In this document: positions 1-64,000 of the stretch, piece after piece
Layout of the letters: each line of letters opens with the position of its first letter
Numbering within the stretch: the stretch's first letter is position 1
NCBI GenBank assembly: GCA_036169595.1
Contig: CM069767.1
Span: forward strand, 2,776,501 to 2,840,500
Source of the DNA: Dictyostelium firmibasis
Taxonomy: Eukaryota; Evosea; Eumycetozoa; Dictyosteliales; Dictyosteliaceae
DNA: 64,000 nt
Direction: 5' to 3'
Translations under genes and position numbers: made by a program
Notes under the pieces: generated by a model
What the model saw: only the letters and a program-made list of their open reading frames with translations
Database searches by the model: none
What the model was told of the DNA's origin: nothing

Positions 1-903
1 GTATCAAAGATGGAATTAATACAGATTTCAATAATTTGATACATAATTTGATCCAAGTCACCTGATTCAGATTTTTTAAGGGTCTTTCTTTCAACTATTC
101 TTTCATTTGAAGTTTTAATTGCCAATTCTTTACAAATTCTTGTGCAAATCATTGGTAAATTCTTTTCTTTTAAAAATTTAGCGATTTCAATTGCAAAACT
201 TGGGATAATTTCTTTAATTGATTGGTTTATAACTTGATTAAATGAATTCAATTATTCACTTTCCAATATTTTTGAACTGTTTAGTTCTTCTTTTTCACCA
301 TTCGAATCGATTTCCATCTTATTCTGTTTTTTTGGTTTTGGTGCTTTCATTGAGTCATTGTAAATATGGTATGCACTCTTGACCATCAACATACTAGCTT
401 CAAGCATTTTGCCTTGATATTCAAGTATATTTGGCTTTATTGTTGATGGTAAAAATCCATAAAAGTCTTTATTCTTTTGATACTTTTCAATTTCTTCTTT
501 GTATTCTAATTTTTAGGAAGAGAAAAAAAAAAAAAAAATTTTAAATAATTGTCGGTGATACAATAAAAATAATAATTTTTTTTTTTTTTTTTTTTTTTTG
601 TAAATAATTATTAATAAACTTACCATGGTGTTTTTTTTGTAATTCTCTTGAAATACTTAATTCCCAATTTTCTTCTTTATCAAGAATTGATTTAATTTTT
701 TTAATTTGAATCTGTTTTTCTTCATAAATCTTATGAACTTTTTCACAAATTTTAATTGTGAGGGATGGTTCTGGTTGATTCTTTTCTAAAAATATTTTTG
801 CTGTACCAATAAGTGAATTTGTATCATTTTCACTTGACAAAAAAATTTGAAAGATGTTATGTTTGTCCTCTTCAAATGATTTTAATTTATTAATTTCTAT
901 CAT
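1..903 (-). CDS. Unknown coiled-coil-like protein, 3' end cut by window, in-frame stop
   Basis: I do not recognise this family. Exon 1 is 624-903 and starts MIEINKLKSFEEDK. It is joined to an exon running from 505 to the window edge by a GT-AG intron (donor GTAAGT, acceptor ATTAG) in phase 1. The protein is Lys/Glu-rich and probably helical, with no signal peptide or membrane segment. After the residues ILESE the frame meets TAA at 252-254. The same frame then stays open for more than 80 codons to position 1, with ordinary coding composition (LNSFNQVINQSIKEI and on). In DNA this AT-rich a stop-free run of that length is unlikely by chance, so the gene probably once read through. Either it is a recently broken gene, or the annotated protein ends there, or the base is a sequence error. 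No plausible intron removes the stop. Confidence 0.6.
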
Positions 904-1397
904 TTTTTCTTTTTTTTTTATTTTGTTTAATTTATTTTATTTTATTTTATTTTATTTTATTTTATTTTATTTTATTCTTTTTTATTTTTAGTAAATTATT
1001 ATTTAATTATTATTTTATTTTTTAAAAAATTATTATTATTATTATTTTTTAATTTACAAATGAATTATATACATAAAGCTAAAAAAAAAAAAAAAAATTT
1101 TAAAATTAAAAAACTAAATATGAAGATATGATAGTGTTAATAAAAAAATATTTTTTATTTTAATTTTTTTTTTTTTTTTTTTTTTTTTTTCAATTTTTGC
1201 CACCCCGAAAAAGATTCTTGGATAATCAAAAAAAAAAATCAAAAAAAAATCAAAACCAAAAAATTTTCTAGTTGACCGAGAAAAATGTTTCAAGCAAGGA
1301 AAAAAAAAAAAAATTGTATTAAAAACACATATTTTTTTTTTATTTTTTTATTATTTGTCCCAATTAAAAAAACAAAAAAAAAAAAAATAGTTTTTTT
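904..1397. other. Intergenic, AT-rich, with TTTTA microsatellite
   Basis: There is no gene here. The stretch is A and T homopolymer with a TTTTA pentamer repeat at about 931-975. A short mixed-sequence island lies at 1197-1300. Confidence 0.7.
931..975. repeat. TTTTA pentanucleotide microsatellite
   Basis: About nine copies of a 5-bp unit lie just upstream of the start codon of the minus-strand gene at 1-903, inside its presumed promoter. Confidence 0.85.
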
Positions 1398-2432
1398 TTA
1401 ATAACCATAGAATTTACCATCAGTAGTTTGTACAATGAATGAATTTGATATTTTTAAAATCTTTGGAGAATCAACTAAGATACCATTTATAGAATTGTAA
1501 AGATTTTTGATTGATTCCAATGGAATATTAAGTTTTTCAGAGACTGATTTTTTAATGACATCTATTGTTAATTGACCTGATGGAACATCAATCAATTGGA
1601 ATAATAATGGATCTTTATTGATCATTACACTGTAAAATCCTTCTTCTTCTTCTACTTCTTTATCTTTTTGTGGTAAATTATAGTCAGAAACAATACCAAG
1701 ATCTTTGAGTAACTTGATCATTAATGGATCATGTGAATCTAAATCTACCATTAAACTATTCTTTGCTAAATCTAATAAACTTGATTTTGTGGTAGTACCA
1801 TTAGAAGTTGGACGAATAGTTTTTGAACCTGAATCTTTGAGAATGTCCCATTTGCAAACTTGATAACATAATAATTCACCGGTTGCTACATTTAATTGAA
1901 TATTCTTGAGAATTAAAATCTTGCATGAAATTGACATAGTTTCCACAGGTTTTCCACCAGTACCACCAGAAATTGAAACATTATTAATATTGCAATAATG
2001 CATTTCGTACTCGATAATTGGAAGTACATCATCTTTAATCTTTCCAATGGCACGATGAATGATATGTGGAACAATTTCATTACGTAATGTCATATAGTTT
2101 AATGATGGTGAACGATCACATATGAATTTAGTTAATGTCAAATCACCAATATGTTTTCTTGATCTTCTTCTTATATCTTCGCTGCTAGAAACATTATGAG
2201 AGAAACTCATAACATCAATCCAATCTAAAGTCAATTCATCAATTTTTTTATCTGTAGCATCTTTTGGTTGGTTATATCCATGTTGATTACCTGTTTGTGG
2301 TGGTGCTGGATCATTTTCATTTGGTGCCAACATAGCAACAAAGAGATCTTTTTGATTTTCAAAGGTTGGAATTTGATAGTTTGGTGCATTAACATTTGTG
2401 TCAATTGGAATCCATACTCTAATTACGTCTTT

Positions 2433-2435
<3 letters not shown>
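1398..2435 (-). CDS. Protein with Hcp-like (type VI secretion tube) domain
   Basis: Single-exon gene of 345 residues. Residues 30-200 follow the pattern of the Hcp family (bacterial type VI secretion tube protein, Pfam T6SS_HCP). The key stretches in order are WIDVMSFSHNV (72-82, like Hcp IDVLSFSWG), GDLTLTKFICDRSPSL (97-112, like DLSFTKYIDKSTPNL), INNVSISGGTGGKPVETMS (150-168, like SSVSTGGSGGxxxTENVS) and CKWDI (194-198, like YGWNI). The order and spacing match a complete beta-barrel Hcp unit. An insertion of roughly 15 residues falls before the fourth strand. Residues 268-345 form a second small unit (LTIDVIKKSVSEKLNIP, then GILVDS) that looks ubiquitin-like and is faintly like the C-terminus of CP2 factors. 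There is no signal peptide or membrane segment. Homology is seen by eye only and the function in an amoeba is unknown. A transferred bacterial gene is the simplest origin. Confidence 0.7.
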
Positions 2436-2465
<30 letters not shown>

Positions 2466-3442
2466 TATTTAAAATTAATAGTTATATGAAATATTTTGTT
2501 GTAAAATAAATGATTAAAAGAATGATTTTATAAAAAAATAATTTTTCAATGCAATGTATTTATATCATTTTGCAATTCTAAATTATTTCACTCTCCCAAA
2601 TATTTCAATTTTTTTTTTTTTCTTTTTTTTTTCTTTTTTTAAAAAAAATATCTTTCACAATTTTTTTTTTTTTTGTTTTTGAAAAGAATCTCATTTTTTT
2701 TAAATTAAAAAAAAAAATAAAAAAAAAAGAAAAAAAAAAAAACTATCAACCAAAAATTTATTAACTATGATAACATAAAAATTCTCTCTTGTTTTCTTTT
2801 TTTCTTTTTTTTTTTCAAAAATAATTTCTCCTTATAAAAAAAAAAAAAATAATGATAAACAATTCCAAAAATATTGATTAAATAAAAAAAAAAAAAAAAA
2901 GTTAACAAATGTGCATACATAGTTAATTATAATTAAGGAGACTAACCAAATCTTCACTTTTATTTTATTTCAGACCTTCGGGGTTTTTTTTTTTTTTTTT
3001 TATATTTTTAATTTTTTTATTAAGTCATATGTCTATTTTTTTTTTTTTTTTTTTTGTTTTTCTTTATTCTTTGTTTTTAACTAATTTAAGAAAAAAAAAA
3101 AATTTTAAAAATTAAAAAAAATATAAAAAAAAATATAAAAAAAAATAAAAAATTAAAAAAATAAAAAAAAATAAAAAAAAAAATTTTCACCTTTCACTTT
3201 ATTCACCAATAACCAGCCTAAAGTTTACCAGTTAAAACTATTGGAGGACGTTGTTGATAACTTTTTTTTTATTTTTGTAATTTTTTTTTTGTCTTATTTT
3301 CACACCTTTACAACAACTTTTTTTTATCGTTCTTTTTTTATATTCACCCCCATCCACACACAAATATCACACAGTGATTATCTATTTGTGGTTATTTTCA
3401 CATTTTTTTTTTGTTTTTTGTTTTTTTTTTGTTTTTTATTTA
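2436..3442. other. Divergent intergenic region
   Basis: This lies between the starts of the Hcp-like gene (minus) and the SPX-EXS gene (plus), so it should hold both promoters. It is mostly homopolymer. Mixed sequence appears at 2900-2990 and 3190-3440. The latter is probably the 5' leader of the plus-strand gene, and the Phe-rich open stretch in it is low-complexity. Confidence 0.6.
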
Positions 3443-3522
3443 ATGAGAATATTGTGGGTGGTTATTATAAATAAAAATTTGTAATTGTAAACAACATTAA
3501 CTATTATTATAATAATAAAAAC

Positions 3523-3556
<34 letters not shown>

Positions 3557-3712
3557 TTTTTATTTTATTTTTATATATTTAAATTTTTTTTACTACATAA
3601 CATTTTCAATTTCATTGTTTAATAAAAATATAATAACAATATATACCCATAATAATATTAGCTTTAATAATAACATAGTAGCAGTATTAAATATATTAAA
3701 AAAAAAAATATC

Positions 3713-3751
<39 letters not shown>

Positions 3752-4223
3752 AAATTTAGGGATTATTTAAATGACCATATTATTAGTCATTGGAGAGATA
3801 AATATATTGATTATGAATATTTAAAGGACTTGATAGACAGGGAGTATCATAATGCACCAAATTCATTAAATAATAGTATGATGATTGATATGTCACAATC
3901 AATCAACAATACGATTGCAGAACAATATAGTATTAATGATCTTTCATCAATGATGACTAAAGGTGGTAATGATACACCAACTTCCGAAATTGAAATGGGA
4001 GAACACCAAGAAATGCCAGATAATCCAACCACACCATCACCAATTATTAATAATGAAAATAGTAGTGGAGGTGTTGGTAGTGTAGGATTCTCTCATCTCC
4101 ATAGACAATTAAATAGACAAGGAAATATCAATCTCAGAAATAGTAGTTCCAATATTAACTCGCTCAAATTTGATGATTCAAATAATATTGAAAAGCATGT
4201 AAAATCATATTTCGATCAAAGAA

Positions 4224-4275
<52 letters not shown>

Positions 4276-6952
4276 TATGTTTACAATTAAAAATACAAGA
4301 AATATAATAGCGGACGATGATGGTGAAGATACTACACTTGGATCACCATTTAGTTCACCATCGGTTGGATCACCAACATCACTATCACCAAAAATGTTAA
4401 AACAAGAATTACATTCACCGTTGTTAACCTCTGAAAAAGATGAAGAAGAAGAAGAAGAGGAAGAAGGAGAGGAAGAAGAGGATATTGAAATGGAACATTT
4501 AGAATTAGATGACCATAGCAATAATATCAATATGACAGCTAGTGGTAGTAGAACAAATTTACGTAAAGGAATGAATCAATTTGTTAAAACTATACCGCAA
4601 AATATAAAACAATTAAATACCCAAATTAGTAATTCATTTTTAAAGTTTGGTGGTATTGTTAAAGGTAACAACAACAACAACAACAATGGCAACAACAACA
4701 ACAACAACAACAATAGCAATAACAACAATAAAAATAACAATGTTAATATTAATAGTGGTAGTAATAATAACAATAATAATAATAATAATAATAATGAAGA
4801 AGAAATTGATCTTATGACTTCACAAATTGAAAAAGTATTAAATAGTAATAAAGATCATATGAAATTAATGGATAGTTGTACATTTACAACCAAAGAGAAT
4901 TTTCAAACTGCGTTTGTTGATCAAGTCAATAAGGTTGATTCATTCTTTGTGGAGAGATATAGAAAAACCAAAGCAAAATGTGTAGAGCTATGTAATATGA
5001 TTCCATTTTTATCAACCAATGAACAATTGAGAACGATTAGAAACATTGAATTTGTAAAACAGGGATTTCAAGATAACTATCATTATTTGGAGTCATTGGA
5101 GGCATTTAAAGATTTGAATACCAAGGGCTTTAAAAAGGTATTGGAGAAGTATGAGAAAAAGAATCATATTCTCTCATCTGAATGTAGAAAATATTTAGAG
5201 AATACTAGAATCTATGAAAATGATAGTCCTGTTAGATTCCTATCACGTAGAATAAAACATTTGTACGCTCGTTATTTCACTGGTAATGATATTAAGTTGG
5301 CATCGAATCAAATTAAAACCTATGCAGAGGATGAACGTTTTCAAAAGTATAATCTATTCACCATTGGTTTGTTGATAGGTGTTTGTATTGTACTTGGCAT
5401 TCAAGTGGTATTCAATTACTATTACTATTATCCGCATGACCAACCACCTATCGATTCACCTTTGGCTTGGTTATTGTTCCGTATTTCATTGTTACCAATT
5501 CTATTGGGTACAATGTTTTCATTGATGTCTTATATTTGGGAGAAGAGTGGTATAAACTATGTATTCATTTTCGAGTTTAAACCTGATCATAAGAGATCAC
5601 CTGCACGTTATCTAAAGTATGGTCTAATCTTTAATACCCTTTGGCTTTTGGCATTAAATCTTTACATAGACTCATCATCTCATCAGAACACAGCTAGATA
5701 TCTAATTTTAATACCTATCGTATTCGTATTGAGTGCATTAATCATAGGAATTCAACCATTCCCAATAATGGCACACCGTACACGTTTTTGGGTAATGAAA
5801 AAGATAGTAAAGGTAGTTTCGGCACCATGGGTACCCGTAAGATTTCCAGATTTCTTTATGAGTGTTCAATTGCTAAGTCTTGGGGAATTCCTTTTCAATA
5901 TTCAATCGATGGTTTGTGTTTTCAACTATAGCGCATTAGATCCTGAAGAGGTGAGATTTTGTTCACAATCTAGATTTTTTGCATTACCAGTTTTGAACGC
6001 TTTACCCTATTGGTGGCGTGTTGCTCAATGTTTTAGACGTTACTATGAAACTCGTCAATTCTTTCCACATATTACTAGTGCAATTCGTTCAATTTTCTCA
6101 ATTATTGCATTAGTTCTAAACTATATTGCATTGGAATACTCTCAACATGATTGGAGTATAATTAAGATCGCTTGGTTCGGTGTTAATGTTGTAGGTAGTT
6201 TCTATAAATTCTATGCCGATATGTCTGTAGATTGGGGTTTCTTTAACAATTACAAAACTAATCCAGCTTGGCCTTTGAGAGAGAAATTAGTCTTCAAAAA
6301 AAAATGGATCTACTATATAGCAATCACATTGGACTTCTTTTTAAGATTCACTTGGTTAGTTATATTTTCAATTAGAAAAGGTTCAAAACATAGACTCGAT
6401 AATCCACTCTTCCTCTTCTTCTTCTCTTTGACTGAAGTAGTTTGGGCAACACAATTCATTTTCTTCCGTGTAGAATCTGAACATGTTCAATCACCTGATA
6501 CCTATAGTTCATTCCAAGATATCCCAATTCCATTCTCCCAAGAGTATAATAACTATATGGATGAAAAGAAAAAAAGAAGAAAGAGAAAACAAAAACAACA
6601 ACCCAAAAAAAATAATATTGACTCCAATATTGATAGTAGTCAAAATGATGGAACAGATGAAGCCAATACCTCTTCAATTACTAGTGATAGTAACCATCAA
6701 AAACAACCTTTAACACATCATCATCACCATTACGATAATCACGGCAATCTTGATCATCATGATCTTTCAATTAATGATCATATGAATCCTGACACTGGAG
6801 ATTTAAATTTTGATTCAAAAATTGACTATAAAGATGATGAAGCCTATAATTTAAGACAATCATCATTACGTACTTCAATTTCTCGTAATGCTTCTTATGT
6901 AGACTTGGGTCGTGTTTCATCATATCATGATTTAAATAATAGTAGAGGTTAA
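3443..6952 (+). CDS. SPX-EXS domain phosphate exporter (XPR1/PHO1 family)
   Basis: XPR1-type protein. The family exports inorganic phosphate across the plasma membrane, and its SPX domain senses inositol pyrophosphates. The conserved frame starts DYLNDHIISHWRDKYIDY at 3761, the first SPX helix. No ATG lies in frame just upstream. I therefore propose an 11-nt first exon (3443-3453, ATGAGAATATT) spliced through a GTGGGT donor to 3760. This gives MRILDYL, spaced exactly like the family's MKFGKYL, and a 1067-residue protein. SPX is split by a long low-complexity insert with Asn and Glu runs (residues about 100-345) and resumes at about 350-500. Membrane segments begin near 532. The EXS domain spans about 675-910 (RTRFWVMKK to RVESEHV), followed by a His/Asn-rich tail. 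The family is clear; only the first exon is uncertain. Confidence 0.88.
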
Positions 6953-7110
6953 AAAAAAAAAAAAAAAAAAAATCAATCTTTTTTTTTAAAATAATTTAAA
7001 TATTGTGTTAATATAAAATAAAATAAAAGAAAAAAAAATTTTTAATTCTCAATTTAATATATTTATTTAATTAAATTTTGGTAATTATCTTTATTGTTGT
7101 TGGTGATTAT

Positions 7111-7413
7111 TTAATTACAACAATATTTTTTACCGATTTGAATGTAATTACATGAATTTAAATCCAAACCATTAGCATCCATAAAGCTTTGTAAGGAAAC
7201 TCTACATCCTCTTGACATATCCCAACAAGTGTATCCTTCCTCAGCAACATACCAAGCTGAACATCTACCTTCTGTTTCAGCATTTACACCAAATGAGAAA
7301 ACACATAAAACTAAAACAACTGCTAATAAACTTAATAACTATATTGAACAAAAAAAAAATATTAATAATTTTTTAAAAATATTTTTTTAAAAAATGATTA
7401 TTACTTTATTCAT
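7111..7413 (-). CDS. Small secreted LysM protein, array copy 1
   Basis: Two exons, 7405-7413 (ATGAATAAA, MNK) and 7111-7338, joined by a GTAATA...ATAG intron of 66 nt, encode 78 residues. Residues 1-23 are a signal peptide (MNKLLSLLAVVLVLCVFSFG, cleaved after VNA). The mature part is one LysM-like unit: C-S-A-W-Y-V, then G-Y-T-C-W-D, C-R-V-S-L-Q-S-F, N-G-L-D, C-N-Y-I-Q-I-G-K and the terminal YCCN. This matches the fungal-type LysM pattern (CxxWxV, GDTC, GVSLxxF, N, CxxLxxGxxYC). Such domains bind chitin or peptidoglycan-like N-acetylglucosamine polymers. The even number of Cys suggests disulfides. It is the most diverged at the start of the mature part (ETEGR). It is probably exported, and its ligand is unknown. 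Confidence 0.82.
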
Positions 7414-8178
7414 TTTTAATACTTGTTGAATTTTAAAACTATATAATTTGATAATATTTTTTTATTTAATTTTGAAGAAAAATTTTTTTTACTTTTATAT
7501 TAAAAAAAAAAAAAAAAAAATAAACAAAAAAAAAAGGTAATAGTAATAAACTTCAAAATAAAAGTTTTCAAATAAAAATTAGTAATTACAATAAAAGTCA
7601 TAAAATACTTTTTAAATTTATCTTTTAAATTTAACCCAATAATTAAATAGAAAAATAACAAAGAACTTAAAAATAATTTTTACATGGATATAATTATATA
7701 TTTCTTTCCCTTTATGGTGATTTCCAATAAATTTAAAAATTAGTATTTATTAATAAAATGAAGAAAATTTTAATATATATGGTCACTATTTATAGATTAA
7801 TAAATTTTAAAAAAAATTATTATAATTTTTTAATTTTTTTTAAAATTTTTTTTTTTTGGTAGTAAAAGATTATCTATTGTATATTTGATTTAAATCATTA
7901 AAAATTTAACTAATAGGATTATGAATAATTAATTAATTAAAATTTGTAAATATAGTTTAACTAAATTTTTCTTCTTATTAAATCATTTAGTTGTTTAATA
8001 GTAATTATTTCAATAGATGTAACACTCAATTAAATTAAAAAAAAAATTTTTAAACAAAAAAATAGTCTAAAGGATTTTATTAAAAAAAACTATTTTGAGA
8101 ATGGGTTATTTAAAAAAATTTTGATGTTGATAAATGAAGTATTAAAAATACAACATTTAAAAAATTGTTTATACTATT
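7414..8178. other. Intergenic spacer in LysM array
   Basis: Only A+T-rich sequence lies between array copies 1 and 2. I see no coding frame or decayed LysM copy in it. Confidence 0.6.
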
Positions 8179-8486
8179 TTAATTACAACAATAGTCATGG
8201 CCGATTTGAACGTAATTACATGAATTCAAATCCATACCATTTGTATCCATAAAGCTTTGTAAGGAAACACCACAAGCTCTTGACATTGCCCAACATGTGT
8301 AGCCTTCTCTAGCTTGAACCCAACTTGAACATCCATTTTCATTAGCATATGAGACTGATGAGGAAAAGCATAATACTAAGATAACAACTAATAAACTTAA
8401 AAACTTTATTGATATTAGTAAAAAAATTATAAAATACTATAGAAAAAAAATTAAAGTTTTTCTTTTAATATATTTACTTTATTCAT
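8179..8486 (-). CDS. Small secreted LysM protein, array copy 2
   Basis: Exons 8478-8486 (MNK) and 8179-8403 give 77 residues. The intron has a GTAAAT donor and an AAAG acceptor. The signal peptide runs MNKFLSLLVVILVLCFSSS and is probably cleaved after VSYA. The LysM core is C-S-S-W-V-Q-A, G-Y-T-C-W-A-M, C-G-V-S-L-Q-S-F, N-G-M-D, then C-N-Y-V-Q-I-G-H-D-Y-C-C-N. It shares the QSFMDxNGxDLNSCNY block with copy 1. The otherwise conserved basic residue before the final Tyr is replaced by HD. Confidence 0.82.
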
Positions 8487-8873
8487 TTTAATGTATTTTT
8501 TATTTTTTTTGAATTTTAATATTTGATATTCAATTTTGAAATTTTTTTTTTTATACTTTTTTTTTATTATTAAAAAAAAAAAAAAAAAATTTATTTTATA
8601 ATTAATAATATTATTTCAAATAAATTTAATTTTACAAGTATAATAGCGATGAAAAAGGATAAAAAAGTAATATATATTATTTGGCAATAAATTAAATCAT
8701 TAGTATGAAAATATTAAATTTTAAATTTTAGCGTTACAGATATTTGAAAAGGTTGTTTCCTCATTGCTCATATCTTAAATATTTAAAATAAAATTATTTC
8801 AATATTGGATTGGGTTTTAAAATGAGAATTGTTCTTCGTTAGTTTTATTATTATTATTAAAACCTAAAACATA

Positions 8874-8915
<42 letters not shown>

Positions 8916-9079
8916 ATAATGCCAGGTAAAAAAAATATTGAATTAAAAAGAAAAATCCATATTCAATATTTATATTTAAAATTCTAATTTTTTATTTTAG
9001 TTACAATTTGAAATAAATAAATCAAAAAGTAATGTGTAAAGATTTTTGATGTATTGTTTCCCTGTTGTCCAATTAACAA
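8487..9079. other. Intergenic spacer in LysM array
   Basis: A+T-rich DNA with a 33-nt A run near 8880. No gene seen. Confidence 0.6.
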
Positions 9080-9387
9080 TTAATTACAACAATATTTTCT
9101 ACCAATTTGGACATAGTTACATGCATTTAAATCCAAGTAGTTTGTATCCATAAATTGTTGTAATGTAACACCACAAGATGAAGCCATGTCATAACATGAA
9201 TAACCTTGTCTAGCAACATGCCAGCTTGAGCATGAACCTAGTTCTTCAGCTTTTGATCCTAATGATAAAACACAAATTACCAAAACAACTGCGAATCCTA
9301 ATACATTTAATAACTATTTTTTTTTTATTTAAATATTAGTTTATGATATTAAAATAATTGAATTTATATATTTCTTACTTTGTTCAT
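9080..9387 (-). CDS. Small secreted LysM protein, array copy 3
   Basis: Exons 9379-9387 (ATGAACAAA) and 9080-9313 give 80 residues with the start MNKLLNVLGFAVVLVICVLS as signal peptide. The mature protein begins near EELGSC. The LysM unit is C-S-S-W-H-V-A-R-Q-G-Y-S-C-Y-D-M, C-G-V-T-L-Q-Q-F-M, N-Y-L-D, C-N-Y-V-Q-I-G-R-K-Y-C-C-N. Copies 3-6 share the SSWHVA and IGRKYCCN blocks and form the more recent subgroup. Copies 3 and 6 share the QQF variant. Confidence 0.85.
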
Positions 9388-10082
9388 TTTTAATTTGATT
9401 TTTTTAATTTATAAAGATAGTTTTTATTTATTATATTTTTTGTTTGTTTAATGAATTGATAATCCAAATTACTTTATATACTTTTTTTTTTTTTTTTTAT
9501 ATAAAAAAAAAAATATTAAAAGAAGAAAATACAAAAAATAAAATTTTATATTTTTTTTCAAATAAAACCTTTTAATTACAAAAAGTGGTAATTAGTTACC
9601 AATATTCTTGGGAATTTAAAAAAAAAAAAAAAAAAAAAAATTGTGGTTATATTTTTTTTTAAAGATTAAAGAAAAACTTTGACATTCCAAACATACTGAC
9701 TAAAATGGGGGTTAATGACTACTAATAAAATAAAAATTGGTATCTACTTAAATTTGTTTCATGTTATCTTCTATTATTGTCCAAATTGAAATTAATATTG
9801 AGGATAAAATTTATGGGTAAAAAAAATCAAAAAAAAAGTTTTTTTTTTTTTTACCTTTGATAATACCCGAGGTCTATCGGTAGTGTTAAATAATCAATTA
9901 TCTTTATTATTTAATTTTAAAAAAAATCAAAAAAAAAGTAATATAATATAAAACTTATAATAATTAATATTCAATTTCATTTTTTTTAAGAAATTTTTTT
10001 ATTTTTTTTTATTAAAAAATCTTTCTTTGTTTATTATTAAAATAGTTGAAAATATTTTAATTTTTAAAATTTTAAAATTGTT
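9388..10082. other. Intergenic spacer in LysM array
   Basis: A+T-rich. A block at about 9868-9915 (gaggt...gtgttaa...attatctttatt) recurs near 12890. No coding frame seen. Confidence 0.55.
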
Positions 10083-10396
10083 TTAGTTGCAACAATATTT
10101 TCTACCAATTTGAACATAATTACAATCATTCCAATTCAAATTATTTACACTCATAAAGCTTTGTAACGAGACACCACAAGTTCCAGCCATATCATAGCAA
10201 GTGTATCCTTGTCTAGCCACATGCCAACTTGAACATGATCCTTGTTCTTCAGCATTTGAGCCCAATGTTAAAATGCAAACGACTAAAAAAACTGCCAATC
10301 CTAATAAATTTAATAACTAAAGATGAAATGAATAATTAATTTTTTATATTTTTTTATATTTTTTTTTCAAAACAAAGTTTAATTTACCTTGTTCAT
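10083..10396 (-). CDS. Small secreted LysM protein, array copy 4
   Basis: Exons 10388-10396 (ATGAACAAG) and 10083-10316 give 80 residues. The signal peptide is MNKLLNLLGLAVFLVVCILT, with cleavage expected after SNA. The LysM core has C-S-S-W-H-V-A-R-Q-G-Y-T-C-Y-D-M-A, C-G-V-S-L-Q-S-F, N-N-L-N, C-N-Y-V-Q-I-G-R-K-Y-C-C-N. Nearly the same DNA as copy 5 through residues 30-60 points to a recent duplication or gene conversion. Confidence 0.85.
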
Positions 10397-10473
10397 TTTA
10401 ATATTTGTTTAATATTTCTTTTATTTTTATATTTTTTTATAAAAATTTTTATTTATTTATACTTTTTTTTATT

Positions 10474-10521
<48 letters not shown>

Positions 10522-10942
10522 TTAATTACCTAGTAAAACAAGAAATTATAATAAATTTCCAACAATTAACCAAAATCTTTTTTAAAATTCAAGAAAAAAT
10601 ATAATTTTTTTTATCAAGTAATTAAATCAATTAATAAAAATATACAAAAGGGGTTAAAGAATTCCTCGAAAATTAAGAAAATAAAAAAATTAAAAACTTC
10701 TATTAGTAAAAGAGGCATTAATATGATATACATAAAACATTATTACATATAAATAAGTAATACATGTATTCATTTACCAATCTTCTTAATTCATTATTTA
10801 AAAAAAAAAAAATTAAAAAAAAAAAAAAAAAAAAATGTGTTTGGTTTTTCAATTTTCACGAAAATTTTTTTAGAGTCAATTTTAAAATCAAATAAATGAA
10901 TATATATGTATAAATATCATTTTTTATTTATATATTACTATT
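10397..10942. other. Intergenic spacer in LysM array
   Basis: Homopolymer A+T DNA. No gene seen. Confidence 0.6.
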
Positions 10943-11245
10943 TTAATTGCAACAATATTTTCTACCAATTTGAACAAAATTACATGCATTTGAATCTAAA
11001 TTATTTACACCCATAAAACTTTGTAATGAGACACCACAAGTTCCAGCCATATCATAACAAGTGTATCCTTGTCTTGCCACATGCCAACTTGAACATGAAC
11101 CTAACTCTTCAGCATTTGAACTTAATGAGGAGAAACAAATTAAAAATATAACTACCAATCCTAAAAAACTTAAAAACTAAATTGAGTGTTAATAACTATA
11201 AAGATTAGCCCAAAATTTTTAATTTAAAATATTTACCTTATTCAT
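10943..11245 (-). CDS. Small secreted LysM protein, array copy 5
   Basis: Exons 11237-11245 (ATGAATAAG) and 10943-11176 give 80 residues. The signal peptide is MNKFLSFLGLVVIFLICFSS. The LysM core is almost that of copy 4, including GTCGVSLQSFM, with C-N-F-V-Q in place of C-N-Y-V-Q. The intron keeps the same position and phase as in all other copies, which shows the array arose by duplication of a two-exon gene. Confidence 0.85.
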
Positions 11246-11334
11246 TTTTATTTATTGTATTTATTTTAACAATATCAAAAATTTTAATTTCCTTATATAA
11301 ATTTTTTTTTTTTATTAAAAAAATAAATAAATAA

Positions 11335-11372
<38 letters not shown>

Positions 11373-11726
11373 CATTATATAAAGTCTTTAAAAAATGAGA
11401 ATATGAAAAACAAATTATTGTAATAATTGATAATTCTTTGCACCTAGAAATTGAAGAAAATCAAAAAAAAAAAAAAAAAATTTAAAATGTGTGGTTATAT
11501 TGTAATTTTCTTTCTTTGTTTTCAAAAAAAAATAATATATGTATAATAAAAAATTCATTATAAAAAAATATCAAAAAATCAAAAATAATCTAAATCCTTA
11601 TCACTTCAAATATCAAAAGTGTCATTTTAAAAAAAAAAAAATTTTAGACTTTTTAATCCTAATAAGGAATAAAGTTTTATAGTAACAATTTATTGATATT
11701 TTATTTTCAAAATTATAATCTTTGAT
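11246..11726. other. Intergenic spacer in LysM array
   Basis: A+T-rich with A runs at 11340-11368 and 11463. No gene seen. Confidence 0.6.
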
Positions 11727-12048
11727 TTAATTGCAACAATATTTTCTACCGATTTGGACTTTACTACAAGCATTTGAATCTAATTTATTGGTGTTCATAA
11801 ATTGTTGTAAAGTAACACTACAAGTTCTAGCCATATCATAACAAGTGTAACCTTGTTGAGCAACATGCCAACTTGAACAAGCACCTAATTCTTCAGCATT
11901 TGAACCATATGAGAAAACACATAAAACAAAGACAACAGCTAATCCTAATAAAAGTAATAACTATAATTTTTAGACTTAGTATATTTTATTTATTTTAAAA
12001 TAATAAATAAGTAATTTAATTAAAAAAATTTTAATATACTTTATTCAT
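11727..12048 (-). CDS. Small secreted LysM protein, array copy 6
   Basis: Exons 12040-12048 (ATGAATAAA) and 11727-11960 give 80 residues. The signal peptide is MNKLLLLLGLAVVFVLCVFS. The core is C-S-S-W-H-V-A-Q-Q-G-Y-T-C-Y-D-M, C-S-V-T-L-Q-Q-F-M, N-K-L-D, C-S-K-V-Q-I-G-R-K-Y-C-C-N. It has Ser for the usual Gly in GVSL and SK for NY, so its ligand face may differ. It is the most upstream member; no seventh copy is visible before the methyltransferase gene. Confidence 0.85.
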
Positions 12049-12473
12049 TTTTAATATTCTTTTAAATTTAAATTCTTAAATCTAGTTAATTTTAAAAAAA
12101 AAATATAAAAAAAAATTCTATTTTATACCTTTTTTTTATATTAAAAAATAATAAAAAATTTAATTAGAATTAATTGATAATTCAAAAAATTCCTTGAAAT
12201 ACAAAAAAAAAAAAAAAAAAAAAAATTTAAAGTTATTCAGTGTGTGATTTGTGTTGAAAAAAAAAAAAAAAAAATTATGGGGTTAAATAAATTAGAAGAT
12301 TGGGGTATATTTTGGTAATTAATAATTTATTCTAATTGGTATTTTAACTAAAAATGAAAGATTAATATAATTAATTTTAATATGAAAAAAAAAAATTGGT
12401 ATCCTATTATTTAAACTATTATATTTTTTATATATTCGTTTATTTAAAAATATTTGTAGATTTCTTTTATCAG

Positions 12474-12512
<39 letters not shown>

Positions 12513-13256
12513 TAATATAAAAAAAAGGTATCAATGTTAAAGAATTTCATTTTCATATAGTAAATATAATTATTGATTATAGATTTGTAATTATAATCTA
12601 ATTCCTTTAATAGAAATACCTGGATTTGTATTAATAAGTATTGTTTTTCAAATAATTGTATGTTTAATTTTTTTAAAATAAAAAAAATTATTAAGAATGT
12701 TTTTGATTTTATTTTTTTAAAATTATCTTATATTATTTATTTTCATTTAATATCTACCTGATGTTTAGTTTTTTTTTTTTTTACTAATGAAAAGATGCGA
12801 AATATATTGGAAATGTTAATTAAAAGCAATTTTGCATATTAACCTTGACCAACACTGTGTATGAGTGAAAAAAAAAATTTATCTATAAGACACGAGGTGG
12901 TGTTAATTAAATAAATTATCTTTATTGTTTCCATTTTTTATAAAACCAACAAAAATATAAAAAACACTGACAGAGAATGGTTTTGATAAATAGAAAATGT
13001 AGAAATAAAAAGATATAGAAATAAAAAAAATGTATGTAAACTATAATTTTTACATATAATAATTAAAATTAGATAATCTAAAAAAACAAAAGAGTTAAAT
13101 TTAGCAATACAATATTTCACATTGCTCATTCTTCTACTGAAAAAAAGTACTAACTTTTAGTTGTGGTATTTCACGATCGACTGAGATAGTCTCAAATATC
13201 TATTAATACAAAGATTAATAATAAGAAATTTATTTTTATTTTATTTTTATTTTAAT
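12049..13256. other. Long AT-rich spacer after LysM array
   Basis: No supported gene lies here. Short open stretches at 12319-12534 and 12938-13129 are low-complexity Phe/Ile/Asn runs. A block at 12890-12935 resembles one at 9868-9915. Confidence 0.6.
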
Positions 13257-15134
<1,878 letters not shown>

Positions 15135-15293
15135 TTTGTTTCTCTGTTTGCTATTAGTACAATTAAAAATCAGAATTTAAAAAAAAAAAAAAATTTAAAA
15201 AAAAAAAAAAAAAATCTGGGAGCTATTTTATTTGAAAAAGTAACCAATCATATCTTTGGTTATCGAATGGTTCCATTTTAAAATAAACATTTA

Positions 15294-15346
<53 letters not shown>

Positions 15347-15643
15347 GAATACCTTTCATTATAAAAAAGAGATGTGAAAGTTAGTATTTAGTATCAAATT
15401 TTTTCTTTTAAAGTTTATAATTATAAAAAAAACAAATAAAAATTATTCATTTTGGAAATATTTTTTTATTTTTAAATGACATTGATTTAAAAACATAAAA
15501 AGTATACACGTGTTTTATTATTATTTTTTTGTTGTTTTTTTTTTTATTTTTTTTAGTTTTTTTTTTTTTTTATTTTGAGTTTTTTTTGAATTTTTTGAAT
15601 TTTTTCAATTCATATTAAAAAAAGATATCAGTCATAATCAGAA
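15135..15643. other. Divergent promoter region
   Basis: This lies between the start codons of the PRMT (minus) and kish (plus) genes. It is homopolymer A+T with a short TA dinucleotide run near 15330. No further gene seen. Confidence 0.6.
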
Positions 15644-15926
15644 ATGGTATGTTCAAATTAATGAGAAAATCAATATATAAATAATTCATATTAATTTATT
15701 TTGACCTTAGGTTGCAATTTTCAACTTTCAAAGTTTATTAGTTGTAATATTATTATTTATTTGCACATGCACATATATTAGAGGATCTTATCCATCACTT
15801 TTAGAAGTTAGAGACAAACACAGTTTTAGTGGCTTACCGAGAAAAGCTGCGATCATTGGTGAAAGATTATCCCCATGGGTTTCAGCATGTTGTCTTATTA
15901 TGGGCTTATGGACTTTATATCATTAA
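15644..15926 (+). CDS. Protein kish (TMEM167 family), micro-gene
   Basis: Small Golgi/secretory-pathway membrane protein. Exon 1 is only the start codon (15644-15646). A GTATGT...CTTAG intron of 64 nt follows, then exon 2 at 15711-15926, giving 72 residues. The protein begins MVAIFNFQSLLVVILL, matching the kish start MSAIFNFQSLLTVILL. It continues with ICTCTYIRG, SLLE, IGERLSPWVSACC and a second hydrophobic segment ending LWTLYH. It has two membrane helices and the full family length. The tail is convergent with the LSM11-like gene. Because the start exon is 3 nt long, frame-based annotation would miss the initiator. Confidence 0.93.
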
Positions 15927-16079
15927 AATATTATATGTTAAGATTGATAATTTAGATAGCGAAAGAATAATCAGATATAAATATCCAAAGAAAATAAAAT
16001 AAATTCATGTACATATATAATAAAAATTATTTTTTAGAGAGAGAGAGTAAAAAAAAAAAAAAAACATTTATTTAATCAT

Positions 16080-16874
16080 CTAATCAATTAATATAACAGA
16101 GACAATAGTATCACCTTTTATAAATAATTGACCATAATGTCTTTTTACTTTTGGTTGAATTGGTTGATTTTGATTTCTTGTTGATGGTAATGATTTTAGT
16201 AGTTCATATTCTTCTTCAACATCACGTAATATGATATTCATATGTTTATCAAATGCAATGATATAACCTTTACAATAACCTCTAATACAATTAGTACCAC
16301 GAATCATAATTTTAATCTTTGATTTACTTTCTAATGCTCTCTTTAATAATGATAATGGCCCATCTGTAAATTTATTTGTAATATTCTTTATAATTTTATG
16401 ATCTTCATTTGAATTTTTCTTTTTGATTGCTGTTTCAGTTGTTTCAGTCGTGGCAGTTGGTTTTGAGTTTTCTATTAAAGTTGTTGATATATTTGAAGAT
16501 GAAGTTGTTGTAGTTGTTGTAGTCGATACTATTGGAGTTGAATCTGTTGTTGCAGTTTTTGTCGAAATGGATTGTTTTGAATCTATAGAAGGAGAGGTAT
16601 TGGTTGATGTGGAAGTGTTGTTCATCAAAGATGTAGTGTTATTATTATTATTATTTGTGGCTTGAGTGGGTTTCTTTATTTGAACATAGTTTTCATCACT
16701 AGGTGGTAATAATATTCTTGCTTTGTGAATATTATCCAATGGTTTTATTTTTGGAAATGGAAGGGAAACTAAGTGTGGATTCTTTAATGCTAATAATGCA
16801 TCAAATTTATCTGATAATACATTATATGACTCATTATCATCATTTCCTTTGTTTTTACTATTTAAACTATCCAT
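16080..16874 (-). CDS. LSM11-like Sm protein (U7 snRNP type)
   Basis: Single exon, 264 residues. In animals LSM11 replaces SmD2 in the U7 ring, which cuts histone pre-mRNA 3' ends. The N-terminus holds the LSM11 signature [19 protein letters not shown] Thr/Ser/Asn-rich linker follows (residues about 75-170). The C-terminal Sm fold starts [19 protein letters not shown], with Sm1 residues [21 protein letters not shown] and [10 protein letters not shown] basic insert follows, then the Sm2 part [15 protein letters not shown], which corresponds to INQIFIRGENVLLVHL in LSM11. The split Sm domain and the N-terminal motif together favour LSM11 over a generic LSm. That it works on histone mRNA here is inference. 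Confidence 0.8.
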
Positions 16875-17173
16875 TCATATTCACTTTACTATTCATTACT
16901 ACTAGTTTGTGATGACTCAAATATTTTATTGACTGTAAATGAAAAAAAAAAAAATAAAAACTTTAAAATAAAAATGAAAAAAGTGGGAATTAAAAAAAAA
17001 AAAAATTAAAATTTAAAAAAAAATAAAAAAAATTAAAAAAAATAAAATATCCGTAGCCCCACAAAGGAATTTTTGGTATTACTCATTTTACTTTGTTCTG
17101 TGAATACCCCTTTTTTTTTTTTTTTTTTTTTTTTCTTTATTTTTTTTTTAATTTCTATTTTATATATAAAGAA

Positions 17174-18344
17174 ATGATTGAATCATCATCAAATATTATA
17201 AAAACAAAATATGAAATTACATTTTCTAAAATGCATGGAGCAGGTAATGATTTCATAGTTTTTGAAACCAATAAAGTTAAAAGATTAGATGGTACAGAAA
17301 ATGAAATTACATTAAAAGAATTACAAGAGATTACATTAAAATTATCACATAGAAAATTAGGTGTTGGATTTGATCAAGCTATAATTATAAATAACGATCC
17401 AAAAGTTTTAAAATCTGCTCATTATGAAATGATTGTAATTAATTCTGATGGTGAACAAGTATGTATATTTTCTTTTTTTTTTTTTTTTTTCATTGATAAA
17501 TTAAAGTTGTTAATTGTTTTTTATTTATTTATATTTTTTTTTTTGAAAAAAAAAGGCAACAATGTGTGGCAATGGTGTTAGATGTTTTTCAAAATATATT
17601 ATTGATAATTGTATTGAATCAAAGAGTTTAAATGGTACACCTAAAGAAGATGAAAAAAATGGTGACATTGAACAAAAGATTGAAACATTAGCAGGTTTAG
17701 TTATAACATATCCAAAGATATCACATCACTTAAATCAATATAATCTAATGATGATTAAAGTTAATATGAACAATGCATTGATTTTAAAGACTAATCAATA
17801 TAAGGATGATGAATTTGAAAGTAATATTTTAAAAAAAACAATTACCAATGAAAAAGCATATCTCTACACTATTAAAGATTTAGGATTAACACAATGTGAT
17901 CAATTAGAATGTGTTTTAGTCTCAATGGGTAATCCACATTGTGTTGTGTTTTTAGAGAGAAATATTGAATTGGGTAATCTTTCATCAGAGGTTGCTTCAA
18001 ATCTATCGACCATGAAAATCGATGAAATTGCAATTAAACTTCAAAAGTTACCATTATTTAAAGATGGTTGCAATGTTGAGTTTGTTAGTACCACCAATTC
18101 AAAGACTACAAATCGTGTTATATCAAGAGTATTTGAACGTGGTGCCGGTGAAACATTGGCATGTGGTACTGGTGCTTGTGGTGTTGCAGTTGCTTCAATC
18201 CTTATGTCTCATTGTTCTCATGAAAAAGAAGTTACTGTCTCTATGCCTGGTGGCGATCTATTAATTCAATGGTCAAATGAAACTGGTGAAGTTTTTAAAA
18301 CTGGTCCAGCTTGTACTGTTTTTGATTCAAAAATTAAATTATGA
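17174..18344 (+). CDS. Diaminopimelate epimerase-like protein (DapF)
   Basis: DapF interconverts LL- and meso-diaminopimelate by a two-cysteine mechanism in bacterial and plant lysine synthesis. Two exons, 17174-17458 and 17556-18344, encode 357 residues. Family motifs in order: KMHGAGNDFIVF near residue 18, GVGFDQ, NSDGEQ then MCGNGVRC with catalytic Cys99, MGNPHCVVF, and FERGAGETLACGTGACGVAVA with the second catalytic Cys near 296. Both Cys are present, so the enzyme looks active. It is about 80 residues longer than bacterial DapF; much of the excess lies after the MCGNG motif. The intron separates GEQ from ATMCGNG, so the gene is adapted to this genome. It has no clear targeting peptide. 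A bacterial or algal origin is likely; the substrate in the amoeba is open. Confidence 0.9.
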
Positions 18345-18430
18345 AGATAATAAATATATATAATTTTTTTTGTAATAGTTTTCATTTCTTTCCACATATA
18401 TATACATATTATTTATATTATATTTGTATT

Positions 18431-21290
<2,860 letters not shown>

Positions 21291-21410
21291 ACAAATTTTA
21301 ACAGTTCATAAAGAACAAAAAACCAATTTAGTAATAAAAAATTATTATTATTATTATTTTCACAAAAAAAAAAAACAAATGAATTTTTTTTTAAAGTTTT
21401 TAAATCTTTA

Positions 21411-22010
21411 TTAAACAATTAATTTTTTTGAGTATTTAATAAATAATCTTTGAAGAGATTCACATTCTTTAGATTTTGATGTCAGAGGATACCAGGATAT
21501 GACCTTATCAATTTTTTTAAATATCTCACTGTTTATATCACCAATGAAGTGGGCTGAAAAATATGAATCTTTATTTGTGTTTGCTTTGGTGTTTACTTGG
21601 TTATTTGTATAGGGTTTTGGAGATTTTATTTCATTAAATATTGCAAATAAAATTTTTTCATCATTATCATCCATTGTAAGATAAAGCCCATTTGAATCAC
21701 CATTTTCAGTTTTTGATAATAGGTTGTTTTGGTGAATATAAATTAGTTTATTATTCAATTTAAAGTCAATTGAAAGTTCTGAATGATTTTTCAAATTATG
21801 ATGGACACAAACTATTTTTCCAAAGTATTTTTTTGATGTGTCATTTTTTGATCCACCCAATATTAATTTATCAATTTCTTCAAAATTCCAAATTACATCA
21901 GCAGAGGAGTTGTAGTTCATTAAATCATCTCCTAATATATTTGATTTTACTTTGATTGTATATAAGGAAACTAATATTATGCAGAATAAAATTTTTAAAG
22001 AACTATTCAT
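21411..22010 (-). CDS. Secreted hypothetical protein
   Basis: I do not recognise the family. I start it at the ATG for MNSSLKILFCIILVSLYTI (22010), because that gives a standard signal peptide. An in-frame ATG 33 nt upstream would add 11 residues. The product is about 199 residues and is probably cleaved near KSN. The mature part has several N-glycosylation sequons (NSS, NDT, NHS), few Cys and a mixed beta-like pattern (YFGKIVCVHH, KLIYIHQN). No membrane anchor follows. It is convergent with polyubiquitin, 120 bp away. Confidence 0.65.
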   Translation of the reverse strand: MNSSLKILFCIILVSLYTIKVKSNILGDDLMNYNSSADVIWNFEEIDKLILGGSKNDTSKKYFGKIVCVHHNLKNHSELSIDFKLNNKLIYIHQNNLLSKTENGDSNGLYLTMDDNDEKILFAIFNEIKSPKPYTNNQVNTKANTNKDSYFSAHFIGDINSEIFKKIDKVISWYPLTSKSKECESLQRLFIKYSKKLIV

Positions 22011-22369
22011 TTTTAATCTTTTATTATTACTCTTAATAAACAAAGAAAAGAATTGTTTTTTTTTTTCTTTTAAAAAGATTTTAATTTTTTTTTCACAAAT
22101 TTATAATTTGTTTATTTATTTATTTTTTAATAAAATTTTTTTTTTTTTTTTTCAACCTTATTTTTGTGTTGGGATGTGTGGTTTTGCTTATTTTTTAAAA
22201 TTGATAATTTCCTTTTATAGAAATTTAAGCGTGTTTTTTATTATTTTAATATCGGTTAATAATTTATTAGAAGAGGATTATTTTTATTACATTATTTTTA
22301 TTTTAATTTTTTTTTTTTTTTTTTTTTATTGTTTCCTTATTTATAAAGAAAATGGGTTATTTTTGATGA
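22011..22369. other. Short intergenic region
   Basis: T-rich DNA between two minus-strand genes. The Phe/Ile-rich plus-strand open stretch across it is low-complexity and not supported as a gene. Confidence 0.55.
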
Positions 22370-24392
<2,023 letters not shown>

Positions 24393-24941
24393 ATCTTTTT
24401 TGCAACTAAAAAATTTTTAAAAAAAAATAAAAAAAAATAAAAAAAAATAAAAAAAAATAAAAAAAAAAAGTTTTTTATAAAATTTTTTTAATTACAACAA
24501 AAAAATTTCTTAATAAAATTAGATTTTAAACTATTTTAAATTTTTAAAAAATCATAATTTTTTTTTGGTTTTTTTTTTTTTTTTAAATAAAAAAATAGTA
24601 AAAATAAAAATAAATAAAGATATTTTTAATTTGATTAATTTTTTTTTTATTTCATTTTTTTAATTTTTTCACCATCAATTACCATAACCATCCAATTAAA
24701 CAGCCATTTTCAGAATTTTTTTTTTTTTTATTTTTTTAACTTTGCACGAAAATATTAGATTTTTTTTTTTATATTTTTTTTATTTTAAAAAAATAAAAAT
24801 ATTTTCTTCCTATCTTTTTTTTTTTTTTTTTTTTTTAATTTTTTTTTTATTTTTTTCTTTTTTATTTTTTTATAACATCCAACTAAATAATTTATTCAAT
24901 ATTTTAAATCCTTCAATTAATTAATATTAACACTTTAAAAA
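24393..24941. other. Divergent intergenic region
   Basis: Homopolymer A+T with tandem AAAAAAAT units near 24420-24470. No gene seen. Confidence 0.6.
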
Positions 24942-24974
24942 ATGATGAATTTATCTTACAATTCAAAAAGTGGG

Positions 24975-25010
<36 letters not shown>

Positions 25011-25146
25011 ATAAAGTAAAAATATATTAACTCTTTTTATCATTTTGATATAATTAGGTAAACCAACTTTAATCTTCGTTAATAATTCTCATAGAAATAC
25101 TAGTTCCACATCTTCCTCCTCAAAACCAAAGGTTTTCTCTTTGTAA
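24942..25146 (+). CDS. Candidate micro-gene, unknown Ser-rich peptide
   Basis: This is a tentative two-exon gene. Exon 1 (24942-24969) begins with two ATG codons (MMNLSYNSK). The 3' part 25058-25146 is mixed-composition and open to TAA: S-K-P-T-L-I-F-V-N-N-S-H-R-N, then a Ser/Thr run and KVFSL. Joining needs a GTGGGT donor; the acceptor ATAATTAG is standard. The product is about 38 residues. Support is the coding-like composition surrounded by homopolymer. No homologue is recognised. Confidence 0.35.
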
Positions 25147-25851
25147 ATCATATTCTATAAAAAACAAATAATTTAATTAATAAATCATGAGTACACCTAA
25201 TATTCAATTATTTTAAATTCAATTCTCTTTTTTTTTTTTTTTTTGTTTGGTTTTCGACAACCATAATACAAGAATCCTCTAAAGAAATTTTGGGATATTT
25301 TTTTTATTTTTTTTTATTTTGAATAAAAATTTTTATTCGTGCAAGGTTCTTGATTAAATATCAGTTTTTTTTTTTTTTTTTAAATACCAAAAGATCTTAA
25401 ATTTGAGATCCAAATTCGAAATAGGTTAATCACTATTTTTTTTATTTTTTATTTTTTATTTATATTTTTTTTCTTTGATTTCTAAATTTAAAAAAAGAAT
25501 AATAATCTATTTTAATTGTTTGAGCGGGGTATTAAAAAAATAATAATAATAATAATAATAAAATAATAAAATAAATTAATAGTATACCCTGACTGAATCA
25601 CCAATTTTAATTGCTAAGGATGATTTAATTTGATTTTATTTAGAATTAAATAATATTTTTATTTGTTTTTTATTTTTCTTTGAAATCCTTTTACCAATTG
25701 ACATTCTCCCCCAAAAAAAAAAAATATTAATAATAATAATAAAATAATAATAATAATAATAATAATAAAATAATAATAATTTACTACTATTATTTATTTA
25801 TAATTGTGAATTTTAAAAATCGTTTTTTTTTTTTTTTGAATTTTATTATTA
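25147..25851. other. Intergenic region
   Basis: A+T-rich with short mixed islands (25250-25300, 25380-25435) and AAT runs. No coding frame supported. Confidence 0.55.
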
Positions 25852-26478
25852 TTAAAAATTTGGTATATAACAAAATTGGTATGATGATAAGTAATCTGTT
25901 GAATTCATACAGTTGTTATTTGGGAGTGGAGAAGAATTTGAATTGGTTTTAGTAGATGGTTTACAATTTATTGATTGATAATTAACTTGAGTAATTGAAG
26001 ATTCATCACAGGTTTGGATAAATGAATATTTATTTGGTTTGATTACGTTTGGAGTACATTGAGAAGTTTTAATATAACTAAGTTGAACTAAACCCTGTTT
26101 ATAGTCTAAACATTCCTCTTCAGTAGAGTTATGACGAACTGTAATGATTGAATTTACATTTTGAGGTAAATAAATTTGATCAGTGCATTCAAACATAGAT
26201 GAGCTAAAAACACATCCACCAGTTGTATATGATTGATTACCTATTGGATCTCCTAAACAGTCACTATTTTCATATTTCCATGCAATTACTGAAGAGAGAT
26301 CTAATGAGCAACTGAGGATTAAACTATCTATACATGTTCCTTCTAATGCAAATGATCCAATCAACATATTTGTGCATTTTCCATCATCATCAGAAAATAT
26401 TTGAGAATGAATATAACCAGATTTTACAAAACCTAAAAAAAAGATTGATATCAATATTGAAATAATTTTTTTGTCCAT
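25852..26478 (-). CDS. Secreted Cys-rich hypothetical protein
   Basis: Single exon, 208 residues, starting MDKKIISILISIFFLGFVKS, a clear signal peptide with cleavage expected near VKSGYI. The mature protein has 14 Cys, several sequons (NQS, NST, NSS), a Ser/Asn linker near residue 185 and no membrane anchor. It is probably extracellular or in the endolysosomal lumen, with disulfides. I recognise no domain. It looks like one of the many small secreted Cys-rich proteins of dictyostelids. Confidence 0.72.
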   Translation of the reverse strand: MDKKIISILISIFFLGFVKSGYIHSQIFSDDDGKCTNMLIGSFALEGTCIDSLILSCSLDLSSVIAWKYENSDCLGDPIGNQSYTTGGCVFSSSMFECTDQIYLPQNVNSIITVRHNSTEEECLDYKQGLVQLSYIKTSQCTPNVIKPNKYSFIQTCDESSITQVNYQSINCKPSTKTNSNSSPLPNNNCMNSTDYLSSYQFCYIPNF

Positions 26479-26960
26479 TTCTAAATATATATATTTAATA
26501 ATAAATTAAAACCAAAAAATGAAAAAAATTAAATACCAAAAAAAAAAAAAAAACTTTATAAAAAAAAACAAAAAAAAAAAAAAAGAAACCTAAATTTTTA
26601 AATTTCCCCAAAGGTCATTTTTTTTCTAATAAATATCTATAACCATAAAACCAAGGGTTTACTTATTCTAAAAACTAAAAAACATTCTTTTCAAATTAAC
26701 ACTCTATTTTTTAAGAGGAAGGATTTGGAATAGTTTTTCATTTTTTCAATTTTTTTTTTTTTTTTAAAAGGCGACAAATGAAAAAAAAAAAAACTTGAAT
26801 AAATAAACTATTATTTAAGATTTTTATGTGTAAGGTTATTTTAATTTTATAGCAAATATTTTTTGAGAAAAGTTTCTATTATTTTCATTTCATGATTGCT
26901 TTTTATATCTTAATTATTGTTTTTCTGTTAAAATTAATTGTTCCAATAAAGATTAAATAT
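26479..26960. other. Intergenic region
   Basis: A+T-rich DNA upstream of the secreted protein gene. No gene seen. Confidence 0.6.
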
Positions 26961-27480
26961 CTATTGAACAGATTGAATATCTTTTGAATTTGCTTCATTG
27001 TAAGGTAGATTAATATATTTCGAAAGTTCTTGAATTTTGGTATCAGTGAATGCTAAATTTTTATAATTATCAACATCAACTTCTTTTTCCAACTAAAATT
27101 ATAGGAACTTTATCTCCACCTTTTAAAGACTTAAAACAGATTTTAATCATTTCTTTATACATCGTTATTGAATCACATGAATTTCTTTTAGTCAATGAAT
27201 ATACAATTACAAATGCCTCATATTGTTCAAAAGTTGGTGGTACAATGCAACTACATTCAAGTGAACCACTTGTATCATAAGTATTTATATTAAATAGTTG
27301 TTTATTATATGTATATAATTTAGAATATTAATTTTCAATTGTTGCTGAATAAATTTGACCTTTATCAAAATATGATATGAACTTATTGAACTTGATTTTC
27401 CTAATACATAAATTTTGAATTAGTTTTTTTTTTTTTTTTTTTTTTTTCAAATTCATACCAGCTTCAGATGCACCTAAAAA
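26961..27480 (-). pseudogene. Decayed Ras-type small GTPase gene
   Basis: Reading the minus strand, a P-loop GASEAGKSSS is split by a good intron (donor GTATGA at 27458, acceptor TATTAG at 27401). After it come recognisable Ras stretches: DKGQIYSATIEN, NINTYDTSGS (the DTAG site), EQYEAFVIVYSLTKRNS, KVPIILVG and, in another frame, VDVDNYKNLAFTDTKIQEL, ending KDIQSVQ and TAG at 26961-26963. An in-frame TAA lies at 27328-27330, and at least two frame changes occur, one soon after the P-loop and one after ILVG. No start codon in frame is visible; upstream lies a GTT repeat. It is a broken host gene that still shows most of the fold. Confidence 0.85.
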
Positions 27481-27536
27481 ACAAACATTTCATGTTTTTA
27501 ATTGATTTTTATAATTTATTTATATTTGTTGCTGTT

Positions 27537-27635
<99 letters not shown>

Positions 27636-28315
27636 CTTTTTTTTTTTGTTGAATTGTTTTATTTAATAAAAAAAAAAATTTTAAAAATTTATGCAAAAAT
27701 ACTATAATTAAAGTAGTTATATTTTGGAAAAAAAATACAATAAAAAGATAAAAAAAGAAATATATAGTAAATGAGGGGAAAAAAAAAAAAGAAAAAAATG
27801 TTTTTTAAAATTTAAATTCTTTATTTTATTTTTTTTTTTTTTATTTCCAAAAGATGATTGTTTTTTTTTTTAATTATTTTACTACAAAAGATTAATTAAA
27901 TAAAATTTTTTTAATTTAACACAAAGAAAATAGAAAAAAAACATACAAATTGAATTTTTTTTTTTTTTTTTATCAAATCAAATAAAAAATAAAAAAATAT
28001 AGAGGAAAACTTCATCTTCAAATACCAATCTTTCTTAAACAGCTTTCAAACAATAGATATTTTTTTTTTTTTTATAAAAAAAATTTAAAAATATTTTAAT
28101 ATTAAAATGAATTCTCATTGGTTTTTATTATTTTAAAATTTTTTATTTTTTCGTGCAACCCTTACCTTGTTTTTTTTTTTTATTTTTTTTTTTTTCCTTA
28201 AAGACAATTTTTTTTTTTTGTTTTTCAATTATTCTCAAAAATACCCTTTAGAGTGATTTAAATTTTAAACATGTGTATGTCTTTATATCATATAATATAA
28301 AAAAAAATATTATTA
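27481..28315. other. Intergenic, with GTT repeat
   Basis: This holds the GTT/AAC repeat and homopolymer DNA. The Val-run plus-strand open frame over the repeat is not a gene. Confidence 0.6.
27540..27632. repeat. GTT (AAC) trinucleotide repeat
   Basis: About 31 units lie just 5' of the Ras remnant. On its strand the repeat reads AAC/ACA/CAA, so it may once have coded Asn, Thr or Gln. Confidence 0.95.
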
Positions 28316-28474
28316 GGAAAAAATTCTAACTCTCAGTTTTTAGCTTTTAATAACACCAAATGCCAATATTCAAATATTAGAATCATGGTATCTCCATTTA
28401 AGACTACTTCTAATCCAAATAACACTACCAACACAAAACCTTCCCCATCAAATAAAATTAGTTTTAACAAATAA
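28316..28474 (+). CDS. Candidate terminal exon of an unrecognised small gene
   Basis: After an acceptor-like ATTATTAG a 52-codon frame is open to TAA at 28472. It encodes K-N-S-N-S-Q-F-L-A-F-N-N-T-K, then S-N-I-R-I-M-V-S-P-F-K-T-T and ends PSPSNKISFNK. Mixed composition within pure homopolymer DNA suggests coding. I could not find a first exon that joins in frame. An ATG at 28385 would give a 29-residue peptide on its own. Confidence 0.3.
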   Translation, partial: GKNSNSQFLAFNNTKCQYSNIRIMVSPFKTTSNPNNTTNTKPSPSNKISFNK

Positions 28475-28660
28475 ATTAGCAAAAAATAAATTGTAATTTC
28501 AAATTATCATTCAAAATTTTTTATAAAGAAAAAACAAAATTTAGTGTTTTTATTTAGTTTGATCTATATTATGTTTTTCACTAATTGAATGAATAAAAAA
28601 AGATTTATCTAATATTGTTTTTCATATTTGATCATAATTTTTATTCTAACCTTACCCCCA

Positions 28661-28709
<49 letters not shown>

Positions 28710-29160
28710 AAAAATAACCACACAAAAAAATGTTATGAAATTGATTAACTTATGTGTTTGTGTATTTTCTTTCTTTTAAAAGAAAAAAAAATTATCTGTT
28801 TTCAAATTTAAAGAAAAAAAATGAAAAAAAAATAGTAATCACCTTAAAATCACATTTATTTTTTTAATAATTATGTTTTTTGGATAGTCACATTTATTTA
28901 AATACCGACAAGGCAATTTTATAAATTTTTTATTGTAAAGAATAAAAATTAAAAAATTTAATTATAAAAATATATAAAGGGAAAATGAAAAAAATAAAAA
29001 TATCTTTTAATGGGATTGTGGCTAAAAAAAAAAAAGTAAAAAAAAAATAAAAAAATTAAAAAAAAAATGAAAATAAAGCCTAATAAACACTGAAGAAATT
29101 TAAAGAATTAAATTCCATTTTAGGGAGACCTTTTTTGTTTATTAATCTTTGAAAATATCA

Positions 29161-29196
<36 letters not shown>

Positions 29197-29851
29197 AACC
29201 CATTATTGATATATTACCGAAATGATACAATCAGGTTTTATAAGAATTAAAATAAAAAATTAAATAATATTTATTTTTATTTTTTTAAATTTCTAAAATA
29301 ATTATCCCAATTGTGTGAGAGTGTGGTCATTTTTATAAAAATGTGTTTGTGTGGCAAATGTTTGAAAATTATTTGATTATAATCAAAGGGGGTTTTTTTA
29401 TTTTGTGTTCATAATAATACTGATAACAACAACCACCACAATAATAGTAATCAATTTCCACTTGTTAAATTTTAATTTTAGTATTTAATTTTTATTTTAT
29501 TTATTTTATTTTTATTTTTTTATTTAAATTCACTTTTTTTTTTTTTTTTTTTTTTTTAATTTATTTAATTTTTTTTTTTTGTTTTATTTTATTTATTTAT
29601 TTATTTTTTTTTTTTTTTTTTTTTTATTTTTGTTTACCAAAAAATTAAAAAGTCCATATTTATTATTTTCACAAGCCCACAAAAAAAAAAAAAAAAGTAT
29701 TTATTATATTATTTTATAAAATGATAGCTATTTAATAAAATTGGCTCAATACTAATTCTCATAATTATTTTTAAGATATTTTTATAAATTGGGAAAAAAT
29801 ATCTTTTTTTTTTAATTAAAAAAAAGATATCAAAAAAAAAAAAAAAAAAAA
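28475..29851. other. Gene-poor AT-rich region
   Basis: It contains a T run of about 47 nt ending at 28708 and an A run at 29166-29193. Mixed sequence at 29290-29460 is probably upstream DNA of the STAND-FNIP gene. No gene supported. Confidence 0.55.
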
Positions 29852-30521
29852 ATGAAAATCAAAAATTTAATTAGCAGTCAATGTGATTTATCTTTTAATG
29901 TTAATCAAAACAATTTTAAAGTTCAACACAATCAAATTATAAAAAAAAATAAAATAAATTTGGTAGCAATGGATGATAAAACAATTGAAATCCTTGATGA
30001 TGAAATGAAAAAAGTATTAAACTCACTTAAAATACAAGTTGATCAATATGGTAATTCATTAATTGAATCTGATAAATCTATAGGAAAAACTTCATTAATT
30101 AAAAACTACAGTCAATTATTTGAAGATCAATATGACTTAATTACAATGATTCATAATGAAACAATGGAAATGGATTTATCAACCTTTGCAATGTATATAG
30201 AAAATAATGAAGGTGAAGATAATTTTCAACTATTCGATAGATTTACAAATATAAATAATATACCAATGCTTATTCATGAAAAACTATACAACTATTTAAA
30301 TGAAACTAATAAAAATTGGTTAATTTTATTTGATAATGCAAATTTAAATAATTTAAAAGAATTTCAAAAATCAATACCATTAATTTTTAATAACAATAAC
30401 TCTAAGCATCATATAATAATTACAACAAAAGAATCTCAATTAAATAATATTGAAGATTTTAGTGATTTAATATCTTTTACATTAGAACCATTCTATGAAA
30501 GAACTAAATCAACAATTTTTT

Positions 30522-30553
<32 letters not shown>

Positions 30554-32170
30554 TATAATAATAATAATAATAATAATAATAATTTTAATAATAATAATAA
30601 TAATAACAATAATAATAATATACAAACAAATGGATATGAAAACAATTTATTTTTTTATAATAAAAATGAATTATTAAAAAAAGGAATAATACCAGAGGAT
30701 GTTTCACATTTAGTTTTAGGTTTAGATTATAATTTACCAATTACAGATCAATTAATAATACCTAGATCAGTAACAGAAATAACATTTGGTTGGAATTTTA
30801 ATATATCATTCTCAGAAATTAATTTGCCAAATTCAATTACTAAATTAGTAATTGGACATGGTTTCAACCAAGCTATATATCCAGGATCTTTACCTAATTG
30901 TATAAAACATTTAGAATTTGGTCATTGTTTTAATCAAAGTTTAGAAGTTGGTTCTATTCCTTCATCAACAACATTTTTAAAGTTTGGTCATTGTTATAAT
31001 CAAAGTTTAAAGCCTGGTGTAATTCCTTCAAAGGTTAGATTCTTAGAGTTTGGCCATTGCTTTGATCAAACTTTTGGTAGAAATACCTTACCATATGGTT
31101 TATTAAGTTTAAAATTTGGTAATTTTTTTAATCAACAAATTGAAATCGATGATTTTCCAAAGACCATTAAAGCAATTCATTTTGGGTACTACTTTAATCA
31201 ACCAATACCTGAGAATTCAATTCCATTTGGTGTTTGTGATCTAACATTTGGATGGTGTTTTAATCAGCCTCTAAATGAAGGTAGTATACCAAATTCAGTT
31301 TCTAATCTTATTTTCTCTGGAATGTTTAATCAAATGATTTCAAATACCAACACTATACCATTATCTGTTAAACATTTAGAAGTTGGTAAGAATTTCAATC
31401 AACCAATCAATAATCTATCATCTTCGGTGGCACATTTCACTTGGAATAGTGAATTTAAATTAAGAGAAGATTTATTACCAATGACAGTTACTCATTTAAC
31501 ACTTGGTGATAATTTTAATAAACTGATTAAAGGTCATTTACCAAATTCAATTACTAGAGTTGACTTTGGTAATTCTTTTAATCAACCAATACCAAAGAGT
31601 TTCTTCCCTCAGTCTTTAACTCATTTAAATTTGGGTTACAAATTTAATAAACAAATTCAACCATTTGTTTTACCACCATCACTTACCCACTTAACTTTAT
31701 CTAATGATTATAACCAAATTTTATTGCCAGGTACTTTACCACAATCTTTGAAATACTTATCAATGGGTCAATCATTTAATAAATCTTTAGTCTTAAAACA
31801 AAGTTTATTTTCAACAATTGTAAAATTTTTAAATAATGGTAATAATAATAAATTAAATCAAGAAAATAATAGTGTTAATGGTGTAAGTGGTAGTGGTGGT
31901 GGTAGTGGTGGTGTAGATAATTTTATTTCCTTGCTTCCTAATAATCTTGAAACTCTTTGTTTAGGTTGGAAATTTAACCAACAAATAATTAAAGGTAGTA
32001 TTCCTGAAACTGTAAAAGAAATTAGTTTTGGTCCATTCTATTCACACACAATTCAAAAAGAAACTTTACCGCCTTCCGTTAAAAAATTAAATATTTTTGG
32101 TGGTAAAAGAAATTCCCATTTGTTCGATAATATTTCTAAATCTATAAGAATTAATTATCCTGATGAATAA
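29852..32170 (+). CDS. STAND/NB-ARC-like NTPase fused to FNIP repeats
   Basis: Single exon, 772 residues. Residues 60-215 look like a STAND (NB-ARC/NACHT-type) NTPase: a degenerate P-loop SDKSIGKTSL (73-82), YDLITMIHNETM (94-105), the Walker B strand NWLILFDNAN (155-164) and the sensor strand HHIIITTKES (186-195), then SFTLEPFYE. These line up with NB-ARC WLLVLDNAD, GHVLVTSRN and LEPL. The P-loop has lost two glycines but keeps Gly-Lys-Thr. An Asn run (about 224-262) links to about 18 FNIP repeats (275-755; FNQPI, SIPNSV, HLEFG), a leucine-rich-repeat class expanded in Dictyostelium. NTPase plus repeat sensor is the plan of NLR receptors. There is no visible N-terminal effector domain. Ligand and role unknown. 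Confidence 0.85.
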
Positions 32171-32375
32171 TTAATAATAAATTAATAATAATTTTTTGTA
32201 AATAGTTAAAAAAAAAAAAAAAAAAAAAAGATTCGTTTCAATGACCCTGTGTTACAAATAGTTTCATTTTTAAAAAAAAAAAAAATTCGTTTTTTAGTTT
32301 CTTTTTTAAAAAAATATCTTTTTTAATTTTGTTTTTTTTTTATTTTCATTTTTTTTTTTTTTATAAAACAAAAAG

Positions 32376-33617
32376 ATGGAACCAATAACAACAACAACAA
32401 CTGTAACACTCAATGATATTAAAGAAGCACATAAAAGAATTGAAAAATATATACATAAAACACCTGTACTCACAAACTCTACAATCAATGAGTTAGCTGG
32501 TAAAGAATTATATTTCAAATGTGAAAATTTACAAAAAACAGTATGTGTTGATTCATATAAAAAAATTTTGAATATATATATTTTATATTAAAGAAATATT
32601 GAATATCTAATTTATTATTATTATGTTATTAAAAAAAAAAAAAAAAAAAAAGGGAAGTTTTAAAATGCGTGGTGCAAGTAATGCAATCTTTTCATTAAAT
32701 GAAGAGGAATTAAGTAGAGGAGTTGTAACTCATAGTAGTGGTAATCATGGTCAAGCAATTTCATATGCATCAAAAGTTAGAGGTACACCATGTTATGTTG
32801 TTGTACCAGAGAATGCACCATCAGTTAAATTGAATGCAATTTGTGGATATGGTGCAAATGTTACACAATGTAAAGCAACATTAGAGGCAAGAGAATTAAA
32901 TACTAATCAATTGATTGAAAAACATGGTTGTAAATTAATTCATCCATTTGATAATTTACAAGTTATTGCAGGTCAAGGTACAGTATCATTAGAGTTAATG
33001 GAACAAGTTGAGAATTTAGATGCAATCATTACACCAGTTGGTGGTGGTGGTTTATTATCTGGAACTTGTATCACTGCAAAATCATTGAATCCAAATATTA
33101 AAGTATTCGCTGCTGAACCTTTAGGTGCTGATGATGCTCATCGTTCACTTAAATCTGGTTCAATTCAAAAACATACAGAAGGTAAACCAAATACAATAGC
33201 CGATGGTTTATTAACAATTGTTGGCTCTCTCACTTTTCCAATTATTAAAGAAAACTGTGATGATATTATTGTTGTAACTGATGATGAAATTAAAGATGCA
33301 ATGAGAGTAAGTTTTTTTTTTTTTATTAAATTATATATAATAAATCCTCAAAAAAAAAAAAAAAAAAAAAAAAGTTGAAAGAAGTAAAAAATAACTAATT
33401 TTTTTTTTTTTTTTTTTTTCAAAAAAATTTTATAATTAACAAATAATAATAGTTGGTTTGGGAAAGAATGAAAATTATTATTGAACCATCATCAGCATCA
33501 ACATTAGCTGCTGTTTTAAAACCTGAATTTAAAGATAGAAAAGATATTAAAAAAGTGGGTATTATAATTTCTGGAGGTAATGTGGATTTGGATTCACTTT
33601 CAAAAATTTTAAATTAA
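32376..33617 (+). CDS. Serine racemase (PLP fold type II)
   Basis: Makes D-serine from L-serine and can also eliminate water from serine, using pyridoxal phosphate. Exons 32376-32540, 32653-33306 and 33453-33617 encode 327 residues, the usual length. Motifs: the PLP lysine in GSFKMRGA (Lys59), SSGNHGQA, the phosphate-binding loop PVGGGGLLSG, AAEPLGADDA, and across the second intron LVWERMKIIIEPSSA and SGGNVDLDSL. The LVWERM and GGNVDL blocks match serine racemase better than threonine dehydratase, and no ACT regulatory domain is present. The gene starts about 200 bp after the STAND-FNIP gene. Confidence 0.9.
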
Positions 33618-33712
33618 TAAATTTATTGTAAAAAAAATATATATTTTATTTTTTATTTTTTATTTATTTTTTACCAGAAAGGGCAATTCATAATTGTTTG
33701 TTGTCTCATTTC

Positions 33713-33746
<34 letters not shown>

Positions 33747-33935
33747 TAAATCAGTGAATTTTTGAAAATCATATTTTTTTTTTTTTAATTTTTTTTTTTT
33801 TTAATTTTTGAAAATAATATTTTTATTTTTTTTTTTTTTTAAAATTTAATCAATTGCAATTGATTTTTATTTTTATTTTTATTTTTATTTTTTTTTTTAC
33901 AATTTTTAAAGATTTTCAATGTGTCCAGAATAAAC

Positions 33936-33966
<31 letters not shown>

Positions 33967-34302
33967 TTTACAATTAAATAAAAGCAATATCTTTCACAAC
34001 CACACATTCGAAACCACACCCCCCCTCCCAAACAACAACTTCTCTTTCGTTTATTATAATTTCAATTTATTTGATTTTAATTTTTATATTTTTTTTTTTT
34101 TTTTTTCAAAATTATAATTAAATAAATAGTTTTTTATTTTTTTTTTTAATTAGAAAAAAAATTTCTTTTTTATCTATTTTTTATTTTTTTTTTTTATTTT
34201 TTTTTTTTAAATAAAAATCGAAATTAAACTTTTTGTTTTATTTTTTTTTATTCATTTTTTTATTTATTATTTGTACATACTATATATATATATATATATA
34301 TA
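33618..34302. other. Intergenic region
   Basis: Long T runs, then a C-rich patch near 34016-34030, unusual for this DNA, and a TA dinucleotide run just before the next start codon. No gene supported. Confidence 0.6.
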
Positions 34303-36876
34303 ATGAATTTAAATAACTTCTCTTTAATAAGAGATTTAGCAAAGAATAAACATATCTTCAAATTTAAAAATAATAATAGCAATAGTAATATTTTACCGTT
34401 TAGTACAAGATACGAACCAAAATCTATATATAAAGACAATAAAAGTGTTATAGGAGCTTTAAATAATTATGACAATAATATTATATATAACACCAACATT
34501 AAAAAACAAACCAATATATCTAAACAAACCAACAGAGATATATCACCTAACATTGTGAATAAAATAAAGAAAATTCAACCTCATTTTATAAAATCAACAG
34601 TGCCACCAATATTACCAACTATTTTGGCTAATAGTATTAATAATAAATTTAATAGTACCAATATTCAATCTCAAAGATTTTATTGTGGTGTTTGGGGTGG
34701 AGGAAATAAAAATAAAAAAACCAACACTGATAATAGTGGTGACAAAGAAGAAAAGAATAATAATAATAATACCAATGATAATAAAAATGATAGTAGTAAC
34801 AAAGAGGAAAACAATGAAACTAAACAATCTAAATATTCATATAAAGAAGGTATTTTTGCATTCTTTCAAAAGTTGATAGAAAAAGCAAAATACTTTTTAA
34901 CTAGAAATAAACCCTTAACGTCTGATCAAAGAATAGCATTAATTAGTTGGGCTGCTTTTGGTACTGGTGCTTTAGTACTAATTGGTACAACCTCTTTTAT
35001 ATCTTTTATTTTATTCTTTGCAAATACATTTGAATTCTTTGGTATGTATTACTTTTTATTACAATTATTAAAAATTACCATAGTATAAATAACATATATT
35101 CATTAAATATATATTTTCAAATCAAAAAAAAAAAAAAAAAAAAAAACTATAGAATTTTTGGCAAATAAAATCAATAAATATTTAACGAATAATACAGGTA
35201 TTACAATTACATTTGAATCAGCAAGAGGTGATATGAAAACAGGTTATATTAGATTAGAGAATGTGAATGTATCACGTACACCAAGACCAGATGATAGATT
35301 ATCATCGATTCAACTATCAATTAGACAAGTTGATATCAAATTGAATTTGTTATGGTTTTTAGAGGGTAAAGGATTGATACAAGAATGTTTAGTGAACGGA
35401 GTTAGAGGATTAATAGATCGAAGAACTGAAGGAATCTATTTTAATAAAAATATGGTATATCCAAGGAGAAAGAGAACCTCTGGTGATTTTGAACTTGAGA
35501 AATTGGAAGTACGTGATCTATTAATTACAATGTATTTACCAGATAAAAGTTATAGACCATTACCAATCTCTATCTATCATTTGGAGAGTGATAGATTTAG
35601 AAAACAATGGATGCTATTGGATTTAATCTCCTGTAAGAGTATAGTTGGTAAATTCGATAATTCTCTATTCACTCTAACCATTCCACAACATCATCGTCAA
35701 TTCAATATTGAAAGTGATGATTTACTCTCTATGAAACTCAAACAACTCACTTCAAATGGTAATCAAAACTTAAGAAACTATGATAACTATTATAACTACA
35801 TAACTGAGCCTTCAGATAATCTATTCTTAACTCAATCAAATTCACAAATTGATAATGACTATTATCATCATAGTCATGGCCTCAACAACAACAATAATAA
35901 CCACTATCACAGATATAATGATAGAGATGAGAATTTTGATGAAACAAAATCCATGTCTAAAAAGAAACTAACCAAAAAGAAAAGAGATGAAAAATTAGAA
36001 TATAGAGAATTGAAAATTGATGGATTAAATACTGATATTCTAAGTAGAAATGCAACAGGACCATTAGGTTGGATTAAAGAGGGTACATTTGATATTGATC
36101 TCTTAATTCTATTACCAAATTATATGGGTGATAATGAAAAAGAACTCTTATCAACTGAACAACTCGAATATGGTATCATTCCAACATCAACAGAGAATCC
36201 GCGTATGAATTTACATTTGGATTTTAAAGTTCAATTAAACCATCTCTATAGTGTTGCCCCATTGTATACACCAGAGATCTCTTACATTTCGAATGCATTG
36301 GCTCATCCAATAGTTGCCTACATTAACTCTCACTCTAAACATATACCACTATCATTTAAATTTGCAATGAACGTACGTCAATTCAATGGTTCTTGGACAC
36401 CAAGTCAAGCTTGTTTCTGGGAGATGATCTCTGCAAGTGTATATGCCGAACTCTTGAAAAAAGTACAAGAAACTAAAAATGTTACCACCCTTAAAAAAGT
36501 GGCTTCTGATTTAGTTAATGATATAGTTCAATGGATAGCCCCTCATTTACAAGCATTGCACTATCAACAAAAAGAAAAAGAAGAACAAGAGAAATTATTG
36601 TTATTACAACAAGAGTTAAAAAAAAAACATAAAAAAAATACTTTACAAAATGATGACGATGAAGCCACTGTATATGATGGTAATGGTGAAATCATTTTAA
36701 GTGATCAAATCCACCAAGACATTGAAAATGAAAAACTTGAACAAGATTATCAAAAAACAAATAATGAATCAGAGAATGAAGATGAAGAAGAAGAGGAACC
36801 AATTAATCAACAACTTGTTTATTATCAAGAAATGCAAAAATTATTAGACAATCAACAACAAAAACAATATTATTAA
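34303..36876 (+). CDS. MDM31/MDM32-type mitochondrial inner membrane protein
   Basis: Exons 34303-35041 and 35153-36876 (donor GTATGT, acceptor CTATAG, phase 1) encode 820 residues. In yeast Mdm31/Mdm32 sit in the inner membrane and affect mitochondrial shape, mtDNA and lipids. The first 130 residues are Asn/Lys-rich with no acid, consistent with a targeting signal. A hydrophobic segment lies near 218-240 (FGTGALVLIGTTSFISFILF). The conserved domain starts FLANKINKYLTNNTGITITF and includes GYIRLENVNVSRTP, LSIRQVDIKLNLLWFLEGKG, VRGLIDRRTEG, ELKIDGLNTD and PLGWIKEGTFDIDLLI. This is the beta-rich lipid-transfer-like pattern seen in Mdm31. The C-terminal acidic coiled coil is low-complexity. Confidence 0.82.
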
Positions 36877-36941
36877 AAAAAAAATGTATATATCCTTTCA
36901 AAAAATTATAATATTTAAATTTTTATTTGTAAAAAAAATAA

Positions 36942-37032
36942 AAAAACATTTATTATTTATGTATTATTATAAATACATAAATAAAAAAACATTTATTATT
37001 TATGTATTATTATAAATACATAAATAATAAAT
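36942..37032. repeat. Tandem 43-bp palindromic unit between convergent genes
   Basis: Two copies of a 43-bp unit lie head to tail. Each holds 13-bp inverted arms (TTATTTATGTATT and AATACATAAATAA) around a 6-nt loop. The two copies sit between the convergent 3' ends of the MDM31-like and AIG1-like genes, where RNA from both strands would fold at its end. Confidence 0.85.
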
Positions 37033-37083
37033 ATTATTTTAGAAGTATTACAAAATAGGATTTATTTTTTTTTTTAAAAAAAT

Positions 37084-39316
37084 TTAATTTAATAACCATT
37101 TAAGAGCAGTTTGGACATGATTATTTAAACTAACCTTAACATTTTTAACCTTTGCAACTGACACATATTTTTGTGTTTCATTATGACTTTGGATGTCATT
37201 AATGATTTTACCAGAGATTTCAAGAGATAAAACTTCTTCACCAAGGAGATTGATTTCATGTGGTGAATGGCCTTCTTTAGCTTTACAACGAGCACTTTCA
37301 AATGTATCGAGTTCAATTTTATGAACTCTAAGGATTTCATTTAATTTTTCGAGTTGTTGCTCTTTATTTGGAATATTGGATTTCTTGATGTTATTTATTT
37401 CCAAAGTGAGGTATTCTTCATAGTCATGATTAACTGGAACCAATGAATTGTGAGCAACAAATATGGCGAATTTAGCAAAGGCATTTGAAAGGATATCAAA
37501 TTCTTTTTGATATTTTTCTTTGAGTGCCAAGTTTTCTGCAACTCTTCTGTTGGCAACAGAGGTAAGCTCCTCTTTGGAAAGGATTTTTCCTTTAATACCT
37601 TCATCGACAACTTGAATTGCTTCTTTAACATGAACGATATCAGATGCGGTGTGATCCTTGTATGAGCAACCACATTCTTTACAGCCACCAAAAATACCAA
37701 ATGTATGATGCCAGTAGAGACTTGAATCCTTGTTAATTTTATTTTTATATTCGAGTGAACAATGACGGCCAACAAATTCTTTAGAACCATTTTTAGTGTT
37801 TATTTTACCAGTTTTGTGACAACTTAATTTATTACAGAAAATAGCTGACTCCTCTAATTGTCCCCAAACCAATCTATCGAGTTGTGCAGTTACCAATGGT
37901 CTTAATTGCTCCAAATCACCTCTATGTTTCTTGATGTTTTCATTTTGTTGTTCAATATTTGCTAAAAATCTCTGAATTGAAGTTAAACAGAAATGAATTG
38001 GTGTTCCCATCTTTCTAATCATTTCTCTGGTGTTATTGATACATTCAGTGTCTTTAACTCTATGTGGTGGAGTATTGACAATGGTATTCATTAATCTAGT
38101 GGCTTCAGAAGCGGATCTCCTCCAACTGGTACCATAGATTTGAAGATCATCTTCAGAAAATGCTGCACCTTTCAATGAAGAAGCCAAGACATTGAATCCC
38201 TCATTTTCGAAACAAAATACTCTACCGGTTGTATCCAATTGAGCATTTGCATGTTCAATTGATTTCAAATGATTCTCGAGAGTAGAAAGTGCTGGACCAG
38301 CTTTATACATTGAACCTCTAGAATTTGTAAAGCAAAAGAAGATATTGTTCTTTGCAGAATAATGTAAATGATGTAACAACTCATTGATACAATACTTGAA
38401 CATGGTATTGATTCTATTTTCGTTGGATTTTAATAAAATTAAAATACCATGAATTTCTTCGACTTTAGTGAGCTCGCTAAGAATCATTTCAAAGTTAATG
38501 TCATCTTGTTTACAACCACGAGTATCACCAACACCTGGTGTATCTAAAATGGTCAAGGTTTTATTGTTTCCCATATCTATGACATATCTCTTTGGTTTAA
38601 CTGTAACTGATGCACCATCTTTATGTTCATTTGAAAGGTATTTTGATTGACCAATAATGAAATTATGATGCACATTATTTGAATCAAAAACTTCAACTCT
38701 GTTTGGAATGGTTGCTACTTCTAGTAAATTGGCAAGTCTTATGGCCTCCGCTAAAGTTTCATATCTTAAATAGTTTACTAATGACGAAATAAATGTACTT
38801 TTGCCAACACCAGTACTACCCAAAACCAAAATATTTGTATTTAAAGGTTGTTTCTCAACTTTAACTTTTTCTTCTGTTTTTTCTTCAACTTTTGGTTCCT
38901 CTTCAACTTTTGGTTCCTCTTCAACTTTTGGTTCCTCTTCAACTTTTGGTTCCTCTTCAACTTTTGGTTCCTCTTCAACTTTTGGTTCCTCTTCAACTTT
39001 TGGTTCCTCTTCAACTTTTGGTTCCTCTTCAACTTTTGGCTTCTCTTCAACTTTTGGTTCCTCTTCATCATTACCTTTTGTTATTTCTTCATATGCATAT
39101 TTGGGTTCTTGTGGTTCATCAACACAAGCTCTACCCTCAATTGGTTCTTTTTCTTCGATATTGGCATTTTCAACCTTTTCTGCCAATTGACTTACGGCAT
39201 CATCTGGGGCGTCTAAAATATTTTTAATAAATTTTGATTAGATTGGATTTAACAAAAAAAAAAAAAAAAAAAAAAAAAAACAATAAAATTTAAATACCTC
39301 CTACTGGAATATGCAT
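37084..39316 (-). CDS. AIG1/septin-like GTPase with Lys-Val-Glu-Pro repeats
   Basis: A micro-exon 39298-39316 (MHIPVG) joins exon 37084-39212 in phase 1, giving 715 residues. The N-terminal region to about 115 is acidic, with eight perfect KVEEEP hexapeptides and flanking variants. The GTPase domain follows: P-loop GSTGVGKST, a Thr-bearing switch near DGASVTV, DTPGVGDTRG (G3), a long hydrophobic strand IHGILILLKSN and CFTNSRG in the G4 position. That order fits the AIG1/TRAFAC group of AIG1, Toc and septin proteins. Residues about 480-550 carry paired Cys/His (CNKLSCH, GRHCS, HHTFG, CKECGC) that could bind zinc. The rest is helical. There are no membrane segments. AIG1 relatives act in immunity in plants and vertebrates; the role here is not known. 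Confidence 0.85.
38884..39066. repeat. 18-bp coding repeat in the AIG1-like gene
   Basis: Ten adjacent 18-bp units (tcttcaacttttggttcc and close variants) encode the KVEEEP hexapeptides on the minus strand. Units are identical at third positions, which shows recent expansion. They also keep several other frames open. Confidence 0.95.
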
Positions 39317-39702
39317 ATTATTATGATATATATATAAAATTAAACTAATTTCTAATTAATAACAAAAAATACAAAAAAAAAAAACTTTAAATCTCAAAAA
39401 AATTTAAAAAAATAAAAAAATAAAAAAATAAAAAAATAAAAAATTAAAAAAAAATAAAAAATTTTCAGTGGGAAAGCTTAAAATTTTGAGACGACTCAAA
39501 ATTCTTCATTTTTTTTTTATTTGGTAAAAATATCCAAATTTTTATTCTTCCCCATCTGAATATTATTTTTCATACTACCTATAATACTTTTTTTTTAATT
39601 AAATACAATTTGAAATTCAATATTAAAACCAATAAAAAAAAAAATATATTAATAACAAAGTAATCCTCTTTTTTTCTTTTTTTTTTATAAATTTTTATTT
39701 GA

Positions 39703-39747
<45 letters not shown>

Positions 39748-39797
39748 ATCTTGATTTTTATATTTTTTTATTATTTTTTTTATATTTTTAATTTTAT
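39317..39797. other. Intergenic region
   Basis: Homopolymer A+T between two minus-strand genes. No gene seen. Confidence 0.6.
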
Positions 39798-42045
39798 TTA
39801 ATCTTTTTTAATATTTGAGGAAGAAAGATTTGAATAATAACTCATTGATTTGTGGCCAAAGAAAATGAGTGGAATCATTAATAAAGCTAAATTTTTAAGG
39901 GTTACATCCATTGTAGATTGTAACCAATAGTTTGCGATTAAAAGACCAGTTGAAGCGATACAACCAATGAAAGCCATTGTGTAAATGAAGCCCATACCAG
40001 TTGGGAATCTACCTAAATTGGTACCAACGAATAGGAGACCAAAGACAAAGATAGCGATTGGTGATAAGACCAAGATAGTGAATAAACTAGAGACAGATTG
40101 TGGTGGTCTCTTTTCAGCTTGTCTAAAGTTGTGGGAGATTGGGAGTTGTTCTGGATAACGATTGGTTGGAACTGTTGTTTGATTGAATTTCAAATTGATC
40201 TCACCGAAATTCCATTGTAATGGAGTGATTGATTGATCGCCAATGATTAAATCTAATTGATAGTTACCAGATTGACAACCTAAAATCTTGCATACATCTT
40301 TATTGGTGAAGGTGTAAGAGTAGGCATCAGCAGAGAAAGTTGCTGGAACTACAGCTTCTCTGGCTGGTGAATGGAAACGAATACCAACTTGTTGAGCTTG
40401 GTATGGTTGACCTTCAGAGGCTATTCTAAAGAAGATACGAGCGACATTGTTTGAAGGAATCTCAACCAATGATAATTTTTGGCCGAATTGAACTTCACTA
40501 GTGCTCTTTTGAGAACCGAGTTGGTCAGCTTTTGGTGCATAAGATAATTTCATATCGTTGACGGTGACGGCACCAGTAACGGTAATTATTTGAGTGTTGG
40601 TGATAGATTTGAAATTTTCAGTATCGACTGGTTGTACTTTAAATTCGAAATTGTATGAACCTAATTTAAGGTTTTCATTGGAGACATCGATGGCAAAGGT
40701 ATTGTCGGATGGTTGGAATTTCATTTCTTTACCAGAGAGGATTGGAGTTGAACGTGGACTCTTTGAAGAGACTACCTTGTTGACCAATACTGATGATTCG
40801 ATTGGTTGACCGAAAATATCGGTAACACTAACACGAATATCATTCAAACCAGATGGAGAGTAAATGGATTTAACCAAACTCAAAGAGATTGGTTGAGAGA
40901 TGGAATTCTTTTGGCATCTCTTGAGACCAACGATTAAATGGTAGGCATCAGAGAGTGATTCGACATTCTTTTGTTTCAAGAGGTATTCAGAGATTTGATT
41001 GATTTGTTTGTTGCCAATAGTTTCGGAAACCTTATCATTTACAGATGCCAATGAGAGTAAGCCATGTAAGAGTGAGGAGGTGGTTGAAAGATCATTAAAG
41101 TGGAGACTATCGGTGGTTTCATCGGCAGAAGCGATGACGGTGTCAACTTTGTTTACAACTTTTGCAACCAATTTATCGACTTCATTGCTCTTTAAACGAT
41201 GTGATAAACGAGCCAATGCAAAGTATGCAGCTGCTGTATTTTGAAGGTTACCTTCGTCGTCACTACCAACGGATTTGAAAGTACCATCCTCATCCATGAG
41301 TGAAACTATGCTTGATACGGCTTGTTGTAATAATGGATCAATTGCTGAAACGGTCTTTGAATCGATAGCTTTGGCGGTAGAAAGTGTGAAATAGATATTG
41401 ATGGCTTGTGTCTTCTCCAACAATGAACCACTCTCTAATTTATTCTTTAATAACTCTTGTAATTGTTGTTCATTTCCCAATGATTCACCTTGTAAACATT
41501 TTAACTCTGAAAGAATGCTAACTCCATTGAAAACTAATTCAATATCTGTATTTTTATTTTGTTTTAATTGTTCTTTTGTTTGTTTACAAATATCTTTGCT
41601 TGATTCAACTGTCTCACCAATACGTGTTAAAACTCCAACTCCATAAAATGTATCCTTTAATGACTCACCATAGAGTTTGGTGTTTGCGTTGTATTTACTC
41701 GAAATGAATTGTTTTATATTGTTAACATCGTTTTTACTGTATACATTACTAATACCACGTGTGGTTGTAATTTTACTTTGTGCTGCTCCTGAAATTACAA
41801 TCGATATTAAAATGCTTAATACAATTAATATAATTAATTCTAAATAAATAAAAAAATAAAAAATAAATAAATATTTAATTTTAAAAAAAATTTTAAAAAA
41901 TAATAATAGTATATATATATATTATTAATTTTTATTAAATTTAAAATGAAAATCAATTTTTATTAAATTAAAATAATGTTAGTGTTAATATATATTAATT
42001 TTATTTATTATTCAAAAAGAATATGTTAATATTTAGCTTACTCAT
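39798..42045 (-). CDS. Ribophorin II, oligosaccharyltransferase subunit
   Basis: Part of the ER complex that adds N-glycans to nascent proteins. Exon 1 is four nucleotides (42042-42045, ATGA). Exon 2 is 39798-41839, joined through GTAAGC and TTTAG to give 681 residues. The joined start MKLIILIVLSILISIVISGA is a signal peptide that appears only after splicing. The lumenal part (DTFYGVGVLTRIGETV, LSLVKSIYSP, KNLKLGSYNFEFKVQP) and the end follow ribophorin II/Swp1. The C-terminal three membrane helices (SSLFTILVLSPIAIFVFGLL, TGMGFIYTMAFIGC, LALLMIPLIFF) are in place. Confidence 0.9.
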
Positions 42046-42154
42046 TTTTTTCTATATTTTTATACTGTACAATAAATTACAACTATTGGTAATTTTTTTT
42101 TTTTTTTTCAAATTAAAAAATTTTTGATGATCAAGCATTCAAAAAAAAAAAAAA

Positions 42155-42189
<35 letters not shown>

Positions 42190-42285
42190 TTGAAATTGAT
42201 GCAATAATATAAAACTCATGGTCAAACTGGATTGAGTATTCAAAAGATGTATAATTTTTATTGGTTTTTTTATAATTTTTTTAAT

Positions 42286-42334
<49 letters not shown>

Positions 42335-42437
42335 AAGAAACCTACCGCTAATGTAAACCATTAACAATTTGCAAACCCCTCCTCATTTTTTTACAATTTA
42401 TTTTATCTTTCTGAGGAGTTCCATACAAAGATTTTTA

Positions 42438-42468
<31 letters not shown>

Positions 42469-42706
42469 TTTCATTTTCAGGTTAATTTGAAATAAATGAG
42501 TAATATATTAGATGAAAAAAAAAAAAAAAAAAAAAAAAAAAATTAAAATTAAAAATGAAAATAAATAATCAAAATTTTTAAAATAATACAATGAAATTCG
42601 AAATCAAATAAAAACATGAAAAAAAAGAAAAAAAAAAAAATTAAATAAAATAAAAAAAATAAAAAAATGAAAATTTTTTTTTAAACGATCAAAATGCAGG
42701 CACCGT

Positions 42707-42739
<33 letters not shown>

Positions 42740-42787
42740 TTTTTTTACTCTTTTTCAATTAAACACTTTGCATATATAAAAATCAAA
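42046..42787. other. Divergent intergenic region with AAAT repeat
   Basis: This is the promoter region for ribophorin II (minus) and uS15m (plus). It has an AAAT microsatellite at 42288-42335. An island at 42340-42430 contains a short inverted repeat (CTCCTCA and TGAGGAG about 30 nt apart). No gene supported. Confidence 0.6.
42288..42335. repeat. AAAT tetranucleotide microsatellite
   Basis: About 12 copies of a 4-bp unit. Confidence 0.85.
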
Positions 42788-44731
42788 ATGATTAGAATAT
42801 TTCAAAGATCTTTAATCATTTCAAAAGATCAATTAATAAATAAATGCAATGGTGTAACTTGTAAGTGTTACTATCATTTGTTAGGAAAAAAAAAAAAAAA
42901 AAAAATTACAAAAAAAAGATTGTAATTCATATTAATATATTATAATGGATATTAATATTTAAAATCAAATTATTATTATATCAATTATTTATAAATTATA
43001 TTAAATTTCAATTTAATATATATATATATATATATATGTATATAATTATAAAATAATAATTTTATTTAATATGAAAATATATGTATATATAGATAATATT
43101 AGAGGGTTTTGTAAAGAAACAGTAAATAATAATGATAGAGAAAAAGCAAGAAAAGAATTTGAAAAATTTAAAAGAAGAAAACAAATTGAGAATATGTTTG
43201 AACAAGTTGGATTAGAGGAACCTAATTTAATTAAATTAAAAGAAGGAGAGAATGAATCAACCATCGATGTTGATTTCATTACAAAGAAATTGAATTTTAC
43301 AAATAAGGATAAATATATTAATTTAAAGGATTTAATAACTGGTGATATTAAAAAGACACCAGGTTATGAGAATTTTGATATGACACCAGAGGAATCAGCC
43401 TATGGTTTAATGGAGTTGGAGAAAATGTTAAAGAAAAAAGATGGTGAAAAGGTAGTTGGTCAATTGATCAATGAATTGAAACAAGCTTTCGGTTTAGAGA
43501 GTGATAGTCAAATGGAGAGAAAATTAGAGGATCTCAACAAAGAGATGACTTTAAGATTAGGTGAACCAATTGAACCATTCATTACAAAATATCAAAAAGA
43601 CATCTCACAACTCAATCAACATCAAAGAGTAATCGTTCATGAATACTTTGAAAAACATCCATTCCTTAAGAACATTAGACAAACTTCTTTTGTTTTGGAT
43701 TTAATTGCACTCTCTGAACAATATCAAAATAGTAATGGCGAAAACTTTGAAGAAAACATGAAGAAATATTTCGATATCGATCCAAACACTATTCAAGAAT
43801 CTAAAACCAATAAAAATAGTAAAAGTGGTGATGCATTGGAAAAGAGTGAAGAAGATCCATTTGAAACTCAAAATCTTGAAGATATCGAATTCATTCAACC
43901 AGTTGATACACCATTCCTCTCTTCAACCTCTAAAGAGGATCAAGGTACCTTTGAGGATAAAATGATTAGAATCATCAAATCTGGTACTCTTTCAATGTAC
44001 TTACAACAGGTAGTCAAGGATACCACCGAATCATTGGATCCAGTTACCGCCAAAATGGAGAGAGAAAGAGCCGAGAAAAAAATTCTCAATGAAATGGATG
44101 TTCAAGATCGTATCCTCAAGAGAGAATTGGAAAAAATCGATTTAGAATCAAGATCTCCATATGAAGATGCCGAATTAGGCGATATCGATGATAAACGTGC
44201 CAACTTAGAATTGGATATGGATGATTATTTCGATGCCGATGTAACACCAGAATTCGATATGATCAGCTCAGAGGCCGTTCAACAACAAGCTAAAGATCCA
44301 AGAGATTACTTGAAATACTATCATCTCTATCCACGTCAAATTAGAAAATGGATCGATTATTCACACACTCCATTGGGTCTTTTCACCTCATTTGGTGTTT
44401 GGTACAATCTTCCAAATTGGTATTCCCAACACTTCCAACCAACTCCACCAGAATCCCATCTCTCCACCAAAAAGAATCAAAATGTATTCAAACAACCAGA
44501 ATTACCAGATGATTTAAAGAATGCCTATAGATTCGGTGTCACCGAAGAGGAAGCTCGTTTACTTCATCCAAAATTCAAAGAATTCCTTTCTTTCAGAAAT
44601 GCTTCTCAACCAGAAGTTAACTCTTATCGTAAACAACTCTGTATTGAAAAATATGGTGAATCTTTACAAGATACCGGTTCATCATCAGTTCAAAGTATGT
44701 TTTCTTTTTATTTAATTTGCTTTTTTTTTTG

Positions 44732-44762
<31 letters not shown>

Positions 44763-45005
44763 ATATAAAAGAAATGAATCACTAACATCTTTTTTTTTTC
44801 AATTATTTTAGTTGCAATTTTAACCGAAAGAATCAATTATTTGAATGCTCATTTGGCAAAGAATAAAAAAGATTTTGTTGCCAAAAAGAGAATTCCAGAA
44901 GTTGAAAAAAAGAGAAGAAATTTAATTGCATACTTAAAGAAAACAAATATCGAAGAATACTTCAGAGTAACCAAAGATTTGAGATTAAAGAACTTCCAAT
45001 TCTAA
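42788..45005 (+). CDS. Mitochondrial ribosomal protein uS15 with large N-terminal extension
   Basis: Exons 42788-42860, 43093-44694 and 44812-45005 encode 622 residues. The start MIRIFQRSLIISKDQLINK is basic and amphipathic, fitting a mitochondrial presequence. The last 90 residues are a typical uS15: YGESLQDTGSSSVQIAILTERINYL, HLAKNKKDF, KRRNLIAYLKKTNIEEY. They match bacterial S15, which binds the central domain of small-subunit rRNA. The roughly 530 residues before it are charged and mostly helical. They end with a better conserved-looking part (YHLYPRQIRKWIDYSHTP, FGVWYNLPNWYSQ), and I recognise no family there. The second intron cuts inside the S15 domain (VQ/IAILTER). Long mitochondrial extensions are known in ribosomes of other protists. 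Confidence 0.87.
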
Positions 45006-45194
45006 AATATAATAATATAATAATTTAAATAAAAAAAAAAAAAAAATAAAAAAAAATATAATAAAAATAAAAATAAAAATAAAAATAAAAAAAAAAATTA
45101 GAGTAATAAAAGTACAAACCTATACTATTTTTTTTTTAAAAAAAAGATATATTACTTATTTATTATTTATTTCTTTGATTTATTATTTATTTAT

Positions 45195-46197
45195 TTATTC
45201 ACCTTTATAAATTGGTTTTCTCTTTTCTTTGAAAGCAGTTAAACCTTCAATTCTATCTTTTGTTGGAATTACTTGAGCATAGGAAGCTTGCTCAATGACC
45301 ATACCAGAAGCTTGATCGACATTCATACCACGATCAATTGCTTGTTTTGCCATACGAATTGCAATTGGACCTTTTGGAAGGATTTGTTTTGCAATGTCTA
45401 ATGCTTTATCGAAAGCTTCACCTTTTTCAGTTTCATATTGAACTAAACCAATCTCCAATGCACGTTTGCTATCTAAAATTGCACCAGTAAAAATTAATTC
45501 CTTTGCTCTTGGAATACCAATTAATCTTGGTAATCTTTGTGTACCACCTGCACCAGGAATAATTGCTAAACCTGTCTCTGGTAATCCCATCTTTGATGAT
45601 TTACTTGCAACTCTAAAATCACATGCCAATACCATTTCTGTACCACCACCAACAGCAACACCTTCAATTGCTGCAATAGTTGGCATTTGTAGTGTCTTTT
45701 TTTTTCATATTTAATATTAATGAATTGTTTGGATAGGTTTTAACTTTTTTTATTTTATTTTTTTTCATTTTTTTATTTATAATTACCTCTAATTCTGTAA
45801 AAGATGATCTAAGTGAATGAACAAATTGTGAAGCTTCAACTTGAGACATTTGAGCTCTTTCTTTAAGATCAGCACCTGAACAAAATACACCTTCGACTAA
45901 ACTACGAACGATAACAACTCTTGTATCTGGACAAAATCTAAGTTCATTTAAATGTGATCTAAATTGATTCATTAGGTTTTTACCAAGTGCGTTCTTTACA
46001 TGACCTCTATTAAAAGAAATGACACTAATTCCTTTATTCTCACCATCCAATCTTTCTAAAATACATTCTTGTGGTGTCTCTGTAGTTGTAAACCTAAATC
46101 CAAATTGTACTGATGATCTTGAAAACAATTCATTGTTACTTTTTATAGTACTATATTTAACTGAATTCGAAACGTTTTTAATTAAATGCTTGATCAT
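45195..46197 (-). CDS. auh: AUH-type enoyl-CoA hydratase (methylglutaconyl-CoA hydratase)
   Basis: Hydrates 3-methylglutaconyl-CoA in mitochondrial leucine breakdown. Exons 45787-46197 and 45195-45695 (phase 0) encode 303 residues. The N-terminus [20 protein letters not shown] is basic and Ser-rich, as for mitochondrial import. Crotonase signatures: [28 protein letters not shown] (oxyanion hole), [45 protein letters not shown] (with the catalytic Glu pair) and the end [24 protein letters not shown]. That tail and the ADLKERA block are closer to AUH than to plain crotonase. Confidence 0.9.
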
Positions 46198-46552
46198 TTT
46201 TGAAATTTACAAAAAAAAAAAAAAAATTGAAAATGAGTGAAAAAAAAATTTAATTAAAATTATTTATTTTTTTTTTGAATTTGTTGTTTTCTGCAAAAAA
46301 ATTTATATGTCAAAAAAATAATTAAAATCAGTTTTAATGCGAGCAATGTTTCATCGTTTATTTGATCAAAAAAAAAAAAATCAAAAAAAAAAAAAATTAA
46401 AATCAAATTAAAAAATAATTAGATGGTGATAAATAAAAAAAAAGATGTTATATCTTTTTTTTTATACACAATTTTTATTCTATAATAATATTTCTTTCTA
46501 AATAAAAAGTTGATTTTTTTTTCATAATTATTCAATTTAAATAATTATTTTC
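46198..46552. other. Intergenic region
   Basis: A+T-rich promoter of the hydratase gene and 3' flank of the Ca2+-ATPase gene. No gene seen. Confidence 0.6.
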
Positions 46553-49500
46553 TTATCTTGAGCCACTTCCATAACCCGAACCACTTAAATTTCTATTATA
46601 TCTAGCATTTGAATCAGAGGATTTAGTTGCAAATAAAGTTTTGGTTCTTTTTAATCTTGGTTGATTACGGAATGCTGAGATTACATTGATTTGGGTGAAC
46701 ACATTACGAGCTTTGTTCCAATTTGATTTTCTTCCCAACAATGGTTGACTTTCAACATCGACATCAATACCCAAGTTTTTAACATCCAATGGTTTAATAT
46801 CAACCTTTGCAGTTGTCTTATCTTTGAGTGGTAATAATCTAAGACAAAATCCCCAAATCAAACTTCCAAAACCAATAATAATACAAAAGAACCATTGCTT
46901 GTAATCCAAATGTCTAGTTCCAAAAAATTCACCTCCAAATTCAACTAAAATAACTTGAATAAATATACAAAATGATACCACCCCAACGAATACATAACTT
47001 TTATGAATATTTCTAAAAACATTTAATTCTTAAGATTTAAAAAAAAAACTTTTAGTATTTATTTAAAACTGATAGTTATTTTTATATTTTTAATGTACTT
47101 ACGATTATCTAAAACTCTGCAATTAATTTCATTAAAGAATTGACAAAATACAAAAGTATTAAAAATTATAGTATGATAGACTGTTTTATCATCATCTGTC
47201 CAAAGATTAACTTTGGGTAAATCGAATAACTCTACCATTGATGCGGCACTGTACATAATTGAAAAGAGGAAAGCAATTTGATAAATTGATTGGCCAATAA
47301 TATTTCTCCACATACGACATGTTATTAGTGAATCATATCTTCCATATGGACGACGATTAAATAGCTCGTCAGATGGTGGTTCAGTTGATAAAGCCAATGC
47401 ACCCAAAGTATCCATAATAAGATTAACCCAAAGTAATTGAACTGGACGTAGTGGACTTTCGCCATTGGTTATTGAACCTACAAATGCAATCAATACAGCA
47501 ACAATATTAACAGTCAATTGGAATTGAATGAATTTACGAATTGAATCATAAACGTTTCTACCCCAAATGACTGCTTTTGCTATGGAGTTGAAATTATCAT
47601 CCAATAATACTATATCTGATGCCTCTTTAGCAACTTCAGTACCAGCGATACCCATTGAAAATCCTACATCTGCTTCTTTTAATTGAGGTGCATCATTAAC
47701 ACCATCACCAGTAACGGCAACTACTTCACCCAAATCTCTTAAACGATGAACTAATCTAAATTTATCAGTTGGAGAACATCTTGCAATCACCTGCAAATGT
47801 GGGATGATTGTGTCCAATTGATCATCAGTTAGTAATCTAAATTGTGGACCTTCAATGGCAACACCACCATCTTTCAAAATACCACATTCTCTTGCAATAT
47901 TCTTTGCAGTCAATATATTATCACCAGTTAACATTCTAACAAAGATACCAGCACCTTGACATCTTTTAACTGCACGTGGGACCTCTTTTCTAACTGGATC
48001 TTTAATTCCAACCAATGCCAAAAATGTTAAACCAGTATAGATTATCTTTGCATCATCTGATGGTTCATTATTAATTTCCTTGTATGCCAAAACTAATGTA
48101 CGTAAACCTTCACTTGCAAATATTTCAATATCTTTTTGTAAAAGCATCTTTTCATCTCTACTCATTTGAAGTGATTCACCATTTTTATCGATTATATTGA
48201 TACAATTGTTCAATACTATCTCTGCTGCACCCTTTACAAAAACAAGTAAACCGCCTGAAATATTTTGATTTTGGTTGATCAAAACTGCAGACATTTTCTT
48301 CTCTGATGAAAATGGATATACTCTAACAACTCTATCTTTATTTTCTCTTCTAACTGTTTCATATGATTGATTTGGCATAGTTTCTAACCATTCTAATAAA
48401 GCACACTCAGTTTTACTACCAATATGATCATTTAATCTGTCGGAGTGTTTTTCGATGTAAGCGGTTGAATTCAAACTTATTCCTTCAGCCAATAATGTCA
48501 AAATTCTTGAATTTGATAGCATTTCCATCTCTAAACCTTGAACTTTACCACTATCATTATAGACATTATGACGGGAGGAAGATGATGTTGGTGAAGAATA
48601 AATGTCTCTATGTTGATCACTGGCGATACTCGACTTTCCATTATCCAAATCATCGGGATTAATTGATTTGCCGATGATTTTCTTTACTACAGTCATTCTA
48701 TTTTGAGTTAGAGTACCAGTTTTATCTGAACAAATGTTAGTGGCACCACCCATTGTTTCACATGCCTCCAAGTGACGAACTAAATTTTGATCCTTCATCA
48801 TTTTCATCATACTGTATGCCAAAGAGATTGTTACAGCCAATGGTAAACCCTCGGGAACTGCGACGACAATGATGGTAATTGCGGTTACAACGAAACCAAC
48901 GATTGTTCCTAATTCACTCCAATGCCAAGTACGACCATCTTTTACAAACACAATAATATATTTCAACAATAATACACCAAAAGTCAAGATAGCAGCAATT
49001 AAACCAAATTTACCAATGTTTTCAGCCAATTTCTCTAATTTTTGAGTTAATGGTGTGTCAGAGTCTGGTGATTGTAAAAGTAATTTCAATTTGCCCCATT
49101 GAGAGTTTGGACCAACTGCAACTACCAACATACTAGCGCTACCTTCTAATACTTGACAACCTGATAAAAAGAAAGGACGGTCGGGTGATTTTCTCTTTTG
49201 ATCCGATTCACCAGTCATTGAACTTTCATCGACGGCAATACTTTGGCCCGCAATGTATAGACCATCGGCAGGAATTGTATCACCAGTTTCTAATTTTACA
49301 ACATCACCAACCACAACATCATAAATAGAGATACTTGCTAGATGACCACCTCTAACCACTGAGACATTTCTTTCGTTTCTAATTGAATTTAACTTTCTAA
49401 ATTTCTTTTCTTTATTGTAATCATTTCCAGCAGTGACTAAAACAACAATTACCACTGCCACCAAGATTGCAGTACCATCAATCCAACCTGTTTTTCTATC

Positions 49501-49854
49501 TTCCACTGTCAATCCCAATATTATTGAAACCACAGCGGAAACTATTAAAATTATTAATGTTTTATCATGTACTGCTTGCCAAATAAAAAAAAATAATGAT
49601 TTTTGTGCAACTTCATTCATTTTGTTTATACCAAATCTAAGGATTCTTTCTTCATTGTGAGCTTCTTCTTGAGATAGACCATTCTCTTCATTTGATCCCA
49701 ATCTCTTTGATAACCCTGATACTCCTCCATATCTTTGTTTAATTGCTTCATAGTTCCCATCAGAAACATACCCTGATAATTCTTCACTTGTTATACTGTT
49801 ATCCATTCCATTACTATTTTTATTACTATTATTTATATCAATATTTCTATTCAT
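46553..49854 (-). CDS. P-type Ca2+-ATPase, plasma-membrane (P2B) type
   Basis: Pumps Ca2+ out of the cytosol or into vacuoles. Exons 47103-49854 and 46553-47028 (phase 1) encode 1075 residues. P-type motifs: DESSMTGESD (actuator), PEGLPLAVTISLAYSM (M4, Ca2+ site), CSDKTGTLTQNRM with the phosphorylated Asp near 375, KGAAEIVL, MLTGDN, and TGDGVNDAPQLKEADVGFSMG. The M6 stretch LLWVNLIMDTLGALALSTEPP is typical of the PMCA group. The C-terminal tail has a basic amphipathic patch, NWNKARNVFTQINVISAFR, with spacing like PMCA calmodulin-binding sites, so autoinhibition relieved by calmodulin is likely. It resembles the Dictyostelium PAT1 group; I cannot say which paralogue it is. Confidence 0.92.
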
Positions 49855-49965
49855 TTTATTTTAAAAATAATAGTTTTATTTTTATTACTATTTTTTTCTT
49901 ATTTATTCTATTATCATTTACTTGATTAAAAATTTTAAAATTAATTATTTATATAAATTCAAATT

Positions 49966-50013
<48 letters not shown>

Positions 50014-50282
50014 GAATTGTTTATTATTATAAAAAAAATAAATGATAAACAAGCAAAGGCTTTAATTTAATTTCAAAAAAAAATAAAAAAATATAATAAA
50101 AAAAATAAAATAAAAATAAATAAAAAAATGAATTATAAATTTTTGTTTTCAAAAGAAAGATTACCCACATTTAGTAAAAAAAAAAAATTAAAAAAAAAAA
50201 AAATTGTATTAAAAAAAAAAGTAGATAACATTATGGTAACCCCATTTTATTTAAATAAATAAATAAAAATAGAAGAATTACA

Positions 50283-50321
<39 letters not shown>

Positions 50322-50756
50322 TTATTATTTGTGTGTATATTTTTTTTGAAAAAAAAAAAAAAAAAAATTTATCATCGAACAATTAATTTGGTTCACCACT
50401 TTTTTTACAATATTTTTTAATTTTTGTATTTACATTTTTGAAGATTATTTGATAATTGAGAGAGATAGAGAGAGAGAGAAGATTTTAATATTAAAAAATA
50501 AATTATATAATATATATTTTGGAAAAGGGGTAGTTGTGGTATAATTTATCCCAAGTATTGCAATTTTTTTTTTTTTTTTTATCATATGATAATTAATCAT
50601 TATTATCATCTTATTATTTTTACTATTACTATTATTATTATTATTTTATTTTTATGTTTTTTATTGTACTATTATTTATTATTACAATTATTATTATTTT
50701 ATTATTTTTACTTTGTTACTATTATTATATATTAGTTATTATTAATTTTTTTTTAT
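49855..50756. other. Intergenic region
   Basis: Homopolymer A+T with a T run of about 40 nt near 49970 and a short GA-rich run (50455-50485, agagagatagagagagaga). No gene supported. Confidence 0.6.
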
Positions 50757-51056
50757 TTATTTTGATTTTGGTGTAAAAACAGCGAAACCTGAAGTATCAG
50801 GATCTTGGATTTGTTCAAGTTGTCTCTTTCCTTTAACCAATAATGATTCGATTTTATTGATATCTCTTCTTTGAATGGTAGTCGCTTTTAATCTGAATTG
50901 ACTCTTTATATAATTGGAAATTGAGGAAGGAGGAGAGTTTTGATTACCCATTAAGCCACTATCTCTATCTTTTTTATTTGAAGCTCTTAAAAAACTTCTA
51001 TACAATGATAGTACAGCTTTTTGTAACCCACTATGTCTTAATGGTGATATATTCAT
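50757..51056 (-). CDS. SDHAF1-like LYR-motif assembly factor
   Basis: Single exon, 99 residues. SDHAF1 helps load iron-sulfur clusters into succinate dehydrogenase subunit B in the mitochondrial matrix. The N-terminus MNISPLRHSGLQKAVLSLYR contains the LYR tripeptide followed by SFLRAS, matching human HSRLQRQVLSLYRDLLRAG. A 20-residue Ser/Asn insert follows. Then comes YIKSQFRLKATTIQRRDINKI with ESLLVKGKRQLEQI, the family's RxxFR and DVLRIEYLYRRGRRQLQL blocks. Length and motif order fit the family well. Confidence 0.85.
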   Translation of the reverse strand: MNISPLRHSGLQKAVLSLYRSFLRASNKKDRDSGLMGNQNSPPSSISNYIKSQFRLKATTIQRRDINKIESLLVKGKRQLEQIQDPDTSGFAVFTPKSK

Positions 51057-51299
51057 ATTTTATTTTATATATATATTTATTTATTTATTTATTTATATGA
51101 ATACGAGTTTGAATGTAACTTCTGAAAAGCAATCATGACGAAAGACTTTTTTTTTTTTATTTTTTCTTTTTTTTTTTTTTTTTTGTTTTAAATTTTATTT
51201 TCATTTTTTCATTTTCAAAAAAAATAAAAAATAAAAAAAATAAATAAAAAATTCTAATAAACTGCAATAGAGAGTACATTTATCTGATAAAATCTTAAA

Positions 51300-53309
<2,010 letters not shown>

Positions 53310-53390
53310 ATAGATTTAGTTTTTTTTATTATTAATTTTTTTTTTATTTTTTTTTTATTTTATTTTATTACTTTGTGGATATTTTTTTTA

Positions 53391-55942
53391 TTATTTGGTT
53401 TTTGGTTTTTTGGTGGTGGTTTCTTTAGTTTCTTTGGTGTTTTTAGCAGCTGGTTTACTGGCTGTTGATTCAGGTTCCTTTCTCTTTCCATTGGTTTTGG
53501 TGGTAGTGGTTTCTTTGGTGGTTTCCTCTTTGGTGTTTTTACCTTTTGAAACTTTAGCTTTTGGTTTTTCAACTTTTTCTTTAGATTCTTCATCTTTTTG
53601 CTCTTCTTTGTTTTCTTCATCTTTCTTCTCTTCAACTTTTTCTTCTTTTTCTTTTTCCTCTTCTTTTTCCTCTTCCTTTTCCTCTTCTTTTTCTTCTTTT
53701 TCCTCTTCTTTTTCTTCAGCTTTGGTTTCTTTTTCTTCAGTGGCTTTAGTTTCTTTATCCTCAGCTTCGGTTTCTTTTTCCTCTTCTTTTTCCTCTTTGT
53801 CATCAGCTTTAGTTTCTTTCTCTTCTTTTTCTTCTTTTTCTTTTTCTTCTTCTTCTGTAGTCTTTGATTTCTTGGTAGCAGCTTTCTTTTTTGATTGTTT
53901 TGCGGCTGGTTTGGATGGAGCTGGTTTGGATGGAGCTAATTTGACAGCAGCTTTTTTGACAAGTTTTTTAACCTCTTTCTTTGGTACTTCCTCTTCTTCT
54001 TCGGATGAATATTCATCAGAGTCAGAGTAACGACCATCATCAATTTGAGTTTCACGTTTTTTAGATGATGCGCCTGAAGCCCATGATTTCTTATCTTCTT
54101 CTGCAATCTTTTTAACAACGGCTGCATCAACTTCCTTTAACTCTGTTAAATGAAGTTTAAAAGCATCTGGGAAAGTTTGAGTGGCACTTCCAAAGAATCT
54201 GTTTACTGCTGGTGACTAAAAATCAATTATTAAAAAAAATATAAATGAAATGAAATAAAAGATTAATATGTATTTTATTAAAAAATATGGTATAAATATA
54301 ATTAATATTATCTGATTACATACAACATATTTTTGAATATTATATTTTTTATGACGTGGATAGAATTTATAGATTTTACAGTTGTCATAATCCTCAGCTT
54401 TCTTTGGAGAGTAAGAGTCGATTTCAGCTTTCAAATCATCATATTTCTTTTGAGCTAAAGCTCTAGCATTGATAAATTCTTCTCTAATTGCTTTTTCAAC
54501 GACATCAGCCATCTCTTCCTCTAAACCATTCTCTTCGACAAATTCTTCTGGGAATGTTTTAATGGTATCGGATTGTTTATCAAAGTAAACCTCCAAATCT
54601 TTGGTGACACCAGTAACTTTACCATCAGCATCTTTCAATACTTTGAATGGTAGTTTTGTTGGTGGTTTAGTTGGTCCTGTTGTTTTATCATCCTTCTTTT
54701 TGCCTTTATTTTCTTCGACCCATTTCTTGTAGGCTTCTTCCTCTTGTTTTCTTTCTTTGATTAATTTCTCACCTGCTTCTTTGGTTAATTTGCAATCCTT
54801 TAAAACGAATTGAACATTTGTAATTGGTTTAACTGTGAATGTTTTGAAAATTTTTGGAATGAGAATATCTAAAATTAAATAATAAAAAAAAACGATTAGT
54901 ATATTTGGTTTTTTTTTTTTTTTTTTTTTCGCCAAAAAATATTACGTACATGGAAGTAAATATTGAATATTTAATTGTTTTTCTTCAGAGATTTTTTTAC
55001 CTGGACGTTCTTGTAAGTTCAAAGTGAAAATTTTGTATTTTTTATTTGAAGCTTGGTTGGAATATCTTGATGGAATGTATGGAGACCATGATAAATGGAA
55101 ATCAGAGAAATTGTAAATATCTTCACTACCACCTTGAATTGATGCTTTGCAAATCTTTGATGGTGGTGGTGATGGACAATCAAAAACAACAATATATGGC
55201 ATATTAAATGCATAGTCACCTTCAACAATTGCTATTTAATTTTATAATTGTAAAAGAGAGAAAAAAAACATAATAATTATAAATTTAAAATTAAAAATAT
55301 GTGTAAATGAATAAAACAATGAATGTATGGTTTGATGATGATGATTGATATTGAAAATTGTAATTAAAATTAAATTGAATTAATAACATGAAGGAGTTTT
55401 TTTTTTTTTTTTTTTTTTAAGATAGTCGAATTATGAAAACATACGTTGGGCACCTAAAAACATGTAAAGTGGTTTGTCTGTATCAGCTTTTGAAAGTACA
55501 CCTCTTTTTAATTCTCTCTTTAATTCTGGGAATGTCCATCCTTCTTTTTTCATACTATCCCATGTATTAAATTCAAAACCAATTGGTGTTAATTCTTTCC
55601 AATCCTATATGATCATTTGATTTTCATTTTAGAATCATAATTAATAATTATGAAAATAAAAACATTATATGTTTTTTATATGTATTTAATATTGATTATA
55701 TAATAGATAATGAGAAGAGGAAGAAAAAATTAGTATTGAAGAAAAAAAAAAAAAAAAAAAAAAAAAACGGAATCTTTTGATATCGCTTAAATACATACAA
55801 CATCAAGATAGATATCTTTTTTTTGTGGTTGTGTGGTTGTTGTGGTAGTATTACTATCATTGTTATTACTGTTGGTTGTGTTGGAAGTACTTGTTGAAGT
55901 ACTGGTGGTGGTGGTTGTAGTGGTATTTTCTTTGGTTGCCAT
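53391..55942 (-). CDS. Unknown protein with Lys/Glu-rich tail
   Basis: I do not recognise this family. Five exons, 55799-55942, 55445-55604, 54950-55231, 54324-54868 and 53391-54215, join in frame to 651 residues. A Thr/Ser/Asn N-terminus is followed by a conserved-looking middle: DWKELTPIGFEFNTWDSM, GWTFPELKREL, YIVVFDCPSPPPSK, FSDFHLSWSPYIPSRY, FTVKPITNVQFVLKDCKL, and DNCKIYKFYPRHKKYNIQ then SPAVNRFFGSATQTFPD. The last 200 residues are almost only Lys and Glu, with a basic end (KRKEPES, KKPKTK) that may be a nuclear signal. No membrane segment. The tail suggests a nuclear or nucleolar protein; that is inference. Confidence 0.75.
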
Positions 55943-56234
55943 CCTTGGTATCTTCAATTTTACGATAAAAAATTTGAATTTTATAACGGATTTAAAAATA
56001 AAAAATAAAAAAAAAAAAAGTAAAAATTTTTTTTTTGAACATGTCCTTTTTTTTTTTTTTGAAATTTTTTTTTTTTTATTTTTATTTTCTTTTTAATTTT
56101 TTCATTTTACAACACTTAACAAAAAAATAAAACACTGAAGTTTTTTTTTATTATGTATTATACATATATAGATAATTATTTTTTTATTATTTTTTTTTTT
56201 TAATTGATAAATTTTTTTTTTTTTTTTTTTTTTT

Positions 56235-59200
56235 CTATTTTTTAATTGATTTTTGATGATTATTTAAAGAAACTATTTCAATATTTTTTTTAACAACATT
56301 ACTAACTAAATCATCACAAGCATATTGAACTGATTCTACAGCATTTAAATTAATAGTGGCCATTAAATCATTTTCAGAAGTTGTTGAAGACGATAGAGTT
56401 TGATTTGAATTTATGAATTTCAAAGTGAAAATCTTTGAAAGATCCAATAGAATATTTTCATCGGGATTATATTTTGGAGAGTCCATAAGGGATGTTAAAA
56501 TTTCTAATGGGATTGGATCTTCGAAACTATCAATATCTGGTGAATACATTGTTAACAATTGTTTCAATTGAGCGATTGATAGGGTTGGACAAATTTCATT
56601 ACGAAGTTCATCATTTTGTAATTGAGTTTTATCTATCATTAAAATGTAAACAACCTCTTTCAAAAGTTTTAATTTATCACAAACACTTGCAGACCATTCT
56701 TTACCATGATGTAGTTTAACCCAATGCTCCAACTCTGAGATATTCATCTTTATTGGTATGCTACTTCTTAAACAACACAAATCTTTTCTTAATAAAATTT
56801 CATTAAATATCATTGCATTTATAAATGAAAATAATTGTTCAAATAATAATTTACATAAATTATTATTAATATAACAACTTTCTAAAGATAATGAAATTTG
56901 AATTTGATTTCTTTTAAAAAAAAAAAAAAATAAAGATTAGTAAATTTTATAAAAAAAAAAAAAAAAAGAAAATTAATAAAAAAATACATACAAATAATTT
57001 GTAATTGGATCCATAAAATCAATTTCAGAAGTTGTATCATTTAATGATTTATGAAGTATTGGTTGAATATAATCTGTAATATTTTTGACAACATTTTTAT
57101 GGGCTTTTACAATCATTGTTTGGAGAGTAATTTTTAATTTCTCAATTAGCGCTTTTTCTTGATCATTAAATGATAGTTGATCTTTTGTATTTTGATTATA
57201 GGTTTCCATGATGTTAAATAATGTATAGAAATTTGAAAACCAATAACATAGAGCTGAACAATTTGATTTTGGATCCCTATATATTATTTCTTCAACCTTA
57301 TCACAGAAATAAATTAAAATATTTACATTGGTTTCAATAGGATCCATTGGATGATGATCATTACCACTACCACCGCTAGTAGTACTATTTGGTGTACCTA
57401 TTACATTTGCGTCTATATCATAAATATTTTTTAGGAAGCAACGTGATAAAATGAAAGCTGGTTCAGGAATTCCACCCATTTCAGATGGGACATATTTTGA
57501 AACTATGGAATCATGATTCTTTAATATTAAGTCCACTAAATATTTACCAGATTCCAATTGGCAATTATTGAAATTCAATGCACTTACTAAATCTGAAATT
57601 GTACTCTGTTGAATATGTTTATCACTTCCTGTTGGTGAAGTTTGACTCAATGGATTTACATTATTATTATTAATATGGAATTGTTGTAATTGTTGTTGTG
57701 CTTCAATCTCTTGGCTATTGGTGAAATCTTTATATGATAATGATTTAATATTACTATCCAACATATTGATAGGTGATGTTGTGCTATTTAAACTTGTAGC
57801 ACTATTAGTTGGTGATATATTATGTGGCTGTTGTTTTTGATGATGGTCATTGGTAATTGAAGATTTTGTATAAACAACTCTTGGAGAATCATTGATGTTT
57901 GAGGGAATACCTGGTAATAATGAACGAGGATGAGTTGAGGATCTTTTAACTTTTTCTTCCAATTGTGTAATTTGAAGTTTCAAAGATTCAATATACTGTT
58001 TATGAGTTTCATCCATTTGTTTTAGTTCTTTATATTCTTTTTCTAATTCATTGTATTGTTCTCTTGGTATTACTTCAAAATTATCGGTATTACTAATACT
58101 GGTATTCTCCCTTGATCTTGGTGGTGAGATTGGAGAAATTTCAAAACTTCTTTTACGGTCTTCTCCTTTATGTTGTTTTGGAGATAATAGTATATTATCG
58201 TCATCATTGTTACTAATACTAGTGCTAGTACCACCTCTAATTGGACTTGGCGGAGATGATTTTGGTGGACTTGTCAAATGATTTTCTGTACCATTATTTC
58301 CTTCAAAACTTGTATTTCCAACGATTTCATTATTTTTAAAAGATTGTTGTTTTTCTTCTAACTGATTGATATGTTGTTTTAGCTTTGAAATTATTAATTG
58401 ATTTTGTTCTTTATATTGATTATATTCAGATTCTAAAGCAGAATATTTCAAAAGTAATTCCTCTTTCTCTAAATGGATATTACCGAAATCTTCTTGTAAC
58501 CTTTCTTTTTCAATTTGAATGTTAGAGTATTGAGATGATAATTGTTCATTCTCAGTCTTTATCTTTTGAGCCAATTGTGATTCAATATCTAATTTCGATT
58601 GAATATCACCCAATTTAGATACCAATTTGTTTTTCTCTGCAACGACATTTGTAAGAGATTTAGCTTCAATTTTCAATAGTTTTAATTGTTTTTTAGCTAA
58701 ATTTGATCTCCATAATGATTGAATCTTTACTATCTTTTTAATTCTATCCATTACGGTATTGAATTCTTTCGAATCTTCTAAACGACGTAATAAACTTTGA
58801 AAATGAATAGTGGTTGATAATAATTGATTGAATTGTTTCTCCATTTCATTTGCACGAATTAATGATTGTAAATGAATTGCCGAGTTTTCCTCAACCATTG
58901 AATTATATTCTAATCGTTGTAGATAGGATCTAAATAAAGATTGGAAATATATTGAAGAATCTTTGGTATTTATATAAATTTTTCTATCTACATATCCTCT
59001 CCAAATCTTTTGAATAAATGTTGCACTGTTAATCATAGTTTGTGATCTTAACAATTCCAAATTTGCAATTATACCAGATTTAAAAAATAATTTTGTTAAA
59101 CCAAATTGTACTGAACTTATATCAATTGATAATTTATTTATCATTAATTCTGCCCCTTTTCTTTTTAATTCAATGTTATTATTGATATTATTTCCTACAC

Positions 59201-62023
59201 TACCACCGCTACTATTTAAATCTGTTTCTTTTAATATTGAATTCCATTCTTTTGAATCTTTTGAATCATCATTTTTAAAATCTTTTGCAACAATTAATTT
59301 ATAACGTTTAATGAAATTATCATAAACTAATCTTGATGGATAACCGGATCTACTAATACGTAGTTGTTCAATTACACCACTGCAACGTAATTGATGTAAC
59401 ACCATAACATTATCGAATAGGTTTGGTCTTTTTTCAGTGTTTGGTTTAATACATCTAATATAATGAGGATTTGTTGAATTTATTGTGGTCATCAATGAAT
59501 TTAAAGATTCTTTGAATTGCGAAGATACTGATGTGAATTTAAAGGTCGATTTACCTGCTGAACTTGATGCCGTTTTATTTCCATTCATTTTCTTTGAAAG
59601 TATTTGTAATAAATTGGTTAAAAAATCCCAATTACTTGACTCCAATGCACTAACTTGTTCTGAAATTATAAAATCTTTATTCTTTTCTAAAAATAGATTT
59701 GTATCATATTCAACCTTTAATATTGCATTAAAAAAAATATAAAAAATGATATAAAAAATAATTAATATTGATATTATAAACATTAATATATAATATATAA
59801 ATATATATTTTTTAAATAAAAATTTTCAATATATAAAAAATAATATATGAATTAATTTAAAAAAAATTATTATTTATATACTGTCAATATATTGAAAAAA
59901 ATAAAAAAAAAATAAAAAAAAAAAATAATATTTATAACTGTTAAATTTTACTAGATAATTTTTGGCGGTTAATTGAACCATAGTGTAAAGATATTAAAAT
60001 GAAACTACAACCACCAAAACAATACCCCCCAAATTTATTTTTGTATAAATAAAAATAAAAAAATAAAAAAAAATGTAGGTGAAGGTAAAAAAAAACACCA
60101 CACACAAATTTCAAATAAAAAAAAAGAAAATATTATATTAATTATTATTATTAATTTTAACTTACTTTGCCAGCATAATGATCAATAATGAAATTGGTTT
60201 GAGAGAATCTTGGTTTTTCAAAATTTTTTGATTTTGAATGGTTATTAAATAATTTTGTACATAGAGTTGATGGTGTTGATTTTGGAAATTGTGACTCTTC
60301 ATCTAAAATACTTAAAATACCCAATGGTTTCTTTTCAATTAAATCAATACAATCTTGATTATCAGAGAATTCAATATAAGACCAATCGATTTTCTCTTTT
60401 TCATATTCCAATTGTTCTAATTTAAAAATTTGATGATTGAATTGATTTTGAAGTTTTTCATTTGCATAATTGATTGTAAATTGTTCATAAGAGTTTGATT
60501 CAAATGATTCAAAACCATAAATATCTAAAATACCAATGAAAAGATATGAATTCTCTTTCTTTTCAGCACCAATTTTATCTATAGATTGATTTATTCTAAC
60601 TACTAACCAATCGAATAATCTAGAATATAAAAACATCGCTAAAGAATCCCTTGCTTGTGATGCCTGTTCCATTGTATGATTGATTGTATAGGATTCATTT
60701 CCTGCTTTCATTTTTCTCGAACAAAATGTTGATTTCAATATATCTATTGAACAACCCAATAATTTACATGATATTTCCAATGGATTATATAATTTATCAC
60801 CATCACTAAATGATTTACCAAATTCAAAACCATCATCTTTTATAGCAGAAGAATCCTCCTCCTTACCAGGAACAAATTCAATATTACCAATATGTAAAAT
60901 TGATAAAAGTGTCTTATAAATTCCAACCAATTCATCATTTGATAAACCCATTACTTTTAAAGCATTTTCAGTTTTTAAGAAAACTTGTGAATCATCAATA
61001 CCATCGATTTTATGACAACCACTTGAAAATAAATAATTGAAGTCTGAAGCATCACATTTTAAAAGTTGTTTTAAATCTTCAGATTCCCCTTTAACACTAC
61101 TTTGATTAAAACCATTAATTAATTGATAAAAAATATGATAGCCTCTTTCATTTTCAGGTGGTTTTACAATTCTAGATTTCTCTAATAGGTAAGTTTCTAA
61201 TTTTGCGCCAACGATTGTACCTTTTAATTTATCGAAATGAATCTCTATGAATTTTCCAAATCTTGAAGAATTATCATTTCTTAATGTTTTAGAATTTCCA
61301 AATGCTTCTAATATTGGTGTTGATTTTATTACTTGAGTTTCTATATTATTTGCTTCCACTATATCCTCCTCTGATATTAATGATGTATTTACCCCATTAC
61401 CTTTTTCACCCATCGCTGCAAAATATTGTAGTAGAAATTTAGTAGTTTCAGTTTTACCAGCACCAGATTCTCCAGATACCAAAATTGATTGATTCTTTTG
61501 AAAATTTAACATCTCTCTATATGCTGACTCTGCTATTGAATAAACATGTGGTGCTAATTTTGAGACAGGTTGATCACAAAAACTTTCAATCATTTCTTTA
61601 GTATATATTGGTAATTTAGTATATGGATTTATTGCTATTAAAATACTACCGGTATATGTATAAATTGAATTGATTTCATATCTTTTTATTAAATTATGTA
61701 TAACTGCTGCTTCATGTAAATGTGATAATGATGTCATATCATCTATACCTTCTTGTATAACTGGATTTTGCATTCTTAATTCATCCTTTTCAATTTTAAT
61801 TTCCTAAAAAATAATTTTAAACAATTAATTTTTAATTAATAAAGATTTTTTTTTTTTTTTTATTTGTTTTTTTTTTAATTTTTATGACTACTACTTTTCC
61901 ATTTTCATCTCTTACTAACCAACCTTCACCAGGTATTTCTTTAATTAAATCACCACTAATCCAACCTTTATCAGGATTTGGTACCCACACTTTCTCTCTT
62001 CCACAATTATTATCAATCATCAT
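56235..62023 (-). CDS. myoH: Class V-like myosin heavy chain with dilute domain
   Basis: Actin-based motor for vesicle transport. Four exons: about 61892-62023, 60166-61803, 56992-59714 and 56235-56910. This gives about 1722 residues; the first donor could lie 3 nt away. The N-terminal SH3-like part has KVWVPNPDKGWISGDL. Motor motifs: P-loop GESGAGKTETT near 153, NDNSSRFGKFIEI (switch I), DIYGFESFESNSYEQF (switch II and relay), NPHYIRCIKPN and LRCSGVIEQLRISRSGYP. Four or five degenerate IQ motifs follow (IQKIWRGYVDRK, FQSLFRSYLQRL), then coiled coils, a Ser/Pro/Asn-rich linker and a dilute cargo domain (FINAMIFNEILLRKDLCCLRS and on). Size and domain plan fit D. discoideum myosin H better than the longer myosin J; the symbol is my best guess. 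Confidence 0.88.
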
Positions 62024-62784
62024 TAATTATTTTTTAATAATAATAAATAAATTTATTAATTATTTTTATTTTTATTTATTTAAATTTTAATTTTACAATT
62101 TTAATGTAATGAATTGGATTAAATTAGTAAAAAAAAAAAAAAAAAAAAAAAAAAATTAAAAAAATATAAAAAAAATTAATTTAATTTTTTTAACTTTTTT
62201 TATTTAAAAATAAATAAAAAAAAATAAATAAATAAAATAAAATTATATATATGTAAAACTATATTAAAATTTTTAATAAAAGAAAAAAATTACAATTAAT
62301 TGAAAATAGTAATGAATATAGTGGTCCCCCTGTTTTTTTTTTTTTTTTTATTTTTGTTTTTTCTTGAAAAAAAAAAAATATATATATTTTTAAAATAAAT
62401 GTTTAGTTTTTTTTAATAAATATGGTAAAAAGTGGATTAATATTTAAAAAGCGAAGATAGGAGGTGTGTGATATGTATTTATTTTATAGTGTTATTTTAT
62501 AATTTTTCATTTTCTCTTTTTTTTTTTTAAAATTTTATTGTCATGGCAGTGTGTGGTTTAACCAAATCGAAAATTATTTAAAAAAAAATCTTGTGGTGGT
62601 GGTGTTAGCAAAATATTTTAAAATAATACATAACAAATATCATTATGGAATTAAAAAAAAACATTAGAAATAATTAAAACTATGAAGTAAGGAAATATAG
62701 ATAAATTTTTTTTTTTTTTTTTTTTATATTATTAATATATCATTGTACAAGTTTATTTTTTTTTTTTTAAATAGATTATTATAT

Positions 62785-62819
<35 letters not shown>

Positions 62820-62864
62820 CTTCTTTTCAAAAAAAATTATTATTATATTGTTATTATTATTAAT
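62024..62864. other. Intergenic region
   Basis: Promoter of the myosin gene and 3' flank of the cortexillin gene. Homopolymer DNA with mixed islands at 62320 and 62440-62600, the latter G-rich for this genome (gtggtggtggtg). No gene supported. Confidence 0.6.
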
Positions 62865-64000
62865 TTATTTTTTTTTTGATTGTTTATTTTTTTGAGCTTT
62901 TAAGTCTTCTTCTTTTTGATGTAAAAGTTTACCGATTGCTGAATTTTCAGCTTCTAATTTTGTGGCTAAATGTTTAACTTGATCACCAAATGGAAGACCA
63001 GAAACTTCGACAATGATTTGATCATCGATTGAAGAGGAGGAGGAGTTTTCCATTGTTAATTTTTGCCATTTGAGTAAATCGTGAACGTGGGTATCGAGGT
63101 TCTTTCTCAAAAGACCAAGACCTTGGGCTTCAGCGGCACCTCTGACACGTGATGCTTCAATTTGTTGTTCAAGTCTCGATTTTTCATCGACGGCTTCAGC
63201 CAATTTCAACTCTAAGATGGCTCTATCCTTTTCGGTCTTGGCTAATCTTGCTTCGAGTTCCATACGAGCTAATTTTTCCAATTCCAAATTCTTTAAGGTT
63301 TCATCGAGTTTGGCTTCCAATTCACGAAGTCTCTTTTCACGCTCGGCACCTTCAGACTCTAATGATGCTAATAAACTATTGAGTTGATCCTTTTGTTTGA
63401 TTAATTGTTCACGAGAGACCTTTTCAGATTCCAATGAATTCTCTAAACCGGCTAAACGATTTGCCATCTCGTTCTTGCTGCTTTCTAAACGAGCTTTCTC
63501 TTCCTTGGCTCTGTAGGCATGGAAGAATAAAGATGTGTAGAGAACGAGTGAACGTTCATCGGTGGAACCACGCATGACCTCTTCAGCTTCTAAAAGTTTT
63601 GGTACACCCAATCCTTTTTCGGCAAAATCAAATGCAGCATTTAAACGAGCGATTGGATCCATTGATTCAAACTCTTGGAATTTGAATGATTCAGGATCGA
63701 ATTTATGTGAGAGTGCCAAAAATGCTAAACCATCACGGAATGATTTGGTGAATGAGCTAATGTTTACACCATCATATCCGGTGGTAGTATTCTTACACCA
63801 TAATAATAAACCTTCCTCTGATGATTTATCACCTTCACTAATAACAGCAATACGATATTTACGATATAATGTCCATAAGAAACCTAAAATCATCTTTTTA
63901 TTATTATCAACAAAATCTAAAATAAAAAATAATAATTGTTAATATTATATTTATTTATTTATTATTTATTAAAATAATAAAGTTTACATACCTTCGGAAC
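62865..64000 (-). CDS. Cortexillin, 5' part beyond window
   Basis: Actin-bundling protein of the cell cortex and cleavage furrow in Dictyostelium. The last exon is 62865-63916. A short intron precedes it, and the end of another exon lies at 63992-64000 (SED joined to FVDNNKKM). Visible are the end of the first and all of the second calponin-homology domain ([72 protein letters not shown]). A parallel coiled coil of about 170 residues with clean heptads ([18 protein letters not shown]) follows. The basic tail ends QKNKQSKKK, like the PIP2-binding end of cortexillin. Whether it is ctxA or ctxB I cannot settle. Codon use is G+C-richer than in neighbours, as for an abundant protein. Confidence 0.92.

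What the first reader, a model, noticed from the sequence alone, without database searches (positions are those of the whole stretch)
1398..2435. Hcp-like type VI secretion tube domain in an amoeba gene
Residues 30-200 carry the Hcp pattern in the right order: IDVMSFSH, DLTLTKFICDRSPSL, the SISGGTGGKPVETMSIS hairpin and CKWDI. Hcp forms the ring stack of the bacterial type VI secretion tube and belongs to the contractile phage-tail fold. I know of no settled function for it in eukaryotes. Here it is fused to a C-terminal unit that looks ubiquitin-like, with no secretion signal. It could be a domesticated bacterial protein, a decoy that caps type VI tubes fired by prey bacteria, or part of an internal injection-like device. 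The family reading is from sequence; the roles are inference.
Basis: partly seen in the sequence, partly recalled or inferred. Interest (0 to 1): 0.85.

Follow-up and report, generated by a model that had tools for sequence, protein, structure and literature searches.

The report
Amoeba protein built from bacterial injector-tube part
Social amoebae carry a gene descended from the bacterial protein that forms the tube of a toxin-injecting machine; it keeps the inner surface that binds toxins, has lost the loop used to stack into a tube, and is fused to a ubiquitin-like domain, so it may catch injected bacterial proteins.

Summary

It is an Hcp homologue but not a T6SS tube protein. VgrG, PAAR and sheath models match nothing in the genome, and the bacterial stacking loop is not kept (1 of 14 conserved positions). 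Eight of eight residues named in print as Hcp3 cargo contacts have the bacterial letter as dictyostelid majority (P 0.0008, rows not independent).

Best reading: a cytosolic Hcp subunit or ring that binds proteins through its lumen surface, most plausibly injected T6SS cargo or Hcp, and hands them to the ubiquitin system. Identity is near certain; the trap role is inference (0.38). My searches found no paper on this gene.

The parts
1398..2435 (-). whole gene, 345 aa, single exon, ATG..TAA (codons 2435 down to 1401, stop 1398-1400)
   Evidence: relatives
2400..2435 (-). residues 1-12: Hcp strand 1 (MKDVIRVWIPID), aligned to bacterial MDAIILDLG
2223..2399 (-). residues 13-71: dictyostelid-specific insert between strands 1 and 2; holds the P-x-x-ENQKD motif (helix predicted at 25-36; P23 and E26-D30 invariant in 14 of 14) and a variable linker
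1821..2222 (-). residues 72-205: Hcp core barrel
2190..2210 (-). residues 76-82 MSFSHNV: strand 2 with S77 and S79 = Hcp3 S29 and S31, cargo contacts; both invariant in 15 dictyostelid and 47 bacterial rows
   Evidence: contact list from PMC13323088
2148..2189 (-). residues 83-96: place of the bacterial extended loop L2,3; 9-25 aa and unconserved in 15 dictyostelid rows, 19-20 aa and conserved in 47 bacterial rows
   Evidence: role of the loop PMC4650826
1932..1976 (-). residues 154-168 SISGGTGGKPVETMS: lumen loop, G160 and K162 = Hcp3 G121 and K123; 10 of 10 bacterial-conserved positions of Hcp3 118-129 kept
1842..1856 (-). residues 194-198 CKWDI: last Hcp strand; W-D conserved in amoebae and bacteria
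1662..1820 (-). residues 206-258: part between Hcp and UBL (LLDLAK..LMVDLDSHDP..IKLLKDLGIVS.YNLP); residues 220-258 conserved; no Pfam match at E <= 1 shared by the family
1632..1661 (-). residues 259-268: variable acidic linker
1401..1631 (-). residues 269-345: ubiquitin-like (beta-grasp) domain; ends GKFYGY, without a conjugatable Gly-Gly

Best explanation
The gene encodes a domesticated Hcp. An ancestor of the dictyostelids took up an hcp gene of the Hcp3 (9qpe) type, closest today to Pseudomonas and relatives, and it was joined to a ubiquitin-like domain. The product is predicted to be cytosolic. It keeps the Hcp barrel and the residues that line the lumen and hold cargo, and has lost the loop by which rings stack. 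Proposed mechanism: single subunits or unstacked rings bind proteins through the lumen surface, as bacterial Hcp3 does when one subunit grips an effector and others close round it. The targets are effectors, or Hcp subunits, injected by the T6SS of bacteria that the amoeba meets or eats. The ubiquitin-like tail then brings the captured cargo to the proteasome or another ubiquitin receptor. Shown: homology, architecture, spread, no partners found, kept lumen residues. Inferred: ring formation, cytosolic place, cargo identity, hand-over.
For: Homology. Ubiquitin-like tail: (E 6e-5; best of 78 decoys Probab 1.8). Spread: 14 of 14 full-length proteins found, the window's own included, in Dictyostelium, Polysphondylium, Heterostelium and Cavenderia; one side of the tree at 100/100 against 47 bacterial rows. 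No partners found. Lumen kept: 8 of 8 cargo-contact residues named in PMC13323088 (S29, S31, E56, T60, N113, S115, G121, K123) have the bacterial letter as dictyostelid majority, against 44 of 102 positions conserved in at least 75% of bacterial rows (hypergeometric P 0.0008); five of the eight are identical in 15 of 15. With the six of section 8 alone and a 90% threshold: 6 of 6 by majority, P 0.009. Stacking loop lost: 1 of 14 bacterial-conserved positions kept. The fold does not demand both S31 and K123: aligned 7fcf, 5xeu and 3eaa differ at both. The Hcp core is under constraint in the closest paralogue pair (dN/dS 0.25).
Against: No experiment and no expression evidence was seen. Rows are related, so the P values overstate independence; N113 and S115 were added to the contact list after the first test; at 90% identity in dictyostelids the six-residue enrichment is weak (4 of 6, P 0.096). 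The window protein itself has D at E56 (E in 11 of 15 rows), and T60 and N113 also vary. S31 is not special to Hcp3: Hcp1 has it too (PMC7043769). The GG loop may be kept for folding or ring closure rather than cargo. A host trap in an arms race might be expected to evolve fast; this family is old and fairly stable. The ubiquitin-like domain is the least constrained folded part (0 of 77 columns invariant, mean pairwise identity 0.49), its fold match is moderate, and weak Pfam hints to PB1 and GRHL1_C leave its exact class open. No receptor-binding surface was tested.
Confidence: 0.38

Rival explanations
1. Domesticated Hcp ring as a chaperone or scaffold for an amoeba protein: the lumen was kept but the client is now endogenous, unrelated to bacterial attack; the UBL tail regulates turnover or location.
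For: Old, stable family with its own invariant insert motif (ENQKD) and conserved linker, which suggests host partners; purifying selection on the Hcp core in the closest pair; PMC13323088 and PMC7043769 describe Hcp as a cargo binder, and the latter as protecting cargo from degradation (passages).
Against: A new client would be expected to remodel the lumen, yet the bacterial cargo-contact residues are the kept ones.
Confidence: 0.33
2. Decoy or cap: the amoeba subunit enters incoming bacterial Hcp rings and caps or disassembles the tube.
For: PMC13323088 (passage) says that Hcp proteins could form heterohexamers; two PDB titles name a Bacteroides Hcp2-Hcp3 heterohexamer; loss of the stacking loop would suit a cap.
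Against: Mixing with bacterial rings should preserve the subunit-subunit edges, but the strand-7 segment keeps only 1 of 11 bacterial-conserved positions and identity to bacterial Hcp is 34-43%. Interface residues were not mapped.
Confidence: 0.14
3. Drifting remnant: a transferred gene kept by neutral processes with no defined role.
For: One decayed copy in this genome; dN/dS 0.81 and 0.88 in comparisons with paralogue L002.
Against: Full-length proteins in four dictyostelid genera; 44 invariant columns in 14 proteins; dN/dS 0.33 for the closest pair.
Confidence: 0.1
4. Part of an internal contractile injection device in the amoeba.
For: Only the presence of an Hcp-fold protein.
Against: VgrG, PAAR, VipA, VipB and phage-sheath models: 0 of 5 match the genome; stacking loop lost.
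Confidence: 0.02
5. Bacterial contamination or assembly artefact.
For: The domain is bacterial in origin.
Against: On a 4.94-Mb contig with two further intact copies, among amoeba genes (EXS/SPX, myosin, cortexillin); third-position GC 0.18, within the 0.13-0.33 of six neighbours; relatives in other dictyostelids.
Confidence: 0.01

Closest known systems
P. aeruginosa Hcp3 (H3-T6SS; PDB 9qpe, PMC13323088)
   Same: Barrel fold, MSxSHN strand, GGxGGKPVET lumen loop, WD end; all eight named cargo-contact residues as dictyostelid majority letter
   Different: Bacterial, 165 aa, with a conserved 19-20-aa stacking loop in its relatives, works in a T6SS; the amoeba protein has an insert, a linker and a UBL tail, no T6SS partners found, and a divergent loop
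Other Hcp types (5xeu, 5xhh, 7fcf, 3eaa, 1y12)
   Different: Weak sequence similarity to the amoeba profile (E 2.3e-5 or worse); 7fcf, 5xeu and 3eaa differ at both S31 and K123; Hcp1 keeps S31 (PMC7043769)
Hcp-extended effectors (Hcp-ET)
   Same: Hcp fused to a further domain; described in a passage of PMC13323088
   Different: There the extra domain is a toxin in a bacterium; here a ubiquitin-like domain in a eukaryote
Ubiquitin / UBL domains (ISG15, parkin UBL, midnolin UBL)
   Same: Beta-grasp model; alignment over ubiquitin 22-71
   Different: No C-terminal Gly-Gly; low identity; moderate fold scores; function untested

Membership tests
Hcp homologous family (Pfam PF05638) | profile match above curated cut-off | tested here: met
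   31.3 bits against 23.5; three places in own genome over cut-off
Hcp homologous family (Pfam PF05638) | Hcp barrel fold | tested here: met
T6SS tube protein (TssD) | extended loop L2,3 for ring stacking | tested here: not met
   1 of 14 bacterial-conserved loop positions kept; length 9-25 against 19-20
T6SS tube protein (TssD) | sheath, VgrG and PAAR partners in the same genome | tested here: not met
   PF04717, PF05943, PF05591, PF05488: 0 matches in the genome; E. coli among the control genomes rings each time
T6SS tube protein (TssD) | hexameric ring | not testable with these tools
   monomer prediction only
T6SS cargo-binding lumen (Hcp3) | cargo-contact residues | tested here: met
   8 of 8 by family majority, 5 of 8 identical in 15 of 15; 7 of 8 in the window protein itself (D at E56); binding untested
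Ubiquitin-like domain | sequence similarity to ubiquitin above decoys | tested here: met
   Probab 65, E 6e-5; best of 78 decoys Probab 1.8
Ubiquitin-like domain | beta-grasp fold in a model | tested here: inconclusive
Conjugatable ubiquitin | C-terminal Gly-Gly | tested here: not met
   ends GKFYGY

The most novel reading that the evidence does not exclude
A eukaryotic cell-intrinsic immune receptor built from the attacker's own weapon: a cytosolic Hcp mimic that grips T6SS effectors by the very surface they must keep for loading, and sends them to the ubiquitin-proteasome system. Effectors could not easily escape without losing their own delivery.
Probability: 0.3. Interest if true: 0.95.

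Novelty: new variant of a known kind. Interest (0 to 1): 0.78.

Why it matters
Hcp is regarded as a part of bacterial injection machines. A conserved Hcp-UBL family in social amoebae would be a clear case of a eukaryote domesticating a contractile-injection tube part. D. discoideum is a genetic model attacked by T6SS bacteria (PMC3166118, abstract) and host to T6SS-bearing symbionts (PMC11882306, start of abstract in a listing), and it carries a close relative, DDB_G0288943 (71% identical), so the role can be tested at once. A trap that uses the loading surface would be a general way to resist T6SS cargo.

Full report
What is there. The window lies in a 31.5-Mb genome of 12 contigs, on a contig of 4,942,790 bases. 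A relative on a contig of the same length is labelled Dictyostelium firmibasis (P0002), and its open frame is copy L002 of this genome, so I take the window to be that species; taxonomy: Amoebozoa, Dictyosteliaceae. The open frame at 1398-2435 is on the minus strand, 345 aa, with an ATG start and TAA stop and no intron.

Spread and age. A single-sequence search (14 of 2070 candidates at E <= 0.001) and a profile search (14 at E <= 0.01 of 7995 scored) return the same 14 full-length proteins, the window's own included, all dictyostelid: D. firmibasis (two), D. dimigraforme, D. discoideum (two, one of them DDB_G0288943), cf. discoideum (two), D. citrinum, Heterostelium album (four), Polysphondylium violaceum, Cavenderia fasciculata. 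All 14 match T6SS_HCP at E <= 1, best 4.2e-14. A domain-only profile search finds 187 proteins at E <= 1e-5 among 3082 candidates; 120 were listed, and each of those that carries an organism name is bacterial (the length limit bars full-length amoeba proteins from this list). Identity of the listed ones to the window domain is 34-43%. On a tree of 15 dictyostelid and 47 of those bacterial rows the dictyostelids are one side of a branch at 100/100 (bootstrap not settled, midpoint root, C. fasciculata on a very long branch). One ancient acquisition followed by duplications is the simplest reading; the root and the donor are not resolved.

Copies in this genome. The window protein finds three intact copies, the window gene and a pair about 480 kb away (92% and 76% identical), and a decayed copy between the pair with stops. 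NG86 dN/dS for window against L001 is 0.33 overall and 0.25 in the Hcp core; comparisons with L002 give 0.81 and 0.88. These are rough in an AT-rich genome.

No machine. Models of VgrG/base V (PF04717), VipB (PF05943), VipA (PF05591), PAAR (PF05488) and phage/eCIS sheath (PF04984) match nowhere in the genome; in each case control genomes ring. The search is exon by exon in six frames, so strongly divergent partners could be missed.

What was kept and what was lost. I aligned 15 dictyostelid with 47 bacterial rows and numbered them by P0119, which equals the 9qpe chain but for one residue. Of 83 positions conserved in at least 90% of the bacterial rows, 39 keep the bacterial letter as dictyostelid majority. 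By segment (boundaries set by me): strand 2 8 of 9, strand 3 5 of 5, lumen loop 118-129 10 of 10, but extended loop 36-52 only 1 of 14 and strand 7 1 of 11; the rest lie between: N-terminus 2 of 7, helix 3 of 9, strand 4 1 of 2, strand 5 5 of 10, C-terminus 3 of 6. PMC13323088 names S29, S31, E56, T60, G121 and K123 as repeated contacts with the cargo in the lumen (section 8), and N113 and S115 among contacts shared with a second effector in a model (passage). All eight are the dictyostelid majority letter; S29, S31, S115, G121 and K123 are identical in 15 of 15 and 47 of 47; E56 is E in 11, T60 T in 13, N113 N in 12 of 15, and the window protein has D at E56. Among 102 positions conserved at 75% in bacteria, 44 are kept, so 8 of 8 has hypergeometric P 0.0008; leaving out the lumen loop and the extended loop, 6 of 6, P 0.003. 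With the six section-8 residues and the 90% rule in bacteria, P is 0.009 by majority, 0.096 for 90% and 0.028 for 100% identity in dictyostelids. Rows are related, so these are guides only. In Hcp1, changing the lumen residue S31 to Q stops the tube taking up its cargo Tse2 (PMC7043769, passages); that Hcp1 S31 and Hcp3 S31 are the same position is my inference from the number. Other Hcp types can do without these letters: 7fcf has A and F, 5xeu R and E, 3eaa A and R at the places of S31 and K123. The extended loop is the ring-to-ring contact in B. pseudomallei Hcp1, where a double change stops stacking but not hexamer formation (PMC4650826, passages), and loop L2,3 is reported as needed for effector delivery in E. 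coli Hcps (PMC5874247, abstract). In dictyostelids it is 9-25 residues long and unconserved, against 19-20 in bacteria.

How it most likely works. In bacteria one Hcp3 subunit first binds the effector, then others close round it (PMC13323088, passages). A dictyostelid protein that keeps the gripping surface, drops the stacking loop and has gained a ubiquitin-like tail is best read as a binder of lumen cargo, without a tube. Because the kept residues are those that bacterial effectors contact, I favour injected T6SS cargo (or Hcp) as the target and the ubiquitin system as the destination. The strongest rival is an endogenous client. A hydropathy scan shows no transmembrane-like stretch (highest 19-residue mean 1.09), consistent with a cytosolic protein; no signal-peptide predictor was run.

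Known or new. The protein database carries a precomputed PF05638 label on 9 of the 14 proteins, and none on DDB_G0288943. My searches found no paper on the gene or on eukaryotic Hcp (open-licence main texts only, capped lists). I file it as an Hcp-domain homologue with a new architecture, not as a T6SS tube protein.

Noticed in passing
own genome G000:C3:2293329-2293857 (minus), L087-L088: A decayed fourth copy of the gene with in-frame stops lies between the two intact copies of the distant pair; the public gene model P0002 (439 aa) carries a tail resembling such a copy, so it probably runs past the true end of copy L002 (346 aa open frame).
   Followed up: partly
PDB entries 9qpe and 3he1: Both are called Hcp3 of P. 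aeruginosa but differ in sequence: a query equal to 9qpe but for one residue meets 3he1 only at E 0.073.
   Followed up: partly
window 20145-21290 (+): Polyubiquitin gene of five head-to-tail ubiquitin units, ending with an extra Asn, in the same window as the Hcp-UBL gene; probably coincidence.
   Followed up: no
window 1662-1820 (-), residues 206-258: Region between Hcp and UBL is conserved across dictyostelids (mean pairwise identity 0.65 for residues 220-258) yet has no convincing Pfam match; a possible docking module.
   Followed up: no
window 2328-2369 (-), residues 23-36: ENQKD motif inside the insert is invariant in 14 of 14 dictyostelid proteins; the bacterial rows aligned have no insert there.
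   Followed up: partly
Heterostelium album proteins P0009, P0010, P0011, P0013: Four Hcp-UBL paralogues in one species; P0013 groups with P. violaceum on the tree (90/67), which hints at an early duplication.
   Followed up: no
window 541-903 (-): Neighbouring 120-aa open frame (probably an exon) with no Pfam match at E 0.001.
   Followed up: no
window 37084-38574 (-): 496-aa GTPase-like open frame (DTPGVGDTRG motif, recognised from memory) with no Pfam match at E 0.001.
   Followed up: no
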